A stretch of DNA of 64,000 bases from Formosa sp. Hel1_31_208 (GTDB lineage: Bacteria; Bacteroidota; Bacteroidia; Flavobacteriales; Flavobacteriaceae), in contig NZ_LT629733.1 in assembly GCF_900104785.1 (NCBI RefSeq), positions 466,501 to 530,500 of the forward strand, given 5' to 3'. Below, in pieces: positions 1 through 64,000 of the stretch. Under the pieces are notes generated by a model. It made no database searches. It was not told the DNA's origin and was given only the letters and a program-made list of their open reading frames with translations. How positions within the stretch are numbered: the stretch's first letter is position 1; each line of letters begins with the position of its first letter. Position numbers and translations under genes: made by a program.

Positions 1-347
1 TTCATAAGACATAATCCGCGCAGGGCTTCTTGATTCATCTTTGCTAAAACTAAAGCGACATAGCCTCCCATAGAATGGCCAATAACAACATAATCAAAAA
101 CTTCTAAATGATTTAGCACTGCCATAACGGCTTCAGCCATATCCTCCATGGTATGAATATATCCTATACTTCCTGTTTGACCATGACCTAAAAGATCTAT
201 GCAAATTACGCGATGTGTTAAACTAATTTGGGGCATAATACCCTGCCACATCGTACTATTTTCAAGAAAACCATGAATTAAAATCACAACTTTTCCTGTT
301 CCTATATCTTCAAAATAGACGGGTATGTTTTTGTACTTTAAGATCAT
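1..347 (-). CDS. alpha/beta hydrolase, partial (C-terminus off the left edge)
   Basis: The first 115 residues of an alpha/beta-hydrolase fold enzyme are visible. An HGF oxyanion segment follows the first strands (VVILIHGF), and the nucleophile elbow GHSMGG gives the expected catalytic Ser near residue 95. The catalytic Asp and His lie beyond the window, so the substrate class (esterase, haloperoxidase-like or C-C hydrolase) cannot be told. The ATG at 347 is the first in frame after a stop-rich leader. It lies only about 7 bases beyond an exact TAnnTTTG -7 element on the same strand. It is divergent from the brnQ gene. The fold call is firm, the specific function is open. Confidence 0.85.
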   Translation of the reverse strand, partial: MILKYKNIPVYFEDIGTGKVVILIHGFLENSTMWQGIMPQISLTHRVICIDLLGHGQTGSIGYIHTMEDMAEAVMAVLNHLEVFDYVVIGHSMGGYVALVLAKMNQEALRGLCLM

Positions 348-353
348 TGAACA

Positions 354-361
354 CAAAGATA
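354..361 (-). promoter_or_regulatory. possible -7 promoter element for the partial hydrolase
   Basis: The minus strand reads TATCTTTG, an exact match to the Bacteroidota -7 consensus TAnnTTTG. No good -33 TTTG is present at the usual distance. The transcript would begin almost at the start codon. Confidence 0.35.
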
Positions 362-394
362 GGATTTGAATGAATGTCACACTTAACAATTTAC

Positions 395-402
395 TATATT
401 TG
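395..402 (+). promoter_or_regulatory. -7 promoter element for brnQ
   Basis: TATATTTG matches the Bacteroidota -7 consensus TAnnTTTG. It would start a leader of about 50 bases before the TTG start of brnQ. The -33 region is poor (a TTTG lies 26 bases upstream). Confidence 0.5.
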
Positions 403-458
403 ACTCAAATCATAATACAATGACGTCATCCTACTTCATTAACTAAAAAAATAATTGT

Positions 459-1751
459 TTGATTTCTAGAAAAAACCTGCTTATTGCCAGTTTCGGATTA
501 TTTTCCTTGTTCTTTGGTGCAGGCAATTTATTATTACCTCCTCTTTTAGGTTATAATGCCGGCGAAAACTGGTTTTGGGTAACGATTGGATTTATGATTA
601 CTGCTGTGATTATACCAATTATTGGAATTTTAGCTCATGCAAAATTACAAGGAACACTATACGACTTTGGTAAAAAAGTGTCTCCACAATTTAGTCTCAT
701 TTACTGTATTCTCATTTATGTAATTGCAGTTGCCATACCCTCACCGAGAACAGCCGCTGCAACACATGAAATTGCAATTCATCCAAACTTTGGCACGAGT
801 CCTTTATTAACCAGTGCTGTCTATTTTGCTTTGGTTTTAATATTTGTGCTAAACCGTTCTAAAATCTTAGGATTCATTGGTAAATTCTTAACCCCTTTAA
901 TTGTGATTATGCTTTTAATGGTCATAGGAATTGGCTTATGGTCTTCGGAAATGATCACAAGTACATCCCAAATTCAAACTCCCATTGTAAGCGGAATACT
1001 CGAGGGATACCAGACTTTTGATGCCATTGGCGCTGTAGTGGTTGGAGCTGTAATCATTATCTCAATAAATTTAAAAATTGATGCCAGCTTTGAAGCCAAA
1101 CGGACTTTAATAAGGAAATCGGGGTGGATTGCAGGACTCGGCTTATTTATTATTTATGCTGGATTGATTTCAGTTGGCGCATATTACGGATCAGAAATCT
1201 CAATCAATACCGATTTAAGCAGTGATATGCAACGTGCCAATTTGCTCAGAGGCATTAGTATGGCTTCACTAGGAGGTTTTGGAAATGCCGTATTAAGTAT
1301 CTTAATTTCATTAGCCTGTTTCACCACTGCGATTGGTATCATTGCAGGAACAGCCGATTATTTTAAAGGTCTGCTTCATAATTCTAAACCTGTTTATGTG
1401 ATAACGGCCATAATTGCCTGTGTCTTGGGCATTATAGTCGGTCAACTTGATTTTAACTCTATCATTTTGGTGGCAGTACCGGTTTTATTATTCATTTATC
1501 CAATTACCATCGTTCTTATTATTTTGAATGTACTTCCTGAACGCTTTTCAACAGCCTTTGTTTTTAGATCTGTAGTTTTAGTTACTTTCCTTTTTAGTAT
1601 TCCCGATGTGGTTGGTTTTGTAAGTCCGTCTGAAGGTTTACAAGCATTTATTCAATACATCCCATTTGCTCAGCAAAGTTTAGGATGGGTGATCCCTTCA
1701 TTCGTGACGTGTCTCGGAATTGGACTTTTAAATCCCATAAAAAAAGTCTAG
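459..1751 (+). CDS. brnQ: branched-chain amino acid carrier BrnQ (LIVCS family)
   Basis: This is a 430-residue inner-membrane symporter of the LIVCS family, expected to import Leu, Ile and Val with Na+ or H+. The family-typical N-terminal segment FFGAGNLLLPP (from residue 18) is present, as is the motif PSPRTAAATHE near residue 94. About 12 hydrophobic helices fill the chain, and the length is normal for BrnQ. The start is a TTG: an in-frame ATG at 420 runs into a stop after eight sense codons, and no other ATG precedes the conserved N-terminus. It stands alone between a divergent hydrolase and the convergent aminopeptidase gene. Confidence 0.9.
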   Translation: MISRKNLLIASFGLFSLFFGAGNLLLPPLLGYNAGENWFWVTIGFMITAVIIPIIGILAHAKLQGTLYDFGKKVSPQFSLIYCILIYVIAVAIPSPRTAAATHEIAIHPNFGTSPLLTSAVYFALVLIFVLNRSKILGFIGKFLTPLIVIMLLMVIGIGLWSSEMITSTSQIQTPIVSGILEGYQTFDAIGAVVVGAVIIISINLKIDASFEAKRTLIRKSGWIAGLGLFIIYAGLISVGAYYGSEISINTDLSSDMQRANLLRGISMASLGGFGNAVLSILISLACFTTAIGIIAGTADYFKGLLHNSKPVYVITAIIACVLGIIVGQLDFNSIILVAVPVLLFIYPITIVLIILNVLPERFSTAFVFRSVVLVTFLFSIPDVVGFVSPSEGLQAFIQYIPFAQQSLGWVIPSFVTCLGIGLLNPIKKV

Positions 1752-1770
1752 AACTTAAATTTCTAGACTT
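1744..1770. terminator. bidirectional hairpin between brnQ and pepP
   Basis: A 10-bp perfect stem (AAGTCTAGAA pairing with TTCTAGACTT) with a 7-base loop overlaps the brnQ stop codon. It lies between two convergent genes and has T-rich sequence on the plus-strand side. Confidence 0.7.
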
Positions 1771-1790
1771 CTTTCAAATAGTTTTTACAA

Positions 1791-3083
1791 TTAAGAATTC
1801 ATCAATTCTTCAATCTCTTCAGCTTCAATTGGAATATTTCGCATCAAGTTAAACGGTTCTCCATTTTCCCGTATTACCACATCGTCTTCTAATCGAATTC
1901 CAAAACCTTCATCTGGAATATAAATCCCAGGCTCTACAGTAAATACCATATTGGCTTGCATGGGTTCTGTTAAGATACCGTAATCATGTGTATCTAATCC
2001 CATGTGATGTGACGTCCCATGCATGAAGTATTTCTTATAGGCAGGCCAATCTTTATCTTCATTTTGGATATCTGCTTTGTCAAGCAAACCAAGTCCTAGT
2101 AATTCTGAAGTCATCAACTTACCAACCTCAACGTGATATGCTGCCCAATCTGCACCTGGCACTAACAGCTTTGTAGCATCATTTTTTACACGGTTTACTG
2201 CGTCATAAACAGCACGTTGTCTGTCCGTAAATCGTCCAGAAACAGGTATGGTTCTTGACATATCACTACTATAGTTGGCATATTCTGCTCCAACATCCAT
2301 TAAAATCAAATCTCCTGCTTTACACTGCTGATTATTCTCGATATAATGCAATACGTTGGCATTATTTCCTGAAGCGATAATCGGTGTATATGCAAACTTC
2401 TTCGAACGACGACACAAAAATTCGTGGATAAATTCGGCTTCGATCTCATACTCCCACACATCTGGTTTCACAAAATTTAAAACACGACGGAACCCTTTTT
2501 CGGTAATATCACAAGCCTTCTGGATTAAATCTAACTCAACTTGATCTTTAACTGAGCGTAAACGCTGTAAAATTGGGTTACTCTTCGCAACTGAATGCGC
2601 TGGATATTTATCTTTAAGCCATTTGGTAAAACGATCTTCTCGAGTTTCCGTTTCAACTGATGCGCGATAATGTTCATTGGTATTTATGTATACCGTATCG
2701 CATTGGGTCATGATTTCGAACATAATCTTCTCCATATCCTGAAGCCAGTAAACCGTTTTAATACCACTTGTTGCTAATGCCGCTTCTTTCGTTAATTTCT
2801 CCCCTTCCCAAACGGCAATGAGATCATTTGTTTCCTTTAAAAACAGAATTTCTCTATGCTTTTCCTTAGGGCAGTCAGGAAATAATACCAAGATACTTTC
2901 TTCCTGATCAACACCGCTTAAATAAAAAATATCCCGATGTTGTTCAAAAGGCATAGTACTATCGGCACTAATAGGATAGGTGTCATTCGAATTGAAAACA
3001 GCGAGACTGCTAGGTTTCATTTTCGACATAAAGTTTTTACGATTCTGTATAAAAAGGTTGGCGTTTATTTTGTGATATTTCAT
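1791..3083 (-). CDS. pepP: Xaa-Pro aminopeptidase (M24B family)
   Basis: The enzyme removes N-terminal residues preceding proline. The N-terminal AMP_N domain covers about residues 1-160 and the pita-bread metallopeptidase domain the rest. The dinuclear metal ligands are all visible: D263 (LMDVGAEY), D274 (SSDMSR), H355 (HGTSHHMG), E384 (FTVEPGIYIP) and E399 (RLEDDVVI). The spacing fits E. coli PepP except for a shorter loop between the last two ligands. At 430 aa it has the usual family length. No signal peptide is seen, so it is probably cytoplasmic. It is a single gene, convergent with brnQ. Confidence 0.95.
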   Translation of the reverse strand: MKYHKINANLFIQNRKNFMSKMKPSSLAVFNSNDTYPISADSTMPFEQHRDIFYLSGVDQEESILVLFPDCPKEKHREILFLKETNDLIAVWEGEKLTKEAALATSGIKTVYWLQDMEKIMFEIMTQCDTVYINTNEHYRASVETETREDRFTKWLKDKYPAHSVAKSNPILQRLRSVKDQVELDLIQKACDITEKGFRRVLNFVKPDVWEYEIEAEFIHEFLCRRSKKFAYTPIIASGNNANVLHYIENNQQCKAGDLILMDVGAEYANYSSDMSRTIPVSGRFTDRQRAVYDAVNRVKNDATKLLVPGADWAAYHVEVGKLMTSELLGLGLLDKADIQNEDKDWPAYKKYFMHGTSHHMGLDTHDYGILTEPMQANMVFTVEPGIYIPDEGFGIRLEDDVVIRENGEPFNLMRNIPIEAEEIEELMNS

Positions 3084-3239
3084 CTGTTTAATAAATTAAG
3101 TGTTTAGTACCCATACTAGCTAGCTCATAATAATTTTATTGAGACCAGTGCTCATACATGAGGTATCTTAGAACTGTTAAATTTCATTCCTGTAAAGGTA
3201 ATTAGATTAACTAGTTAATTCAAATTATCTCCAAATCGT

Positions 3240-3247
3240 TATATTTG
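3240..3247 (+). promoter_or_regulatory. -7 promoter element upstream of the secreted metalloprotease
   Basis: TATATTTG matches TAnnTTTG exactly, 43 bases before the ATG at 3291. Confidence 0.55.
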
Positions 3248-3290
3248 TTAGCGCAAAAGCAAATAATAAAAATCTTTTCAAATCTAGACT

Positions 3291-5057
3291 ATGAAAAAAA
3301 TTACATTCTCTACCTTAATATTAACCTTATGTTTTGTTATCGGTATTACAAGAGTTTCAGGAGCTCAAGAATTCTTGTATGAAGTTCCATTAACTAGTCA
3401 GGTGCAATCGTCATCACAAATTGTTGAAGGTAAGGTGATTTCTAAAGCCTCCTTTTGGGACGATAACCAAATGAATATATACACTGTTAATACGGTCGAA
3501 GTTTATAAAGTGTTTAAAGGTCAATCTTTGGCAGAAATTGTTGAAGTGATAACTCCAGGTGGTACCGTAGGCTTACAATCTGAAGTTGTAACACCTAGTC
3601 TATCTTTAAATATTGGAGATATTGGTGTATTTATGTTACACGCAAACTCTGTAACTATAAGCAATGGTAGTGCACAAACAAAGTATAAACCATTTTCTTC
3701 AGTACAAGGATTTTATAAATATGATTTAACTACCAATACGGCATATAATCCGTTTCAGACGAAACAAAATATCACGGAAAACTTTTATAATGAACTTCAA
3801 GGTTTAACTAATAGTGCTCCAGTTGAAATTTCAGAATTTGATGTCAATGCCATTAACGCTAATAGGGATGTTGCTGGCGCGGTTGTTATTACTGGCTTTA
3901 CACCCGCTACGGTAAATGGAGGTGTAAAAGACCAACTTACCATTAATGGTTTTGGTTTTGGAACTATTCCAGGAGTTATTGGCTTTAGAGATGCGAATTT
4001 TGGTGGTTCACAATATTATGATGCACTGCCAACTCAAACCGTTAGTTGGTCAGATACAGTGATTGTAGTTGAAGTTCCGTCAAGAGCAGGAACTGGTGAT
4101 ATTAGAGTACAACCATTTTCTGGTGGTACAGCTATATCTATCGATAATCTTGAAGTGTTTTATTCTCAAATCAATCCTAGTAACGGAACGTTTGACTTCC
4201 CGTCACAACATGTAGATGTTAATGGATTAGGAGGTTATACTTGGCAAATGCATACTGACTTTGATGGCAATACTGCCGCGAACGCCTCTTTTATTAGAGC
4301 CTTTGAAACATGGTCTTGCACAACAGGTATTAATTGGGATATTGGTGCCGTAACAACCGTTGATGTTGTTGCCGCAGATGGTATAAATATTATTAGATTT
4401 GATAATGCTGGCGAATTACCTGGAGGTGTTTTAGGAAGAAATACATCAAGATTTGGAGCTTGTGGTTCAACATCTCCTGGAGGTTTAGATGTATTTGTAA
4501 CTGAGTTGGATATTGTTTTTAACGACACTACCAATTGGCAATTTGGCCCTAACCCTGCAGTAGGATCGCAAGTTGACTTCGAAACAGTTGCAGTTCATGA
4601 ACTTGGACATGCACATCAATTAGCACACATCATCGATCCGGGAGCTATCATGCATTTTGCAGTTGGCCCTGGTCAAAACAACCGAAACTTGAGTGATAGT
4701 GATTTAGGCGGAGCCAACGACGTGATGGTAAGAAACATAAATTCTCCTGTTTGTGGAGAAGACGCGATGACCTTCTCGTCTTGTTCAAACCTAAGTGTAG
4801 ATGATAATTTCCTTGCTGAAAACATCTCTATTTATCCTAACCCAGCAAAAAACAATTTAAATATTTTAAGTGGTGCAGCAATACAATTAGATCAAGCAAC
4901 AATATATGATGTGCGAGGCAGACTAGTTCTTAGACAAGATTTAAGTAACTCGGGAAGTCTAAACCAGATCAACATCAGCCAACTTAATACCGGCGTTTAT
5001 TTTATCAAACTTGATACTGACAATGCCAGTACAAGTAAAAAGTTTATTGTAGAATAA
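3291..5057 (+). CDS. T9SS-exported zinc metalloprotease with IPT/TIG domain
   Basis: A signal peptide (about residues 1-25) is followed by a region without recognised motifs, an IPT/TIG-like immunoglobulin domain (about 199-281) and a metzincin-type catalytic domain. The zinc site reads HELGHAHQLAH (H436, E437, H440, H446) and a Met (M454) follows in IDPGAIMHF, as a Met-turn would. Metzincins usually have Gly where Gln443 stands here. The end (from about residue 515, ISIYPNP onward) is a type A T9SS sorting domain, so the protein should be exported and released or anchored at the cell surface. It has its own promoter and terminator. Its substrate is unknown. Confidence 0.85.
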   Translation: MKKITFSTLILTLCFVIGITRVSGAQEFLYEVPLTSQVQSSSQIVEGKVISKASFWDDNQMNIYTVNTVEVYKVFKGQSLAEIVEVITPGGTVGLQSEVVTPSLSLNIGDIGVFMLHANSVTISNGSAQTKYKPFSSVQGFYKYDLTTNTAYNPFQTKQNITENFYNELQGLTNSAPVEISEFDVNAINANRDVAGAVVITGFTPATVNGGVKDQLTINGFGFGTIPGVIGFRDANFGGSQYYDALPTQTVSWSDTVIVVEVPSRAGTGDIRVQPFSGGTAISIDNLEVFYSQINPSNGTFDFPSQHVDVNGLGGYTWQMHTDFDGNTAANASFIRAFETWSCTTGINWDIGAVTTVDVVAADGINIIRFDNAGELPGGVLGRNTSRFGACGSTSPGGLDVFVTELDIVFNDTTNWQFGPNPAVGSQVDFETVAVHELGHAHQLAHIIDPGAIMHFAVGPGQNNRNLSDSDLGGANDVMVRNINSPVCGEDAMTFSSCSNLSVDDNFLAENISIYPNPAKNNLNILSGAAIQLDQATIYDVRGRLVLRQDLSNSGSLNQINISQLNTGVYFIKLDTDNASTSKKFIVE

Positions 5058-5080
5058 AAACATCATTACAATATCATTTT

Positions 5081-5112
5081 AAAAGGTGTCTTTTTAAAAA
5101 GACACCTTTTTT
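5081..5112 (+). terminator. Rho-independent terminator after the metalloprotease
   Basis: A 30-base perfect palindrome (AAAAGGTGTCTTTTT and its complement) ends in a run of T. A hairpin forms with the central T/A bases as loop. Confidence 0.8.
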
Positions 5113-5138
5113 CATTTTATAACGAAACTCTCCTCATC

Positions 5139-5146
5139 TATATTTG
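5139..5146 (+). promoter_or_regulatory. -7 promoter element upstream of the beta-propeller gene
   Basis: TATATTTG matches TAnnTTTG exactly, 31 bases before the ATG at 5178. Confidence 0.55.
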
Positions 5147-5177
5147 TTATCTTTAGAGTTCTAAAAAACCAACCATT

Positions 5178-8015
5178 ATGTTTAAACAAATTTGTTATTT
5201 CTTCTTTTTAGTCTCTGCCGTAAGTATTGCACAACAAACTGCGACCTCATCAACAATCATCGAAGAAGCACTCCTTCAAAAACAACAATTCACCACAACC
5301 TCTTTAGTTAAAAATGTAGCTTTTGAAAATATTGGTCCTACCGTGATGAGTGGCCGTGTAGTTGATTTAGCAGTCAATCCTGATAATCCAACAGAATTCT
5401 ATGTAGGTTATGCGTCTGGAGGTGTATGGCACACTGTAAATAACGGGACAACATTTAACCCCATATTAGATTCGTCGCCGACACAAAATGTTGGCGATAT
5501 TGCAGTAGATTGGAACAATCGAACTATTTGGGTTGGCACAGGAGAAAACAATTCATCACGCTCAAGTTATGCTGGTATTGGTATTTTAAAATCTACAGAT
5601 AATGGGAAAACCTGGCAAAATATGGGACTTATAGATTCTCACCATATTGGTCGTATTCTTATTAATCCAAATAATCCAGATGAAGTAGTAGTAGGTGTGA
5701 CGGGCCATTTATATTCGCCAAATCAAGAACGCGGTATTTATAAAACTACTGATGGCGGAAAGACATGGTCGCAAAAATTATTTGTAGATGAGATGAGCGG
5801 TATTATTGACCTTCAAACCAATCCAAACAACTTTAATTTGATGTTTGCGTCATCATGGACCAAAGACAGAAAAGCCTGGAATTTTGATGGTAGCGGTAAT
5901 AATTCAGCTATTTATAAAAGTACTGATGCAGGTGACTCATGGGCTAAAGTATCCATAGATAACAGCGGCTTTCCTACGGGTCAAGGTGTTGGTAGAATTG
6001 GACTGGCAGTATACGATAACAATATCGTTTATGCGGTACACGATAGTCAATTCCGAAGAGCTTCCGAAGAGAAAAAAGAACCGACAAATATGTTGACAAA
6101 AGAAGACTTTAAAACCATGTCTACTTCCGACTTTTTAGCACTAGATAATAAAAAGCTAAATGCCTATTTAAAAATGAATGGGTTTCAAGAAAAATATCGC
6201 GCAGACAATGTCAAACAAATGGTTCGTAGCGGAAATGTGAAGCCTATTGACCTTTCAAAGTATTTGGAAGATGCTAATTCTATGCTCTTTGATACACCAG
6301 TAATTGGAATTGAAGTGTATAAAAGTATCGATGGCGGAATGAGCTGGAAAAAAACACATTCCGATTACCTAGATGATATCTACTATAGTTACGGTTACTA
6401 TTTTGGACATATCTATGTTGCACCTAATAATGCAGATCATTTATATATCTATGGTGTGCCTATCGTAAAATCTAAAGATGGAGGGAACACTTTTAAGTCT
6501 ATTAGTGCCGAGAACGTGCATGCCGATCATCATGCCCTTTGGATCAATCCCAAAAATCCGAATCATTTAATTAATGGAAACGATGGTGGTGTAAATATCA
6601 CCTATGATGACGGTGAGAACTGGATTAAAAATAACGCCCCTTCTGTGGGTCAATTTTACGCCATTAATGTCGACAATGCGAAACCATATAACGTCTATGG
6701 TGGCTTACAAGATAATGGTGTGTGGGTTGGAGCTCACACGTCTAGAGAAAATAAAAGTTGGCATCAGAGCGGTCAATATCCTTGGAAAAGTATAATGGGT
6801 GGTGACGGCATGCAAGTTCAAATTGATAGCAGAGATAACAACATTGTATATACCGGTTTTCAATTTGGAAATTACTTCAGATTGAATCTCGAAACCGAAG
6901 AACAAACTTACATTCAACCCAAGCATGAGTTAGGCGAAACACCATATCGTTTTAATTGGCAAACACCAATTTTATTGTCACCGCACAATCAAGATATTTT
7001 GTATTTAGGAGGCAACAAATTAATGCGTTCTATGAATCAAGGTAATGATTGGACGGCCATTAGTGAAGACCTAACCAATGGAGGAAGAAAAGGAAATGTC
7101 GCTTATGGTACGCTAAGTGCTATTAGTGAATCTCCATTTCAATTTGGATTAATTTATACTGGAAGTGACGATGGCGTTGTGGCATTGACAAAAAATGCTG
7201 GTGCAAGTTGGACTCCTATTTCAGCATCCCTACCTAAAGACCTTTGGGTCAGTCGCGTCGTGGCTTCAGAACATCAAAAAGAACGTGTGTATGTGACTCT
7301 TAATGGCTATCGATGGGATGATTTTAAAGTATATGCATACATGAGTGATGACTATGGAAATACCTGGATTGATATAAGTGGTAATATTCCGGCATCTCCT
7401 GTAAATGTAATTCGAGAGGATTCTGAAAATGAAAACATTTTGTATTTGGGAACCGATAATGGTGCTTACATATCTTTCAATCGTGGGCAAAACTGGGAAG
7501 TTTTTAGCAAAGGACTCCCTAACGTAGCTATTCACGATATCGTAATTCAGCCAGAGGCAAAGCATCTATTGTTAGGAACTCATGGCAGAAGTATCTATAA
7601 AACGGATATTACACCATTACAACAAATGAATGATGATATGCGTTCAAAATCGATCACCTTATTCAAAGTAAATAATACAAGGTATTCATCCCGTTGGGGA
7701 AGTAGTTGGAGCAAATGGTTTGATGCTTTCGAACCTCAAGTAGATATTACCTTCTACACGAATGCTTCAGGCGAAAAAACCATTAAAGTATTCTCAGAAA
7801 ATGGAGATTTGCTAAATGAAATGAAAATTAAAGCAGATAAAGGGTTTAACTATACAGCCTATGATTTAACACTCACGGAAAAGGGACGAAAAGCATTGCT
7901 CAAAAACAATACAAGCATTGATATTAACAAAGCTAAAAACGGTAGGTATTATGTACCCAAAGGAACCTATACGATACAAGTAGGGGATGAAAAAACAACG
8001 TTTGACGTAAAATAA
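5178..8015 (+). CDS. exported VPS10/sortilin-like BNR (Asp-box) beta-propeller protein
   Basis: The 945-residue protein begins with a signal peptide (residues 1-18, cleavage near SIAQQ). About ten Asp-box (BNR) repeats of the S/T-x-D-x-G-x-x-W type follow, for example STDNGKTW, TTDGGKTW, STDAGDSW, SIDGGMSW, SKDGGNTF, TYDDGENW and SDDYGNTW. This is the pattern of sortilin/VPS10 10-bladed propellers and of the large group of Bacteroidota 'glycosyl hydrolase BNR' proteins. An insertion rich in Lys and Met (about 295-375) interrupts the propeller. No sialidase Arg triad or T9SS tail is evident, so it is probably periplasmic. Enzyme activity cannot be assigned. Confidence 0.8.
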   Translation: MFKQICYFFFLVSAVSIAQQTATSSTIIEEALLQKQQFTTTSLVKNVAFENIGPTVMSGRVVDLAVNPDNPTEFYVGYASGGVWHTVNNGTTFNPILDSSPTQNVGDIAVDWNNRTIWVGTGENNSSRSSYAGIGILKSTDNGKTWQNMGLIDSHHIGRILINPNNPDEVVVGVTGHLYSPNQERGIYKTTDGGKTWSQKLFVDEMSGIIDLQTNPNNFNLMFASSWTKDRKAWNFDGSGNNSAIYKSTDAGDSWAKVSIDNSGFPTGQGVGRIGLAVYDNNIVYAVHDSQFRRASEEKKEPTNMLTKEDFKTMSTSDFLALDNKKLNAYLKMNGFQEKYRADNVKQMVRSGNVKPIDLSKYLEDANSMLFDTPVIGIEVYKSIDGGMSWKKTHSDYLDDIYYSYGYYFGHIYVAPNNADHLYIYGVPIVKSKDGGNTFKSISAENVHADHHALWINPKNPNHLINGNDGGVNITYDDGENWIKNNAPSVGQFYAINVDNAKPYNVYGGLQDNGVWVGAHTSRENKSWHQSGQYPWKSIMGGDGMQVQIDSRDNNIVYTGFQFGNYFRLNLETEEQTYIQPKHELGETPYRFNWQTPILLSPHNQDILYLGGNKLMRSMNQGNDWTAISEDLTNGGRKGNVAYGTLSAISESPFQFGLIYTGSDDGVVALTKNAGASWTPISASLPKDLWVSRVVASEHQKERVYVTLNGYRWDDFKVYAYMSDDYGNTWIDISGNIPASPVNVIREDSENENILYLGTDNGAYISFNRGQNWEVFSKGLPNVAIHDIVIQPEAKHLLLGTHGRSIYKTDITPLQQMNDDMRSKSITLFKVNNTRYSSRWGSSWSKWFDAFEPQVDITFYTNASGEKTIKVFSENGDLLNEMKIKADKGFNYTAYDLTLTEKGRKALLKNNTSIDINKAKNGRYYVPKGTYTIQVGDEKTTFDVK

Positions 8016-8050
8016 AAAGGATTTTTATAAGTTTTATTAAAAAATCATCA

Positions 8051-8926
8051 ATGAACGTCTATAGATATAGTGCTCTATTCATTTTTAGTATGTTATTGTC
8101 GTGTAGTGATAATTCTACCGATAATCCACCACTGAATAGCCCTAACTTAATCATTAAATTAAAATTTGATCCAGATCAGGAGCGATTAGGAAATCTCGGT
8201 CAACCTGTCTCCGTACCGATTGGTAATGCTGCCCAAACACCAACAATAAATCGCATGAGTGCCAACTACATAGAATTTGCGCCATCTGCTACAACGGCTT
8301 TAGGAACAGGTGAAGTCATATTTGAAGGTGATGAAACCACAGATGGAGGCACACAGGCTATCAATTTCCAAAATGCTGTTTTTGCAGGAAATAATGACAC
8401 ATTTTTAATTGTACCTCTATCAGAGGTTTCTATCGGAAATTATGAATGGGTAAGGGTGTCTTTAGCTTATCAAGAAGGCGGTATTGATTTACGTGTCAAT
8501 GGCCTTGATATTTCTGGTACCTTAGGAAGTTTTGTTGGATACAATTCATATATCACTTCTTTTAATCTGAACGGAAACATCATTGATGTCAATGCCAACA
8601 AGGAACAAGGTTTTTGGGTATTTGAAGCCTTAGGTTTTACAACGCAAGGTCAGGCGCCCGAAGGCGCAACCACAGTATCTAACCCTTTATTTGCCACTTC
8701 TCCAATCCCACAGGGATCCTGTGTTGTGACTGGAGAATTTGAAAATGGTTTTACAATTACCGGAAATGAAACACAAGACATTACTGTGACCCTTTCATTT
8801 TCTATTAACGATAGTTTTGAATGGACCGAGGTTAATGCCGATGGTAAATATGAACCAGAAGTTGGCGAACAAGTGGTTGATATGGGACTTCGCGGATTAA
8901 TACCATTAGTTTCAAACAGTCCTTAA
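8051..8926 (+). CDS. lipoprotein of unknown function
   Basis: The 291-residue protein has a lipobox (LLSCS, lipidated Cys at residue 18) after a short hydrophobic signal, so it is a predicted lipoprotein. The mature part is rich in Asn, Thr, Gly and beta-strand-like segments and has no motif that I recognise. It starts 35 bases after the beta-propeller gene and may be in its operon. Proteins of this kind occur in flavobacteria as unnamed lipoproteins. No function is proposed. Confidence 0.8.
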   Translation: MNVYRYSALFIFSMLLSCSDNSTDNPPLNSPNLIIKLKFDPDQERLGNLGQPVSVPIGNAAQTPTINRMSANYIEFAPSATTALGTGEVIFEGDETTDGGTQAINFQNAVFAGNNDTFLIVPLSEVSIGNYEWVRVSLAYQEGGIDLRVNGLDISGTLGSFVGYNSYITSFNLNGNIIDVNANKEQGFWVFEALGFTTQGQAPEGATTVSNPLFATSPIPQGSCVVTGEFENGFTITGNETQDITVTLSFSINDSFEWTEVNADGKYEPEVGEQVVDMGLRGLIPLVSNSP

Positions 8927-9109
8927 ATTTTAACGTTACCAATAAAATAGGTATGCTTGATTAAAACTATTCACATTTCTTTCACATTTTTTTGACATGT
9001 TCTAAAGAATATACCATTAGTTTTACCATGAATTAAATAAAAAATTAGCACCTCTTGGCCATCTAAAAAAAATTAAGAGACCCTTTTTTAAATCTAACTA
9101 AATTACACC

Positions 9110-10345
9110 ATGCTAAAGTCCGCTCTTTTACTCTTAGCATTATTCTTATCCTCTTATGCCTTTTCTCAAGAAGAATCGAATAATGATCTCAAAATATTTG
9201 TCGATTGCAATATCTGTGACAATACATTTCTTAGACAAAATCTTGGGAATGTTCAATTTGTCAGAGATCAGGATTTAAGTGATGTTCACTTGTTTTTTGT
9301 GACACAACGAAATGGGAGCGGCGGAAGACAGTACGATATTGATTTTATAGGTAAAAATGAATTTGAGAACATCAATTACAAGTTACAGTTTTCAACAGAT
9401 TCTAACATGACACGAGACGATGTTAGAAACCGAACCATGGAATATATAAAACTAGGTCTGGTAAGGTTTTGGATAGCCAATGGCAACTTGGCTAATGTTT
9501 CAGTAGATGTCCCAGGACCAGAAACCGAATCTGAAAACTCAACAGTAAAGGATCCATGGAATTATTGGGTATTTCGTTTTGGTGCAAATGGGTTTTTTGA
9601 TGGCCAAGAATCTAATAATTCTAGTAACTTAAATTTTAATGTTTCCGCAAGACGAGTAACCGAAAAAAACAAATTCTTCTTTAGGGTTGGTTTCAGTGAA
9701 AACAAATCGACTTTTACTTTTGATGGTGAAGATATAGTCGCAATCAATAATAACAAATCACTTAATATAAGTGACGTACTAAGTATTAACGATCATTGGT
9801 CATATGGTCTCTTTGGCAATATAGGCACTTCTACCTTTAGTAATTATGACTTGTTTTGGAGATTGAGACCTGCGATAGAATACAATTTTTTTAAATATGA
9901 AGACTCGGCCAAAAAACAGCTCATTCTATCGTACAGAAACGGTTTGGTTTTTAACGATTATATTGAACGCACTGTTTTTGCAGAGGAAAAAGAGCTCTTA
10001 TTTCAGCATTCCTTTTTATTAGGTGGTAGTGTTCGTCAGGAATGGGGAAATATAAACGGAGAAGCCTCTTTTAATCAATATTTGAATGATACTTCCTTGC
10101 AATCATTCGGGTTCTTTCTTGGTGCAAATATTCGTGTATTTAAAGGATTTAATTTTAATGTTGGAGGTAACTATAGAATAACCAGAGATCAAATTAATCT
10201 CCCAGCAGGTGATATTTCGCTTGAAGAATTATTATTACAACAACAACAATTACAATCCGGCTATAATTATTTTGTAAGTGTCGGTTTTAGCTACCAATTT
10301 GGATCTATTTATAATTCGATAGTAAATCCTAGATTCAACTTTTAA
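9110..10345 (+). CDS. predicted outer-membrane beta-barrel protein of unknown function
   Basis: A signal peptide (residues 1-19, ending SYAFSQ) leads into a globular domain of about 130 residues with a CNIC pair near residue 34. A tract from about residue 150 to the end then shows alternating aromatic/polar strands and ends in Phe (RFNF), typical of an outer-membrane barrel. It resembles the many uncharacterised Bacteroidota porin-like proteins; the N-terminal domain is unfamiliar. It sits alone, 183 bases after the lipoprotein gene and upstream of the sdh operon. Confidence 0.75.
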   Translation: MLKSALLLLALFLSSYAFSQEESNNDLKIFVDCNICDNTFLRQNLGNVQFVRDQDLSDVHLFFVTQRNGSGGRQYDIDFIGKNEFENINYKLQFSTDSNMTRDDVRNRTMEYIKLGLVRFWIANGNLANVSVDVPGPETESENSTVKDPWNYWVFRFGANGFFDGQESNNSSNLNFNVSARRVTEKNKFFFRVGFSENKSTFTFDGEDIVAINNNKSLNISDVLSINDHWSYGLFGNIGTSTFSNYDLFWRLRPAIEYNFFKYEDSAKKQLILSYRNGLVFNDYIERTVFAEEKELLFQHSFLLGGSVRQEWGNINGEASFNQYLNDTSLQSFGFFLGANIRVFKGFNFNVGGNYRITRDQINLPAGDISLEELLLQQQQLQSGYNYFVSVGFSYQFGSIYNSIVNPRFNF

Positions 10346-10382
10346 TTAAATCCATTCTAAATAATCATTTTAAGTCTTAAAA

Positions 10383-10414
10383 TTTGCTGAGGACTCGCTC
10401 GAATCTTATCTTTG
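10383..10414 (+). promoter_or_regulatory. promoter of the sdhCAB operon
   Basis: TTTG (10383-10386), 20 bases, then TATCTTTG (10407-10414) form a full Bacteroidota -33/-7 pair (TTTG...TAnnTTTG). It gives a leader of about 20 bases before sdhC. Confidence 0.7.
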
Positions 10415-10441
10415 TGGAAGAAATAATTAACTACAATTATA

Positions 10442-11119
10442 ATGAGCGGAATTTTAAATTCGTCGATTGGAAGAAAGATAGCCATGGCACTTTCGGCACT
10501 CTTCCTAATGGTTTTCATTTTACAGCATTTTTTAATTAACATCCTTTCAGTTATCAACCCAGACACTTTTAACGAAGTATCGCACTTTATGGGAACTAAT
10601 CCTTTGGTGCAATTTGCACTTCAACCGGTTCTTATTTTCGGTGTCATTTTTCATTTTGTTATGGGCTTTGTTCTAGAAATCAAAAACAATAGAGCACGTG
10701 CTGTTGGCTATGCTCAAAATAGTCCATCCAATAATTCAACGTGGATCAGTAGAAATATGATCTGGAGTGGAGGCTTTATTCTGGTATTCTTAATTATCCA
10801 CTTCATCGATTTTTGGATTCCAGAAATTAATACAAAGTATATCGTTGGTGATATGTCTGGATTACTTGTAGATGGCGAAGGCTATAGGTATTATGAAGAA
10901 CTCGTGCATAAATTCGAACCTATTTGGAGAGTGGCATTATATTGCTTAGGCTTTGTATTCTTGGCACTACATCTATTGCATGGTTTTAATTCTTCGTTCC
11001 AATCTGTTGGAGCAAATAATAAATACACAAAGGGATTAAAAGGATTTGGGAACGTCTATTCAATTGGTGTCCCATTGGGATTTATTTTCATTGCGCTATT
11101 CCATTATTTTAATCACTAA
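10442..11119 (+). CDS. sdhC: succinate dehydrogenase cytochrome b558 subunit
   Basis: This 225-residue membrane anchor of complex II has five hydrophobic helices. Histidines placed within them (LQHFL, IFHFV, IIHFID, LHLLHGF) are suited to bind two b hemes. It passes electrons from the iron-sulfur subunit to menaquinone. The [11 protein letters not shown] motif near residue 180 is typical of the Bacteroidota/epsilon B-type enzyme. It is first in the operon, 14 bases before sdhA, and is preceded by a strong promoter. Confidence 0.95.
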
Positions 11120-11133
11120 AAACACATCTAAAT

Positions 11134-13131
11134 ATGGCTTTAGATTCTAAAATACCTAAAGGACCACTAGCTGAAAAGTGGACGAAATATAAAAACGATA
11201 TTAATCTGGTTAATCCAGCTAACAAACGTTTAATTGACATTATAATTGTTGGTACGGGTTTAGCAGGCGGATCTGCTGCGGCCACATTAGCCGAATTAGG
11301 CTATAACGTAAAAGCATTTTGTTTTCAAGATTCTCCAAGACGTGCACATTCAATTGCAGCTCAGGGAGGAATTAATGCGGCAAAGAACTATCAAGGTGAT
11401 GGTGACTCAACCTACCGTTTATTTTATGATACTGTAAAAGGTGGTGATTACAGATCTAGAGAAGCAAATGTATATCGCTTAGCAGAAGTATCAACGAACA
11501 TTATTGACCAATGTGTTGCTCAGGGTGTTCCTTTCGCGAGAGAATATGGAGGTCTTTTAGATAACCGTTCTTTTGGCGGTGTATTAGTATCTAGAACATT
11601 TTATGCTAAAGGTCAAACTGGTCAACAATTATTGCTTGGTGCTTATTCTGCCATGAATCGTCAAATTGGTCGTGGAAAAATAAAAATGTACACACGTCAT
11701 GAAATGCTTGATGTGGTTGTTGTAGATGGAAAAGCAAGAGGAATCATTGCACGCGATTTGGTAACTGGGGAAATAGAACGACATTCAGCTCATGCTGTTG
11801 TATTAGGAACTGGTGGTTATGGTAATGCATTCTACTTATCTACCTATGCCATGGGAAGTAACGTGACTGCTGCATGGAAAGCACATAAGCGTGGCGCTTT
11901 CTTTGCAAATCCTTGTTATACACAAATTCACCCAACTTGTATTCCTGTTTCTGGCGATCATCAGTCTAAACTCACGTTAATGTCTGAGTCATTAAGAAAT
12001 GATGGACGTATTTGGGTACCAAAACATATGAAAGACGTCGAAGCGATTAGAAATGGAAGTTTAAAGCCAACACAACTCGCTGAAGACGATAGAGATTATT
12101 ACTTAGAGCGTCGCTATCCGGCGTTTGGTAATTTAGTACCACGAGATGTGGCTTCAAGAGCTGCCAAAGAACGTTGTGATGCTGGATATGGTGTAAACCA
12201 AACAGGTGAGGCTGTTTATTTAGATTTTTCTGCTGCCATTGAACGCTACGGAAAAGAACAAGCACACGTGAAAGGTTTAAATGAAGATGATACTGCGTTG
12301 GTTCAGAAACTTGGAAAAGAAGTCATTGCCAACAAATATGGAAACTTATTCCAGATGTATGAGAAAATCGTAGATCAAAATCCTTACGAAACACCGATGA
12401 TGATTTATCCTGCAGTTCACTATACAATGGGAGGGCTTTGGGTAGATTATAACTTAATGACTAATGTACCTGGATTATATGCTATCGGTGAAGCAAACTT
12501 TTCTGATCATGGGGCAAACCGCTTAGGAGCTTCAGCATTAATGCAAGGTTTAGCCGATGGGTATTTCGTATTGCCTTATACTATTGGTGATTATTTAGCC
12601 GATGATATTAGAACTGGAACAATTCCAACTGACTCAAAAGAGTTTGATGAGGCAGAGAAAAATGTTCGAATTAGTATTGATAAATTAATCAATAATAAAG
12701 GGACAAAATCTGTAGATTATTTCCATAAACGTCTTGGTAAGATTATGTGGAACAAATGCGGAATGGCTCGTAATGCTAAAGATTTAAAATCAGCCATTAC
12801 TGAAATCGCAGAACTCAGAGAAGAATTCTATAAAGATGTTTTTGTTCCTGGAAAAGAGAACGAATATAATGAAGAGTTAGCTAAAGCAGCACGTGTTGCA
12901 GATTTCTTAGAATTAGGCGAATTATTTGCTAAAGACGCTTTAGAACGCGAAGAATCTGCTGGGGGACATTTTAGAGATGAATATCAAACAGAAACTGGTG
13001 AAGCCTTAAGAAGACCTGAGTACCAATATGTGTCTGCTTGGGAATACAAAGGACAACCAAGTGAGGCAGTCCATCATAAAGAAGCATTAGCCTATGAGAA
13101 TATTGAAGTAAAAGAGAGAAGTTACAAATAA
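11134..13131 (+). CDS. sdhA: succinate dehydrogenase/fumarate reductase flavoprotein subunit
   Basis: The 665-residue catalytic subunit oxidises succinate to fumarate in the TCA cycle. Visible features are the FAD dinucleotide fold [13 protein letters not shown] near residue 36, the covalent-FAD region with HSIAAQGG, the IHPT active-site segment and the [16 protein letters not shown] motif of the capping/FAD domain. The length is normal for the Bacteroidota enzyme. It is separated by 14 and 9 bases from sdhC and sdhB, as expected for co-translation in one operon. Confidence 0.97.
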
Positions 13132-13140
13132 AAAAGAGCT

Positions 13141-13890
13141 ATGATGAATTTAACATTGAAAATATGGCGTCAAAAAAACGCTGGTGATAAAGGAAAAATG
13201 GTTGATTATAATCTAAGTGATGTGTCACCGGATATGTCATTTTTAGAAATGCTAGATATACTAAATCAAGAATTAATAGAAAAAGGAGAAGAACCAGTAG
13301 CATTTGATCATGATTGTAGAGAAGGGATCTGTGGAACTTGCTCCCTATATATAAACGGAAGAGCGCACGGACCACAAACAAAAATTACAGCGTGCCAATT
13401 ACACATGCGTAGTTTTAACGATGGTGACACCATTTATATAGAACCTTGGAGAGCAAAAGCATTCCCTGTTGTTAAAGATCTGATTGTAGATAGAAGTGCA
13501 TTTGATAGAATCCAGCAAGCTGGAGGATTTATTTCAGTAAATACCTCGGGTAACACTCAAGACGCTAATGCAATTCCGATTGAAAAAGAGCATGCCGACA
13601 ATGCTTTTGACGCAGCAACCTGTATTGGTTGTGGTGCCTGTGTAGCTTCTTGTAAGAATTCTAGTGCTATGTTATTTGTTGGGGCTAAAGTCTCTCAGTT
13701 TGCACTGCTACCGCAAGGACAAGTTGAAGCTACAGATCGTGTATTAAACATGGTCAAACAAATGGATGAAGAAGGTTTTGGAAACTGCACCAATACAGGA
13801 GCCTGTGAGGTGGAATGTCCTAAAGGAATTTCTTTAGAAAACATTGCTCGTATGAATCGAGAATATTTAAAAGCCAGTTTGAAAGGATAA
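13141..13890 (+). CDS. sdhB: succinate dehydrogenase iron-sulfur subunit
   Basis: The 249-residue electron-transfer subunit has the plant-type [2Fe-2S] ligands C59, C64, C67 and C85. A ferredoxin-like half carries [11 protein letters not shown] for the [4Fe-4S] cluster and GACEVECP for the [3Fe-4S] cluster. Two adjacent ATG codons (13141 and 13144) could both start it; the first is taken. It is last in the operon and a terminator follows. Confidence 0.97.
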
Positions 13891-13920
13891 ACTGAAAACT
13901 TTAGTAACTAATATATTAGA

Positions 13921-13949
13921 AAATCTCAAGAGCAATCTTGGGATTTTTT
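13921..13949 (+). terminator. Rho-independent terminator of sdhCAB
   Basis: AAATCTCAAGA pairs with TCTTGGGATTT (one G-U) around a 4-base loop and is followed by a T run. It lies inside what would be the TTG-initiated extension of the next gene, which argues against that extension. Confidence 0.8.
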
Positions 13950-13974
13950 GTTTCTTTATAGTTTAAATCAAAAC

Positions 13975-15744
13975 ATGATAAATCCAACTGCATTTTATAA
14001 TCAAGCATTAGAAAAACATAGCACAGAAGTTGCTTCCCTTCAAAAACGAATATTACTTCTAAGTACCTTGCGAATACTAGTTTTTATATCTACTAGCTTT
14101 GCAATCTATTTCTCGCTTCCAAATTGGCAAATGGCATCAATTTGCGGACTTATTGGACTAACTGTTTTTGTTTACTTTCTCTCGAAATATACTGATGTAA
14201 AATCCAAACGAGAACTTCATAAGGCTTTAGTTATAATCAACGAGGAAGAGTTAAAAATTGCTTCGGGAAATTTTCATCATAGAACTTCAGGTTCACAATT
14301 TCAAGACCCTAAACACTTTTATAGTTTAGATATTGATCTCTTTGGAAAAGGGTCCTTCTTTCAATATATAAATCGAACGAATTCTTCCGAAGGCCAACAA
14401 AAATTAGCTGATGCACTTAAAGCCAATAACATCTCAAATATTAAGAAACGGCAAGAAGCAATTCAAGAATTATCAGAAGAAGTTAAATGGATTCAAAACT
14501 ATGCAGCTACTGCCAGCTTGATTGCAACAGAAACACCAGCACCTCAGATTATCAATTGGCTTAAAACTCATCAATCGTTTATTCCTAAACAAATGAAATG
14601 GGTACCATGGTTATTTACATTTATTTCTGTGAGTTTATTAAGCTTAGCTATATTCAATATCTTAGACATTAGAATATTTGGTTACTGGCTTTTCGTAGGT
14701 CTGGCAATAACTGCCACATACTTGAAAAAAATTAATATATTGGCTTCCAATTCCGATAAAACTAAAGACACTTTCAAGCAATACGCGGCTTTACTGTTAC
14801 AAATTGAAACTAAACGTTTTAAATCAAAATTACTTCAAAAAAAACAACAACAAATTCAATCAGAACATAAAGAAGCATCTGCTATTTTCTCCGAATTTTC
14901 AAAGCATTTAGATGCATTAGACAATAGAAATAATCTCATTTCAGCAATTTTTGGTAATGGTTATTTACTGTCAGATATCAAAAATGCATATAAAATAGAA
15001 CAGTGGATTTTAAAATACGCACATAAAGTTGACGACTGGTTTGAAGTGGTTTCCTTTTTTGATGCCTATAATAGTTTAGGCACATATGCTTTCAACCATC
15101 AAACATACGTGTTTCCAAAGATTTCTGAAGTAACCGGAGTTATTACTGCTAAACAATTAGGACATCCTTTATTAAAAGCAGAAAAACGGATTACTAGTGA
15201 TCTCATTATTAACAATCAAGAGTTCTTTATTGTAACAGGAGCTAATATGGCTGGTAAAAGTACTTTTCTCAGAACTGTGTCTTTACATATTGTGATGGCT
15301 AATGTTGGTCTACCGGTATGTGCTAAGTCAAGTTCATATTCCCCTGTAAAACTCATAACAAGTATGCGTACAAGTGATTCACTAACTGACGATAGTAGTT
15401 ATTTCTTTTCAGAACTCACAAGACTAAAATTTATTGTCGATGCCATTGACAAGGAACCTTATTTTATCATTCTAGATGAAATTTTAAAAGGAACTAATAG
15501 CACAGATAAAGCCATCGGCTCCCGAAAATTTGTTAAGAAATTAGTTGCTGGTCATGCGACCGGAATTATTGCCACTCATGATTTAAGTCTTTGTGAAATA
15601 TCTGAGGAACTGGATGTTGTTAAGAACTATTATTTTGATGCCGAAATCGTTAATGATGAATTGTATTTTGATTACAAATTCAAAAAAGGCATTTGCCAAA
15701 ATATGAACGCCAGCTTTTTGTTGAAGAAAATGAAAATTGTGTAA
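13975..15744 (+). CDS. membrane-anchored MutS-like ATPase
   Basis: The 589-residue protein ends in a MutS domain V ATPase: Walker A TGANMAGKST near residue 420, Walker B FIILDE near 500, then TNSTDKA and the ATHD switch histidine. The N-terminal half has two hairpins of hydrophobic segments (about 28-70 and 205-250), so the ATPase is probably tethered to the inner membrane. Mismatch-recognition domain I (Phe-x-Glu) is absent, so it is not the canonical repair MutS. The family is common in Bacteroidota and its role is not known to me. The start is the ATG at 13975; an upstream TTG lies in the sdh terminator. Confidence 0.85.
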   Translation: MINPTAFYNQALEKHSTEVASLQKRILLLSTLRILVFISTSFAIYFSLPNWQMASICGLIGLTVFVYFLSKYTDVKSKRELHKALVIINEEELKIASGNFHHRTSGSQFQDPKHFYSLDIDLFGKGSFFQYINRTNSSEGQQKLADALKANNISNIKKRQEAIQELSEEVKWIQNYAATASLIATETPAPQIINWLKTHQSFIPKQMKWVPWLFTFISVSLLSLAIFNILDIRIFGYWLFVGLAITATYLKKINILASNSDKTKDTFKQYAALLLQIETKRFKSKLLQKKQQQIQSEHKEASAIFSEFSKHLDALDNRNNLISAIFGNGYLLSDIKNAYKIEQWILKYAHKVDDWFEVVSFFDAYNSLGTYAFNHQTYVFPKISEVTGVITAKQLGHPLLKAEKRITSDLIINNQEFFIVTGANMAGKSTFLRTVSLHIVMANVGLPVCAKSSSYSPVKLITSMRTSDSLTDDSSYFFSELTRLKFIVDAIDKEPYFIILDEILKGTNSTDKAIGSRKFVKKLVAGHATGIIATHDLSLCEISEELDVVKNYYFDAEIVNDELYFDYKFKKGICQNMNASFLLKKMKIV

Positions 15745-15748
15745 ATAA

Positions 15749-15776
15749 AAAACCCATTCTAACTAGAATGGGTTTT
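15749..15776. terminator. bidirectional terminator between mutS-like gene and rpmA
   Basis: A 12-bp perfect stem (AAAACCCATTCT with AGAATGGGTTTT) and a 4-base loop AACT lie between convergent genes. There are A and T runs on both sides. Confidence 0.85.
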
Positions 15777-15811
15777 AATATTTTGAGATAAAATTCTAAG
15801 AATTTATTCAA

Positions 15812-16072
15812 TTAAGCTTCAAAAGGCTCAATAGAAACAAAAGACTTCCCGTCTTTTTTCTTTGTAAATTTTACTAAACCATCAACTTTCGCATGTAAAG
15901 TGTGGTCTTTTCCGCCATACACATTTTCACCTGGGTGATGCGTATTACCTCTTTGTCTTACGAGAATATTTCCAGCTATAGCAGCTTGTCCACCAAAAAT
16001 CTTTACACCTAAGCGTTTCGATTCTGATTCTCTACCATTTTTAGAACTACCTACTCCTTTTTTATGAGCCAT
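15812..16072 (-). CDS. rpmA: 50S ribosomal protein L27
   Basis: The 86-residue protein begins [16 protein letters not shown] and contains the [16 protein letters not shown] core, the hallmark of L27. L27 lies near the peptidyl-transferase centre of the large ribosomal subunit. It follows rplU by 27 bases in the universal rplU-rpmA order. There is no N-terminal extension of the Firmicute cleaved type. Confidence 0.98.
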
Positions 16073-16099
16073 TGTCTTAAGGTTTTATATTGTTAATAA

Positions 16100-16636
16100 T
16101 TAACTTAAAGCAGCAATTAAATCAGCTTTCTTCATAGAAGAAATACCTTCAATTCCTTTTGCCTTAGCCATCTCTTTTAACTGAGCAACAGTCATTTTAC
16201 TTAAGTCTTGAGTTCCCTCTTTAACTTTTGCAGCTGGCTTAGCTTCTGCTTTAGGTTCTACTTTTTTAGTTTCTTTTTTCGGAGCAGCTTTCTCAGCTTT
16301 AGCTGGAGTTGCTTTCTTAGCTCCTGAAGCGACAATACTTTCAATTACGATTTCAGATAAAGATTGTCTGTGTCCATTTTTTACACGATAACCTTTTCTT
16401 CTTTTCTTTTTGAAAACTATCACTTTATCACCTTTAAGGTGCTTTAAGACTTTAGCACTTACCTGTGCTCCGTCTATAGCTGGGGCGCCTAAAGTTACAT
16501 TGTTACCATCGCCAATTAAAAGAACGTTATCGAAAGAAACTTTCTTACCTTCTTCTGTTGCTAAACGGTTAACAAAAACTTTTTGGTCTTTTTCAACTTT
16601 AAATTGATGCCCTGCTATCTCTACAATTGCGTACAT
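16100..16636 (-). CDS. rplU: 50S ribosomal protein L21 with C-terminal Rho_N/SAP-like extension
   Basis: Residues 1 to about 103 are standard L21 (MYAIVEIAGHQFKVEKDQ onward, with the KKKRRKGYRVKNGH stretch). A low-complexity Lys/Ala/Pro/Glu linker (about 105-143) and a final ~35-residue module follow. That module (SKMTVAQLKEMAKAKGIEG, then SSMKKADLIAAL) has the helix-helix pattern of Rho N-terminal/SAP-like domains. Normal L21 is about 103 aa; this is 178. The start is the ATG at 16636; a longer frame to 16702 would begin inside the promoter. Confidence 0.93.
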   Translation of the reverse strand: MYAIVEIAGHQFKVEKDQKVFVNRLATEEGKKVSFDNVLLIGDGNNVTLGAPAIDGAQVSAKVLKHLKGDKVIVFKKKRRKGYRVKNGHRQSLSEIVIESIVASGAKKATPAKAEKAAPKKETKKVEPKAEAKPAAKVKEGTQDLSKMTVAQLKEMAKAKGIEGISSMKKADLIAALS

Positions 16637-16699
16637 TAGCGTAACGTTTTTATTAATTATTTGATTAAAAATCTCTGCTATCTCTTCAGAAAGCGGGTG

Positions 16700-16731
16700 C
16701 AAATATACATTCTAATTCATTAATCTACAAA
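16700..16731 (-). promoter_or_regulatory. promoter of rplU-rpmA
   Basis: On the minus strand, TTTG (16731-16728), 20 bases, then TATATTTG (16707-16700) make a complete -33/-7 pair. The leader to the L21 ATG is about 57 bases. Confidence 0.75.
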
Positions 16732-16882
16732 CGATTTAAAAATTTTGATTAAGAATCTCAGGGTTTTTACAATCCGTCTTATAAATTTGACAAATTAAAT
16801 TACAAAACTGCCTTTAACAAATAATTCATTCTTTTGGAATTATTTTTGCTAAAAAAATATTAAAAAAAGCCTAGTTATTCCT

Positions 16883-16890
16883 TATTTTTG
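16883..16890 (+). promoter_or_regulatory. -7 promoter element upstream of the M16 pair
   Basis: TATTTTTG matches TAnnTTTG. The leader to the ATG at 16982 would be about 85 bases. Confidence 0.5.
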
Positions 16891-16981
16891 TAGCTAGGGT
16901 GTAACATTTTCATACAAGGCTACACTTATAAAAAATAAAACTGAAATACAGAACACACAATTAATTTAAAACAAAATCACT

Positions 16982-18304
16982 ATGAAAAAATGCTTGTTAA
17001 TTTTAGCTTCTTTGATGCTGGTTGGTTTTTCTGCCAATGCTCAAAAAGTTGAATTTGAAGAATTTGACTTAGATAACGGAATGCATGTTATCTTACATCA
17101 GGACAACACAGCTCCAGTAGTCACAGTATCAGTCATGTACCATGTAGGCGCGAAGGATGAAAATCCACAGCGCACAGGATTTGCTCACTTTTTCGAGCAT
17201 TTATTATTTGAAGGTACTGAAAACATTGCTAGAGGCGAGTGGTTTACTATTGTATCGTCGAATGGTGGAAGCAACAATGCCAATACTACAGATGATAGAA
17301 CGTACTATTATGAAGTATTTCCTTCCAACAATGTAGAATTGGGATTATGGATGGAATCTGAACGTTTAATGCACCCTATCATAAATCAAATAGGTGTTGA
17401 TACTCAAAACGAAGTCGTTAAAGAAGAAAAAAGATTGCGTGTAGACAATAGCCCATATGGTAGATTTTTAGAAAACATAAAACTAAATATGTTTAAAAAA
17501 CATCCCTATAAAGGAACTACTATTGGTAAAATGGAACATTTAGATGCTGCAACTCTCGAAGAGTTTCAAGCTTTTAACAAAAAATATTATGTGCCAAATA
17601 ATGCTGTTCTAGTTGTCGCTGGAGACATCAACAAAACTGATGTTAAAAGAATGGTTCAAGATTATTTTGGTCCAATTCCAAGAGGTAAAGATATCGTAAG
17701 AAGTTTCCCTAAAGAAGATCCTATTACCGAGCCAATGTTTGCAAAAGCATATGACCCTAATATCCAAATTCCAGCAATTATGGCGGCTTATAGAACACCT
17801 TCTTTTAAAGATAGAGATGCTTATGTGTTAGGAATGATTTCAAGTTATCTAAGTGGTGGTAAATCTTCTAAACTATACAAGAAAATTGTAGATGAGAAAA
17901 AAATGGCATTACAAGTTGGTGCGTTAGATTTTAGTCAAGAAGATTATGGAACGTATATTTTATTCGGATTACCATTAGGTGATGTAAAATTAGAAGATTT
18001 AGTTAAAGAAATTGATGAAGAAATTGTGAAACTTCAGAATGAATTAATTTCAGAAAGAGATTATGAAAAACTTCAGAATGTTTTTGAAAACCGATTTGTA
18101 AACTCTAATTCAAGTGTTTCTGGAATTGCAAATTCGTTAGCTAGATATTACATGTTATATGGTGATGTGAACTTGATAAACAACGAAATCGATATCTATA
18201 GATCTATTAGTAGAGAAGAGATTCAAGCTGTTGCTAAAAAATACTTAAATCCGAATCAAAGGTTATTATTAGAGTATTTACCAGAAGAAAAAAAGGAAAA
18301 CTAA
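16982..18304 (+). CDS. M16 zinc peptidase, active subunit (pitrilysin/PqqL-like)
   Basis: A signal peptide (about residues 1-21) precedes an M16 fold with the inverted zinc motif HFFEH (H69, E72, H73) and the downstream Glu in NEVVKEEKR. It is therefore a complete metallopeptidase half, 440 aa long, predicted to be periplasmic. The adjoining gene, 12 bases later, encodes an M16 protein without the zinc site. This is the known active/inactive pairing of M16B proteins, which work as heterodimers. The substrates are unknown, probably peptides. Confidence 0.92.
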   Translation: MKKCLLILASLMLVGFSANAQKVEFEEFDLDNGMHVILHQDNTAPVVTVSVMYHVGAKDENPQRTGFAHFFEHLLFEGTENIARGEWFTIVSSNGGSNNANTTDDRTYYYEVFPSNNVELGLWMESERLMHPIINQIGVDTQNEVVKEEKRLRVDNSPYGRFLENIKLNMFKKHPYKGTTIGKMEHLDAATLEEFQAFNKKYYVPNNAVLVVAGDINKTDVKRMVQDYFGPIPRGKDIVRSFPKEDPITEPMFAKAYDPNIQIPAIMAAYRTPSFKDRDAYVLGMISSYLSGGKSSKLYKKIVDEKKMALQVGALDFSQEDYGTYILFGLPLGDVKLEDLVKEIDEEIVKLQNELISERDYEKLQNVFENRFVNSNSSVSGIANSLARYYMLYGDVNLINNEIDIYRSISREEIQAVAKKYLNPNQRLLLEYLPEEKKEN

Positions 18305-18316
18305 AAAGAAAAAAAC

Positions 18317-20362
18317 ATGAAATTAAAAATATCAATAGTAATAGTAGCGTTTTTAATGTCGCTTGGCGGGTTTGCTCAAGTTGATAGATCTAAAATGCCA
18401 GAGCCAGGACCTGCTCCAAAAATTTCTTTGGAAAAACCTAATGAGTTTACCTTAAAAAACGGACTAACTGTTTTAGTCGTTGAGAACCATAAACTTCCTA
18501 GAGTATCATATTCTTTAACTATCGATAACAAACCAATGACTGTAGGAGATAAAGCAGGTGTTGAAAGTTTAATTGGTAGCATGATGGGCAACGGTACTAT
18601 GAATATCTCGAAAGATGAATTTAATGAGGAAGTAGACTTCCTAGGTGCTAGTATCAACTTTGGATCTAGTGGTGCTTTCGCGAGTTCATTGTCAAAGTAT
18701 TCAGATCGTATTTTAGAGTTAATGGCTGATGCAGCTATCAATCCTTTGCTAACTCAAGAAGAATTTGAGAAAGAAAAAGAAAAACTTATTGAAGGTTTAA
18801 AATCGAACGAAAAGAGTGTTGATGCTGTTGCAGGACGCGTTGGTTCTGCCTTGTCCTACGGTAAAAATCATCCGTACGGTGAATTTACTACAGAAGAAAC
18901 TGTAAACAATGTAGTTTTTGGAGATGTCGTTTCATTTTATGAAAAGTATTTTAATCCTAATAATGCCTATTTAGTTGTTGTTGGAGACGTTGATTTCAAA
19001 GATCTACAAAAGCAAATCAAGAAATACTTTGGTAAATGGGAACAATCGATGAATATCGAGTATAATGTCCCTGAAGAAGCTCCTAATGCTCAGTATACAC
19101 AAATTAACTTTATAGACATGCCAAATGCTGTCCAATCTAATATTTCATTGACGAATAACGTGGACTTAGAAATGAAAGATGACGATTACCATTCGGTATT
19201 AATTGCTAACAAGATTTTGGGAGGTGGATTTAACAGTTACTTAAACATGAATCTGCGTGAAGAACATGGTTATACTTATGGAGCGCGCTCTAATGTTGGT
19301 GTTGATGAATATGCCTCTCGCTTTAGCGCAGGTGCAGCCGTAAGAAACATGGTAACGGATAGTGCCGTAGTTCAAACTTTAAAAGAAATTAATCGCATCA
19401 AAACAGAGCCTGTAGCTCAAGATATGCTTAAAAATGCGAAAGCCAAATATGTAGGTGATTTTGTTTTGGCGTTAGAAAGTCCGCAAACTATTGCACGTTA
19501 TGCTTTGAATATTAAACTAAATGATCTTCCTGAAGATTTCTACACGACATACTTACAAAAAATAAATGCTGTAACTGCAGATGATGTAAATCGTGTAGCC
19601 AATAAATATTTCAAAACAGAAAATGCGCGATTTATAGTAGTTGGAAAAGGAAGTGAGGTACTTGAAAATCTTGAAAAAACAGGTATTCCTATCAAGTATT
19701 ATGACGCCTATGCTAATGAAACAACCAAGCCAGAATATGAGATAGAAATGCCCGCTGATATGAATGCATCAAAAGTGATGCAAGCTTACATTGATGCCAT
19801 TGGAGGAAAAGCAGCCTTAGATAAAGTTAACTCCGTTTATATGACTGCTGAAGCCGAATTACAGCCTGGTATGATGATGAACTTAGAGATGAAGAAAACG
19901 GTAAAAAACCAAATGCTTCAAGAAATCAATGTGATGGGACAATCTCAAAAACAGGTTTTAGATGGTAATACAGGTTACTCTTTTGCTCAAGGACAAAAGA
20001 AAGACATGACCGATGAAGAAGTCAAAGTAGCTCAAATAGAATCTTCACCCTTTCCAGAAGTTAACTACCTAAGCGGTGGCGTGACTTTAGAAAAAATTGA
20101 AATGGTAGATGGTGTAAAAGCTTATAAAATCAAAGTTGATGATCAAACAGCAATCTACTACAACGTCGATAATGGTTTAAAAATCAAAGAGGTTAAAACG
20201 AGTGAAGCTGGTTCTCAATCAACATTCTATGGAGATTATAAAGATGTTGCTGGAGTTAAGTTTCCGTTTACTATTGGTCAAACCATGGGACCTAGACGTT
20301 TTGATTTCAAGATTAAAGAAATCAAAGTAAACGAAGGTGTAAGTGATGCCGATTTCGACTAA
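18317..20362 (+). CDS. M16 peptidase-like, non-catalytic partner with LolA-like C-terminal domain
   Basis: The 681-residue protein has a signal peptide (ending GGFAQ) and M16 domains over about residues 30-460. The HxxEH position reads GVESLIGSM, so the zinc ligands are missing. The Arg/Tyr substrate-binding pair is kept in LREEHGYTYGARS. Residues from about 480 to the end form an extra beta-rich domain (MQAYIDAIGGKAALDKV onward). It resembles LolA-like or outer-membrane-lipoprotein-sorting folds often found in Bacteroidota exported proteins. It is co-operonic with the active M16 gene. Confidence 0.88.
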   Translation: MKLKISIVIVAFLMSLGGFAQVDRSKMPEPGPAPKISLEKPNEFTLKNGLTVLVVENHKLPRVSYSLTIDNKPMTVGDKAGVESLIGSMMGNGTMNISKDEFNEEVDFLGASINFGSSGAFASSLSKYSDRILELMADAAINPLLTQEEFEKEKEKLIEGLKSNEKSVDAVAGRVGSALSYGKNHPYGEFTTEETVNNVVFGDVVSFYEKYFNPNNAYLVVVGDVDFKDLQKQIKKYFGKWEQSMNIEYNVPEEAPNAQYTQINFIDMPNAVQSNISLTNNVDLEMKDDDYHSVLIANKILGGGFNSYLNMNLREEHGYTYGARSNVGVDEYASRFSAGAAVRNMVTDSAVVQTLKEINRIKTEPVAQDMLKNAKAKYVGDFVLALESPQTIARYALNIKLNDLPEDFYTTYLQKINAVTADDVNRVANKYFKTENARFIVVGKGSEVLENLEKTGIPIKYYDAYANETTKPEYEIEMPADMNASKVMQAYIDAIGGKAALDKVNSVYMTAEAELQPGMMMNLEMKKTVKNQMLQEINVMGQSQKQVLDGNTGYSFAQGQKKDMTDEEVKVAQIESSPFPEVNYLSGGVTLEKIEMVDGVKAYKIKVDDQTAIYYNVDNGLKIKEVKTSEAGSQSTFYGDYKDVAGVKFPFTIGQTMGPRRFDFKIKEIKVNEGVSDADFD

Positions 20363-20381
20363 TACATATAGACTTAATATT

Positions 20382-20414
20382 AAAAACCCGAAGTAATGTT
20401 TACTTCGGGTTTTT
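20382..20414. terminator. terminator after the M16 pair, shared with the convergent transporter gene
   Basis: A 15-bp perfect stem (AAAAACCCGAAGTAA with TTACTTCGGGTTTTT), a 3-base loop and a T run lie between convergent genes. Confidence 0.88.
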
Positions 20415-21293
20415 TTATGCTTTTCTTTTATTGGCCAGATAAACTCCTAAAAGGATAATGACACTCGCTAACACTTGAAGTACACCAAAGGACTCTCCAT
20501 CTAATACGCCCCAAAATAAGGCTACTATTGGCATTAAATAAGTCACAGAAGAGGCAAAAACAGGGGTCGATATTTGAATCAATGTATTAAATAATACCTT
20601 AGCAAGAGCTGTTCCAAAGAGTGATAAAATCGCAACATAAACTAATGACATATTAAAATCTGGATGTGTATATGTGCTTTCAGTAAAGAAATCTGTAATT
20701 ACTAGTATCACTATGGCTGGAATCATGATAGCTACATAGTTTCCTGTAGCAATACTTAACGGCTTTACGTTTTGAAGATATGTCTTAATAATATTTACAT
20801 TAAGCGCATACATAATTGTTGAAATAATAACAAAGCCTGCATATAGGTAATTTTGGTCAGGATTTAAATCAGCCCCTCTCAATATCAGAATGCTTGTTCC
20901 AATAAAACCAATGACTACTCCTAAGAACTGACGCTTTGAAAATCCGATTTTAAATATGGCAAAACCTAAGAGAATTGCATTCAAAGGGACCAATGAATTA
21001 AGAATTGAGGCTATGGCACTATCAATCTCTGTCTCGGCAATAGCAAATAAAAACGCAGGAACAAACGACCCTAAAAACCCAGAAATAACGACCCATTTCC
21101 ACTCTCTTCTAGCAATGTGTTTTATACTACTAAAACCAACAGCAAACAGAATCATACCCGTAATTATGGTTCGTAGAGCGCCGAGTTGATAAGGTGTTAA
21201 TCCTAAAAGTGACTTCTTAATTAAAATAAAAGAACTTCCCCAAATTAGAGATAAAATGAGCAAGAATAACCATTTCTTGGTGTTGTTTTGCAT
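20415..21293 (-). CDS. DMT-superfamily transporter (EamA family)
   Basis: The 292-residue inner-membrane protein has ten hydrophobic helices in two EamA repeats. The family-typical start of the first repeat (LSLIWGSSFILIKKSL) is present, and the second repeat contains GFVIISTIMYALN and FGTALAKVLFN. EamA proteins move small metabolites or amino acids outward; the substrate cannot be read from the sequence. It is a single gene, divergent from the HMA lipoprotein. Confidence 0.9.
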   Translation of the reverse strand: MQNNTKKWLFLLILSLIWGSSFILIKKSLLGLTPYQLGALRTIITGMILFAVGFSSIKHIARREWKWVVISGFLGSFVPAFLFAIAETEIDSAIASILNSLVPLNAILLGFAIFKIGFSKRQFLGVVIGFIGTSILILRGADLNPDQNYLYAGFVIISTIMYALNVNIIKTYLQNVKPLSIATGNYVAIMIPAIVILVITDFFTESTYTHPDFNMSLVYVAILSLFGTALAKVLFNTLIQISTPVFASSVTYLMPIVALFWGVLDGESFGVLQVLASVIILLGVYLANKRKA

Positions 21294-21354
21294 AGCTTTT
21301 CTTAACTAATTCACAAAAATCGTTAATTTTAATGCAAGGAACATCAATATTTAT

Positions 21355-21362
21355 TAAGTTTG
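21355..21362 (+). promoter_or_regulatory. -7 promoter element of the HMA lipoprotein gene
   Basis: TAAGTTTG matches TAnnTTTG, 25 bases before the ATG at 21387. It overlaps the alternative TTG start at 21360, which is therefore rejected. Confidence 0.5.
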
Positions 21363-21386
21363 TTAGTAATATTAGAACATTTAATT

Positions 21387-21896
21387 ATGAAGACATTGAA
21401 AAATATATTGGCAATTGCGTTTATTTCAATTTCAATGATCGCTTGTAAAAGCGAAAAAGATCCTGAAGTAAAAACGGTAGAGACTGAAACAAAAACTATT
21501 GCCACTACGGCAAAGACATTAGATCCTAATGCTACCTATGCAAAAGCAGAATTTGGTATTGAAGGTATGACTTGTGCAATGGGGTGTGCAAAAACTATCG
21601 AGAAAAAAATCGCGAAAATGGATGGTGTGAAATCCGCCAAAGTAGATTTTGAAAAAGAATTAGCAATGGTTGAGTATGACGAAGCAATGGTAACGCCAAA
21701 AACATTAGAAGAGGCAGTTGCTAAAGCGGGTGATACGTATAAAGTAAAAGATATGAAAACGGTAGACTCTTTTACTACTGACAAACATGTATGCACGGCA
21801 GAATGTGATAAAGAAGCTTGTGCTAACAAAACTGAAGCAGAAAAAGCAGCTTGTAAAGAAGATTGTAAAATGGCATGTTGTGCTAAAAAAGAATAA
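21387..21896 (+). CDS. heavy-metal-associated (HMA) domain lipoprotein with Cys-rich tail
   Basis: The 169-residue protein has a lipobox (MIACK, Cys20) and an HMA ferredoxin-like domain from about residue 54. The metal loop reads GMTCAMGCA (C63 and C67), a CxxxC spacing instead of the usual CxxC. The rest of the domain (VKSAKVDFEKELAMVEYD) is normal. Residues after about 130 form a tail with seven Cys (HVCTAEC, EAC, AAC, EDC, MACC). A role in copper or other soft-metal binding at the periplasmic or outer-membrane face is likely. It is monocistronic. Confidence 0.85.
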   Translation: MKTLKNILAIAFISISMIACKSEKDPEVKTVETETKTIATTAKTLDPNATYAKAEFGIEGMTCAMGCAKTIEKKIAKMDGVKSAKVDFEKELAMVEYDEAMVTPKTLEEAVAKAGDTYKVKDMKTVDSFTTDKHVCTAECDKEACANKTEAEKAACKEDCKMACCAKKE

Positions 21897-21915
21897 TAAG
21901 ATAGATATTTAAACT

Positions 21916-21942
21916 AAACCACTCATTTTGAGTGGTTTTTTT
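21916..21942. terminator. terminator between the HMA lipoprotein and CYTH genes
   Basis: AAACCACTCA pairs perfectly with TGAGTGGTTT around a TTT loop and is followed by a T run. It lies between convergent genes. Confidence 0.85.
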
Positions 21943-22411
21943 ATGCCCAAGATTTAAAAGGATATTTACTTAATTGCGAATTGTAATACCGTAAATCTCC
22001 AGTCACTTCTTTTCCCAGCCAATCTGGCTTTTCAAAAGCTTCATCTTCATGACCAAGTTCTACCTCAGCGATAATTAATCCACTATTTGATCCTGAAAAT
22101 TCGTCAACTTCAAACACATGTTGTCCTACATCCACCTCATACCTCACTTTATGTATCACGCCTTTTTCACATAATTGCAAAAGTGCTTCAGCATCTGTTT
22201 TTGAAATTTCTCTTTCCCACTCAAAACGTGACAACCCATTGTTTGAAGAGATGCCTTTTACAGTTAATGTCCCCTTATCACCCTTTAGTCGCACTCTAAC
22301 AGTTCGCTCTGGATCCGTATTTAAAAACCCTTGAATAATTCTAATCTGTCTATGAGATTGGGTTTTAAAAACTTCTGAAATCACTAAAAATTTACGTTCT
22401 ATTTCTATCAT
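21941..22411 (-). CDS. CYTH-domain protein (triphosphate tunnel metalloenzyme)
   Basis: The 156-residue protein begins with the CYTH signature ExExK (E3, E5, K7 in MIEIERKF). Alternating basic/acidic strands of the tunnel follow (RVRLKGDKGTLTVKG, RFEWEREI, YEVDV, IAEVELG) and the Arg/Tyr end segment VTGDLRYYNSQL. Small bacterial CYTH proteins are usually inorganic triphosphatases; class IV adenylate cyclase is less likely. No CHAD domain is attached. It is divergent from dinB, 52 bases away. Confidence 0.9.
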   Translation of the reverse strand: MIEIERKFLVISEVFKTQSHRQIRIIQGFLNTDPERTVRVRLKGDKGTLTVKGISSNNGLSRFEWEREISKTDAEALLQLCEKGVIHKVRYEVDVGQHVFEVDEFSGSNSGLIIAEVELGHEDEAFEKPDWLGKEVTGDLRYYNSQLSKYPFKSWA

Positions 22412-22463
22412 GTTTACGACTGCGGAAAATGGAATCTTTATAATTAATGTCTAAATTTACATT

Positions 22464-23576
22464 ATGCCAAACGATTTACCAATTAGAAAAATCATTCATG
22501 TGGATATGGATGCGTTTTACGCGTCGGTAGCTCAATTGGATTGCCCAGAACTTAGAGGTAAACCTATAGCTGTTGGAGGTGGTGGAACACGAGGTGTCAT
22601 AAGTGCCGCAAGTTATGAAGCTCGAAAGTTTGGTGTTAAAAGTGCCATGTCTGGAAGATTAGCCATAAAACTTTGTCCAGAACTCATAGTTGTCAAAACC
22701 AATTTTGCACGTTACACTGAAATATCCAAAAAGATTCGAAAAATATTCTACGATTATACAGATCTCGTTGAACCATTATCACTAGACGAAGCTTATTTAG
22801 ATGTTACTGAAAATAAAAAAGGCAATCCAAGCGCCTCATTAATTGCTCAAGAGATTAGGTTACGAATTTTTAACGAATTAAATTTGACCGCTTCAGCAGG
22901 CATATCTATCAATAAGTTTATTGCTAAAGTTGCTAGTGACTACAATAAACCTAACGGTCAAAAAACGGTTAATCCTGAAGAGGTTCTCGACTTTTTGGAG
23001 CAACTAGACATTAGAAAATTTTATGGAATTGGGAAGGTCACTGCCGAAAAAATGTACCAAAAAGGGATTTTCACAGGCAAAGATTTAAAGCGCAAATCTG
23101 CTGAATTCTTAGAAGAAAACTTCGGAAAGTCTGGCAGATCGTATTACGATATTGTTCGTGGCTTTCACCATAGCCAAGTCAAACCTAATCGCATAAGAAA
23201 ATCACTCGCTGCCGAACGTACTTTTAGTAAAAACTTATCTTCGGAAATCTTTATGCTAGAAAAACTCGATTACATCGCAGAAGAAGTGTCTAAACGTTTA
23301 CAAAAAAATGAAGTGGCCGGAAAAACGATTACACTTAAAATAAAGTACAGTGATTTTACGCTTCAAACCCGAAGTAAAACCTTGCCCTATTTTATAAGTG
23401 ATAAGAGTTTGATTTTAGAAACTTCAAAGAATTTACTCTATCAAGAAAAACTTAATGATTCTGTACGTTTATTAGGAATTTCCTTATCCAATTTAAATAC
23501 AGAAAAGTCTACCAACATTAATACCATAGTAGATGATAAAAATGTTGTTAGTGCACAGTTGAAATTTGAATTTTAA
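22464..23576 (+). CDS. dinB: DNA polymerase IV (Y family)
   Basis: The 370-residue translesion polymerase has the palm metal residues in HVDMDAFYAS and SLDEAYLD, a fingers region with AASYEARKFGVKSAM, a thumb (IRKFYGIGKVTAEKM) and a little finger. The C-terminal QLKFEF resembles a beta-clamp-binding peptide, which fits polymerase recruitment. Its stop codon interlocks with the stop of the convergent pyk gene. No LexA box was recognised upstream. Confidence 0.95.
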   Translation: MPNDLPIRKIIHVDMDAFYASVAQLDCPELRGKPIAVGGGGTRGVISAASYEARKFGVKSAMSGRLAIKLCPELIVVKTNFARYTEISKKIRKIFYDYTDLVEPLSLDEAYLDVTENKKGNPSASLIAQEIRLRIFNELNLTASAGISINKFIAKVASDYNKPNGQKTVNPEEVLDFLEQLDIRKFYGIGKVTAEKMYQKGIFTGKDLKRKSAEFLEENFGKSGRSYYDIVRGFHHSQVKPNRIRKSLAAERTFSKNLSSEIFMLEKLDYIAEEVSKRLQKNEVAGKTITLKIKYSDFTLQTRSKTLPYFISDKSLILETSKNLLYQEKLNDSVRLLGISLSNLNTEKSTNINTIVDDKNVVSAQLKFEF

Positions 23577-25015
23577 AAACTACAGCTAGTAATTTCAGTA
23601 ACTCTTAAGGTATTTACCATTCCTTTTTCTTGAATAGGCATCGCTGCCAAACTGATAAGCATATCTCCAACGTCTAAATAGCCTTTTTTACAAGCGATAG
23701 CATTAACGTCTTCTATGGTCTCATCTGTACTCACGTACTTATCATAATAAAAGGTCTCTACACCCCAAAGTAAACTCAACTGTGTCAAAATACGTTTGTT
23801 TGATGTAAATACTAAAATATGAGCACTTGGTCTCCAAGCTGAAATTTGAAATGCTGTATACCCACTATTTGTTAGTGTAGAAATTGCTTTCGCATTGATT
23901 TCATTGGCCATATTTGCCGCATGGTAACATATAGATTTAGTAATGTAACGCTTGGTGCGAATATGTGGTGGGGATTGTGGTACTTTTATTAATTCAGAAT
24001 CTTCAACGCTTTTAATAATACTAGCCATTTGTCGGATGACTTGAACTGGATAATTTCCAACAGATGTCTCACCCGATAGCATTACAGCATCGGCTCCATC
24101 CATTACAGAGTTAGCCACATCGTTTACCTCTGCACGTGTAGGCGTTAAGCTTGTAATCATTGTTTCCATCATTTGGGTGGCAATAATCACAGGAATTCTA
24201 GCACGCTTAGCTCGTAGCACCAATTTCTTTTGAATTAATGGCACTTCCTCAGCAGGAATCTCCACACCTAAATCTCCACGTGCTACCATTAAACCATCAC
24301 AATACGCAACAATCTTATCGATGTTCTCTACGGCTTCAGGTTTTTCAATTTTAGCAATGATTGGTATTTTATGATCACTATGTTCTTTGATTAATTCTTC
24401 CAACTCCATTAAATCCTCGGCATGTCTAACAAAAGATAAAGCCATCCAGTCGACTTGTAAGCTACAAGCGAAAATAGCATCTTCAATATCTTTCTCTGTT
24501 AATGCAGGTTGGGAAATGTTAGTGTTTGGTAAATTGACCCCTTTTTTAGATTTTAAAGGCCCTCCCTGTATGACTCGTGCTTTAACTTCCGATTTTTTAT
24601 CAGTTGAGACCACTTCAAAAATAAGTTTTCCGTCGTCCAATAAAATACGTTCACCTGCTTTAGCATCATGAGGAAACTTTTCATAGGTCATGTATACACG
24701 TTTGCCCGTGCCTTCAAATCGTTCTCCCGTCGCGAAGATAATTTCATCTCCTTCATTAACGACAACTTCTCCCTTCATAACGCCAACTCTTAATTTCGGG
24801 CCTTGAAGATCGGCTAGTATCGCTGCATTAAACCCAAACTCTTCATTGAGGTCTCTAATCATTTGCACGCGTTCCCTCACATCATTGTAGTCGGCATGGG
24901 AAAAATTAATTCTAAACACATTGACACCCTCTTCTAACATGGCTTTAAGCACGTCTCTATTGCTGGTTGCAGGGCCTAATGTGGCTACTATTTTTGTTTT
25001 CTTAGTTCTTAACAT
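23573..25015 (-). CDS. pyk: pyruvate kinase
   Basis: The 480-residue glycolytic enzyme makes pyruvate and ATP from phosphoenolpyruvate and ADP. It starts TKKTKIVATLGPAT-like (residues 4-17). It has the active-site stretch IIAKIEKPEAVENID with the catalytic Lys and Glu, the MVARGDLGVEIP metal segment, ATQMMETMI and the regulatory C-terminal domain. It is last in the acpP-fabF-rnc operon and shares one base with the preceding stop codon (TAATG). Confidence 0.97.
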   Translation of the reverse strand: MLRTKKTKIVATLGPATSNRDVLKAMLEEGVNVFRINFSHADYNDVRERVQMIRDLNEEFGFNAAILADLQGPKLRVGVMKGEVVVNEGDEIIFATGERFEGTGKRVYMTYEKFPHDAKAGERILLDDGKLIFEVVSTDKKSEVKARVIQGGPLKSKKGVNLPNTNISQPALTEKDIEDAIFACSLQVDWMALSFVRHAEDLMELEELIKEHSDHKIPIIAKIEKPEAVENIDKIVAYCDGLMVARGDLGVEIPAEEVPLIQKKLVLRAKRARIPVIIATQMMETMITSLTPTRAEVNDVANSVMDGADAVMLSGETSVGNYPVQVIRQMASIIKSVEDSELIKVPQSPPHIRTKRYITKSICYHAANMANEINAKAISTLTNSGYTAFQISAWRPSAHILVFTSNKRILTQLSLLWGVETFYYDKYVSTDETIEDVNAIACKKGYLDVGDMLISLAAMPIQEKGMVNTLRVTEITSCSF

Positions 25016-25497
25016 TAATCAAAAATTAAATGTTCTTTAGATTTTATTTGGTCAATCTCTACACTATAAGTGGTAATGACTTGCGGTATAGATTGTATTT
25101 TATTTAAAATTAGTTTCTCATTAAAATTTCTGTATTCATTAGATACTTTTATGAGGTAATCTACCGTTTTTAATTCTGGCAATAGGTTAAAGGTTCTAGT
25201 AAGCGTTGTTTGGTGTTCAAATAATGACCCCGAACTTTGAAGTGCAGCCTCTTCTTTTTTACAAATATTAGAAACCAAATGCCACACGGTATCTAGTTTT
25301 TTATTTTCCCATTCATAAATGGAAAATGATGCTGCAAAATAGTTGTAGTCTAAATCATTAGGCTTCCGTTTTAAATTAAGTTCTAAATGTTTATTCAGAA
25401 GATATGCTAATCGAAAATCTTCTAGTCTACAATGGATAGCTAGAAGAGAAAAGGAAGCATCATAAAAATCGTCAACAAGTAACTTGTGTAATGCCAT
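25015..25497 (-). CDS. IPExxxVDY family protein
   Basis: The 160-residue protein carries the family's name-giving motif as LPELKTVDYLIKV (about residues 109-121, first Ile changed to Leu). The family is restricted to Bacteroidota, has no known function and is usually found beside pyk and rnc, as here. It has no signal peptide or membrane segment. It is coupled to pyk by a TAATG overlap, so co-translation is likely; 131 bases separate it from rnc. Confidence 0.88.
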   Translation of the reverse strand: MALHKLLVDDFYDASFSLLAIHCRLEDFRLAYLLNKHLELNLKRKPNDLDYNYFAASFSIYEWENKKLDTVWHLVSNICKKEEAALQSSGSLFEHQTTLTRTFNLLPELKTVDYLIKVSNEYRNFNEKLILNKIQSIPQVITTYSVEIDQIKSKEHLIFD

Positions 25498-25628
25498 AAT
25501 TAATCAACTACAAGTGGTAAATATAATATTTAAAAGCTACAAAAATGTGAAGTTTTGGTTAATGTTAGTCAACCATATCAACGAAAACGTTATAGTTAGT
25601 AAGTTTTGATTCCAAGTTATTCATTGTA

Positions 25629-26372
25629 TCAAAACGCTTTACTTATTTCCCTTTGAAAAGCAAAAAACGCACGTTTTGAAGCTTTTTCTTCAGCTTTCTT
25701 TTTGGATGTTGCTCTGGCTTTTGCAATAACCTTTTCGTTAATAGATAGTTTTACCGAAAAGTGTTTTAAGTCATCGTTACCCGTATCTTCATAGACATTA
25801 TAGTCAAAGGTTTTCTTTTCTTTTTGGCACCATTCAATGAGTAAGCTCTTATAGCTAATAACTCTACCTTCAAGTGTTTCAATATCTACATGTGGTTTTA
25901 TAACGCGCTTATAGATAAATTTCTCGCAGTATCGATAGCCTTTATCCAGATATATAGCTCCAACTAATGCCTCGAATAGATTTCCATGAATATTATTTCC
26001 AAAATTAGACTTTGGAATTTTACTTTCAACAAGATCAATAAGATTGAGTTCTTTTCCTAATTCATTAAGATGTTCACGACTTACAATTTTAGACCTCATC
26101 TTAGTTAAATACCCCTCGTCGCCATGAGGCACTTCTTCAAAAAGATAAGACGCAATAACTGCTCCGAGCATCGCATCTCCTACGAATTCTAAACGTTCAT
26201 AATTAATTGCATTACCCTCGTTATCTTTAATATTCATAGAACGGTGAGTAAATGCCTTGATATACAAAGATTTCTTTTTAACCTTATAACCTAAGATATC
26301 GTTGAGTAATAAAAAAAAATTCCCGTCTTTATCAGTACGGGAATTTTTTAATATGTTACGAATGAAGTTCAT
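25629..26372 (-). CDS. rnc: ribonuclease III
   Basis: The 247-residue dsRNA endonuclease has the signature ERLEFVGDAMLGAVI (catalytic Glu/Asp) and a second acidic site in NLFEALVGAIYLDKGY. A C-terminal dsRNA-binding domain follows (SYKSLLIEWCQKEKK to the KKAEEKASKRAFFAF helix). It matures rRNA and processes structured transcripts. Seven bases separate it from fabF. A terminator-like hairpin lies inside its first codons. Confidence 0.97.
   Translation of the reverse strand: MNFIRNILKNSRTDKDGNFFLLLNDILGYKVKKKSLYIKAFTHRSMNIKDNEGNAINYERLEFVGDAMLGAVIASYLFEEVPHGDEGYLTKMRSKIVSREHLNELGKELNLIDLVESKIPKSNFGNNIHGNLFEALVGAIYLDKGYRYCEKFIYKRVIKPHVDIETLEGRVISYKSLLIEWCQKEKKTFDYNVYEDTGNDDLKHFSVKLSINEKVIAKARATSKKKAEEKASKRAFFAFQREISKAF
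26311..26349 (-). promoter_or_regulatory. terminator-like hairpin inside the 5' end of rnc
   Basis: On the coding (minus) strand AAAAAATTCCCGT (26349-26337) pairs perfectly over 13 bp with ACGGGAATTTTTT (26326-26314) around a 10-base loop, then the T run continues to 26311. It covers codons 8 to 21 of rnc. The form is that of an intrinsic terminator or attenuator; activity is an inference. Confidence 0.5.
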
Positions 26373-26379
26373 TCGGAAT

Positions 26380-27630
26380 TTAATCTAGTTTTTTGAATAA
26401 CACACAAGCATTGTGACCGCCAAATCCAAAGGTGTTACTCATTGCAACCTTAACGTCTCTTTTTTGTGCCTTGTTCAATGTTAAATTTAATCTAGGATCA
26501 ATATTGTCATCTACAACTTCATGATTTATTGTTGGAGGTACTATTCCGTGTTCTATTGACAAAATAGATGCAATAGACTCAATGGCCCCAGCAGCTCCTA
26601 ATAAATGTCCAGTCATGGACTTTGTTGAATTGATATTGATGTTTGATGCGTGTTCCCCAAACACTTCAGAAATCGCTTTAAGCTCAGCAACATCTCCTAG
26701 AGGTGTTGAGGTTCCGTGTGTGTTGATGTGATCAACTTCTTCAGGTTTCATACCCGCATTTTCTAAACAATTTTTCATTACAGCAATAACACCTATACCT
26801 TCAGGATGTGGAGCAGTCATATGATGGGCATCAGAAGATAAACCTCCTCCAACAACTTCAGCATATATCTTAGCTCCTCTTGCCATTGCATGGTCATAAT
26901 CTTCAAGAATAATTGCTCCAGCACCTTCTCCTAAGACGAAACCATCTCTGGTGGCGTCGAATGGTCTTGATGCGGTTTTCGGACTTTCATTTCTTGTAGA
27001 TAACGCATGCATGGCATTAAAACCACCCATTCCAGCAATAGCTACTGCTGCTTCACTTCCACCTGTTACAATAACATCACAATGTCCTAAACGTATATAG
27101 TTAAGGGCATCAATCATTGCATTAGCTGAAGAGGCACATGCAGATACCGTTGTGTAATTAGGTCCCATAAATCCATGTTTAATGGAAATGTTCCCTGGTG
27201 CAATATCTGCAATCATTTTTGGAATAAAAAAAGGATTAAATCTTGGTGTTCCATCGCCTTCAGCGAAATTTAACATCTCATTTTGAAATGTTTCCAAGCC
27301 TCCTATTCCTGCTCCCCAAATAACACCTACTCGTAATTTATTAACTTTATCAAGATCCAGCTTAGAATCTACGATGGCTTCATCTGAAGCCACCATAGCA
27401 TACTGTGTAAATCTATCCATTTTACGAGCCTCTTTTCTATCAAGAAAATCGGTGGCGTTAAAGTTTTTTAATTCGCAAGCGAATTTCGTTTTGAACTTTT
27501 CAGTATCAAAATATGTTATAGGCGCAGCGCCACTTTTTCCACTTATAAGGGCATCCCAATATTCATCTTTGGTATTGCCTATAGGTGTGAGAGCTCCTAA
27601 ACCAGTAACTACAACTCGCTTTAATTCCAT
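26380..27630 (-). CDS. fabF: 3-oxoacyl-[acyl-carrier-protein] synthase II
   Basis: The 416-residue condensing enzyme of fatty acid elongation has the Cys-His-His triad in SACASSANAM, HGTSTPLGD and MTGHLLGAAG, with the NSTKSMTGH Lys. The C-terminal GFGGHNACVLF is also typical. It lies 14 bases after acpP, whose product is its acyl carrier, and precedes rnc, the standard order in many bacteria. Confidence 0.98.
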   Translation of the reverse strand: MELKRVVVTGLGALTPIGNTKDEYWDALISGKSGAAPITYFDTEKFKTKFACELKNFNATDFLDRKEARKMDRFTQYAMVASDEAIVDSKLDLDKVNKLRVGVIWGAGIGGLETFQNEMLNFAEGDGTPRFNPFFIPKMIADIAPGNISIKHGFMGPNYTTVSACASSANAMIDALNYIRLGHCDVIVTGGSEAAVAIAGMGGFNAMHALSTRNESPKTASRPFDATRDGFVLGEGAGAIILEDYDHAMARGAKIYAEVVGGGLSSDAHHMTAPHPEGIGVIAVMKNCLENAGMKPEEVDHINTHGTSTPLGDVAELKAISEVFGEHASNININSTKSMTGHLLGAAGAIESIASILSIEHGIVPPTINHEVVDDNIDPRLNLTLNKAQKRDVKVAMSNTFGFGGHNACVLFKKLD

Positions 27631-27644
27631 AAAAGTTTATTGAA

Positions 27645-27878
27645 TTATTTTGCTTCTTCTATATAAGAGATCGCTTGACCAACTGTTGCGATATTTTCAG
27701 CTTGATCGTCTGGGATTTGAATATCGAATTCTTTTTCAAATTCCATGATTAGTTCGACTGTGTCCAATGAATCTGCTCCTAAATCGTTAGTGAAGCTAGC
27801 TTCTGTTACAACTTCGTTTTCATCAACACCTAATTTGTCTACGATAATCGCTTTTACTCTTGATGCAATGTCTGACAT
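27645..27878 (-). CDS. acpP: acyl carrier protein
   Basis: The 77-residue acidic protein has the phosphopantetheine attachment motif [15 protein letters not shown], with Ser in DSL. It carries the growing acyl chain in type II fatty acid synthesis. It is first in the acpP-fabF-rnc-pyk operon and follows a -7 promoter element by about 30 bases. Confidence 0.98.
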
Positions 27879-27909
27879 AATTTTTTAATTTTAAGTTTTA
27901 ATTAGGTCG

Positions 27910-27917
27910 CAAAAATA
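27910..27917 (-). promoter_or_regulatory. -7 promoter element of the acpP operon
   Basis: The minus strand reads TATTTTTG, matching TAnnTTTG, 31 bases before the acpP ATG. Confidence 0.5.
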
Positions 27918-28063
27918 AAAAAACTTTATTTTAATACACACCTTATCAATAAAAATGTGTCTGTAATTTACTAAATTACTTTGAAGAATTTGTCTTTTAC
28001 GTTCTAATTGTTATTTATTATTCTTTTTTTTGTTTTCGAATAACATTAACTCTTTGTCTGTAA

Positions 28064-28630
28064 ATGAAACGTATTGTAATCTTTGCGTCCGGAAATGGCA
28101 CTAATGCTGAAAATTTAATTAAGTTTTTTCACAACAGAGAAATGGCTTCTGTCATTCAAGTACTTACTAACAATCCCCATGCCAAAGTTTTAGATCGCGC
28201 TAAGGCATATAAGGTTAGCGGTTTGTCTTTTAATAGAGTAGCTTTTACTGTCACAGACGATGTATTACATCTTTTGAAAGCATCAAAACCCGATTTAATT
28301 GTTCTTGCTGGTTTTCTTTGGAAATTTCCGCAGAAAATCTTGAATGCATATCCTAATAAAGTTATTAATATTCATCCAGCACTCCTCCCCAAATATGGAG
28401 GTAAGGGTATGTATGGCATGCGTGTTCACGAGGCTGTTGTTAAAAATAAAGAAACAGAAACAGGCATTACCATTCATTATGTAAATGAACATTATGATGA
28501 AGGGGCTATTATTTTTCAGGCGAAATGTCATGTTCACGAAACTGATTCTGCTCAAGATGTAGCTGATAAAATCCATGAACTGGAGATGGAGCATTTCCCA
28601 AAGGTTGTTGAAGATCTATTGCATGAGTAA
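28064..28630 (+). CDS. purN: phosphoribosylglycinamide formyltransferase (GART)
   Basis: The 188-residue enzyme transfers formyl from 10-formyl-THF to GAR in purine synthesis. It has the N-terminal FASGNGTNAENLI phosphate loop and the catalytic Asn-His in INIHPALLPKYGGKGMYG. The His of ETGITIHYV and the Asp of HYDEGAIIFQ complete the site. It overlaps the next gene by 8 bases and lies in a small purine-related group with a PurF-like gene further on. Confidence 0.96.
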   Translation: MKRIVIFASGNGTNAENLIKFFHNREMASVIQVLTNNPHAKVLDRAKAYKVSGLSFNRVAFTVTDDVLHLLKASKPDLIVLAGFLWKFPQKILNAYPNKVINIHPALLPKYGGKGMYGMRVHEAVVKNKETETGITIHYVNEHYDEGAIIFQAKCHVHETDSAQDVADKIHELEMEHFPKVVEDLLHE

Positions 28631-29264
28631 AAAAAAGAAAAAATATTATACCGTATGGAAGGGTCATCACACAGGTGTATTTGAATCTTGGGACGATTGT
28701 AAAGCTCAAATCAAAGACTTTCAAGGCGCACAATACAAATCTTTTGCTACGTTTGATGCTGCAAAAAAAGCATTGAAAGGCAACTATTTTGATTACATAG
28801 GAAAAAACAAAACATTTACCAGTGAACTATCCGATAACCAGCTTAAAAGAATTGGTACGCCTAATTTCAATTCTATTTCAGTAGATGCGGCGTCTTCAGG
28901 AAATCCGGGAAAAATGGAATACCGTGGTGTGGATACCAAAACCAAAAAACAGCTTTTTATTCAAGGTCCTTTTGAAGAAGGCACGAATAATATTGGCGAA
29001 TTTCTAGCTATTGTTCACGGCTTGGCGTTGCTCAAAAAGACAAATAGTAATCGTGTTATTTATACCGATTCCAAAACCGCTATGAGTTGGGTGAAAAAGA
29101 AAACTTGTAATACCAAACTTGAACGTAACGAAAAGAATAAAAGTGTATTCGAGCTTGTAGATCGTGCTGTTCATTGGTTAAAAAACAACACCTACGATAC
29201 AATCATTGTAAAATGGGAAACTAAAGCTTGGGGTGAAATACCCGCCGACTTTGGGCGAAAATAA
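28623..29264 (+). CDS. rnhA: ribonuclease HI with N-terminal viroplasmin-type domain
   Basis: The 213-residue protein has an N-terminal hybrid-binding domain of the caulimovirus viroplasmin/RNase H1 type (KKYYTVWKGHHTGVF, residues 7-21, to FDAAKKAL). The RNase H fold follows from about residue 87. The DEDD residues are visible in SVDAASSG, IGEFLA, IYTDSK and PADFGRK. It removes RNA from RNA-DNA hybrids. The ATG at 28623 overlaps the purN stop by 8 bases; a longer frame starting inside purN would add 16 unrelated residues. Confidence 0.92.
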   Translation: MSKKKKKYYTVWKGHHTGVFESWDDCKAQIKDFQGAQYKSFATFDAAKKALKGNYFDYIGKNKTFTSELSDNQLKRIGTPNFNSISVDAASSGNPGKMEYRGVDTKTKKQLFIQGPFEEGTNNIGEFLAIVHGLALLKKTNSNRVIYTDSKTAMSWVKKKTCNTKLERNEKNKSVFELVDRAVHWLKNNTYDTIIVKWETKAWGEIPADFGRK

Positions 29265-29291
29265 GTGTCTTTTTTACAGTTTAAAAAAATG

Positions 29292-29299
29292 TATATTTG
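29292..29299 (+). promoter_or_regulatory. -7 promoter element upstream of the PfkB kinase
   Basis: TATATTTG matches TAnnTTTG, 57 bases before the ATG at 29357. Confidence 0.55.
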
Positions 29300-29356
29300 C
29301 ATCCTCAAATACCGTGATATTTTTAATGTTGAACGGAACAAATTTTAAAACGATTT

Positions 29357-30283
29357 ATGAGCAAATTAGTTATCGTTGGAACTGTAGCATTTGACGCTAT
29401 TGAAACACCCTTTGGGAAAACTGACAAAATCCTTGGTGGTGCTGCAACCTTTATAGGATTAGCTGCATCACACTTCAACGTTGACGTTGCTGCTGTTTCT
29501 GTAGTAGGCGGAGATTTTCCTCAAGAATATTTAGATCTTCTATCTCAAAAACAGGTGAATATTGAAGGTGTTGAAATTATTAAAGAAGGAAAAACATTCT
29601 TTTGGAGTGGACGGTATCATAATGATATGAATTCACGTGATACTTTGGCAACCGAACTTAATGTTTTAGCCGATTTTAATCCTATTGTACCAATAGCATA
29701 TAAAAATGCTGATGTGGTGATGCTAGGGAATTTGCATCCAAACATTCAAGCTAGTGTTTTAGAACAAATGACAAATCAACCAAAATTAGTCATTTTAGAT
29801 ACCATGAATTTCTGGATGGATTGTGCGCTTGAAGAGCTGCATAAGGTTATTAAAAAAATAGATGTTATTACCATTAATGATGAAGAAGCGAGGCAATTAA
29901 CTGGAGAATACTCTTTAGTAGTCGCTGCGCGCAAAATTGAAGAAATGGGACCCAAATATGTCGTAATTAAAAAAGGAGAACACGGTGCTTTACTATTTCA
30001 TAATGATCATATGTTTTATGCGCCTGCTTTGCCTTTAGAAGAGGTTTTTGATCCGACAGGAGCTGGAGATACCTTTGCTGGTGGATTTGCTGGATATCTG
30101 GCCAAAACTGAAGATTATAGTTTTGAAAACATGAAAAATGCGGTTATCTATGGTTCAACCTTAGCGTCATTTTGTGTAGAGAAGTTTGGAACAGAACGCA
30201 TGATTCATTTAAAAAATGACGACGTGCAAAAACGTATGCAACAGTTTAAACAACTCACGCAATTCAATATTGAATTAGCATAA
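29357..30283 (+). CDS. PfkB-family carbohydrate/nucleoside kinase
   Basis: The 308-residue ribokinase-fold protein has the N-terminal GGAATFIGLAA substrate loop (from about residue 26) and the C-terminal signature DPTGAGDTFAGGF with its catalytic Asp. The lid region contains the WSGRYHNDMNSRDT segment. Such proteins phosphorylate sugars or nucleosides; whether this one uses ribose, fructose or adenosine cannot be decided by eye. It sits beside the PurF-like gene in flavobacterial purine surroundings, which favours a nucleoside or ribose substrate. Confidence 0.88.
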   Translation: MSKLVIVGTVAFDAIETPFGKTDKILGGAATFIGLAASHFNVDVAAVSVVGGDFPQEYLDLLSQKQVNIEGVEIIKEGKTFFWSGRYHNDMNSRDTLATELNVLADFNPIVPIAYKNADVVMLGNLHPNIQASVLEQMTNQPKLVILDTMNFWMDCALEELHKVIKKIDVITINDEEARQLTGEYSLVVAARKIEEMGPKYVVIKKGEHGALLFHNDHMFYAPALPLEEVFDPTGAGDTFAGGFAGYLAKTEDYSFENMKNAVIYGSTLASFCVEKFGTERMIHLKNDDVQKRMQQFKQLTQFNIELA

Positions 30284-30286
30284 AAT

Positions 30287-30314
30287 AACGCGCTCAAAAT
30301 TGAGTGCGTTTTTT
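30287..30314 (+). terminator. Rho-independent terminator after the PfkB gene
   Basis: AACGCGCTCAA pairs with TTGAGTGCGTT (one G-U), followed by TTTT. Confidence 0.8.
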
Positions 30315-30348
30315 ATTCTGAACTAGTTTCAGAAATTATAAGAATATT

Positions 30349-30356
30349 TATTTTTG
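30349..30356 (+). promoter_or_regulatory. -7 promoter element of the PurF-like gene
   Basis: TATTTTTG matches TAnnTTTG, 29 bases before the ATG at 30385. Confidence 0.55.
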
Positions 30357-30384
30357 TTATTAACGAACAACTCACAACAAAACA

Positions 30385-32283
30385 ATGAGCGATGCATTAA
30401 AACATGAATGCGGAATTGCACTCATAAGACTTAAAAAACCATTAGAGTTTTACAAAAACAAATACGGAAGCGCGTTTTATGGTGTCAATAAAATGTACTT
30501 AATGATGGAAAAACAGCACAATCGAGGACAAGATGGTGCAGGCTTTGCCAGTATTAAAATAGACACCAACCCCGGTGAACGCTATATTAGTCGCGTACGT
30601 TCAATTGCACAACAGCCCATTCAAGATATTTTTGCTCAAATTAATGAGCGTATTAATTATGAACTGGATGCTCATCCTGAATATCAAAATAATGTTGAGC
30701 TTCAAAAAAAACATATCCCTTACATAGGCGAATTGCTTTTAGGTCATGTACGTTATGGTACATTTGGGAAAAATAGTGTTGAGAGTGTACACCCATTTTT
30801 AAGACAAAACAATTGGATGCATCGAAATCTTATTGTCGCTGGTAATTTCAATATGACTAATGTGACCCAGTTATTTGATGGCTTGGTTGAATTAGGTCAA
30901 CATCCTAAAGAAAAAGCGGATACCATTACCATAATGGAAAAGATTGGTCATTTTCTAGATGATGCCGTAAGTAAAATATATAAAAGACTCAAAAAAGAAG
31001 GTTATAGTAAAAGTGATTGTTCTCCTTTAATCGCTGAAAGATTAAACGTCGCAAAGATTTTAAAGAAAGCTGCAAAAAATTGGGATGGTGGCTATGCTAT
31101 GGCAGGGTTATTAGGACATGGTGATTCGTTTGTGCTACGCGATCCAGCTGGTATTCGACCTGTCTATTTTTATGAAGATGATGAAGTTGTTGTTGTGGCA
31201 TCAGAGCGTCCTGTGATTCAAACCGTATTCAATGTAGACTTTGATGACGTCAAAGAATTAGATCCAGGGCACGCAATTATTACTAAAAAATCTGGTGAAG
31301 TCTTTATTGAGGAAATTTTAGAACCCTTAGAACGAAAGGCTTGTTCTTTTGAGCGTATCTATTTTTCACGTGGTAGTGATGCTGAAATCTACCAAGAACG
31401 AAAAACCCTAGGTAAATTATTAATGCCGAAAGTATTAGAAGCGATAGATTATGATACTAAAAACACGGTATTCTCTTTCATTCCAAATACTGCGGAAACG
31501 TCTTTCTTCGGAATGATAGAAACGGTTGAAGATCATCTCAATCAACGCAAAACCAAGGCTATTTTAGATGGTAATGGCCAGTTGTCAGCTGAACAAGTTA
31601 CGGATATATTGTCTGAACGACCTCGCATCGAGAAAATCGCTATTAAAGATGTAAAACTTAGAACTTTTATTACAGAAGATAGTAGTCGAGATGATTTAGT
31701 TGCCCACGTTTATGATGTTACATATGGTGTGATTAAACCGGAAGATAACCTCGTCATCATTGACGATAGTATTGTTAGAGGCACGACGCTCAAAAAGAGC
31801 ATCATAAAAATGATGGATCGTCTAAACCCAAAACAAATTGTTGTTGTCTCCTCTGCACCGCAAATACGTTATCCAGATTGTTACGGAATTGATATGGCTA
31901 ACCTTGAGAGTCTCATCGCCTTTAGAGCAATGTTAGATTTACTGAAAGAACAAGATAAATATCATATGGTCGAAGAAGTCTACCATAAATGTAAAGCCCA
32001 ACTAGAATTTAAGGATGCTGAAGTTAAAAATTATGTCAAAGATTTATATAGTGAATTTACTGCCAATGAGATATCTGATAAAATAGCAGAATTAATTTCT
32101 GATGAGACCGTAAGTGCAAAGGTTAAAACCATTTTTCAACCTATCGAAAATTTACACAAAGCCTGTCCAAAAAACTTAGGGGATTGGTATTTTACCGGAA
32201 ACTATCCTACAGATGGTGGTAACCGCGTAGTAAATAAAGCATTCGTTAATTTTTATGAAGGGAACAAGGAAAGAGCCTATTAG
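30385..32283 (+). CDS. PurF-like amidophosphoribosyltransferase, long form
   Basis: A class II glutamine amidotransferase domain is followed by a phosphoribosyltransferase domain, as in PurF, the first enzyme of purine synthesis. The presumed nucleophile is Cys9 (HECGIALI), after an eight-residue leader that would need removal, as in B. subtilis PurF. HNRGQDGAGF, GHVRYGTFG and RDPAGIRPVYF belong to the glutaminase; the PRPP loop VIIDDSIVRGTTLKKS is near residue 457. At 632 aa it is over 100 residues longer than typical PurF, with an insert around residues 73-115 and a C-terminal extension. It may be the main PurF or a paralogue. Confidence 0.85.
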   Translation: MSDALKHECGIALIRLKKPLEFYKNKYGSAFYGVNKMYLMMEKQHNRGQDGAGFASIKIDTNPGERYISRVRSIAQQPIQDIFAQINERINYELDAHPEYQNNVELQKKHIPYIGELLLGHVRYGTFGKNSVESVHPFLRQNNWMHRNLIVAGNFNMTNVTQLFDGLVELGQHPKEKADTITIMEKIGHFLDDAVSKIYKRLKKEGYSKSDCSPLIAERLNVAKILKKAAKNWDGGYAMAGLLGHGDSFVLRDPAGIRPVYFYEDDEVVVVASERPVIQTVFNVDFDDVKELDPGHAIITKKSGEVFIEEILEPLERKACSFERIYFSRGSDAEIYQERKTLGKLLMPKVLEAIDYDTKNTVFSFIPNTAETSFFGMIETVEDHLNQRKTKAILDGNGQLSAEQVTDILSERPRIEKIAIKDVKLRTFITEDSSRDDLVAHVYDVTYGVIKPEDNLVIIDDSIVRGTTLKKSIIKMMDRLNPKQIVVVSSAPQIRYPDCYGIDMANLESLIAFRAMLDLLKEQDKYHMVEEVYHKCKAQLEFKDAEVKNYVKDLYSEFTANEISDKIAELISDETVSAKVKTIFQPIENLHKACPKNLGDWYFTGNYPTDGGNRVVNKAFVNFYEGNKERAY

Positions 32284-32302
32284 TTAAACTGTTAGCTTTT
32301 TG

Positions 32303-32330
32303 GCACTTTATCCTAAAAAAAGTGCTTTTT
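32303..32330 (+). terminator. terminator after the PurF-like gene
   Basis: GCACTTT pairs with AAAGTGC around a 9-base loop and is followed by five T. Confidence 0.7.
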
Positions 32331-32398
32331 GTCTGATAAAAATGCATTTCGTCTAATATTTAACAACTCTTACTTAATAATCACATACATTGGTATCA

Positions 32399-32470
32399 CC
32401 ATAACATAAGTAGGTTAAGTTCATGGTAGATTTGGGGCAAAAAAAGGTGAACTTCTGTTCACCTTTTTTT
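32399..32470 (+). ncRNA. putative small RNA, copy 1
   Basis: A 5' hairpin (CCATAAC pairing with GTT-C-ATGG, 13-base loop with ATAAGTAGGTTAA) is followed by a linker TAGATTTGGGGC plus an A run. A perfect terminator ends it: GGTGAAC, loop TTCT, GTTCACC, seven T. The start is inferred by analogy with copy 2. The -7 position reads TACATTGG, one base off TAnnTTTG. A frame opening at ATG 32423 differs between copies by a frameshift, so coding is unlikely. No downstream gene on this strand could be controlled in cis. Confidence 0.65.
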
Positions 32471-32685
32471 ATTTTACCACCTGAAAAATATTAACAATAA
32501 GAAATTCAATTCTTCTCAAATTTCTTCAGACAATTCTAAAGTACTAATTACGAATATAATGAACTATTCATATGAAGTAGACATTTATTCGATGCTACGC
32601 AACTCCCAGAAATACTGATTTTTCCGTTTAAGCCAATTTATTCGTCGTTGGTCTAAAAAATTAAAATATTAGAGAAAAGCTCTGT

Positions 32686-32693
32686 TATATTTG
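32686..32693 (+). promoter_or_regulatory. -7 promoter element of small RNA copy 2
   Basis: TATATTTG, an exact TAnnTTTG, ends three bases before the repeat unit begins. This places the transcript start at about 32699. Confidence 0.6.
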
Positions 32694-32698
32694 TTTCA

Positions 32699-32768
32699 CC
32701 ATAACATAAGTAGGTTAAGTTTATGGTAGATTTGGGGCAAAAAAGGTGAACTCTCGTTCACCTTTTTT
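32699..32768 (+). ncRNA. putative small RNA, copy 2
   Basis: The architecture is that of copy 1: a 5' hairpin (CCATAAC with GTT-T-ATGG), a conserved unpaired linker and a 7-bp terminator stem GGTGAAC/GTTCACC with loop TCTC and six T. An exact promoter element stands just upstream, so the unit is a complete, free-standing transcription unit of about 70 nt. The differences from copy 1 fall only in a bulge, an A run and the terminator loop, which fits selection on RNA structure. Confidence 0.75.
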
Positions 32769-32825
32769 CATTTTCAGTCCATACCTCCACGAAACACGTT
32801 CACCAGCTTCGGTTGGTTTCCATCC

Positions 32826-32856
32826 AAAAAAAAGCAAACCCAAATGAGCTTGCTTT
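32826..32856 (-). terminator. terminator of sodA
   Basis: On the minus strand AAAGCAAGC pairs with GTTTGCTTT (one G-U) around a short loop and is followed by eight T in total. Confidence 0.7.
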
Positions 32857-32878
32857 AGTAATATCTATGTTTAAAGAT

Positions 32879-33487
32879 TTATTTCGCTTCAGCGTAACGT
32901 CTCTCTACTTCATTCCAGTTAATCACTTTAAAGAAGGCATCAATATAATCTGGTCTTCTATTTTGATAGTTTAAATAATATGCGTGTTCCCATACATCTA
33001 ATCCTAAAATTGGAGTTCCTTCACATGTCACGCCAGGCATTAATGGATTATCTTGATTTGGTGTAGAGCAAACTTCAACTTTTCCGCCTTTATGAACACA
33101 TAACCATGCCCATCCAGATCCAAATTGCGTTGCAGCAGCTTTACTAAACGCTTCGACGAATGCATCCTTAGATCCAAATGCTGCTTCGATCGCATCTTTT
33201 AAATCTCCTGACAAATAACCTCTATCTTCTGGATTCATAACATCCCAGAATAATGAGTGATTATAAAATCCACCACCATTATTTCTAACTGCCATGTTAT
33301 TCATGTCAAGATTTGTTAAGATATCTTCGATAGACTTATTTTCAAGAGTTGAACCCTCAACAGCAGCATTCAATTTCGTGGTATAACCATTGTGGTGCTT
33401 TGAGTGGTGTATTTCCATAGTACGCGCATCAATATGTGGTTCTAATGCATCATACGAATATTTTAATTTAGGTAATTCGAAAGCCAT
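32879..33487 (-). CDS. sodA: superoxide dismutase, Fe/Mn family (Mn-like)
   Basis: The 202-residue enzyme converts superoxide to oxygen and peroxide. The metal ligands are H27 (in MEIHHSKHH), the His of [11 protein letters not shown], and Asp and His of [10 protein letters not shown]. Gly-Gly-Gly before FYNH together with the NQDNPLM glutamine is the pattern of Mn rather than Fe enzymes. It has no signal peptide. The start is the ATG at 33487; a longer frame to 33547 would add 20 hydrophobic residues with no family homology. Confidence 0.95.
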
Positions 33488-33698
33488 AATATATTGGTTT
33501 TTAAATATTAATAAATAAAACACAAATTTAAGGATAAAACAGCGCATTATAAAATTATCAAGTCCAGTGCTCTAAATACTTATGAAAAATTTAACGTTAT
33601 ACTAGTCTTAAGCGATGAGCATTATAACACATGAGAAAAACTGAGTTAAAAATTACTTGATGACATATCTTATTTTTATCTTGTATCAAATTTAACCC

Positions 33699-36600
33699 GT
33701 GAACCCATCCTCTCCCTTTACAATTTATAATGCCTCTGCCGGAAGCGGAAAAACCTTCACCATAGTTAAAGAATATCTGAAAATCTTATTCCAGTCAACC
33801 AACCACTTAGCATTCAAAAATAGCCTTGCACTAACGTTCACTAATAAAGCCGTTGGAGAAATGAAAGAGCGCATCATTGACATGCTCAAAGCATTTTCCG
33901 AAGAACATATTCTGGAAAACCCAAATAGTATGTTTGAAGTGTTGGTTGATGAATTGAATATAGAATCTAAACTACTTCATGAGAAATCTAAAGTCTTGTT
34001 AGAACGCATCGTTCATAATTATGCGGCATTTGATATTTCTACAATTGATAAATTTAATCATAGACTCATTAGAACCTTTGCTTATGACTTACAACTTCCA
34101 GTAAATTTTGAGGTTGAATTAGACACCGTTAATATACTTGGCAAAGCTGTTGATAGACTTATAGATAAAGCAGGAAGCGAACAAGAACTAACGCGCGCCT
34201 TGGTTGATTTTGCCATCGACAAAACTGACGACGATAAAAGCTGGAACATTGCTCACGACTTTAATAACGTTGCCAAACTATTAATCTATGAAAACGATAT
34301 TCCCTTTTTAAGAGAACTCGAAGATAAAACACTTCAAGATTTCAAAACACTCAGGGTAAATCTGCAAAAACAATTAGAAGAAGTAAAATCTCAAGTGATT
34401 GATATTTCTAACCAAGTTTTAGAATTAATTAATCGTAATCATATAGAACACAATGATTTTTCAAGTAGTTTTTTACCCAAGTATTTCATAAAGCTACGCG
34501 ATGGGAATTTCAATGTATCCTTCTCAACAAAGTGGCAAAACGATTTGATAGCTGGCGAAAACACCTATCCAAAGCGCGTAAATCCTGAGATTGCAGAAGC
34601 TATTGAACGTATTCAGCCAGAACTCAGTCAAACGTTTTTAGCAACGAAAGATGCTGTTTTCCGTATAAAATTTTTAAAAAATGCTTTAAAAAATATCACT
34701 CCTCTATCTGTATTGACTGCTATTGGTAAAACGCTACAAGAAATTAAAGATGAAGATGATATATTACTTATTTCAGAGTTTAACGCCATCATTCATTCAG
34801 AAATTCAAAAGCAACCTGCTCCCTTTATTTATGAACGTATTGGGGAAAAATTCAAACATTTTTTTATTGATGAATTTCAGGATACCTCAATCTTGCAATG
34901 GACCAATCTGCTTCCATTAATTGATAATGCTACTTCGTCCACAAATCTGAAAGGCGAAAATGGCTCCTTAATGTTAGTTGGTGATGCTAAACAGGCTATT
35001 TATCGATGGCGCGGTGGTCGAGCAGAGCAATTTATTGATTTATATACCAAACAGGCTAAGCCATTATCTGTAGAGCAGGCGATAAGAAATTTACCCAATA
35101 ATTATAGGAGTCATAAAACTATTGTGGATTTCAATAACGACTTCTTTATGCACTCCGCGGATACTATTTTTTCTAATCCAAAACACCAATTCATATATAA
35201 TAATGCCGAGCAAGAAGGGTTCGTCCAAAAGGAAGGCTATGTGGAGTTGTCTTTTTTAAATATTGAAGAAACAGATAAAAATGAATTGCATTGTCAAACC
35301 GTATTGGAAAAAATACAACTCGCAATATCCCATGGATATGCATTTAAAGACATTTGTATTATTATCAGAAAAACCAAAGAAGGTATTGCTATTGCTGAAT
35401 TTCTGAGTGAAGAGAACATCTCTATTGTATCTTCTGAAACTTTACTGCTTCAAAATTCTCCAGAAGTTCAATTTATTAATCACCTTATCACATATAGTTT
35501 ACAGCCTGAAAACCAAGAAATAAAGATAAAGCTGTTGGCATTTATTGCTGATTTCAAACTTGAAACTTCTGACAAACACAGTTTCTTAGAACCAATGATT
35601 GCCCTTAATGCGATTCAGTTATTTTCTCAATTAAATACTTATGGTTTTGGTTTTAATTATGCTGAATTTTTACAATTACCAATCTATGAAGCCGTTGAAA
35701 GTGTAATTAGAGGGTTTAACCTAAATACCTCCTCAAATGCCTATCTTCAGTTTTATTTGGATGAAGTGTTTGATTATTCTCAAAAGCATAACGCAAGCTT
35801 CTCTGGATTCTTGGAATTTTGGAATCGCAAAAAAGATAAACTGAGTATTGCAACACCATCTGGCAAAAATGCCATACAGATCATGACTATTCATAAGTCA
35901 AAAGGTTTAGAGTTCCCCGTTGTGATCTTCCCCTTTGCTAACCAAGATATCTATGCAGATATTAGTCCGAAGGTATGGTTCCCGGTAGATAAGAAAAAAC
36001 ATGAGGGGTTCCCGTATTTATATATCAATATGAATAAAGATCTTGAAGCCTTAAGCGAAAAAGGCGCGGAGCTATACCAAACTTATCGGTCTCAGTTAGA
36101 ATTAGACAGTTTAAATCTTTTATACGTAGTTTTAACTAGGGCTGTTGAACAATTATATGTAATATCTGAATATGATATTGATAAAAAGACACAAGCTGAA
36201 AAACTCACACATTATTCTGGATTATTCATTAACTATTTAAAATCTATTAATCGGTGGAATGATCAGCAATTAAATTACAGTTTTGGTGACCTTATGCAAA
36301 GACATCAAACTAAAAAAATTACAACTCAAACACTGGAGCAAACACAATTTATTTCAACTAAGAAAGAAGATCACAATCTCAATATATTAACAAACTCTGG
36401 ATCTTTATGGGATACTGCTCAAGAATACGCCATTGAACGCGGTAATTTGATTCATCAAATCATGTCTATGATAAAAACTCATGACGATATCGAATTTGCT
36501 TTAACCCATTTTTTAGACTTAGGGCAAATTGATAGGCAACAGCACCAGCAATTAAAACCTTTAGTTGAACATATCACAAACCACAAAAAGTTGAGCCATT

Positions 36601-36854
36601 TATTCGAAAGTGGCTTGCATATTATCAATGAACGCGACATCATTTCTAAAAACGGCAAAATATGGCGACCAGATCGTGTAGTTATTAATTATCAGAAAGA
36701 GGCTACAATTATTGATTATAAGACAGGAGCTGAGAGCTCTAAACACCAAGAACAACTTTTCGATTATCAATTGGTTTTAGAAGAAATGAATTTTAAGGTT
36801 ATAAAAAAGGTTCTGATCTATATTAATGATGCTATTGTGATAAAAGAATTTTAA
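33699..36854 (+). CDS. addA: AddA-like UvrD/RecB-type helicase-nuclease
   Basis: The 1051-residue protein has a superfamily 1 helicase body: Walker A NASAGSGKTFT (residues 11-21), Walker B FIDEFQDTS near 390, then VGDAKQAIYRWRGG and TIHKSKGLEFPVVIFPF. A C-terminal PD-(D/E)xK nuclease has RPDRVVI and IDYKTG near residues 989-1006. It should resect double-strand breaks with the AddB-like protein encoded about 2.8 kb downstream. It starts with GTG at 33699; the Walker A motif follows immediately, leaving no room for another start. The next gene begins 21 bases after it. Confidence 0.9.
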   Translation: MNPSSPFTIYNASAGSGKTFTIVKEYLKILFQSTNHLAFKNSLALTFTNKAVGEMKERIIDMLKAFSEEHILENPNSMFEVLVDELNIESKLLHEKSKVLLERIVHNYAAFDISTIDKFNHRLIRTFAYDLQLPVNFEVELDTVNILGKAVDRLIDKAGSEQELTRALVDFAIDKTDDDKSWNIAHDFNNVAKLLIYENDIPFLRELEDKTLQDFKTLRVNLQKQLEEVKSQVIDISNQVLELINRNHIEHNDFSSSFLPKYFIKLRDGNFNVSFSTKWQNDLIAGENTYPKRVNPEIAEAIERIQPELSQTFLATKDAVFRIKFLKNALKNITPLSVLTAIGKTLQEIKDEDDILLISEFNAIIHSEIQKQPAPFIYERIGEKFKHFFIDEFQDTSILQWTNLLPLIDNATSSTNLKGENGSLMLVGDAKQAIYRWRGGRAEQFIDLYTKQAKPLSVEQAIRNLPNNYRSHKTIVDFNNDFFMHSADTIFSNPKHQFIYNNAEQEGFVQKEGYVELSFLNIEETDKNELHCQTVLEKIQLAISHGYAFKDICIIIRKTKEGIAIAEFLSEENISIVSSETLLLQNSPEVQFINHLITYSLQPENQEIKIKLLAFIADFKLETSDKHSFLEPMIALNAIQLFSQLNTYGFGFNYAEFLQLPIYEAVESVIRGFNLNTSSNAYLQFYLDEVFDYSQKHNASFSGFLEFWNRKKDKLSIATPSGKNAIQIMTIHKSKGLEFPVVIFPFANQDIYADISPKVWFPVDKKKHEGFPYLYINMNKDLEALSEKGAELYQTYRSQLELDSLNLLYVVLTRAVEQLYVISEYDIDKKTQAEKLTHYSGLFINYLKSINRWNDQQLNYSFGDLMQRHQTKKITTQTLEQTQFISTKKEDHNLNILTNSGSLWDTAQEYAIERGNLIHQIMSMIKTHDDIEFALTHFLDLGQIDRQQHQQLKPLVEHITNHKKLSHLFESGLHIINERDIISKNGKIWRPDRVVINYQKEATIIDYKTGAESSKHQEQLFDYQLVLEEMNFKVIKKVLIYINDAIVIKEF

Positions 36855-36875
36855 ATTTGTAAAAAAATAGCACAC

Positions 36876-38069
36876 ATGTACGGAAACATACAAAAACACT
36901 TACAAAACGAAATACAATCTATAAAAGATGACGGACTTTTTAAGGAAGAACGCATTATTACCTCACCTCAAGGTCCAGAGATAACTCTAAGCACAGGACA
37001 AACGGTTCTAAATTTTTGTGCGAATAACTACTTAGGCCTCTCTTCCCATCCAGAAGTAGTTCAAGCGGCAAAAGACGCATTAGACACACATGGCTTTGGC
37101 ATGTCTTCTGTGCGTTTCATTTGTGGAACACAAGACATACATAAAGAATTAGAACAAAAGATAGCAGATTTCTATGGCACCGAAGACACCATACTGTACG
37201 CTGCTGCTTTTGATGCTAATGGTGGCGTTTTTGAACCCTTATTAGGTAAAGAGGATGCTATTATATCAGATTCATTAAATCATGCTTCAATTATTGATGG
37301 TGTGCGTCTTTGCAAAGCAGCGCGTTATCGCTATGCCAATAATAACATGGTGGATTTAGAAAAACAGTTGATTGCGGCTAATGAGAATGGCGCTCGATTT
37401 AAGATTATTGTCACTGATGGTGTATTCTCCATGGATGGGCTTTTAGCTCCATTAGATAAAATATGTGATTTAGCAGATAAATATGACGCTCTTGTCATGA
37501 TTGATGAATGTCATGCAACTGGTTTTATCGGTGAAACTGGTCGCGGAACATTAGAAGAGAAAGGTGTTTTAGATCGTATTGACATCATAACAGGAACTTT
37601 AGGTAAAGCCATGGGCGGAGCTATGGGCGGTTACACTACTGCTAAAAAAGAAGTTATCGAAATATTACGTCAGCGATCGAGACCTTATTTGTTTTCAAAT
37701 TCACTTGCACCCGCAATAGTTGGTGCTTCTATAAAAGTGTTTGATATGCTTGCCAATGACACTACATTAAGAGATACATTAGAAAAAAATACTATTTATT
37801 TTAAAAAAGAAATAAAAGCTGCTGGATTCGATATTGTTGATGGTGATTCGGCCATTGTCCCAGTCATGCTCTACGACGCAAAATTATCTCAAACTATGGC
37901 GAAAATGCTACTTGACGAGGGCATATATGTAATTGGCTTCTTTTTCCCAGTAGTACCAAGAGAAAAAGCTCGAATAAGAGTACAACTTTCTGCTGCACAT
38001 ACAAAAACACATTTAGACAAGGCTATTGCTGCGTTTATTAAGGTAGGTAAAACATTGGAAATTATTTAA
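36876..38069 (+). CDS. kbl: glycine C-acetyltransferase (2-amino-3-ketobutyrate CoA ligase)
   Basis: The 397-residue PLP enzyme of the alpha-oxoamine synthase family has LNHASIIDG and the PLP-Lys segment [25 protein letters not shown] and [10 protein letters not shown] precede them. Kbl cleaves 2-amino-3-ketobutyrate to glycine and acetyl-CoA in threonine breakdown. Start and end sequences fit Kbl better than BioF or HemA. Its usual partner tdh is not next to it. It lies 21 bases after the addA-like gene. Confidence 0.93.
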
Positions 38070-38116
38070 AATCAGTCCAAACTCCCTATTTTTAGTACAA
38101 ATAATCAATATTTTTA

Positions 38117-38124
38117 TATATTTG
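38117..38124 (+). promoter_or_regulatory. -7 promoter element of the ompA gene
   Basis: TATATTTG matches TAnnTTTG and gives a leader of about 65 bases before the ATG at 38195. Confidence 0.55.
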
Positions 38125-38194
38125 TCTTTGTTAATAAAATTTAACAACTTACTTTTGCTTACAATTAACACTTAAAATTAAAATTATTTAGAAT

Positions 38195-39556
38195 ATGAAA
38201 AATCTTAGCAGATTATTTTTCGCTTTGTTGCTAGTATTAAGCTTCAATGCTAATGCACAAGATGACAACAATCCTTGGAAGATTACTCTTGGTGCAAATG
38301 CAGTTGATCTTTATCCTGTTGGAGAAGATGCTCCTTTAGGTTCTTATTTCGATGAGTTCTTCAATGCAGAAGATCATTGGAACATCTTACCTTCTCTTTC
38401 TTCGTTATCTGTTTCTAGATACCTAAGCGATGGATTTACGTTCACTGCTGCTGGATCTATAAATGAAATTAGTAAAATTGGAGACTCTACTGCTGATGAC
38501 TTAACATACTATGCTTTAGATGGTGCAGTATCTTACAGTTTTGCAGACCTAATTAAATCTACAAAAATTGACCCTTATTTAGGTGTTGGTGGTGGTTACA
38601 CTTGGGTAGATGAAATTGGTGCAGGTACTTTAAACGGTACTTTAGGATTGAACTACTGGTTATCTGAAAATATCGGATTAACGGCTCAATCATCTTACAA
38701 GCATGCTTTTGAAGATTACTTGCCTAAGCATTGGCAACACACAGTTGGTGTTTCTATCCGTTTTGGAGGAAAAGATACTGACGGTGATGGTGTATATGAC
38801 AAAGATGACGCTTGTCCAGATGTACCTGGTTTAGAAGAATTTAATGGCTGTCCAGATTCTGACAGTGATGGTATCGAAGATGCTAAAGATGATTGTCCAA
38901 ACGAAGCTGGTTTAGCTGAATTTAACGGTTGTCCAGATTCTGATAGTGATGGTGTTGCTGACAAGTCTGATGACTGTCCAACTGTTGCTGGTTTGAAAGA
39001 ATTAAATGGATGTCCTGATGCTGACGGTGACGGTGTTGCTGACAAAGATGACCAATGTCCAAATGAAAAAGGCCCTTCTGCTAACAAAGGATGCCCATGG
39101 CCAGATACTGATGGTGATGGTGTACTAGATAAAGATGATAAGTGTCCTAACGAAGCAGGAACTGTTGCTAACAACGGTTGTCCAGAAGTTAAGCCAACTC
39201 CTGAAGTTGTGAAAGCATTAAATACATATGCAAGATCAATTTTGTTTGATACTGGTAAAGCATCATTCAAAGCTGAAACAGATAAAGTATTACAAGCTAT
39301 GGTAGTAATCTTTAAAGAATACCCAAGAGCAGATTTCGCAATCGAAGGTCATACTGATAGCGTAGGTTCTAAATCTACGAACCAAGCTTTATCTACTAGA
39401 AGAGCTAACGCAGTAAGAGATTATTTAATCGCTAATGGTATTAATGCAGATAGATTAACTGCAAACGGATTTGGTGAAGATAATCCTATCGCTACTAACA
39501 AAACTAGAGCTGGTAGATCAGAAAACAGACGTGTTGAAGTAAAGTTGAAAAACTAA
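38195..39556 (+). CDS. OmpA-family outer-membrane protein with TSP3 repeats
   Basis: The 453-residue protein has a signal peptide (residues 1-21, ending NANAQ), an N-terminal outer-membrane barrel to about residue 190, and five thrombospondin type-3 calcium-binding repeats (194-331). A C-terminal OmpA peptidoglycan-binding domain follows ([42 protein letters not shown]). It links the outer membrane to the cell wall. Codon use is strongly biased toward preferred codons, as in abundant proteins. It has its own promoter and terminator. Confidence 0.95.
38774..39187 (+). repeat. five tandem TSP3 repeats within ompA
   Basis: Units read D-x-D-x-D-G-x-x-D-x-x-D-x-CP followed by a spacer ending in GCP, with Cys pairs at regular spacing. 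The fourth unit has an extra W ([11 protein letters not shown]). The antisense strand gives a long frame only because of this repetition. Confidence 0.9.
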
Positions 39557-39581
39557 TAAAGTACTTCTAAAAATATATTTT

Positions 39582-39610
39582 AAAAACGCTCCGATATTCG
39601 GAGCGTTTTT
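39582..39610 (+). terminator. Rho-independent terminator after ompA
   Basis: A 13-bp perfect stem (AAAAACGCTCCGA with TCGGAGCGTTTTT), a TAT loop and a T run. Confidence 0.9.
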
Positions 39611-39622
39611 TATTTTTATAGG

Positions 39623-42379
39623 ATGAGAACATTCATAGACGAGGTCATTCTTGATTTAATTAAAAAAGAGCATGATATTTCTCAATTATCATTTGTCTTA
39701 CCCAGTAAACGTGCAGGTACATATCTAAGACATACCATCTCGCGGCACGTTAACCAAACTATTTTTTCTCCAGATATTCTTTCTATTGAAGAGTTTATAG
39801 AAATACTCTCAGACCTTCAATATGCTACCAATGCAGAATTGCTTTTTGAGTTTTATAGCGTGTATCTTAAGCTTACCCCAAAACAACATGTCGAACCCTT
39901 TGAAAAGTTTTCCAAATGGGCTCAAATACTCCTTCAGGATTTTAATGAAATAGACCGTTATCTCATTTCTCCAAATAAAGTCTTTGACTATTTAAGTTCT
40001 ATAAAAGAACTTGAGCATTGGTCGTTAAATGAGAACCCAACAACTTATATCAAGAACTATCTTGAATTCTGGAATCGATTAAAATTTTATTACGCTGAAC
40101 TACAAAATAAATTAAGACAACATAAAAAGGGTTATCAAGGTTTCGTGTATAGAGAAGCCGTTCAAAACATAGAACAATTTATTAGTTTAAATACAGAAAA
40201 GACCTTCGTTTTTATTGGTTTTAATGCACTTAACAAAGCCGAAGAACTAATTATACAAGAACTACTACAACAAGATTTAGCTCTGGTATATTGGGATATA
40301 GATGAGACATTTATTAATAACCCGATACACGACGCTGGCCTTTTTACCCGAACCCATAAAAAGCAATGGACCTATTATCAAAAACACGAATTTAACTGGA
40401 TAGGAAATCACTACTCTGAAGAGAAAAACATCAACGTCATTGGTGCTCCAAAAAATATCAGTCAAATAAAATATGTTGGGGAACTGCTGCACCAAATGCA
40501 TGCTAAAAAAGGAAATCTAGAGAATACAGCTGTTATTTTAGGAGATGAAACTTTGTTATTGCCTTTACTTAATTCGTTGCCTCAATCAATTAGAGATGTT
40601 AATATTACCATGGGACTGCCGTTGAAAGTAATCCCTCTGGCAAGTTTGTTTGAGATGCTGTTCAGTATTCATAAAACTAAAACATTTTCCTTTTATTATA
40701 AAGATGTGATTGATATATTATCCAATCCCTTTGTTCGTGTTTTGTTTGAAAATGACTCTCATAATGTGGCTCAAGATATTATTGATCATATTCAATACCA
40801 TAATAAGGTTTATTTAAATTTAGAAGATTTAAAAGCACTTGCTAAACTATTTAAAGAGAGTATTAGTTTAATCTTTGGAATTTGGGACAACGACACTAGT
40901 CAAGCCATTAAAAACTGTGTTCTCCTTATCTTACAGATTAAAGCAAAATTAGATCTTGATAAATCTAAAAATCTTCTCTCACTAGAATACTTATACCGTT
41001 TTAATCAAGTATTTAATACCCTAGACAACTTAAATGCCTCATTTTCACATATCAATTCTGTAGTGACTCTTTTTAGCTTGTATCGGGAACTTATCAAAAG
41101 TGAAACATTAGACTTTAAAGGCGAGCCCTTACAAGGTTTACAAATTATGGGAATGTTAGAATCACGTGTGCTTGATTTTGAAACTATCATCTTAACTTCT
41201 GTAAATGAAGGTGTTTTACCCGCAGGAAAAAGCAATAATTCATTTATTCCATTCGACGTGAAGGTAGAAAACAACCTGCCGACTTATAAAGAAAAAGACG
41301 CTGTATATACCTATCATTTTTATCGTTTATTGCAACGCGCCAAAACTGCTTATATTCTATACAATACCGAACCAGACGTTCTTAATGGTGGTGAAAAGAG
41401 TAGATTTATTACGCAATTGGAAGTCGATGGATGTCATGATATCAAACAGCAAGTAGTCGCACCAAAAGTACCTTCAATACAAACTAAAACACTTAGTATA
41501 CAAAAAACACCTGACGTAATAAGTAGGTTGAATACTATTGCCTCCAAGGGGTTTTCACCTTCGTCCTTAACTAATTATATTCGAAATCCCATTGATTTCT
41601 ATTACGAAAAGATTTTAGGTATTAAACAGTACGAAGAAGTGGAAGAAAATGTGGCTTTCAATACCTTAGGAACCGTCATTCATAATACACTAGAAGATTT
41701 TTATCACCCGCTGGTTGGCGAATTTCTAACCACAAGCCATATCAATAATATGTTCGCGAAAATTCATGCTCGAGTGACTTCAAACTTTAAAACCGAATTT
41801 AAAGATGGCGATATGACCAGGGGTAAAAATCTTATCATTTTTGAAATTGCTCAAAGATATATTTCAAATTTTTTAAATCTTGAATTGGATGATGTTAAAC
41901 GAGGCAATAAAATAAAAATATTGGCTATTGAAGCCAATAATAAGGTTTCAGTTTATATTGATAGATTATCAAAAACAGTGAACCTCACTGGAAAAGTTGA
42001 CCGTATTGATAAATACAATGGTACAATCCGAATTATTGATTACAAAACAGGAAGAGTCGATGCTAGTAAAGTAGAAATAGTAAATTGGGAAGACCTCACA
42101 ACAGACTACACTAAATACAGTAAAAGTTTCCAGATTCTCATGTATGCATATATGATGCACAAAGCCAATAGTATTGTGTTACCAGTAGAAGCAGGTATTA
42201 TTTCATTCAAGAACTTGAATTCGGGCGTGCTCAAATTTGCAATTAAACCATCAACGCATAGTAGGACCAAGAACCAAATAATTTCGATGGAAACACTTGA
42301 TGCCTTCGAAATTGAGCTTAAAAAATTAATTTGTGAAATTTATGACCCAAACATAGATTTCATTGAAAAGGAAGTATAG
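39623..42379 (+). CDS. addB: AddB-like PD-(D/E)xK nuclease
   Basis: The 918-residue protein has an inactive helicase-like N-terminal body (SFVLPSKRAGTYLRH at residues 22-36, without a Walker A lysine) and a C-terminal nuclease with KVDRIDK, RIIDYKTG (about residues 792-811) and QILMYAYMM. This is the AddB/RexB layout. The AddB iron-sulfur cysteines are missing: the usual Y-x-x-C-P-x-x-F position reads YIRNPIDFYY. It probably partners the AddA-like protein in break resection. The ATG at 39623 comes 12 bases after the ompA terminator, and the next gene starts 2 bases after its stop. Confidence 0.85.
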   Translation: MRTFIDEVILDLIKKEHDISQLSFVLPSKRAGTYLRHTISRHVNQTIFSPDILSIEEFIEILSDLQYATNAELLFEFYSVYLKLTPKQHVEPFEKFSKWAQILLQDFNEIDRYLISPNKVFDYLSSIKELEHWSLNENPTTYIKNYLEFWNRLKFYYAELQNKLRQHKKGYQGFVYREAVQNIEQFISLNTEKTFVFIGFNALNKAEELIIQELLQQDLALVYWDIDETFINNPIHDAGLFTRTHKKQWTYYQKHEFNWIGNHYSEEKNINVIGAPKNISQIKYVGELLHQMHAKKGNLENTAVILGDETLLLPLLNSLPQSIRDVNITMGLPLKVIPLASLFEMLFSIHKTKTFSFYYKDVIDILSNPFVRVLFENDSHNVAQDIIDHIQYHNKVYLNLEDLKALAKLFKESISLIFGIWDNDTSQAIKNCVLLILQIKAKLDLDKSKNLLSLEYLYRFNQVFNTLDNLNASFSHINSVVTLFSLYRELIKSETLDFKGEPLQGLQIMGMLESRVLDFETIILTSVNEGVLPAGKSNNSFIPFDVKVENNLPTYKEKDAVYTYHFYRLLQRAKTAYILYNTEPDVLNGGEKSRFITQLEVDGCHDIKQQVVAPKVPSIQTKTLSIQKTPDVISRLNTIASKGFSPSSLTNYIRNPIDFYYEKILGIKQYEEVEENVAFNTLGTVIHNTLEDFYHPLVGEFLTTSHINNMFAKIHARVTSNFKTEFKDGDMTRGKNLIIFEIAQRYISNFLNLELDDVKRGNKIKILAIEANNKVSVYIDRLSKTVNLTGKVDRIDKYNGTIRIIDYKTGRVDASKVEIVNWEDLTTDYTKYSKSFQILMYAYMMHKANSIVLPVEAGIISFKNLNSGVLKFAIKPSTHSRTKNQIISMETLDAFEIELKKLICEIYDPNIDFIEKEV

Positions 42380-42381
42380 TC

Positions 42382-43224
42382 ATGACCCATAAAAATCAAG
42401 TTATACACAGAACAAACAATAAGCCCATTTTGTATGATTTATATTTCAATCCTAGTAATAAGCCAAAACCATTAGTTATATTTTGTCATGGTTACAAGGG
42501 CTTCAAAGATTGGGGGTGTTGGGATCTTGTTGCCGAACGTTTTAGTAAAGAGGCTATTTTCTTTGCCAAATTCAACTTCTCTCATAATGGCGGAACTATA
42601 GAAAACCCCATTGATTTCCCTGATTTAAATGCGTTTGCAGAAAACAATTATAGTAAAGAATTAGATGATTTGAATGCGGTTATTGACTTATTACTTTCTA
42701 AAGATTTTAACTATTACCATGACATAGACCCAAATAATGTCACCTTAATAGGACACTCTAGAGGAGGCGGGATTTCTATCATTAAAACATCCGAAAACAA
42801 ACGCATTACAAAGTTAATCACTTGGGCGAGTGTAAGTGATTTTAGCTCTCGGTTTGGTTCAACTGATGCTATCTTAAATTGGCGTATAGCTGGGGTAAAA
42901 TATGTTCTTAATGGCAGAACGAAACAGCAAATGCCTCATCATTTTCAGTTTTATAAGGATTTTAAAGACCATGAGGAACGTCTGCATATAGAATCTGCGG
43001 CCAAGCAAATAAAAGTTCCTTCATTGATCATTCATGCCAAAGGTGATGTGGCCGTAAAATTTTCTGAAGCTGAAGCTCTAAAGTCATGGAGTGCAAAAGC
43101 AATGCTCATAGCAATCGAAGGTTCAAATCATGTCTTCGGAGCGAGTCATCCCTGGAAATCAAATGTCTTGCCTAACCAACTGAAATATGTAGTAGAACAA
43201 AGTATTGATTTTATAAAATCTTAG
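42382..43224 (+). CDS. alpha/beta hydrolase (dienelactone hydrolase/acyl-peptidase-like)
   Basis: The 280-residue enzyme has an oxyanion segment IFCHGYKGFKDWG, a nucleophile Ser in LIGHSRGGG near residue 130, an Asp in HAKGDVAV and a final His in GSNHVFGASHPW. The chain is complete and has no signal peptide. The substrate is unknown. It starts two bases after the addB-like stop, so the two are probably translated together. Confidence 0.88.
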   Translation: MTHKNQVIHRTNNKPILYDLYFNPSNKPKPLVIFCHGYKGFKDWGCWDLVAERFSKEAIFFAKFNFSHNGGTIENPIDFPDLNAFAENNYSKELDDLNAVIDLLLSKDFNYYHDIDPNNVTLIGHSRGGGISIIKTSENKRITKLITWASVSDFSSRFGSTDAILNWRIAGVKYVLNGRTKQQMPHHFQFYKDFKDHEERLHIESAAKQIKVPSLIIHAKGDVAVKFSEAEALKSWSAKAMLIAIEGSNHVFGASHPWKSNVLPNQLKYVVEQSIDFIKS

Positions 43225-43239
43225 ATGCCTTAATAAGGC

Positions 43240-43267
43240 AAAAAACCTGTTCTTTCGAACAAGTTTT
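43240..43267 (-). terminator. terminator of the uspA-tRNA-Ala transcript
   Basis: On the minus strand AAAACTTGTTC pairs with GAACAGGTTTT, including one G-U, around a GAAA loop and runs into six T. The match is complete only for the minus-strand RNA (C-A mismatch on plus), which fixes its direction. Confidence 0.75.
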
Positions 43268-43277
43268 CTGCTTGATG

Positions 43278-43351
43278 TGGAGAAGATGGGATTCGAACCC
43301 ACGACCTCTTGACTGCCAGTCAAGCGCTCTAGCCAACTGAGCTACATCCCC
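43278..43351 (-). tRNA. tRNA-Ala (anticodon GGC)
   Basis: A 74-base cloverleaf is visible: acceptor GGGGATG/CTTCTCC with the G3-U70 alanine identity pair (T6-T67 is a mismatch) and D arm GCTC/GAGC. The anticodon stem CTTGA/TCAAG encloses loop CTGGCAG, and the T arm is GTGGG-TTCGAAT-CCCAT. The CCA end is not encoded (A73 is followed by CAT). The 5' end is only three bases from the stop of the usp gene. Confidence 0.95.
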
Positions 43352-43354
43352 AAA

Positions 43355-44149
43355 TTATTTTATACCGCTCAATACTAAAACGGGCAAGTTGCTCGTAAAG
43401 TCTTTTTTTAGAATGGTATATTTTTCCCATTTCTTCACAAAAAAACCTCGTTTACGTCTAACTACACATAATAAGTCTGGATTGTTATTTTTATAGTGCT
43501 CCAATACACCTTGATAAGTTGTTGGATTTTCACTATAAGTTGTATTAGTAATTAAGCTCGCCAATTCATCATTAACATCAAAATCACCCTCATTATGATA
43601 TTGTGTTTTAACCAATAATAAATTTACAACCGATTTAAACTGATTTTTAATAGCTTTTAATGGCAGTAAAGCTTCTTCTTTTTTAATAATCGCCGATTTT
43701 AAGGCTAATAAAATTTTTACAATTGGCTTGTATACATAGCCTTCTGGGACTATTAATGCTGGAATATTTGTTTGTTTTACAATTTTACCAGAGGTCTTAC
43801 CCAAATAGACTTCGTCTTTAATTGAGTTTGTTCTGGGTTCTAACATAATTAAATCTACATCTAAAGCTTTACACGCCGATTCTAAAGTATCTACAAGTTT
43901 GCCCTTAAAGGTCTTGACAATAATTTCAACATTCCTTTTATTAACTTTAGCAACATGACTTTTTAAAAATCCTAAACTCTCGCGTTCTATCATTTCATCT
44001 ACTTTCATCATCGTTCCGGCTTTGGTGTAAACATTATACACTTGAACTACATATAATTTTGCGCCAAAAGCTTTTGCAAAATCAACTGCATATTGTAAAT
44101 GACTTACAGCATTTTTAGATGAACCAACTGGAACCAAAATAGACTTCAT
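43355..44149 (-). CDS. universal stress protein (UspA family), two-domain form
   Basis: The 264-residue protein begins MKSILVPVGSSKNAVSHLQ, a UspA domain with the ATP-type tail IMLEPRTN and GKTSGKIVKQTNIPALIVPEG near residue 130. A second, weaker UspA-like half follows (PIVKILLALKS onward). It is probably cytoplasmic and nucleotide-binding; its client process is unknown. The start is the ATG at 44149: a longer frame to 44284 would run through the divergent acetyltransferase gene. It is followed after three bases by tRNA-Ala. Confidence 0.88.
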   Translation of the reverse strand: MKSILVPVGSSKNAVSHLQYAVDFAKAFGAKLYVVQVYNVYTKAGTMMKVDEMIERESLGFLKSHVAKVNKRNVEIIVKTFKGKLVDTLESACKALDVDLIMLEPRTNSIKDEVYLGKTSGKIVKQTNIPALIVPEGYVYKPIVKILLALKSAIIKKEEALLPLKAIKNQFKSVVNLLLVKTQYHNEGDFDVNDELASLITNTTYSENPTTYQGVLEHYKNNNPDLLCVVRRKRGFFVKKWEKYTILKKDFTSNLPVLVLSGIK

Positions 44150-44204
44150 AATCAAAATATTTAAAAGTAAATTTGTATAAATTTTGGTAAAGGTAACTAT
44201 TAAA

Positions 44205-44705
44205 ATGATACGTAAAGCAACTGAAAACGATATAGGTCGAATTATAGAAATTACGCGAGCCTGTGCTAAACATATGATTAGCAATGGTGTTTTTCAGTGG
44301 AATGAACACTACCCAAATAGCGCTGCCTTTAAAAATGATGTTGATCGTCAGGAATTATATGTTCTAGAAACCGTAAATGAAGTAATTGGTTGCATAGTAA
44401 TTTCTACTTTCATGGATGATGAATACGTTCCTGTGCAATGGTTGACTCCAAATAAGAATAATATCTACATTCACCGTTTAGCAGTACACCCACAATGTCA
44501 AGGACAAGGCTTTGCGCAAGAGTTGATGTGTTTTGCTGAAAACTTTGCTAGAAAGCACGAGTATAATTCGATTAGATTAGATACCTTTTCAAAAAATAAT
44601 AGAAACCAAAAGTTTTACGAACTTCGTGGATATCAAAAATTAAATGATATCTATTTCCCTATGCAAAGTAATTATCCTTTTCATTGTTATGAACTTATCT
44701 TTTGA
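44205..44705 (+). CDS. GNAT-family N-acetyltransferase
   Basis: The 166-residue acetyltransferase has the N-terminal MIRKATENDIGRIIEI strand-helix, the acetyl-CoA loop VHPQCQGQGFAQELM near residue 97 (Q/R-x-x-G-x-G/A type) and the C-terminal RLDTFSKNNRNQKFYELRGY. The substrate is unknown. The ATG at 44205 is preferred over a TTG seven codons upstream. Its stop overlaps the next start as TTGA. It is divergent from uspA, 55 bases apart. Confidence 0.9.
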   Translation: MIRKATENDIGRIIEITRACAKHMISNGVFQWNEHYPNSAAFKNDVDRQELYVLETVNEVIGCIVISTFMDDEYVPVQWLTPNKNNIYIHRLAVHPQCQGQGFAQELMCFAENFARKHEYNSIRLDTFSKNNRNQKFYELRGYQKLNDIYFPMQSNYPFHCYELIF

Positions 44706-46036
44706 AAACTGAAATCACATTAAAACAAATCAATAAGCTCGCTATTCCAGCATTAATTGCAGGTGTAGCAGAGCCAATTCTTTCTTTGACAGATACCGCA
44801 ATCATAGGTAATGTAGACACTAATGCTGCAGAGTCTCTAGCAGCAGTGGGTGTTGTTGGCACTTTTATATCTATGTTAATTTGGGTGTTAGGCCAAACAC
44901 GAAGCGCCATTTCTTCTATTGTATCACAACATTTAGGAGCAGATCAATTAGATAAAGTCAAAAATTTACCTGCACAAGCCATTTTTATCATTACTTCTAT
45001 AAGCATCTTCATAATCATAATTACACTCCCTTTTGCTTCTCAAATATTTAAGCTTTATAACGCCTCAGATGTAATTCTAGATTATAGTGTAGACTATTAT
45101 TCCATTCGAGTTTTTGGATTCCCATTTACCTTATTCACCATTGCTATATTTGGTACATTTAGGGGGCTTCAAAACACCTTTTACCCAATGATTATTGCTA
45201 TTATAGGCACTATTGTTAATGTCGTTTTGGATATTGCCTTGGTCTATGGAATTGATGGGCTTATTAATCCTATGCATATTAAAGGAGCCGCTTGGGCAAG
45301 TGTAATTGCACAAATTACAATGGCTTTGTCTTCTGCTTATTTCTTACTCTCAAAAACTGATATTTCCTTGCGAATCACATTTCCGTTTAATAAAGAGATA
45401 AAGAATTTTATTCAAATGATTTTGAATTTGTTTGTCCGCACATTGGCACTAAACGCGACATTATACTTCGCAACAAGATTTGCTACATCTTATGGAACAG
45501 AATATATCGCAGCTTATACCATAGCCATAAATTTATGGTTTCTAGGTGCCTTTATTATTGATGGTTATGCAAGTGCTGGAAATATTTTATCCGGCAAATT
45601 TTTAGGTGCTAAAAATTATAAAAAACTAGTGGAATTAAGTCAGTTTCTAATTAAATGTGGGATTGGAGTTGGGATTATATTATTATTATTGGGATTAATT
45701 AGCTACAACTTTATTGGCCATATCTTTACCAAAGATCAACTTGTACTCGATGAATTCTATAATGTGTTTTGGATTGTTCTAGCAATGCAGCCCTTTTGTG
45801 CACTCGCTTTTATTTATGACGGCATGTTTAAAGGAATGGGTAAAATGAAATTTCTTCGTAATCTTTTATTATTGTCAACAGGTTTAGTATTTATTCCTCT
45901 TCTGTTTTTACTCGATAGTTTTGATCTTAAATTGTACGCCGTTTTTATTGCTTTAACTTTTTGGATTATAGCAAGGGGAATTCCATTGATTATAAAATTC
46001 CGGCAACTATTTTTGTCACTTTCTCAAAAGACGTAA
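44702..46036 (+). CDS. MATE-family efflux transporter (DinF-like)
   Basis: The 444-residue inner-membrane protein has twelve hydrophobic helices and two MatE repeats. The first starts LKQINKLAIPALIAG-like, with SLTDTAIIGNV and GTFRGLQNTFYP; the second includes RTLALNATLYFATRFA. MATE pumps expel cationic drugs or metabolites by Na+ or H+ antiport. The start is a TTG overlapping the acetyltransferase stop (TTGA), and no ATG lies near the conserved N-terminus. It heads into two microprotein genes. Confidence 0.88.
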   Translation: MKTEITLKQINKLAIPALIAGVAEPILSLTDTAIIGNVDTNAAESLAAVGVVGTFISMLIWVLGQTRSAISSIVSQHLGADQLDKVKNLPAQAIFIITSISIFIIIITLPFASQIFKLYNASDVILDYSVDYYSIRVFGFPFTLFTIAIFGTFRGLQNTFYPMIIAIIGTIVNVVLDIALVYGIDGLINPMHIKGAAWASVIAQITMALSSAYFLLSKTDISLRITFPFNKEIKNFIQMILNLFVRTLALNATLYFATRFATSYGTEYIAAYTIAINLWFLGAFIIDGYASAGNILSGKFLGAKNYKKLVELSQFLIKCGIGVGIILLLLGLISYNFIGHIFTKDQLVLDEFYNVFWIVLAMQPFCALAFIYDGMFKGMGKMKFLRNLLLLSTGLVFIPLLFLLDSFDLKLYAVFIALTFWIIARGIPLIIKFRQLFLSLSQKT

Positions 46037-46067
46037 CTTTGAGCAATAATCAACTGTAAACAAAACG

Positions 46068-46217
46068 ATGCTTTTAATGAGTGCCTTGCAGGATTCTGCT
46101 GCTTATGACTCTGGATATGATATTGGCTATGCGATAGGTCAAAATTTGCCTTATATCATTATTTTAGTTTTAGCATTTTTTGTTTTCAGATATTTTAAAA
46201 ATAAATCTAAAAAGTAA
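46068..46217 (+). CDS. 49-aa single-TM microprotein
   Basis: ATG at 46068 to TAA at 46217 encodes a Tyr/Asp/Gly-rich N-terminal segment (AAYDSGYDIGYAIGQ), one hydrophobic helix (YIIILVLAFFVF) and a basic tail (RYFKNKSKK). This is a typical N-out, C-in small membrane protein. It lies 31 bases after the MATE gene and 4 bases before another microprotein, all on one strand. Codon use looks like its neighbours. I do not recognise a named family. Translation is an inference. Confidence 0.6.
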   Translation: MLLMSALQDSAAYDSGYDIGYAIGQNLPYIIILVLAFFVFRYFKNKSKK

Positions 46218-46221
46218 GTCT

Positions 46222-46320
46222 ATGGATTTCATGTCGTTTTTAAGTGGAAGTGGTTTATTTCTCATTTTAGGAATAGTTCTCGTTGTTGTATATTTCATCA
46301 ATAGAAATAAGCGTAGATAA
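46222..46320 (+). CDS. 32-aa single-TM microprotein
   Basis: ATG at 46222 to TAA at 46320 encodes MDFMSFLSGSG, a strongly hydrophobic stretch (LFLILGIVLVVVYFI) and a basic end NRNKRR. Its stop overlaps the queD start by one base (TAATG), so translation of both is probably linked. It follows the 49-aa microprotein by 4 bases. No family is recognised. Confidence 0.55.
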   Translation: MDFMSFLSGSGLFLILGIVLVVVYFINRNKRR

Positions 46321-46772
46321 TGAGCAATATTCGTATTACTAAACAGTTTTCATTTGAAACAGGACACGCCTTATACGGTTATGACGGCAAGTGTAAAAAT
46401 GTTCATGGCCATAGTTACCGATTAGACGTTACAGTTATCGGGCAACCAATTTCTGATAACACTAATGTTAAATTTGGGATGGTCATTGATTTTAGCGATT
46501 TGAAAACAATCGTAAAAGAAGAAATCGTAGATGTTTTTGATCATGCTACAGTATTCAATAAAAACACACCCCATGTTGAATTAGCCAAAGAGCTACAGAG
46601 TAGAGATCATAATGTACTTTTAGTAAACTATCAGCCAACAAGTGAAATGATGGTTATTGATTTTGCTGAAAAGATTAAAAATAGACTCCCTAACAATATC
46701 AAACTACACTCTTTAAAATTACAGGAAACGGCAACCTCTTATGCACAGTGGTTTGCTTCAGATAATGACTAA
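46320..46772 (+). CDS. queD: 6-carboxytetrahydropterin synthase / 6-pyruvoyl tetrahydropterin synthase family
   Basis: The 150-residue enzyme has the zinc His residues H16, H29 and H31 (ETGHALYG, CKNVHGHSY), the catalytic Cys25, FDHATVFN and the final substrate Glu in LQETATSYAQW. It makes the pterin precursor of queuosine (preQ0 pathway). No other queuosine genes are in the window. It overlaps both neighbours: TAATG with the microprotein and 8 bases with lpxH. Confidence 0.93.
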   Translation: MSNIRITKQFSFETGHALYGYDGKCKNVHGHSYRLDVTVIGQPISDNTNVKFGMVIDFSDLKTIVKEEIVDVFDHATVFNKNTPHVELAKELQSRDHNVLLVNYQPTSEMMVIDFAEKIKNRLPNNIKLHSLKLQETATSYAQWFASDND

Positions 46773-47541
46773 TCCAACTCACATAATAGTACCTGAAGGG
46801 AAAAAAATTTACTTTGCGTCCGATAATCACTTGGGTGCGCCTACAATTGAAGCCTCTTTACCTCGTGAAAAGAAATTTGTTGCATGGTTAGATGACATAA
46901 AACACGATGCTGCAGCCATATTTTTATTGGGGGATTTATTCGACTTTTGGTTCGAATATAAAACCGTTGTCCCTAAAGGATTTGTTCGAACCTTAGGTAA
47001 ACTTGCTGAAATTAGTGATTCTGGAATTCCCATTTATTTTTTTGTAGGTAATCATGACTTATGGATGAATGGTTATTTTGAAACAGAACTGAACATTCCC
47101 GTTTATCACCAACCTAAAGAGTTTGTTTTTAATGACACTAAATTCTTTATTGCTCATGGTGATGGATTAGGTCCGTTTGATAAAGGCTATAAACGCATGA
47201 AAAAAGTGTTTACTAATCCTGTCTTTAAATTTCTGTTTAAATGGTTGCATCCCGATATTGGTATGCGAATTGCACAATACCTATCTGTAAAGAATAAGCT
47301 AATTTCTGGTGTTCATGATGCTCATTATTTGGGTGAAGATAAAGAGTGGCTCATTCAATACAGTAAATCAAAATTACAAGAAACACATCAGGACTACTTT
47401 ATTTATGGTCACCGACATTTACCTATGGCAGTGCCATTAAACGAGACCTCTAAATATGTGAATTTGGGCGATTGGATTCAATATTTTACCTATGGTGTTT
47501 TTGATGGAAAGGATTTTGAATTAAACACCTATCCCAAGTAA
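46765..47541 (+). CDS. lpxH: UDP-2,3-diacylglucosamine diphosphatase
   Basis: The 258-residue metallophosphoesterase of lipid A synthesis has ASDNHLG, GDLFDFW, FVGNHDLW, AHGDGLG and YGHRH, the full calcineurin-type metal set. The SDNHLG start replaces the common SDxHL. The ATG at 46765 overlaps the queD stop by 8 bases; an earlier ATG at 46741 would add eight residues out of family. It is the last gene of this tight group. Confidence 0.93.
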   Translation: MTNPTHIIVPEGKKIYFASDNHLGAPTIEASLPREKKFVAWLDDIKHDAAAIFLLGDLFDFWFEYKTVVPKGFVRTLGKLAEISDSGIPIYFFVGNHDLWMNGYFETELNIPVYHQPKEFVFNDTKFFIAHGDGLGPFDKGYKRMKKVFTNPVFKFLFKWLHPDIGMRIAQYLSVKNKLISGVHDAHYLGEDKEWLIQYSKSKLQETHQDYFIYGHRHLPMAVPLNETSKYVNLGDWIQYFTYGVFDGKDFELNTYPK

Positions 47542-47547
47542 CTACAT

Positions 47548-48831
47548 CTACTCATTTTCGTGATCTTCCATATCTTTTGTTAAGTCTAGTGCTCTAAATG
47601 AAGGAGATACAATAGCTGTAGTAAGTACCGTAATTAAAGTCATAGTCCCTCCAAAAACCACAGCAGTAACGGTTCCCATTAATTTAGCTGTTAATCCACT
47701 TTCAAATGCACCTAACTCATTTGAAGACCCAACAAACATAGAATTTACGGATGATACACGACCTCGCATATGGTCTGGTGTTTTCAGCTGAAGAATAGTT
47801 TGGCGTATAACCATAGAAACACCATCAAAAACGCCGCTAAAGAATAAAGCCATTACAGAAATCCAAAACACAGAAGACAATCCAAAGGCAATAATACTTA
47901 AACCAAACCCGAAAACGGCTACTAGCAATTTTACTCCCGCCTTTTTAACAATAGGAATATAAGCGGTTACTAACATGGTTATAAAAGAACCAACATTTGG
48001 AGCTGCTACTAAAATACCAAAGCCTTCTGGACCAACATTTAAAATATCTGTTGCAAAAACAGCAGCTAAAGCAATGGCTCCTCCAAACAATACAGAAATC
48101 ATATCTAAGGTCAACGCTCCTAAAATGGCCTTGGATCTAAACACAAAATTGACACCTTCCTTTAAACTTTGAGCTATTGGTTCGCCAATATTCGGATTTA
48201 AAATTGGTTTCTTTTTTATTTGAAATAACATTAATAATGAAAACATTACCAATCCAAAAACAATACAGAGCGACCAATGCACACCCATCTGTTCATTTTC
48301 TCCAAGCCAACTAATAGAAAATCCAGCAAAAGCTACTCCTAAAACTCGAGCCATTTGCCAAGTCGAACTATTCCAGGTTGCTGCATTGGGATAAATCTTT
48401 TTTGGAACAATTAAAGCAACCAATGAAAATATTGAAGGTCCAAAAAAAGATCGTAACAGTCCGCCAAAAAACACAAGTGTATATATCGCATACAAAATAT
48501 GTTGAACAGACCAGGATACCGCTATTTCTGGAGATGTAATCCAAAACATTCCAAAACTAATTATCGAAAACAAAGCGATACAAATGGCGAGCAGATTTCT
48601 CTTCTCTTTTTGATCTACAATATGTCCTGCAAAAAGAGCCATTCCTAAGGCTGGGATAATTTCCATTAGTCCAATTAAACCAATATATAATGGGTCTTTT
48701 GTGAGCGCATAAACCTGCCATTCTATGATAACAAATTGCATGGACCAACCAAATACTAAAGCAAAACGCACTAATATAAAAATATTGAATTCTCGGTATC
48801 GTAATGCTGCGTATGGGTCTTTTTTTGACAT
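47548..48831 (-). CDS. MFS transporter
   Basis: The 427-residue protein has twelve hydrophobic helices in the major facilitator layout. The loop between helices 2 and 3 reads GHIVDQKEKRNLL, close to the MFS motif A, and the central loop is near residue 200. The sequence type (EntS-like, VFFGGLLRSFFGPSIFSLVALIVP) suggests an exporter, but the substrate is not evident. It starts two bases after the recJ stop and is likely in the same transcript. Confidence 0.88.
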   Translation of the reverse strand: MSKKDPYAALRYREFNIFILVRFALVFGWSMQFVIIEWQVYALTKDPLYIGLIGLMEIIPALGMALFAGHIVDQKEKRNLLAICIALFSIISFGMFWITSPEIAVSWSVQHILYAIYTLVFFGGLLRSFFGPSIFSLVALIVPKKIYPNAATWNSSTWQMARVLGVAFAGFSISWLGENEQMGVHWSLCIVFGLVMFSLLMLFQIKKKPILNPNIGEPIAQSLKEGVNFVFRSKAILGALTLDMISVLFGGAIALAAVFATDILNVGPEGFGILVAAPNVGSFITMLVTAYIPIVKKAGVKLLVAVFGFGLSIIAFGLSSVFWISVMALFFSGVFDGVSMVIRQTILQLKTPDHMRGRVSSVNSMFVGSSNELGAFESGLTAKLMGTVTAVVFGGTMTLITVLTTAIVSPSFRALDLTKDMEDHENE

Positions 48832-48833
48832 GC

Positions 48834-50522
48834 TTATGCTTTAATATCGCGTAATTTTAATTGTAAACTCACATTGCCTTGCCAATGATTTTCATCTATC
48901 GAATAGACTGCGCTAAACAGTTTCTTATTTTGAATAAGGTCTAATTTATGACCCAAATTAAAACCTATACTAATAATTTTCTCATGGTTTTGAGCTACGG
49001 TGATACGTAAATGCTTGTCATCTTCTCCCACGCATTTCCCATAACCAGTATCGCGTAAGTTTTCAGTCATAAAAACAGGAGCCATATTTCCTGGTCCAAA
49101 AGGGGCAAACTGACGCAGAATTCTATAGAATTTGGGCGTAATTTCACTCAAAGAAATCTGGGTATCAATCTTAATTTCGGGTGTTAATAAACTCCTATCA
49201 ATAGTTTGAGAAACTTGATTTTCAAATGCTTGCTTAAAAGCCTCATAATTCTCCGCTTTCAAAGTTAAGCCTGCGGCATATTTATGGCCGCCAAATTGTT
49301 CGATATGCTCACTACAGGCTTCCAGTGCGTTATACACATCAAATCCGGAAACCGAACGAGCTGATGCCGCTAACTTATCTCCACTTTTAGTAAATACTAA
49401 CGTGGGTCTGTAGTAGGTTTCGATTAATCTTGATGCAACAATACCAATCACGCCTTTATGCCAAGTGTCACGATACACAACTGTAGTTAATCGATCTTCT
49501 TCTTTATTTTCTGTAATTTGGATTAACGCTTCTTCGGTTATTCGTTTGTCTGCCTCTCGCCTGTCAAGATTAAATTCATTAATTTCTTCTGCATAAGTTC
49601 TGGCAAGGTTTTGGTCTGTTTCAGTTAATAAGGTTACTGCATAATTTCCATGCTTCATTCGTCCTGCGGCATTAATTCTTGGCGCTACAATAAACACTAC
49701 ATCTGTTATGGTCAACTCCTCCTTATTGACTTGCTCTATAATGGCTTTAATTCCAGGTCTGGGATGGGTATTAATTACTTGTAATCCGAAGTAGGCCAGC
49801 GCACGATTCTCTCCTGTAATAGGAACTATATCTGCGCCAATTGCTGTAGCAACTAAGTCGAGATACTCCCCTAAATCTGCAACTGATTGTGCATTTTTAG
49901 ATGCTAAAGCTTGAATGAGCTTAAATCCGACACCACAACCACATAACTCTTTATAAGGATACTCACAATCATCTCTTTTAGGGTCTAAAATGGCTATGGC
50001 TTTAGGGAGTTTCTCACCTGGCCTATGGTGATCACAAATAATGAAATCGATACCTTTTTCCAAAGCATAGTTGACTTTATCAATTGCTTTTATTCCGCAG
50101 TCTAAAGCGATAATTAATGAAAACTCATTGTCGTGAGCGAAATCTATACCTTTATAAGATACGCCATACCCTTCATCATAGCGATCGGGAATATAAGTTG
50201 CAATGTTTTCAGATTTGGTTTTGAGATAGGATGATAATAGAGCAACAGATGTCGTTCCATCAACGTCATAATCGCCATACACCAAAATATTTTCATTTTT
50301 AAAAAGTGCCGTTTCAATACGTTTAACAGCTTTATCCATGTCTTTCATAAGAAATGGATCATGTAAATCCGAGATACTCGGGCGAAAAAACGTTTTGGCT
50401 TCTTCATAGGTTTCAATACCTCTTTGGGCTAAAAGCATGGCCACAGAGGTATCCACCTGAAGTGCTTTTTCTAAAGCAACAACAATTTGAGGGTTTGGTT
50501 TTGGTTTTAAAGTCCAACGCAT
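48834..50522 (-). CDS. recJ: single-stranded-DNA-specific exonuclease RecJ
   Basis: The 562-residue DHH nuclease has YGDYDVDGTTSVALL, IALDCGIK, ICDHHRPGE (the DHH motif) and the DHHA1 motif FGGHKYAAGL. It degrades single-stranded DNA 5' to 3' in recombination and mismatch repair. The length is normal. It precedes the MFS gene by two bases. Confidence 0.96.
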   Translation of the reverse strand: MRWTLKPKPNPQIVVALEKALQVDTSVAMLLAQRGIETYEEAKTFFRPSISDLHDPFLMKDMDKAVKRIETALFKNENILVYGDYDVDGTTSVALLSSYLKTKSENIATYIPDRYDEGYGVSYKGIDFAHDNEFSLIIALDCGIKAIDKVNYALEKGIDFIICDHHRPGEKLPKAIAILDPKRDDCEYPYKELCGCGVGFKLIQALASKNAQSVADLGEYLDLVATAIGADIVPITGENRALAYFGLQVINTHPRPGIKAIIEQVNKEELTITDVVFIVAPRINAAGRMKHGNYAVTLLTETDQNLARTYAEEINEFNLDRREADKRITEEALIQITENKEEDRLTTVVYRDTWHKGVIGIVASRLIETYYRPTLVFTKSGDKLAASARSVSGFDVYNALEACSEHIEQFGGHKYAAGLTLKAENYEAFKQAFENQVSQTIDRSLLTPEIKIDTQISLSEITPKFYRILRQFAPFGPGNMAPVFMTENLRDTGYGKCVGEDDKHLRITVAQNHEKIISIGFNLGHKLDLIQNKKLFSAVYSIDENHWQGNVSLQLKLRDIKA

Positions 50523-50544
50523 GTACTAATATAGAAAATTTTCG

Positions 50545-50967
50545 CTATATATTATGATAATGAATTGAGGTTTTTACCTCCGAAAATTTCCTAAACATTT
50601 CCATCACGCCGCAGTATTTTTCTATGGAAAGATCGACCGCTTTTTTGATTCTATCTTCATCCAAATGATCTCCATAAAAGTGGTATTCAACCGAAACCGT
50701 GTGGTAATATTTTGGATGCTCATCTGTTAGTTCGCCATAAGTATCAATTCTAAAATCTGAAAAAGGCACTTTCATTTTCTTTAGAATCGATACAACATCC
50801 AAGCCGGAACAACCAGCTAAAGAAGACAACATCAAAGCTTTAGGTGCTAATCCAGAATTATAACCTCCATTTTCTGGTGATGTGTCCATGAGTAAGGTTT
50901 TTCCACTTGGATTGTCAGAATCAAACTGTAAGTTTCCTTTCCAATGTGTGACTACTTTATGAGACAT
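50545..50967 (-). CDS. OsmC/Ohr-family protein
   Basis: The 140-residue protein has the OsmC fold with the first redox Cys in SLAGCSGLDVVSILKKM and the second in SIEKYCGVMEMF. Members reduce organic hydroperoxides or have unknown thiol roles (YhfA-like). The start is the ATG at 50967. A longer frame to 51120 would overlap the divergent AhpD-like gene and lacks homology. The divergent neighbour also has redox cysteines. Confidence 0.9.
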   Translation of the reverse strand: MSHKVVTHWKGNLQFDSDNPSGKTLLMDTSPENGGYNSGLAPKALMLSSLAGCSGLDVVSILKKMKVPFSDFRIDTYGELTDEHPKYYHTVSVEYHFYGDHLDEDRIKKAVDLSIEKYCGVMEMFRKFSEVKTSIHYHNI

Positions 50968-51113
50968 ATTTAAACAATTTTTCGTTTCTTGTGTTCTAAT
51001 TATTTTATTCAATCTATCACAAGTTATATCAATAAAAAAGAATGCATTTAATGTCGCTTTTGTACCATTGATATTTCTTATTAACTCAAAAATACCACTA
51101 AAAAAATAAACAT

Positions 51114-51716
51114 ATGGCATTAGTTACACCATTATCCGCAGAGCACGATTTGGAAACCAAACAACTGGCCGAATTCTTTAATGAAACACTTGGGTTTTGC
51201 CCAAATTCAGTTTTAACCATGCAGCGTCGTCCAGCAATTTCAAAGGCTTTTATTAATTTAAACAAAGCTGTAATGGCTAATGAAGGCCGAGTAACTTCAG
51301 CCTTAAAACGAATGATTGCTTGGGTCTCTAGTAATGCCACCGGATGTCGATATTGCCAAGCTCATGCCATTCGAGCTGCGGAACGCTATGGTGCAGAACA
51401 AGAACAATTAGATAATATTTGGGAATACAGAACACACGCTGCTTTTTCTGAAGCGGAACGAGCAGCTTTAGATTTTAGTTTGGCTGCTTCTCAAGTTCCT
51501 AATGCCGTCAATGCAGACATAAAAAGTCGTTTATACCAACATTGGGACGAAGGTGAAATTGTAGAAATGCTGGGCGTAATCTCATTGTTTGGATACCTTA
51601 ACCGTTGGAATGATTCTATGGGCACCAATATGGAAGAAGGCGCGATTGAAAGCGGAAATCAATATCTAGGTAAACACGGTTTTGAAGTAGGTAAACATGA
51701 TGGGTCAAAATACTAA
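51114..51716 (+). CDS. carboxymuconolactone decarboxylase / AhpD-like protein
   Basis: The 200-residue all-helical protein carries the AhpD-type motif CRYCQAHAIRAAERYG (CxxCxxH) near residue 80. It belongs to the peroxidase-related branch of the CMD family. A peroxide or alkyl-hydroperoxide role fits the divergent OsmC-family gene, but this is inference. It has no signal peptide. It ends 222 bases before the stop of rsmI. Confidence 0.88.
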   Translation: MALVTPLSAEHDLETKQLAEFFNETLGFCPNSVLTMQRRPAISKAFINLNKAVMANEGRVTSALKRMIAWVSSNATGCRYCQAHAIRAAERYGAEQEQLDNIWEYRTHAAFSEAERAALDFSLAASQVPNAVNADIKSRLYQHWDEGEIVEMLGVISLFGYLNRWNDSMGTNMEEGAIESGNQYLGKHGFEVGKHDGSKY

Positions 51717-51937
51717 ATGCAATTCCTAAGAAGCTGAAATGAATATCAATTAAAAAACTTGAGGTTCAATTTTAAAATATAAAATAAAAATTGACAACTC
51801 CGTAATAGTGGTTTGAATACTAATTTTATAAATTGTGTGGATGGTATTTTATTCGGAGCTAAAAAGAAAAAAGATACAAGAAAATGAGAATTGAGTAATT
51901 GAAAATACGTTTAGGAGTTATCCTAGCGCTTTTTTTA

Positions 51938-52609
51938 TCATCGTTTTCCTCCAACAACAATTACAATTTCTCCTTTTGGTGGTTTATTGGTGTAATACGC
52001 CAATACTTCTTTTGCGGTACCTCTTATGGTTTCCTCATAAAGTTTTGTCAATTCTCTTGAAACAGAAACTTGTCGATCTTCGCCAAAAAACTCGCAAAAA
52101 TGAGTCAAGGTTTTGATTAATTTATGCGGACTCTCATAAAAGATGATGGTTCGTGTTTCTTCAGAAAGTAACTTTAATCGTGTTTGACGCCCCTTTTTTA
52201 CAGGTAAAAACCCTTCAAAAACAAATTTATCATTCGGTAAACCTGAGTTTACAAGTGCAGGAACAAAAGCTGTTGCGCCTGGCAAACATTCAACCTCAAT
52301 TCCATTCTCCAGACAAGCCCTTGTCAATAAAAACCCTGGATCCGAAATGGCTGGTGTACCTGCATCGCTAATCAAAGCAATAATTACTCCGCTTTTTAGC
52401 TTTTGTATTAAACCCTCCACCATTTTATGCTCATTATGCATATGATGACTTTGCATGTGCGTACTAATATCGAAATGCTTAAGTAATTTTCCTGAGGTTC
52501 GTGTATCTTCGGCTAAGATAAGATCTACATCGTTCAATACCTCAACCGCTCTAAAGGTCATATCCTTTAAATTTCCGATAGGTGTTGGTACCATATATAG
52601 TTTGCTCAT
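51938..52609 (-). CDS. rsmI: 16S rRNA (cytidine1402-2'-O)-methyltransferase
   Basis: The 223-residue tetrapyrrole-methylase-fold enzyme begins LYMVPTPIGNLKDMTFRA. It has AEDTRTSGKLL, ISDAGTPAISDPGF, LPGATAFVPALVNSGLP, FEGFLP and the KPPKGEIVIVV end, all RsmI hallmarks. It methylates C1402 in the decoding site with SAM. It is divergent from the DUF11 adhesin gene, 89 bases apart. Confidence 0.97.
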   Translation of the reverse strand: MSKLYMVPTPIGNLKDMTFRAVEVLNDVDLILAEDTRTSGKLLKHFDISTHMQSHHMHNEHKMVEGLIQKLKSGVIIALISDAGTPAISDPGFLLTRACLENGIEVECLPGATAFVPALVNSGLPNDKFVFEGFLPVKKGRQTRLKLLSEETRTIIFYESPHKLIKTLTHFCEFFGEDRQVSVSRELTKLYEETIRGTAKEVLAYYTNKPPKGEIVIVVGGKR

Positions 52610-52698
52610 CTATACGAGTTTTCGTTTCAAATTTACAATGTTTTGGAGTAAATTGACGCAACCTTTTACGATATTTATCATCTAACAAGAAACCTTCC

Positions 52699-55600
52699 AT
52701 GATTAAAAAAATTTACCGCTTAATTTTTTTCTTCTTTATATCTCTTCAGCTCAATAGTCAAACAACCGATTTATCTATTGTTGCTCAAGCGCAAAGCGTA
52801 TCAGGGAATGACATTTCTCAGATAGAAATTTTCCAAGATTTCCAATATATAGTTACCATCATCAATACTGGAAATCCAGTTTCAAATGTGGTGTTTGAAA
52901 TCACAATGGATAGTGACATTCTAAATCTAGATCTTAGCACCATCAGTTCTCAAAATAATAGTGGAGGTGCTAGTGATGCATCTGACTTGCAACTTAACGG
53001 AAGTATTTTAACAGGAACTATTGTAAATTTACCTAATGACTCAAGTGTCGAAATCAAGATTGAGTTAACCGCTCCACTTATCATAGGTGGAATTGCGATT
53101 GATGCCATTATAACTCCACCAAACGGAACAACTGATACCAATACTTCCAACAATCAATCACTCATTTCTATTGATGTTATTGATGTTCCTATCGATTTTA
53201 CAGTTACACACACTCAAGTTTCTCCAACAGAAGGCATACCAATTACGTCATGGAATAGCTTAGTCAGCTATCAATTTACAGTTACCAATAATAGCGCGAT
53301 TGACTATCCTCTAACCCAAATAAGAGGAGATTTATCACTAGCAACCGGACTAAACTTTGGTAGACCCAATGTGCAATTTGAATCTATAACTTGCATTGGA
53401 TCTACTGGCGGTACAGAATGTCCAGATGTCTCTGGAGTGCCACCAGGCACTCCAATTCTAGTAAGTGCCACTTCAACAGTTTTCACTTTAGGAGGTCAAG
53501 TGTATACCGCTGGAGGCTCAACTACCTTTGAAGTAGTCTACCGCTATTTAGAGCCTTCTTGTGCGTTAGAGTTAGAACCGATTATCGTTGGAAGCACTAT
53601 AGGTATTGAATTGTTTGGAGATCATGACAACTTATCTGCGAACGTCTCTAACATCGTTATTACCAATTTATTAGAAGCAATGTTATGTCAGGTCACTGAT
53701 ATTTGTATTGATACCGTTCAAGTTAACCCAGATGCTACAACCATGGTAAACTGGAATGAAGAAGTAACCTTTCAAACAACCGTTTGTAACAATGGACCGC
53801 TTGATGCTAATGTGGCGTTCTTTCTTCAAAACCTCTCTCCACTATTACAGTGGGAAATCCAATCTGCAACCTGTATAGGAACTACTGGAGCTATTTCCTG
53901 TGATGACATTAACATTAATATTGAAGAATTATTTTGGGTTAGTGATACCTTTATAATGCCTGTAGGGGCTACAATAACGATAAGTACTGTCGCAATTTTT
54001 ATTGAACCAGAATGTACTCTCAATAATACTAATAACCTAGCGCATATTAGAAGTGGTACAAACGTGCTGGAATCTGATATTTTTGATTCTAATATTGAAA
54101 ATAGTACACAGAGCGACTTTGTGATATTACCCGATACTGATGCTTGTCCGTTCATTGATTTAAGTATTTCGAAAATCCAAATTGACCCTGAATTACCAGA
54201 AGGAGAAGGCCCGAATAATACAACGCAAGTTGGTAATATAACTTATGAAATTACAGCCTCAAATTTGGGTGATGAAGATACATTCATAGAATTAAGGGAT
54301 TATACAATTAACACTAATGATAACATTGGTTACACAGGGACGCTCCTCTCCGTGGAGTGTGTTTCAGCAACTGGTGATGCCGAATGTTTTACTATCAATA
54401 ATTCAGAAATAGGAATTCCTTTAGATGGCATTTCACAAGGCGGTATACCAGATGCTTTCTGGGAAATCACACCCGATGATAACTGGTTGTTGCCCGCTAA
54501 TAGTTCAGTAACTTTTATTGCAACTGTAGCATGGGGAACAGACTGTTCGATAAGTGCTTTTCCAGTGACTAATTCTGTATCTATAGAGCACGCGAATGAT
54601 TCGTTCGATTCAAACAATGCAAACAATACAGATAGTGCTACCACTTACTTCGCCCCATGTGTAGACCTTGTTGTGCAAACGTTCCCTGAATTCACCCAAG
54701 TCAATGTCAACCAGGCCTTTGATTGGATTATTGACATTACAAATAGTGAAAATAGTTCTAACGCTATTCATATTGTTTTTGAAGATATTATAAACGACGT
54801 ATTTACTATTAATGGCACACCAACATGTGAAGTTACTGATGGCAACGCTACCTGTTTATCGAATGTAATAGAAAATATGAATTCTGTTACTGGAGATATT
54901 GATAATATGGATGCAGGCTCTACTATTAGAATAAGAGTCCCAGTCCTCGCGCCTAGTTTTGGTGGTGCCTACAATAATATTGCCATTGCAACTCCAAACG
55001 AAACTGATAATAGAGAAGTATCACCAGAAACTAATACCTCAATAAGTAATGTTCAAATCATTGCCCCAATTCTCGACAAGAGCTTTGATCCAGAGAACAT
55101 AACGATAGGTGAAGAAAGCACGCTTACCTTTACAATAAACAACTTACCTTCTAACCCCGCACAAAGTGATATTGCATTTACAGATATGTTTCCTTCGGAA
55201 ATCACCGTTGTTTCTGCACCGAATTGGGTGAATAATAATGGTTGTACAGCAACTTTTGTTGGTACTGTAGGAGATAGTTTTGTCGGAATTTCCAATCTCA
55301 TTTTTCCAGAAGGCGTGGCTAGCTGCAGTTTTAGTGTTGTAGTCACCTCGAGCATCCCTGGAGTTTATATCAATAACACTACTAATTTTATAAATCAAAA
55401 TAACATAGACACCTCACAAACCAATGCCACATTAACTGTTCTAGATGATAATTCTGATGTTGATATTTCGATAATTAAAGACGTCTTTCCTAGTGAAGCT
55501 TCCATTGGTGATCAAGTGACCTTTGAAATTACAGCAACCAATCTCGGAACCTCTACAGGAACTAATATTGAGATCCAAGATGTCTTTCCTAATGGTCTTA

Positions 55601-56100
55601 CACTCTTTTCTGCAAGCGTTTCTGAAGGAATTTTTAATACTTCAACTCTCCAATGGTCTCTTCTAAGTTTAGATAGTAATCAATCGGAAACCTTAACAAT
55701 TGTCGCTCAGGTCTCTTCAAGTACAAACTTATTAAATATTGCTGCACTTAATGATTTAGATCAACCAGATAGAGACACCACTAATAATAGTGATGATGCA
55801 GAAGTCACAGTTGATTTCTGTTTGTACATTCCCGGAGGCCTCTCACCAAATAATGATGGTTCAAATGATTTGTTTGCGATCGAATGTATAGATGAATTTC
55901 CAGGTAATCGCCTTAAAATATTCAACAGGCTTGGTGTCCAAGTGTATGAAAGTAACAACTATCAAAATGAATGGGATGGTCGGCCAAATATGGGGGTGCC
56001 TTTATCTTCAGGATTACTTCCTGTTGGAACGTATTTTTATATTCTAGATTTAAATAACGGTGAAGAACCAATATTTGGTTGGGTTTACCTGAACTACTAA
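52699..56100 (+). CDS. T9SS type-B exported DUF11-repeat surface protein
   Basis: The 1133-residue protein has a signal peptide (residues 1-20, ending LQLNSQ) and at least six DUF11-like immunoglobulin repeats (for example VTNNSAIDYPLT, VCNNGPLDANV, ASNLGDEDTF, ATNLGTSTGTNIEIQDVFP). Cys pairs are spaced through the middle. The gliding-motility-associated type B C-terminal domain (SPNNDGSNDLF, then KIFNRLGVQVYES, DGRPN, GTYFYIL) completes the chain. It should be exported by T9SS and stay on the surface; adhesion is the likely role. It is a single gene. Confidence 0.88.
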   Translation: MIKKIYRLIFFFFISLQLNSQTTDLSIVAQAQSVSGNDISQIEIFQDFQYIVTIINTGNPVSNVVFEITMDSDILNLDLSTISSQNNSGGASDASDLQLNGSILTGTIVNLPNDSSVEIKIELTAPLIIGGIAIDAIITPPNGTTDTNTSNNQSLISIDVIDVPIDFTVTHTQVSPTEGIPITSWNSLVSYQFTVTNNSAIDYPLTQIRGDLSLATGLNFGRPNVQFESITCIGSTGGTECPDVSGVPPGTPILVSATSTVFTLGGQVYTAGGSTTFEVVYRYLEPSCALELEPIIVGSTIGIELFGDHDNLSANVSNIVITNLLEAMLCQVTDICIDTVQVNPDATTMVNWNEEVTFQTTVCNNGPLDANVAFFLQNLSPLLQWEIQSATCIGTTGAISCDDININIEELFWVSDTFIMPVGATITISTVAIFIEPECTLNNTNNLAHIRSGTNVLESDIFDSNIENSTQSDFVILPDTDACPFIDLSISKIQIDPELPEGEGPNNTTQVGNITYEITASNLGDEDTFIELRDYTINTNDNIGYTGTLLSVECVSATGDAECFTINNSEIGIPLDGISQGGIPDAFWEITPDDNWLLPANSSVTFIATVAWGTDCSISAFPVTNSVSIEHANDSFDSNNANNTDSATTYFAPCVDLVVQTFPEFTQVNVNQAFDWIIDITNSENSSNAIHIVFEDIINDVFTINGTPTCEVTDGNATCLSNVIENMNSVTGDIDNMDAGSTIRIRVPVLAPSFGGAYNNIAIATPNETDNREVSPETNTSISNVQIIAPILDKSFDPENITIGEESTLTFTINNLPSNPAQSDIAFTDMFPSEITVVSAPNWVNNNGCTATFVGTVGDSFVGISNLIFPEGVASCSFSVVVTSSIPGVYINNTTNFINQNNIDTSQTNATLTVLDDNSDVDISIIKDVFPSEASIGDQVTFEITATNLGTSTGTNIEIQDVFPNGLTLFSASVSEGIFNTSTLQWSLLSLDSNQSETLTIVAQVSSSTNLLNIAALNDLDQPDRDTTNNSDDAEVTVDFCLYIPGGLSPNNDGSNDLFAIECIDEFPGNRLKIFNRLGVQVYESNNYQNEWDGRPNMGVPLSSGLLPVGTYFYILDLNNGEEPIFGWVYLNY

Positions 56101-56114
56101 AAGCTTAGTATTAA

Positions 56115-56846
56115 CTACTGAAACTTTTGCTCAACAATAGACATAAACCGCTCTTCAAACTCTTCTTTTCCTTCCCAATTGTTGTAGTCTGGTTTTATAA
56201 TATTATTAATTAAATGAGATGCTTCATGCAAAGAACCTGATGTTTTTAATTGAGAAACAACGCGCTCGTAATCTTCATTTTTCCCATCAAATAAGTGTTT
56301 AATAAAAGCAAGCTTATCATTAAGCCCTATGTTTAATGCGCTATTTTTGAGTTTATCATTGAGCGATTTTCTCTGATGTTCAAGTGCATCTGTAACTGGT
56401 TCAAATTCAGGAATGTCCTCAAATCCTGCAGTTATGTCTTCTAAATGCTCTTTTGCCTTAGATGTTGCTATCACAGTGTCGACCATATCGTCAACTTGTT
56501 GCGCTTCTTGAGGCATTTGGGCGACCATATCTTTAATCTTTTCCATAACAGGTTCATAAATATGATCATCCTCTTTATCTTCTAAATTTACATAAATCTT
56601 GTCTTCGATTTCAATATTATCGCTTACTTTATTGTTAAAAGCCGTATCTAGCATCCCAAAGAATGAAGAATCACTACCTATTGTTGGTAAATCACCCTCA
56701 AAATTCTCATTAGCAAATTTGAGAACACTTAGTTTTTCATAAAGCGCGCCAGCTTCCGCATGCAATTTCACAACATCTTCTTTACCTTTAAGTTTTAAAA
56801 TTCTGTGAGCAATGCTTATCAAATCTGCTTCAAGCTTCTTCTTCAT
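56115..56846 (-). CDS. conserved Bacteroidota protein of unknown function
   Basis: The 243-residue, acidic, largely helical protein has no signal peptide or membrane segment. The N-terminal part (HRILKLKGKEDVVKLHAEA) and the C-terminal part (LNDKLAFIKHLFDGKNEDYERV; KPDYNNWEGKEEFEERFM) look well structured, with an acidic low-complexity middle. From memory, such proteins recur beside thymidine kinase genes in flavobacteria, as here, but no function is known to me. It is divergent from tdk. Confidence 0.8.
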   Translation of the reverse strand: MKKKLEADLISIAHRILKLKGKEDVVKLHAEAGALYEKLSVLKFANENFEGDLPTIGSDSSFFGMLDTAFNNKVSDNIEIEDKIYVNLEDKEDDHIYEPVMEKIKDMVAQMPQEAQQVDDMVDTVIATSKAKEHLEDITAGFEDIPEFEPVTDALEHQRKSLNDKLKNSALNIGLNDKLAFIKHLFDGKNEDYERVVSQLKTSGSLHEASHLINNIIKPDYNNWEGKEEFEERFMSIVEQKFQ

Positions 56847-56949
56847 AACTTTTATTTTTTATTCCCTTTTAGGTTTTTGATTTTTAATAAATTTACGCCA
56901 CCTTTATACAAAACGAACAATGCGTTGGTTTTAGTGTTAAAATTACGAA

Positions 56950-57597
56950 ATGTTTCTCGAAAATACAGTAAAACATAAAGAACAATTTGGATGGATTGAA
57001 GTCATTTGTGGCTCGATGTTCTCTGGAAAAACTGAAGAATTGATTCGCAGACTCAAGCGCGCACAATTTGCACGACAAAAGGTTGAAATTTTCAAACCTG
57101 CAGTTGACGTGCGATATGACGAAGATATGGTTGTATCTCATGACTCAAATGAAATTAGATCGACTCCAGTTCCGGCAGCTGCAAACATTCCCATCTTAGC
57201 CGATGATTGTGATGTGGTTGGAATTGATGAAGCACAATTTTTTGATGATGAAATTATAAGAGTTTGCAATGACTTAGCAAATAAAGGAATTCGTGTGATT
57301 GTTGCAGGATTAGATATGGATTTTAAAGGCAACCCTTTTGGCCCTATGCCACATCTTATGGCTACAGCCGAATATGTTACCAAAGTACATGCCATTTGCA
57401 CTCGTACAGGCAACTTGGCTCAATACAGCTATAGAAAAGCCGCAAGTGATGCATTGGTTTTATTAGGCGAAGTTGATGAGTATGAGCCTCTCAGTCGCGC
57501 TGCTTACTACAAAGCAATGCTCAGAGATAAAGTGAGACAAATGAAAGTGAACGATGCTGAAGAAGTTTCTCATAAAGACAAAAAATCAAATGCCTAA
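56950..57597 (+). CDS. tdk: thymidine kinase
   Basis: The 215-residue type II thymidine kinase has Walker [12 protein letters not shown], the [11 protein letters not shown]alker B/DEAQ segment and the lasso-loop region. The lasso zinc cysteines are largely lost: [12 protein letters not shown] keeps one Cys, and the later CRxCY position reads SRAAYY. It phosphorylates thymidine for salvage. It overlaps alr by 8 bases. Confidence 0.95.
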
Positions 57598-58699
57598 AGC
57601 AAAAGAAACTGTTCTGGAAATTGATTTAAAAGCACTCAAACATAACTTCGAGTACATTAAATCAAAGCTCAAAGCAGACACTAAGATATTAGCTGTCGTA
57701 AAAGCATTTGCCTATGGTAGTGATGCTAATACAATCGCTAATTATCTTCAAGATATGAAGATTGATTATTTTGCGGTAGCATATGTCAATGAAGGAATCG
57801 CCTTGAGAGAGGCTGGTATAAAAACACCTATACTGGTGTTGCACCCTCAGCCAATAAATTTTCATGCTTTAATTAATCATTGCCTTGAACCAAGTTTATA
57901 CAGTACTAAAGTGTTAGATGAGTTTATAGCCGTAGCTTCTGAAGAAAAACAATCTAACTATCCAGTTCATATAAAATTCAATACCGGATTAAATCGTTTA
58001 GGGTTTTCGTATAATGATGTTTATTCTATCACTACAAAACTCCATGAAACAAATGTTGTAAAAGTAAAATCGTTGTTTTCGCATTTGGCTGCTAGTGAAG
58101 ACTTAAATGAAAAGGAATTCACACTACAACAAATAAATTCATTTAAAGAAATTGCACATCGGTTCTCTAAAAAATTAGGCTACCAACCAATGCTTCATTT
58201 AACCAATACTTCTGGGATTATAAATTACCCTGAAGCTCATCTTGATATGGTCAGAGCAGGAATTGGATTATATGGGTTTGGCAATGCTTCGGAAATTGAT
58301 AAACACTTAATACCTATAGCTTCGCTTAAATCTGTAATCTCACAAATCCATAATATTAAGAAAGGTGAAACCGTTGGTTACAACAGAGCCTATGAAAGTG
58401 GTGGTTATGAAAAAACAGCTACCATTCCTATTGGTCATGCTGATGGTATTGGAAGACAATATGGCAATCAAAAAGGATTTGTGACCATTAACAACCAGCG
58501 TGCTCCCATTATAGGAAATGTTTGTATGGATATGATCATGGTTAACATTACAGGTATAGATTGTCACGAAGGAGATGAAGTCATTATCTTCGGGCAAGAT
58601 CCCAACGCCTCTCAATTCGCCGAAACAGGAAATACCATTTCTTACGAAATTATCACAGCCATTTCACAACGGGTAAAGCGCTCTTTTTTAAATAGATAG
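57590..58699 (+). CDS. alr: alanine racemase
   Basis: The 369-residue PLP enzyme interconverts L- and D-alanine for peptidoglycan. The PLP Lys is K38 in [10 protein letters not shown] (usually KANAYGHG), the catalytic Tyr lies in VGYNRAYES, and [10 protein letters not shown] and NVCMDMIMV are family segments. Two residues beside the PLP Lys differ from the usual motif. The ATG at 57590 overlaps the tdk stop by 8 bases; a longer frame from 57554 lies wholly within tdk. Confidence 0.93.
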
Positions 58700-58782
58700 G
58701 GCGGCCTAATTGTTATTTGTGACTTTTTAACTAATTTAGGGTCATAATACTATATTATCTAACTAATAAATAATTAAAAATT

Positions 58783-59187
58783 ATGTTCAAAGAATTTAAG
58801 AATTTTATCATGACTGGGAATGTCATTGATTTTGCGGTTGCTGTAATTATGGCTGGTGCCTTAGGAGCCGTTATCAACGGTTTTGTTTCTAATATTGCCA
58901 TGCCTTTTATTGGGTATTTTGCTGGTGGAATGAATTTTGAAGACTTGCATTATGCAATGGACGGGGCAGAGTATGCATCTCTTGCAGCCGCTAAAGAAGC
59001 CGGTGCTGCCGTAATTGCTTACGGATCTTGGATCAATACCATTATCAATTTACTTATTGTAGGACTGGTGATGTTTATGATTGTAAAAGCTTACAACAAA
59101 ACCAAAACACCTCCCGCTCCCGCTGCCCCAGCAGGACCATCTGAAATTGATTTACTCACAGAAATCAGAGATGCTCTTAAAAAATAG
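58783..59187 (+). CDS. mscL: large-conductance mechanosensitive channel
   Basis: The 134-residue protein begins MFKEFKNFIMTGNVIDFAVAV, followed by TM1 with the AVIMAGALGAVINGFV gate region, a periplasmic loop with an Ala-rich insert (AEYASLAAAKEAGAA), TM2 and the C-terminal helix EIDLLTEIRDALKK. MscL opens under osmotic downshock. It is a single gene with a terminator. Confidence 0.97.
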   Translation: MFKEFKNFIMTGNVIDFAVAVIMAGALGAVINGFVSNIAMPFIGYFAGGMNFEDLHYAMDGAEYASLAAAKEAGAAVIAYGSWINTIINLLIVGLVMFMIVKAYNKTKTPPAPAAPAGPSEIDLLTEIRDALKK

Positions 59188-59223
59188 TTAGTTACTAATC
59201 GCTACACTATATATTTTAACTTT

Positions 59224-59252
59224 AACCGCTTCTTAATTGAAGCGGTTTTTTT
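59224..59252 (+). terminator. Rho-independent terminator after mscL
   Basis: AACCGCTTC pairs perfectly with GAAGCGGTT around a 6-base loop, followed by a run of T. Confidence 0.88.
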
Positions 59253-59286
59253 ATGTGTTTTTTTAACCACAAAATGAATTAATACC

Positions 59287-59294
59287 TACATTTG
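59287..59294 (+). promoter_or_regulatory. -7 promoter element of asd
   Basis: TACATTTG matches TAnnTTTG, 25 bases before the ATG at 59319. A TTG start at 59292 would sit inside it and is rejected. Confidence 0.55.
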
Positions 59295-59318
59295 TTCTTC
59301 ATTTCTATTTCTATTATT

Positions 59319-60308
59319 ATGAAAGTAGCTGTTGTTGGTGCCACTGGACTAGTTGGCGAAGTCATGTTGAGGGTGCTCAAGGAACGAAATTTCCCTGTAT
59401 CAGAGTTAATTCCTGTTGCTTCAGAGCGCTCAATAGGAAAATTAATCTCTTACAATGGTAAAGATTATAAGGTAGTTGGCATGCAAGATGCCATAGACAT
59501 GAAACCAAATATTGCATTGTTTTCAGCTGGTGGAAACACCTCTTTAGAGTGGGCTCCAAAATTTGCTCAAGCAGGAATTACTGTAATAGATAATTCATCG
59601 GCATGGCGAATGGATCAGACCAAACAATTAGTAGTTCCTGAAATCAATGCGCATCGCCTAACTCCAACAGATAAAATCATTGCAAACCCTAACTGTTCAA
59701 CCATACAAATGGTTATGGCATTAGCACCCCTTCATGATACATATAAAATAAAACGAATTGTTGTTTCAACATACCAATCTATTACCGGTACGGGTGTTAA
59801 AGCGGTTAAACAGCTAGAAAATGAAATGGCAGGAATTAAAGGTGAAATGGCCTATCCATATCCCATACATCAAAATGCTATTCCACATTGTGACGTTTTT
59901 GAAGAAAACGGATATACTAAAGAAGAAATGAAATTGGTGAGAGAAACACAAAAAATTTTAGACGACCGCAGTATTGCTATTACCGCTACAGCCGTCAGAA
60001 TTCCAACTACTGGTGGGCATAGTGAATCTGTTAATGTAGAATTTGAACATGAATTTGATGTATCCGACGTTAGACGAATATTAAATGATTCTCCAGGAAT
60101 TATTGTACAAGACAATATAAATGTCAACACGTACCCAATGCCCATATATGCCAATGGTAAAGATGATGTATTTGTAGGAAGACTTCGCCGGGACGGTTCA
60201 CAACCTAACACTTTAAATATGTGGATAGTTAGTGATAATTTAAGAAAAGGAGCAGCCACAAACACCATTCAAATAGCCGAATACCTAGTATCAAAAAATT
60301 TATTGTAA
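59319..60308 (+). CDS. asd: aspartate-semialdehyde dehydrogenase
   Basis: The 329-residue NADPH-dependent enzyme starts MKVAVVGATGLVGEVMLR. It has the active Cys in ANPNCSTIQMVMAL and the His in RIPTTGGHSESVNVE. It reduces aspartyl phosphate to the semialdehyde for Lys, Met, Thr and diaminopimelate. It has its own promoter directly after the mscL terminator. Confidence 0.97.
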   Translation: MKVAVVGATGLVGEVMLRVLKERNFPVSELIPVASERSIGKLISYNGKDYKVVGMQDAIDMKPNIALFSAGGNTSLEWAPKFAQAGITVIDNSSAWRMDQTKQLVVPEINAHRLTPTDKIIANPNCSTIQMVMALAPLHDTYKIKRIVVSTYQSITGTGVKAVKQLENEMAGIKGEMAYPYPIHQNAIPHCDVFEENGYTKEEMKLVRETQKILDDRSIAITATAVRIPTTGGHSESVNVEFEHEFDVSDVRRILNDSPGIIVQDNINVNTYPMPIYANGKDDVFVGRLRRDGSQPNTLNMWIVSDNLRKGAATNTIQIAEYLVSKNLL

Positions 60309-60339
60309 AAAAACCAGGATTTCTCGTTAGGGTTTTAGT

Positions 60340-60364
60340 TCATATGATTGTTTTAATCATATGA
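60340..60364. repeat. inverted repeat in the asd downstream region
   Basis: A 10-bp perfect stem (TCATATGATT with AATCATATGA) encloses a GTTTT loop, with GGGT and ACCC as outer partners. No T run follows, so it is not a clear terminator. Confidence 0.5.
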
Positions 60365-60506
60365 CCCTTTACTATGTAACTGAACTTAAATATGAGAATC
60401 TTTATAGATTCAAATTCTTGTTGTCTGATAAAAAGTGTATTACAACTAATTAATTGTCGTGATTGATGACATTGTAATTATATTTACTATCCAAATTTTA
60501 CTGTAA

Positions 60507-61874
60507 ATGTTAAAAAGCTACCTTAAACGTCTTTGCATATTTGCTCTTGTTCTGATTAGCTCTTCTTGTAGTGAAGATGACAATTATGTGCCTGTGGTTA
60601 TTGAAGTGAACAATGATACCGTGGAAGTGTCCCAGAACAGTTCAATTACTATAGATGTTCTTGCTAATGATACGAATGTTCCAGAAAATGGCAGCCTTTT
60701 GGCTTCTAACTCAGAAAATGGTACAACCGAAGTTTTAGATCCAAACAACACCCCAAATAATCCGACAGATGATGTTGTAATTTATATACCAAATTCAGGT
60801 TATGTAGGTAACGATTCATTTCAATATAACATATGTGATACTAATAACAATTGTGGCACAGGAACGGTATCTGTTTTGGTAACCCCTGTTTCTCCGGTAA
60901 GTTTAGATCTTGAAAACATGCCTTATACAACACTATCGGAATATAATTTTTTCGAAGGTGAATTGAAACAATTAGACCCTGTATTCGGTGTGCTTCCTTA
61001 TGATTTAAACTCTCCTCTTTTTAGTGATTACGCTCACAAAAAACGTTTTGTATGGATGCCTGAAGGAACTAAAGCGAACTATAATAGTGATTTTACACCT
61101 CTTGATTTTCCCCTTGGATCTGTATTAATTAAGAACTTTTATTATGATAATGTCCAACCTACAAATACCACAAGAATTATTGAGACACGTTTAATGTATA
61201 TGACTGAAGATGGCTGGGAGTTTGCAAAGTACGTATGGAATAACGAACAAACTGAGGCTACATTTTCAAACGAAGGAAGTTTTACTAATGTCGAATGGAT
61301 AGAGGACGGTCAAACCAATACTGTAAATTATAGAATCCCGTCAAGAAACGAGTGTTTTACATGTCATAATAAATTTGGGACACCAGTCCCAATCGGACCA
61401 AAACCACAAAATTTAAATAGAGATTTAACTTACCCTGAAGGCAATACAAATCAATTACAAAAATGGATTAATGTTGGGTACTTGCAAGACAACTTGCCTT
61501 CATCAATTGAAAGTACTGTAAAATGGGATGATGAAACTCAAGATTTAGAATTGAGAGTGCGATCATATCTAGATATCAATTGTGCGCATTGTCATTCTGA
61601 AGAAAGTTATTGTGAATACAGACCAATGCGATTTGGATTTAACGAAAATGGAGATGACACCAATAAAGGCGTTTGTGTTGAGCCAGATACTCAAATTGCT
61701 GGAACATCATTTATCGTGACTCCGGGAAACATAGACACCTCAGTACTTCGTTTTAGAATTAACTCTATTGAAGAACAGAATAGAATGCCAATTATTGGAA
61801 GAACTTTAAAACACGAAGAAGGTGTTAGATTAATTGAAGAATGGATTAATTCTCTTAGTGGAGAATGTGAATAA
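60507..61874 (+). CDS. diheme c-type lipoprotein with Ig-like N-terminal domain (SO_2930/HNE_0200-like)
   Basis: The 455-residue protein has a lipobox (SSSCS, Cys21), an Ig-like/VCBS-type repeat (ITIDVLANDT to GNDSFQYNICD, about residues 45-125) and then a domain with two CxxCH heme sites. These are CFTCH near residue 287 and CAHCH near 357. The stretch YDLNSPLFSDYAHKKRFVW is, from memory, typical of the SO_2930/HNE_0200 diheme family. It should sit in a membrane facing the periplasm or outside and transfer electrons; the substrate is unknown. An FG-GAP/UnbV gene follows after 18 bases. Confidence 0.82.
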   Translation: MLKSYLKRLCIFALVLISSSCSEDDNYVPVVIEVNNDTVEVSQNSSITIDVLANDTNVPENGSLLASNSENGTTEVLDPNNTPNNPTDDVVIYIPNSGYVGNDSFQYNICDTNNNCGTGTVSVLVTPVSPVSLDLENMPYTTLSEYNFFEGELKQLDPVFGVLPYDLNSPLFSDYAHKKRFVWMPEGTKANYNSDFTPLDFPLGSVLIKNFYYDNVQPTNTTRIIETRLMYMTEDGWEFAKYVWNNEQTEATFSNEGSFTNVEWIEDGQTNTVNYRIPSRNECFTCHNKFGTPVPIGPKPQNLNRDLTYPEGNTNQLQKWINVGYLQDNLPSSIESTVKWDDETQDLELRVRSYLDINCAHCHSEESYCEYRPMRFGFNENGDDTNKGVCVEPDTQIAGTSFIVTPGNIDTSVLRFRINSIEEQNRMPIIGRTLKHEEGVRLIEEWINSLSGECE

Positions 61875-61892
61875 AATAAATAACAAAACATC

Positions 61893-63899
61893 ATGAAGTC
61901 AAAATTACTATTATTAACAATTCTATCTCTAGCATTTTGCATACAGTCTTTTGGACAACCTGCTAATGATAATGTCAGTGGCGCAATTCCAATCACTCCT
62001 TCTCCTGAAGGCACAGGTTGTACTTCGGCTACGTTTAACTTGCCTTTTTCTACCGATGGCACTACCGATAGTGGTGTGCAGGGCGGGTGCAGGTTATCTG
62101 GACTTGATCAATTTTTTACATGGACAGCCACCGAAACTGGTTTGTATTTCTCATCACAAAGCCCTGGTAATCCTGGTTTAGTAGTTTGGGATGCAACTGG
62201 AACAATAGAAATTGCATGTACCGATACATTTGCAACCACAACTATTAGCGGCTGGAATGTTGGTGATAATCTTATCTTACAAATCTATGATTTCGAGGGC
62301 ACAGCACTTTCAGACGTAGCTTTTTGTTTAGAAGCCATAGACTATATAGTACCTCCGCCAGTTCCTGTTACATTTACATCTTCAACTTCTGGAACATCTG
62401 GTCAATATAAAATAGGTGCTTTCGATATGAATGGTGACTTTTTAGACGACTTGGTTTCTATTTCATCAGACAATGTCAATATTAGAGAACAGCTTCCTGC
62501 AGGTGGCTTTACAACAAAAAATATTCCTACATCAAATGCTGACTATGTTCCAACCTGGAGCTTAGCTGCAGCAGATTACGACCGAAATGGGTATACAGAC
62601 TTATTATATGGAAATGGGTCTGGTGTCACTTTTATGAGAGCCAATAACACGGGTACAGGATTTACTGAAATTTCTGGTCCAGAATATGTGTTTTCTCAAA
62701 GGTCGAATTTTATAGACATCAATAATGATGGAAACCTCGATGCCTTTGTATGTCATGATGTAGCACCAAATGTTTACTACCTTAATGATGGTAGTGGAAA
62801 TTTAACCTTTAATCAAGGTGGATTAGGCGATTATCCTTCAGGCGGAAATTACGGTTCTATTTGGATTGACTATGATAACGATAGAGATATGGACATGTTT
62901 ATTGCGAAGTGTGGAGGAGAAACTGCACGAAGAATAAATCAAATGTTTACTAACGATGGAAATGAAAATTATACTGAAAACGCTGCTGCAATTGGTTTAG
63001 CCGATGATATGCAAACCTGGTCGGCCGCTTGGGGTGATTTCGATGGTGATGGTGATATGGATGTATTTGTTGGTGCAAGTTCGGGACCTCATAAATTGAT
63101 GATTAACAATAACGGGGTTTTTGCTGATGTCACTGGGGCTTCCGGAATAAGTGCTCTTACTAGTAATTCTACGGAAACAGTTACTTTCGATTTTGATAAT
63201 GATGGGAATCTAGATTTAGTGTCGGGAGGTAATATTTTATTTGGAAAAGGAGATATGACTTTTGATGTGTATCCTGGTGTTTTTCCGGGCTCTGGTGCTT
63301 ATGGTGATTTAAATAATGACGGCTATATTGATGCTTTTAATTCTGGAAGCATTTTTATCAATAATGCTGAAAGTAATAATAATTGGATTAAAGTTCACAC
63401 GATTGGAACCATTAGCAATATCAATGGAATTGGAGCTCGAGTAGAGGTTCATACTAATGCTGGCATCAAAATTAGAGATGTAAAAAGTGGTGATGGTTTT
63501 AGATACATGAATTCTTTAAATACTCATATTGGTATAGGTACCGAAACCACAATTAACTCTGTTGTTATTTACTGGCCATCTGGTACTATAGATACGATAT
63601 CAAATCCTGATATTAATGATACACTCGAAGTTGTTGAAGGGGCAACTCTTAGCTTAGAAAATTCTTTAACAGATAAGCTAATCATTTATCCAAATCCCGT
63701 GAAAGACATTTTAAATGTTGAGTTTCTAGAATTAAATGCTTCAACAATATATACAATCTTCGATATTACAGGTAAACGGGTGTTGAATTCTAAACTACAA
63801 TCCACGACTATTGATGTCTCAAATCTTAGTCCAGGAAATTATATATTACGCATCGTTTCGGGCACTTCGATACAAAGTCAGAAGTTTATCAAAAACTAA
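61893..63899 (+). CDS. T9SS-exported FG-GAP/VCBS repeat protein with UnbV (CRTAC) domain
   Basis: The 668-residue protein has a signal peptide (to QSFGQ), an N-terminal PPC-like beta domain (about 25-150), and about six FG-GAP/VCBS calcium-binding repeats (DINNDGNLDAF, DFDGDGDMDVFVG, DFDNDGNLDLV, DLNNDGYIDAF). An ASPIC/UnbV-like domain follows (NGIGARVEVHTNAG, SVVIYWPSG), and a type A T9SS tail (LIIYPNPVKDILNV to the end) completes the chain. It is co-transcribed with the diheme lipoprotein, 18 bases upstream. A surface role with that partner is inference. Confidence 0.87.
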   Translation: MKSKLLLLTILSLAFCIQSFGQPANDNVSGAIPITPSPEGTGCTSATFNLPFSTDGTTDSGVQGGCRLSGLDQFFTWTATETGLYFSSQSPGNPGLVVWDATGTIEIACTDTFATTTISGWNVGDNLILQIYDFEGTALSDVAFCLEAIDYIVPPPVPVTFTSSTSGTSGQYKIGAFDMNGDFLDDLVSISSDNVNIREQLPAGGFTTKNIPTSNADYVPTWSLAAADYDRNGYTDLLYGNGSGVTFMRANNTGTGFTEISGPEYVFSQRSNFIDINNDGNLDAFVCHDVAPNVYYLNDGSGNLTFNQGGLGDYPSGGNYGSIWIDYDNDRDMDMFIAKCGGETARRINQMFTNDGNENYTENAAAIGLADDMQTWSAAWGDFDGDGDMDVFVGASSGPHKLMINNNGVFADVTGASGISALTSNSTETVTFDFDNDGNLDLVSGGNILFGKGDMTFDVYPGVFPGSGAYGDLNNDGYIDAFNSGSIFINNAESNNNWIKVHTIGTISNINGIGARVEVHTNAGIKIRDVKSGDGFRYMNSLNTHIGIGTETTINSVVIYWPSGTIDTISNPDINDTLEVVEGATLSLENSLTDKLIIYPNPVKDILNVEFLELNASTIYTIFDITGKRVLNSKLQSTTIDVSNLSPGNYILRIVSGTSIQSQKFIKN

Positions 63900-63902
63900 A
63901 TA

Positions 63903-63937
63903 AAAAAGCCTCTAAAGTAATAAATTAGAGGCTTTTT
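63903..63937 (+). terminator. Rho-independent terminator after the FG-GAP gene
   Basis: A 13-bp perfect stem (AAAAAGCCTCTAA with TTAGAGGCTTTTT) with a 9-base loop, followed by one more T. Confidence 0.88.
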
Positions 63938-63978
63938 TATTACTTTTATGCACTTTCTTGAATTTTTAAGCTAAATCT

Positions 63979-64000
63979 ATGAAAAAAATTACTTTATTGC
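63979..64000 (+). CDS. start of a further gene, cut by the right edge
   Basis: An ATG at 63979 opens MKKITLL, the usual beginning of a flavobacterial signal peptide, 42 bases after a terminator. Only seven codons are visible, so nothing more can be said. Confidence 0.4.

Follow-up and report, generated by a model that had tools for sequence, protein, structure and literature searches.

A multicopy small RNA family of the Flavobacteriaceae with predicted pairing to the start regions of surface-protein mRNAs

Two closely similar units in the window (the whole 64,000-nucleotide stretch of the Formosa sp. Hel1_31_208 genome that was analysed) are probably copies of a multicopy trans-acting small RNA gene, the loop and linker of which bind the start regions of surface-protein mRNAs and repress their translation. 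Computational analysis revealed an RNA family whose synteny and structure are conserved and whose copies have a promoter element, and for one conserved target family the complementarity exceeds chance; complementarity to start regions is lower in genomes that lack the RNA. In the mechanism proposed here, each copy would be transcribed from its own promoter with a TAnnTTTG −7 box, and at most copies two direct repeats 20 bp apart would receive an activator. The RNA product of about 70–75 nt would use its loop AUAAGUAGGUUAA and single-stranded linker UAGAUUUGGGGC jointly to bind a bipartite mRNA element located just upstream of the start codon and often including it. The targets would be the mRNAs of a CAP-domain lipoprotein, of large T9SS-secreted proteins and of other secreted or surface proteins. 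The duplex would most likely block the ribosome at the start codon, so that translation is repressed.

Both units are on the plus strand in exact +300 register, unit 1 starting at 32396 and ending near 32470, and unit 2 starting at 32696 and ending near 32768. Each is predicted to fold into a 5′ hairpin, a free linker of 12 nt and a terminator hairpin, and 0 of 200 shuffled sequences folded as well as either unit (fold z −4.18 for unit 1 and −4.35 for unit 2). The hairpin loop, seed module 1, occupies 32406–32418 in unit 1 and 32706–32718 in unit 2. The linker, seed module 2, occupies 32427–32438 and 32727–32738 and has predicted pairing with CCAAAUCU/GCCCCAAAU of start regions. Intrinsic terminators follow at 32439–32470 and 32739–32768. 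The first-pass annotation, made from the sequence of the window, had described two units of common hairpin-linker-terminator architecture exactly 300 bp apart, and sequence and folding bear this out. It had also listed a single base, the length of an A run and the terminator loop as the only differences; the three are real (C/T at 32422/32722, A7 versus A6, and TTCT/TCTC), but the T-run tail differs too (T7 versus T6 then C). The sole ORF of at least 50 aa that starts on the same strand just after a unit encodes 53 aa (32813–32974) and lies inside the opposite-facing superoxide dismutase (SOD) region. Neither unit therefore precedes an evident gene, in agreement with the earlier description. 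A peptide reading was rejected, as the frame through the internal ATG is broken by the A-run difference, which had been noticed before, and by the terminator changes as well.

The upstream neighbour of the pair is a 632-aa PurF-like glutamine amidotransferase gene (30385–32283, plus strand; the PurF label is ours, the Pfam match covering only the GATase part), and the convergent neighbour is an Fe/Mn superoxide dismutase gene (32879–33547, minus strand; Pfam Sod_Fe). Among 152 distinct loci, both neighbours were in view at 119, and every one of these 119 has the array between the two genes, on the purF strand and with the SOD gene facing it; at the other 33, one or both neighbours are out of view, some through contig ends. 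These array loci are not independent, since one genus supplied some of them and an exact-match scan others. The pair in the window is not a chance occurrence, because the same gap holds it across the family. Copies were counted with a pattern allowing at most one mismatch, which misses degenerate copies, so that the counts are lower bounds: one copy in 35 arrays, two in 48, three in 16, four in 13, five in 6 and six in 1 (n=119). At two loci (L070 and L105) neither neighbour gene is within the fetched DNA. Copies off the main array were seen in G028, on two contigs, and in G029, 18 kb apart on opposite strands, and extra copies are present far along the contig from the main array in G427 and G437.

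The position between the two genes in 119/119 loci with both in view and the terminator-like 3′ hairpin would suit cis elements, that is a duplicated terminator or attenuator between the convergent purF-like and sod genes. Such a role is highly improbable: a single terminator would suffice and arrays reach six copies, repeats stand at a constant position upstream of most copies, the conservation of loop and linker goes well past what a terminator needs, and the copies in L070, L105, G028, G029, G427 and G437 are found with neither gene in the fetched DNA, on another contig or far off.

Copies within an array are ordered. In multicopy arrays the last copy is of the T-type (GTTTATGG) in 78/84 cases and the non-last copies are of the C-type (GTTCATGG) in 134/148, and the window pair has the same order, with C-type unit 1 first and T-type unit 2 last. 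The two types look like old, ordered paralogs. At five loci (L032, L033, L057, L199 and L200) the last copy has a linker of GATTTGGGACGAAAA and a distinct upstream sequence, AATACCAGTA.TTTAG, that contains no direct repeats; in Zobellia/Maribacter-like arrays the region upstream of the last copy is different and free of repeats. Because of this subclass, the paralogs may answer to different signals, and the array probably sets dosage and lets its copies respond separately in this manner. Several similar tandem copies would also be expected of a MITE-like repeat or mobile element expanded here by chance. We give this hardly any credence, as the unit occurs mostly at one locus family-wide, its stem covaries, and the two paralog classes keep their fixed order with the T-type last. 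The search of the own genome returned nothing but the two units, one incomplete match at another site and the inverted match of the terminator to itself. The many genome-wide copies with mobile features and no conserved structure that the first-pass annotation had named as the contrary outcome are not what is observed.

Promoter-like elements precede both units. The element reported earlier upstream of the second copy is present as a −7 box, TATATTTG, at 32686–32693, two bases before unit 2; unit 1 has a weak TAnnTTTG match, TACATTGG, at 32386–32393, and relatives carry a TAnnTTTG-like box at the matching place (plus strand throughout). Further upstream are direct repeats with cores 20 bp apart, TTTGTC and TTCGTC (32328 and 32348; 32328–32353) at unit 1 and TTAAGC and TTGGTC (32628 and 32648; 32628–32653) at unit 2, the second core being 38 bp before the −7 box in each case. 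For a promoter matrix, 35 of 333 units without a −7 anchor were left out and identical or cut-off regions were removed, leaving 279 upstream regions. The matrix consists of two half-sites 20 bp apart and an A/T-rich stretch; the information content of the −7 box is no evidence, because that anchor was chosen by pattern, which the half-sites were not. TTNRNC pairs with a 20-bp period occur in 197/279 regions, whereas any other period from 17 to 23 occurs in at most 22/279 and shuffled regions give a mean of 0.8. The second half-site begins 37 or 38 bp ahead of the −7 box in 183 cases. Unit 1 of the window scores only 4.2 on the matrix. Each unit thus appears, from its sequence, to have its own promoter and intrinsic terminator. 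The 20-bp repeats are probably the site of an activator, which we infer to be of the response-regulator type; repeats about two helical turns apart may resemble those of LytTR-type response regulators. The linker itself, TAGATTTG, was considered as a TAnnTTTG promoter and rejected: many relatives carry TAAGATTTG in its place, so that this reading is not conserved, and the covarying terminator follows directly.

Structure conservation was examined in 65 distinct, diverse units. Changes on both sides were found at 10/12 pairs of the terminator and at 2/10 pairs of hairpin 1, with 97.6% of cells paired, a count that leans towards the model because the alignment was fitted to it. In a MAFFT alignment 7/12 terminator pairs change on both sides and hairpin 1 hardly varies. 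Near-invariance beyond the needs of folding is seen in the loop AGUAGGUUAAG, in the 3′ arm and in the linker AGAUUUGGGG, and in all about 30 nt of the RNA hardly change.

The unit was found in 80/100 sampled Flavobacteriaceae genomes, drawn across 99 genera. A BLASTN-type search of flavobacterial genomes, as suggested earlier, detected it in 30/34 family genomes. A covariance model was built from 42 of 65 units found in a search, picked for variety (alignment A1, with 10 bases taken off the 3′ ends of two rows); units 1 and 2 of the window score 102.8 and 103.8 bits on it. With this model 66/76 family genomes were positive, two of them weakly, and outside the family 16/319 other genomes of the order gave matches, one strong and 15 weak (9e-6 to 1e-3). 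The lone strong match (3.9e-15; locus L194 of genome G423) has the same purF/SOD synteny and may be explained by transfer, by misplacement of a contig or by a borderline taxonomic position. In a scan of the phylum 33/395 genomes were positive at E 1e-4 or better, and all 33 belong to the Flavobacteriaceae. A scan with the loop sequence returned at least 118 stretches. The 80 listed are from Flavobacterium, Zobellia, Maribacter, Winogradskyella, Aquimarina and other genera, which we take to be Flavobacteriaceae wherever the title gives a genus; a few of the listed matches are titled just Flavobacteriia, Bacteroidota or Bacteroidetes bacteria.

In Rfam 15 no family matched either unit at threshold. 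Membership was rejected, as there were sub-threshold matches only and all four aligned ones reflect terminator similarity. The covariance check proposed for Flavo-1 gave a clear answer to whether the units are the same as that motif or distinct from it. Flavo-1 (RF01705), a reported Bacteroidetes RNA motif (PMC2864571), is absent at the gathering threshold and among the listed matches with E up to 5 around the units, and the two are distinct. In the open-licence PMC literature searched, the RNA and its genomic setting are undescribed. The two most conserved stretches of the RNA match regions around the start codons of genes that encode secreted and surface proteins, so that it probably represents a hitherto undescribed cell-surface switch used throughout the Flavobacteriaceae.

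The closest parallel considered is FopS (RF04319), paralogous sRNAs of Bacteroides and so likewise multicopy small RNAs in the Bacteroidota. FopS is reported to have a conserved seed in a single-stranded stretch ahead of a Rho-independent terminator; its predicted targets are rich in outer-membrane SusC genes, one SusC mRNA is translationally repressed, and its partner RbpB is an RRM protein (PMC11697453). On the FopS covariance model unit 1 scores 22.6 bits and unit 2 14.1 bits, against a threshold of 56. The FopS consensus starts with the seed and has no 5′ hairpin, whereas the present RNA has a conserved 5′ hairpin before the linker; unlike FopS, the copies here are mostly in a tandem array at one locus. 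A search of the own genome for RRM_1 (PF00076) found none, with Bacteroides ihuae positive as control, and therefore a chaperone, if any, would differ from the Bacteroides RbpB. Judged in this way, the present RNA is not FopS by score, structure or partner. Rfp18 of Flavobacterium psychrophilum is reported to be an sRNA conserved within a flavobacterial genus and predicted to target secreted metalloproteases and an adhesin (PMC9723704); a predicted target here is likewise an M43 metalloprotease with a T9SS tail (L388). Rfp18 is reported to pair via a third stem-loop and the present RNA has two; the two may still be the same RNA, and an F. psychrophilum Rfp RNA could belong to the family described here. 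RNA-seq of F. columnare is reported to have yielded candidate sRNAs without Rfam matches (PMC5395568).

Target prediction with loop and linker, another of the checks proposed at the outset, was carried out on a conserved gene. The CAP-domain lipoprotein gene of the own genome (Pfam CAP) was first met through its pairing. Its protein was then the query in 100 family genomes, and 30 orthologs were chosen by protein alone, being the 30 top-scoring ones among matches from 70 genomes; all are from RNA-positive genomes. Their start regions gave a mean duplex energy of −24.2 kcal/mol, versus −12.0 further upstream. With 1000 shuffled RNAs the mean at the same starts was −14.8 (sd 1.6, best −19.9), and 0 of 1000 were as low as the real RNA; 113 starts of a control gene, SOD, gave a mean of −10.7. 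Both loop and linker take part in the predicted duplex at 30/30 CAP start regions. The typical CAP UTR is CCAAATCTAAATTACCTACTTATG, with CCAAATC in 21/30 and CTTATG at the start in 15/30. The conserved seed is thus predicted to be complementary, beyond chance, to the start regions of separate genes. The first-pass proposal of trans-acting sRNAs with loop and linker as seeds agrees with these results and with those for the large secreted proteins below.

Conserved single strands might instead mainly bind a protein, as in a CsrB-like sponge, with the mRNA complementarity secondary. The near-invariance of about 30 nt, which exceeds the needs of a seed, would suit such a sponge, as would multiple copies that raise dosage. 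We consider it quite improbable: the CAP-start pairing outdoes every one of the 1000 shuffles with both modules in use, and the own genome has no protein of the RRM_1 class, the one RNA-binding class searched. Within the preferred reading, of an sRNA pairing with mRNA starts in the cell, the direction of the effect can be weighed. The CAU of the RNA is paired in 19/30 CAP start regions and faces the start codon in the aligned cases, AUG in the typical one, and covering of the start codon normally blocks initiation; from this we infer repression rather than activation. The same pairing might activate these targets by opening or stabilising the mRNA, which is unlikely but deserves some weight. 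Positive sRNA effects do occur in the genus Flavobacterium, since deletion of Rfp18 in F. psychrophilum is reported to have lowered two protease mRNAs (PMC9723704).

A further 20 CAP homologs were hand-picked. Eight from two RNA-less genomes gave −12.2 to −17.6, at background level, these controls being distant (33–48% identity) and from two genomes only, one of them 80% complete. Among the 12 from RNA-positive genomes, 7 were at −20 or lower and 5 at −14.2 to −17.8, like background; three (L435, L437 and L438) pair strongly through another UTR sequence, ATGCCCCAAATTTGATG. The CAP protein was found in 68/80 RNA-positive and 2/20 RNA-negative genomes (Fisher p 4e-10, cross-table counted by hand), its absence from the latter being partly due to the small size of many such genomes. 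The CAP genes are without an sRNA-type promoter, the highest matrix score being 8.0.

A second group of candidate targets came from 1338 gene starts sampled from three genomes. The two strongest duplexes (−31.2 and −30.2) are those of genes that encode two similar proteins, 2009 and 2097 aa long. These carry MAM and LamG domains, and a match to the T9SS sorting tail falls narrowly short of its cut-off. These two genes, which are homologs of each other, also have the top scores of the 1338 on the sRNA promoter matrix (20.1 and 20.2; next 16.1). As at the CAP genes, loop and linker are both predicted to pair at the starts of large secreted proteins; large T9SS-secreted proteins have the pairing site in common and often the promoter architecture of the sRNA as well. 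Over all 1338 genes, promoter score and duplex energy were not correlated (p 0.14; top 20 versus rest p 0.06). A recurrent 5′ UTR, TTAGTCCCAAACTAAAATTTAACCGCTTATG and variants, was found at 12 genes in 12 other genomes, coding for long proteins with exported-looking N-termini. Of the UTR matches, only those followed by an ORF of 70 codons or more were kept (25 rows from 50 loci), 20 loci were hand-chosen for the recurring UTR, and the 12 genes were picked for the UTR and grouped by eye, with Pfam run on one (L376: LamG). For the sRNA promoter, 8/12 score 12 or more, versus 13/1338 sampled genes, and 4/12 are below. This long-protein group counts as one family of evidence, because its genes seem related to each other. 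Other candidates are a 147-aa protein (L383) that has no Pfam match but has look-alikes in two further genomes, the M43 metalloprotease mentioned above, a pectate-lyase-like protein (named from sequence; the Pfam match is the T9SS tail) and a peptidyl-arginine-deiminase-like protein.

On the evidence of one gene family, the sRNA and the T9SS genes are likely to form a feed-forward loop. In its full form, one regulator acting on the 20-bp-spaced repeats would turn on both the sRNA array and the large T9SS-secreted surface proteins, and the sRNA would then clamp those mRNAs in a two-part duplex that includes the AUG; we put this forward tentatively. If it holds, start-codon capture would replace Shine-Dalgarno masking, and no RRM chaperone would be required. 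The clade is said to rely little on Shine-Dalgarno pairing.

Genome-level counts were also obtained. The 9-mer GCCCCAAAT occurs 22 times in the own genome versus 3 for the reversed control; four of the 22 sites are sRNA-type loci, and three are at most 20 nt upstream of a start codon, with an exported-looking protein. Complements to 9-mers of all modules were present in 27 of the 1338 start regions versus 10 upstream and 9 in coding sequence, and 14 of the 27 matches have a signal-peptide-like N-terminus (crude rule, p 0.016). Linker-core 9-mers matched 4 start regions and none in three control regions (0/300 shuffles as good), whole-linker 9-mers 4 versus 2, 1 and 0 (29/300), and loop 9-mers 9 versus 1, 2 and 4 (24/300). 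Bulk duplex energy over the 1338 genes was unexceptional in the difference between start and upstream regions, with 10 to 30 of 120 shuffles as high; bulk pairing is not start-specific, because the RNA beats most shuffles in both regions alike. The pattern CCCAAA..TTAACC..ATG was not visibly commoner than its reversed control in 249 family genomes, and the reversed-pattern control for GCCCCAAAT near ATG in 395 genomes of the order is unfair to coding bias. When internal folding is taken into account, the predicted binding of six own-genome candidates to the window RNA is at least as good as that of 145/150 random starts, some of which are candidates themselves. An ortholog test of an outer-membrane barrel gene with an 11-nt match failed for want of orthologs: the gene was found in 1/23 genomes, its own, and in none of the 22 relatives from the genus.

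The Flavobacteriaceae play a major part in the degradation of algal polysaccharides and count fish pathogens among their members, and their post-transcriptional control is little known. If the proposed reading is true, this would be the first family-wide regulon, with a single sRNA family, sited chiefly at one locus, and a bipartite target code that can be read. Target prediction would become possible across hundreds of genomes, and it could be tested directly how small RNAs halt translation in bacteria that make little use of Shine-Dalgarno pairing. The variation from one to six copies and the two ordered paralog classes would make a natural case for sRNA gene dosage. The Qrr sRNAs of Vibrio are also several near-identical copies, each under its own regulator-controlled promoter; Qrr uses Hfq and sigma-54, in a clade unrelated to the Flavobacteriaceae.

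Some minor observations concern the seed sequences. In L196 and L189, GCCCCAAAT is found directly after the T-run of the terminator as an inverted repeat of the seed, and a read-through transcript could hide the seed in this way. In the own genome (L002; 692.60–692.66 kb, minus strand), two other exact copies of the 14-base linker AGATTTGGGGCAAA are 42 bp apart, in a 3′-UTR-like stretch downstream of an ABC transporter gene (named from sequence), the second copy being in the loop of a stem, ATTTATGA/TCATAAAT. The double linker seed recurs in the genus (L439–L458) at 40–44 bp, with three copies in L456; it may represent another sRNA, or a decoy, with the same seed. At L284, also in the own genome, two identical starts of an 85-aa ORF are present 1566 bp apart (13784 and 15350), a small duplication.
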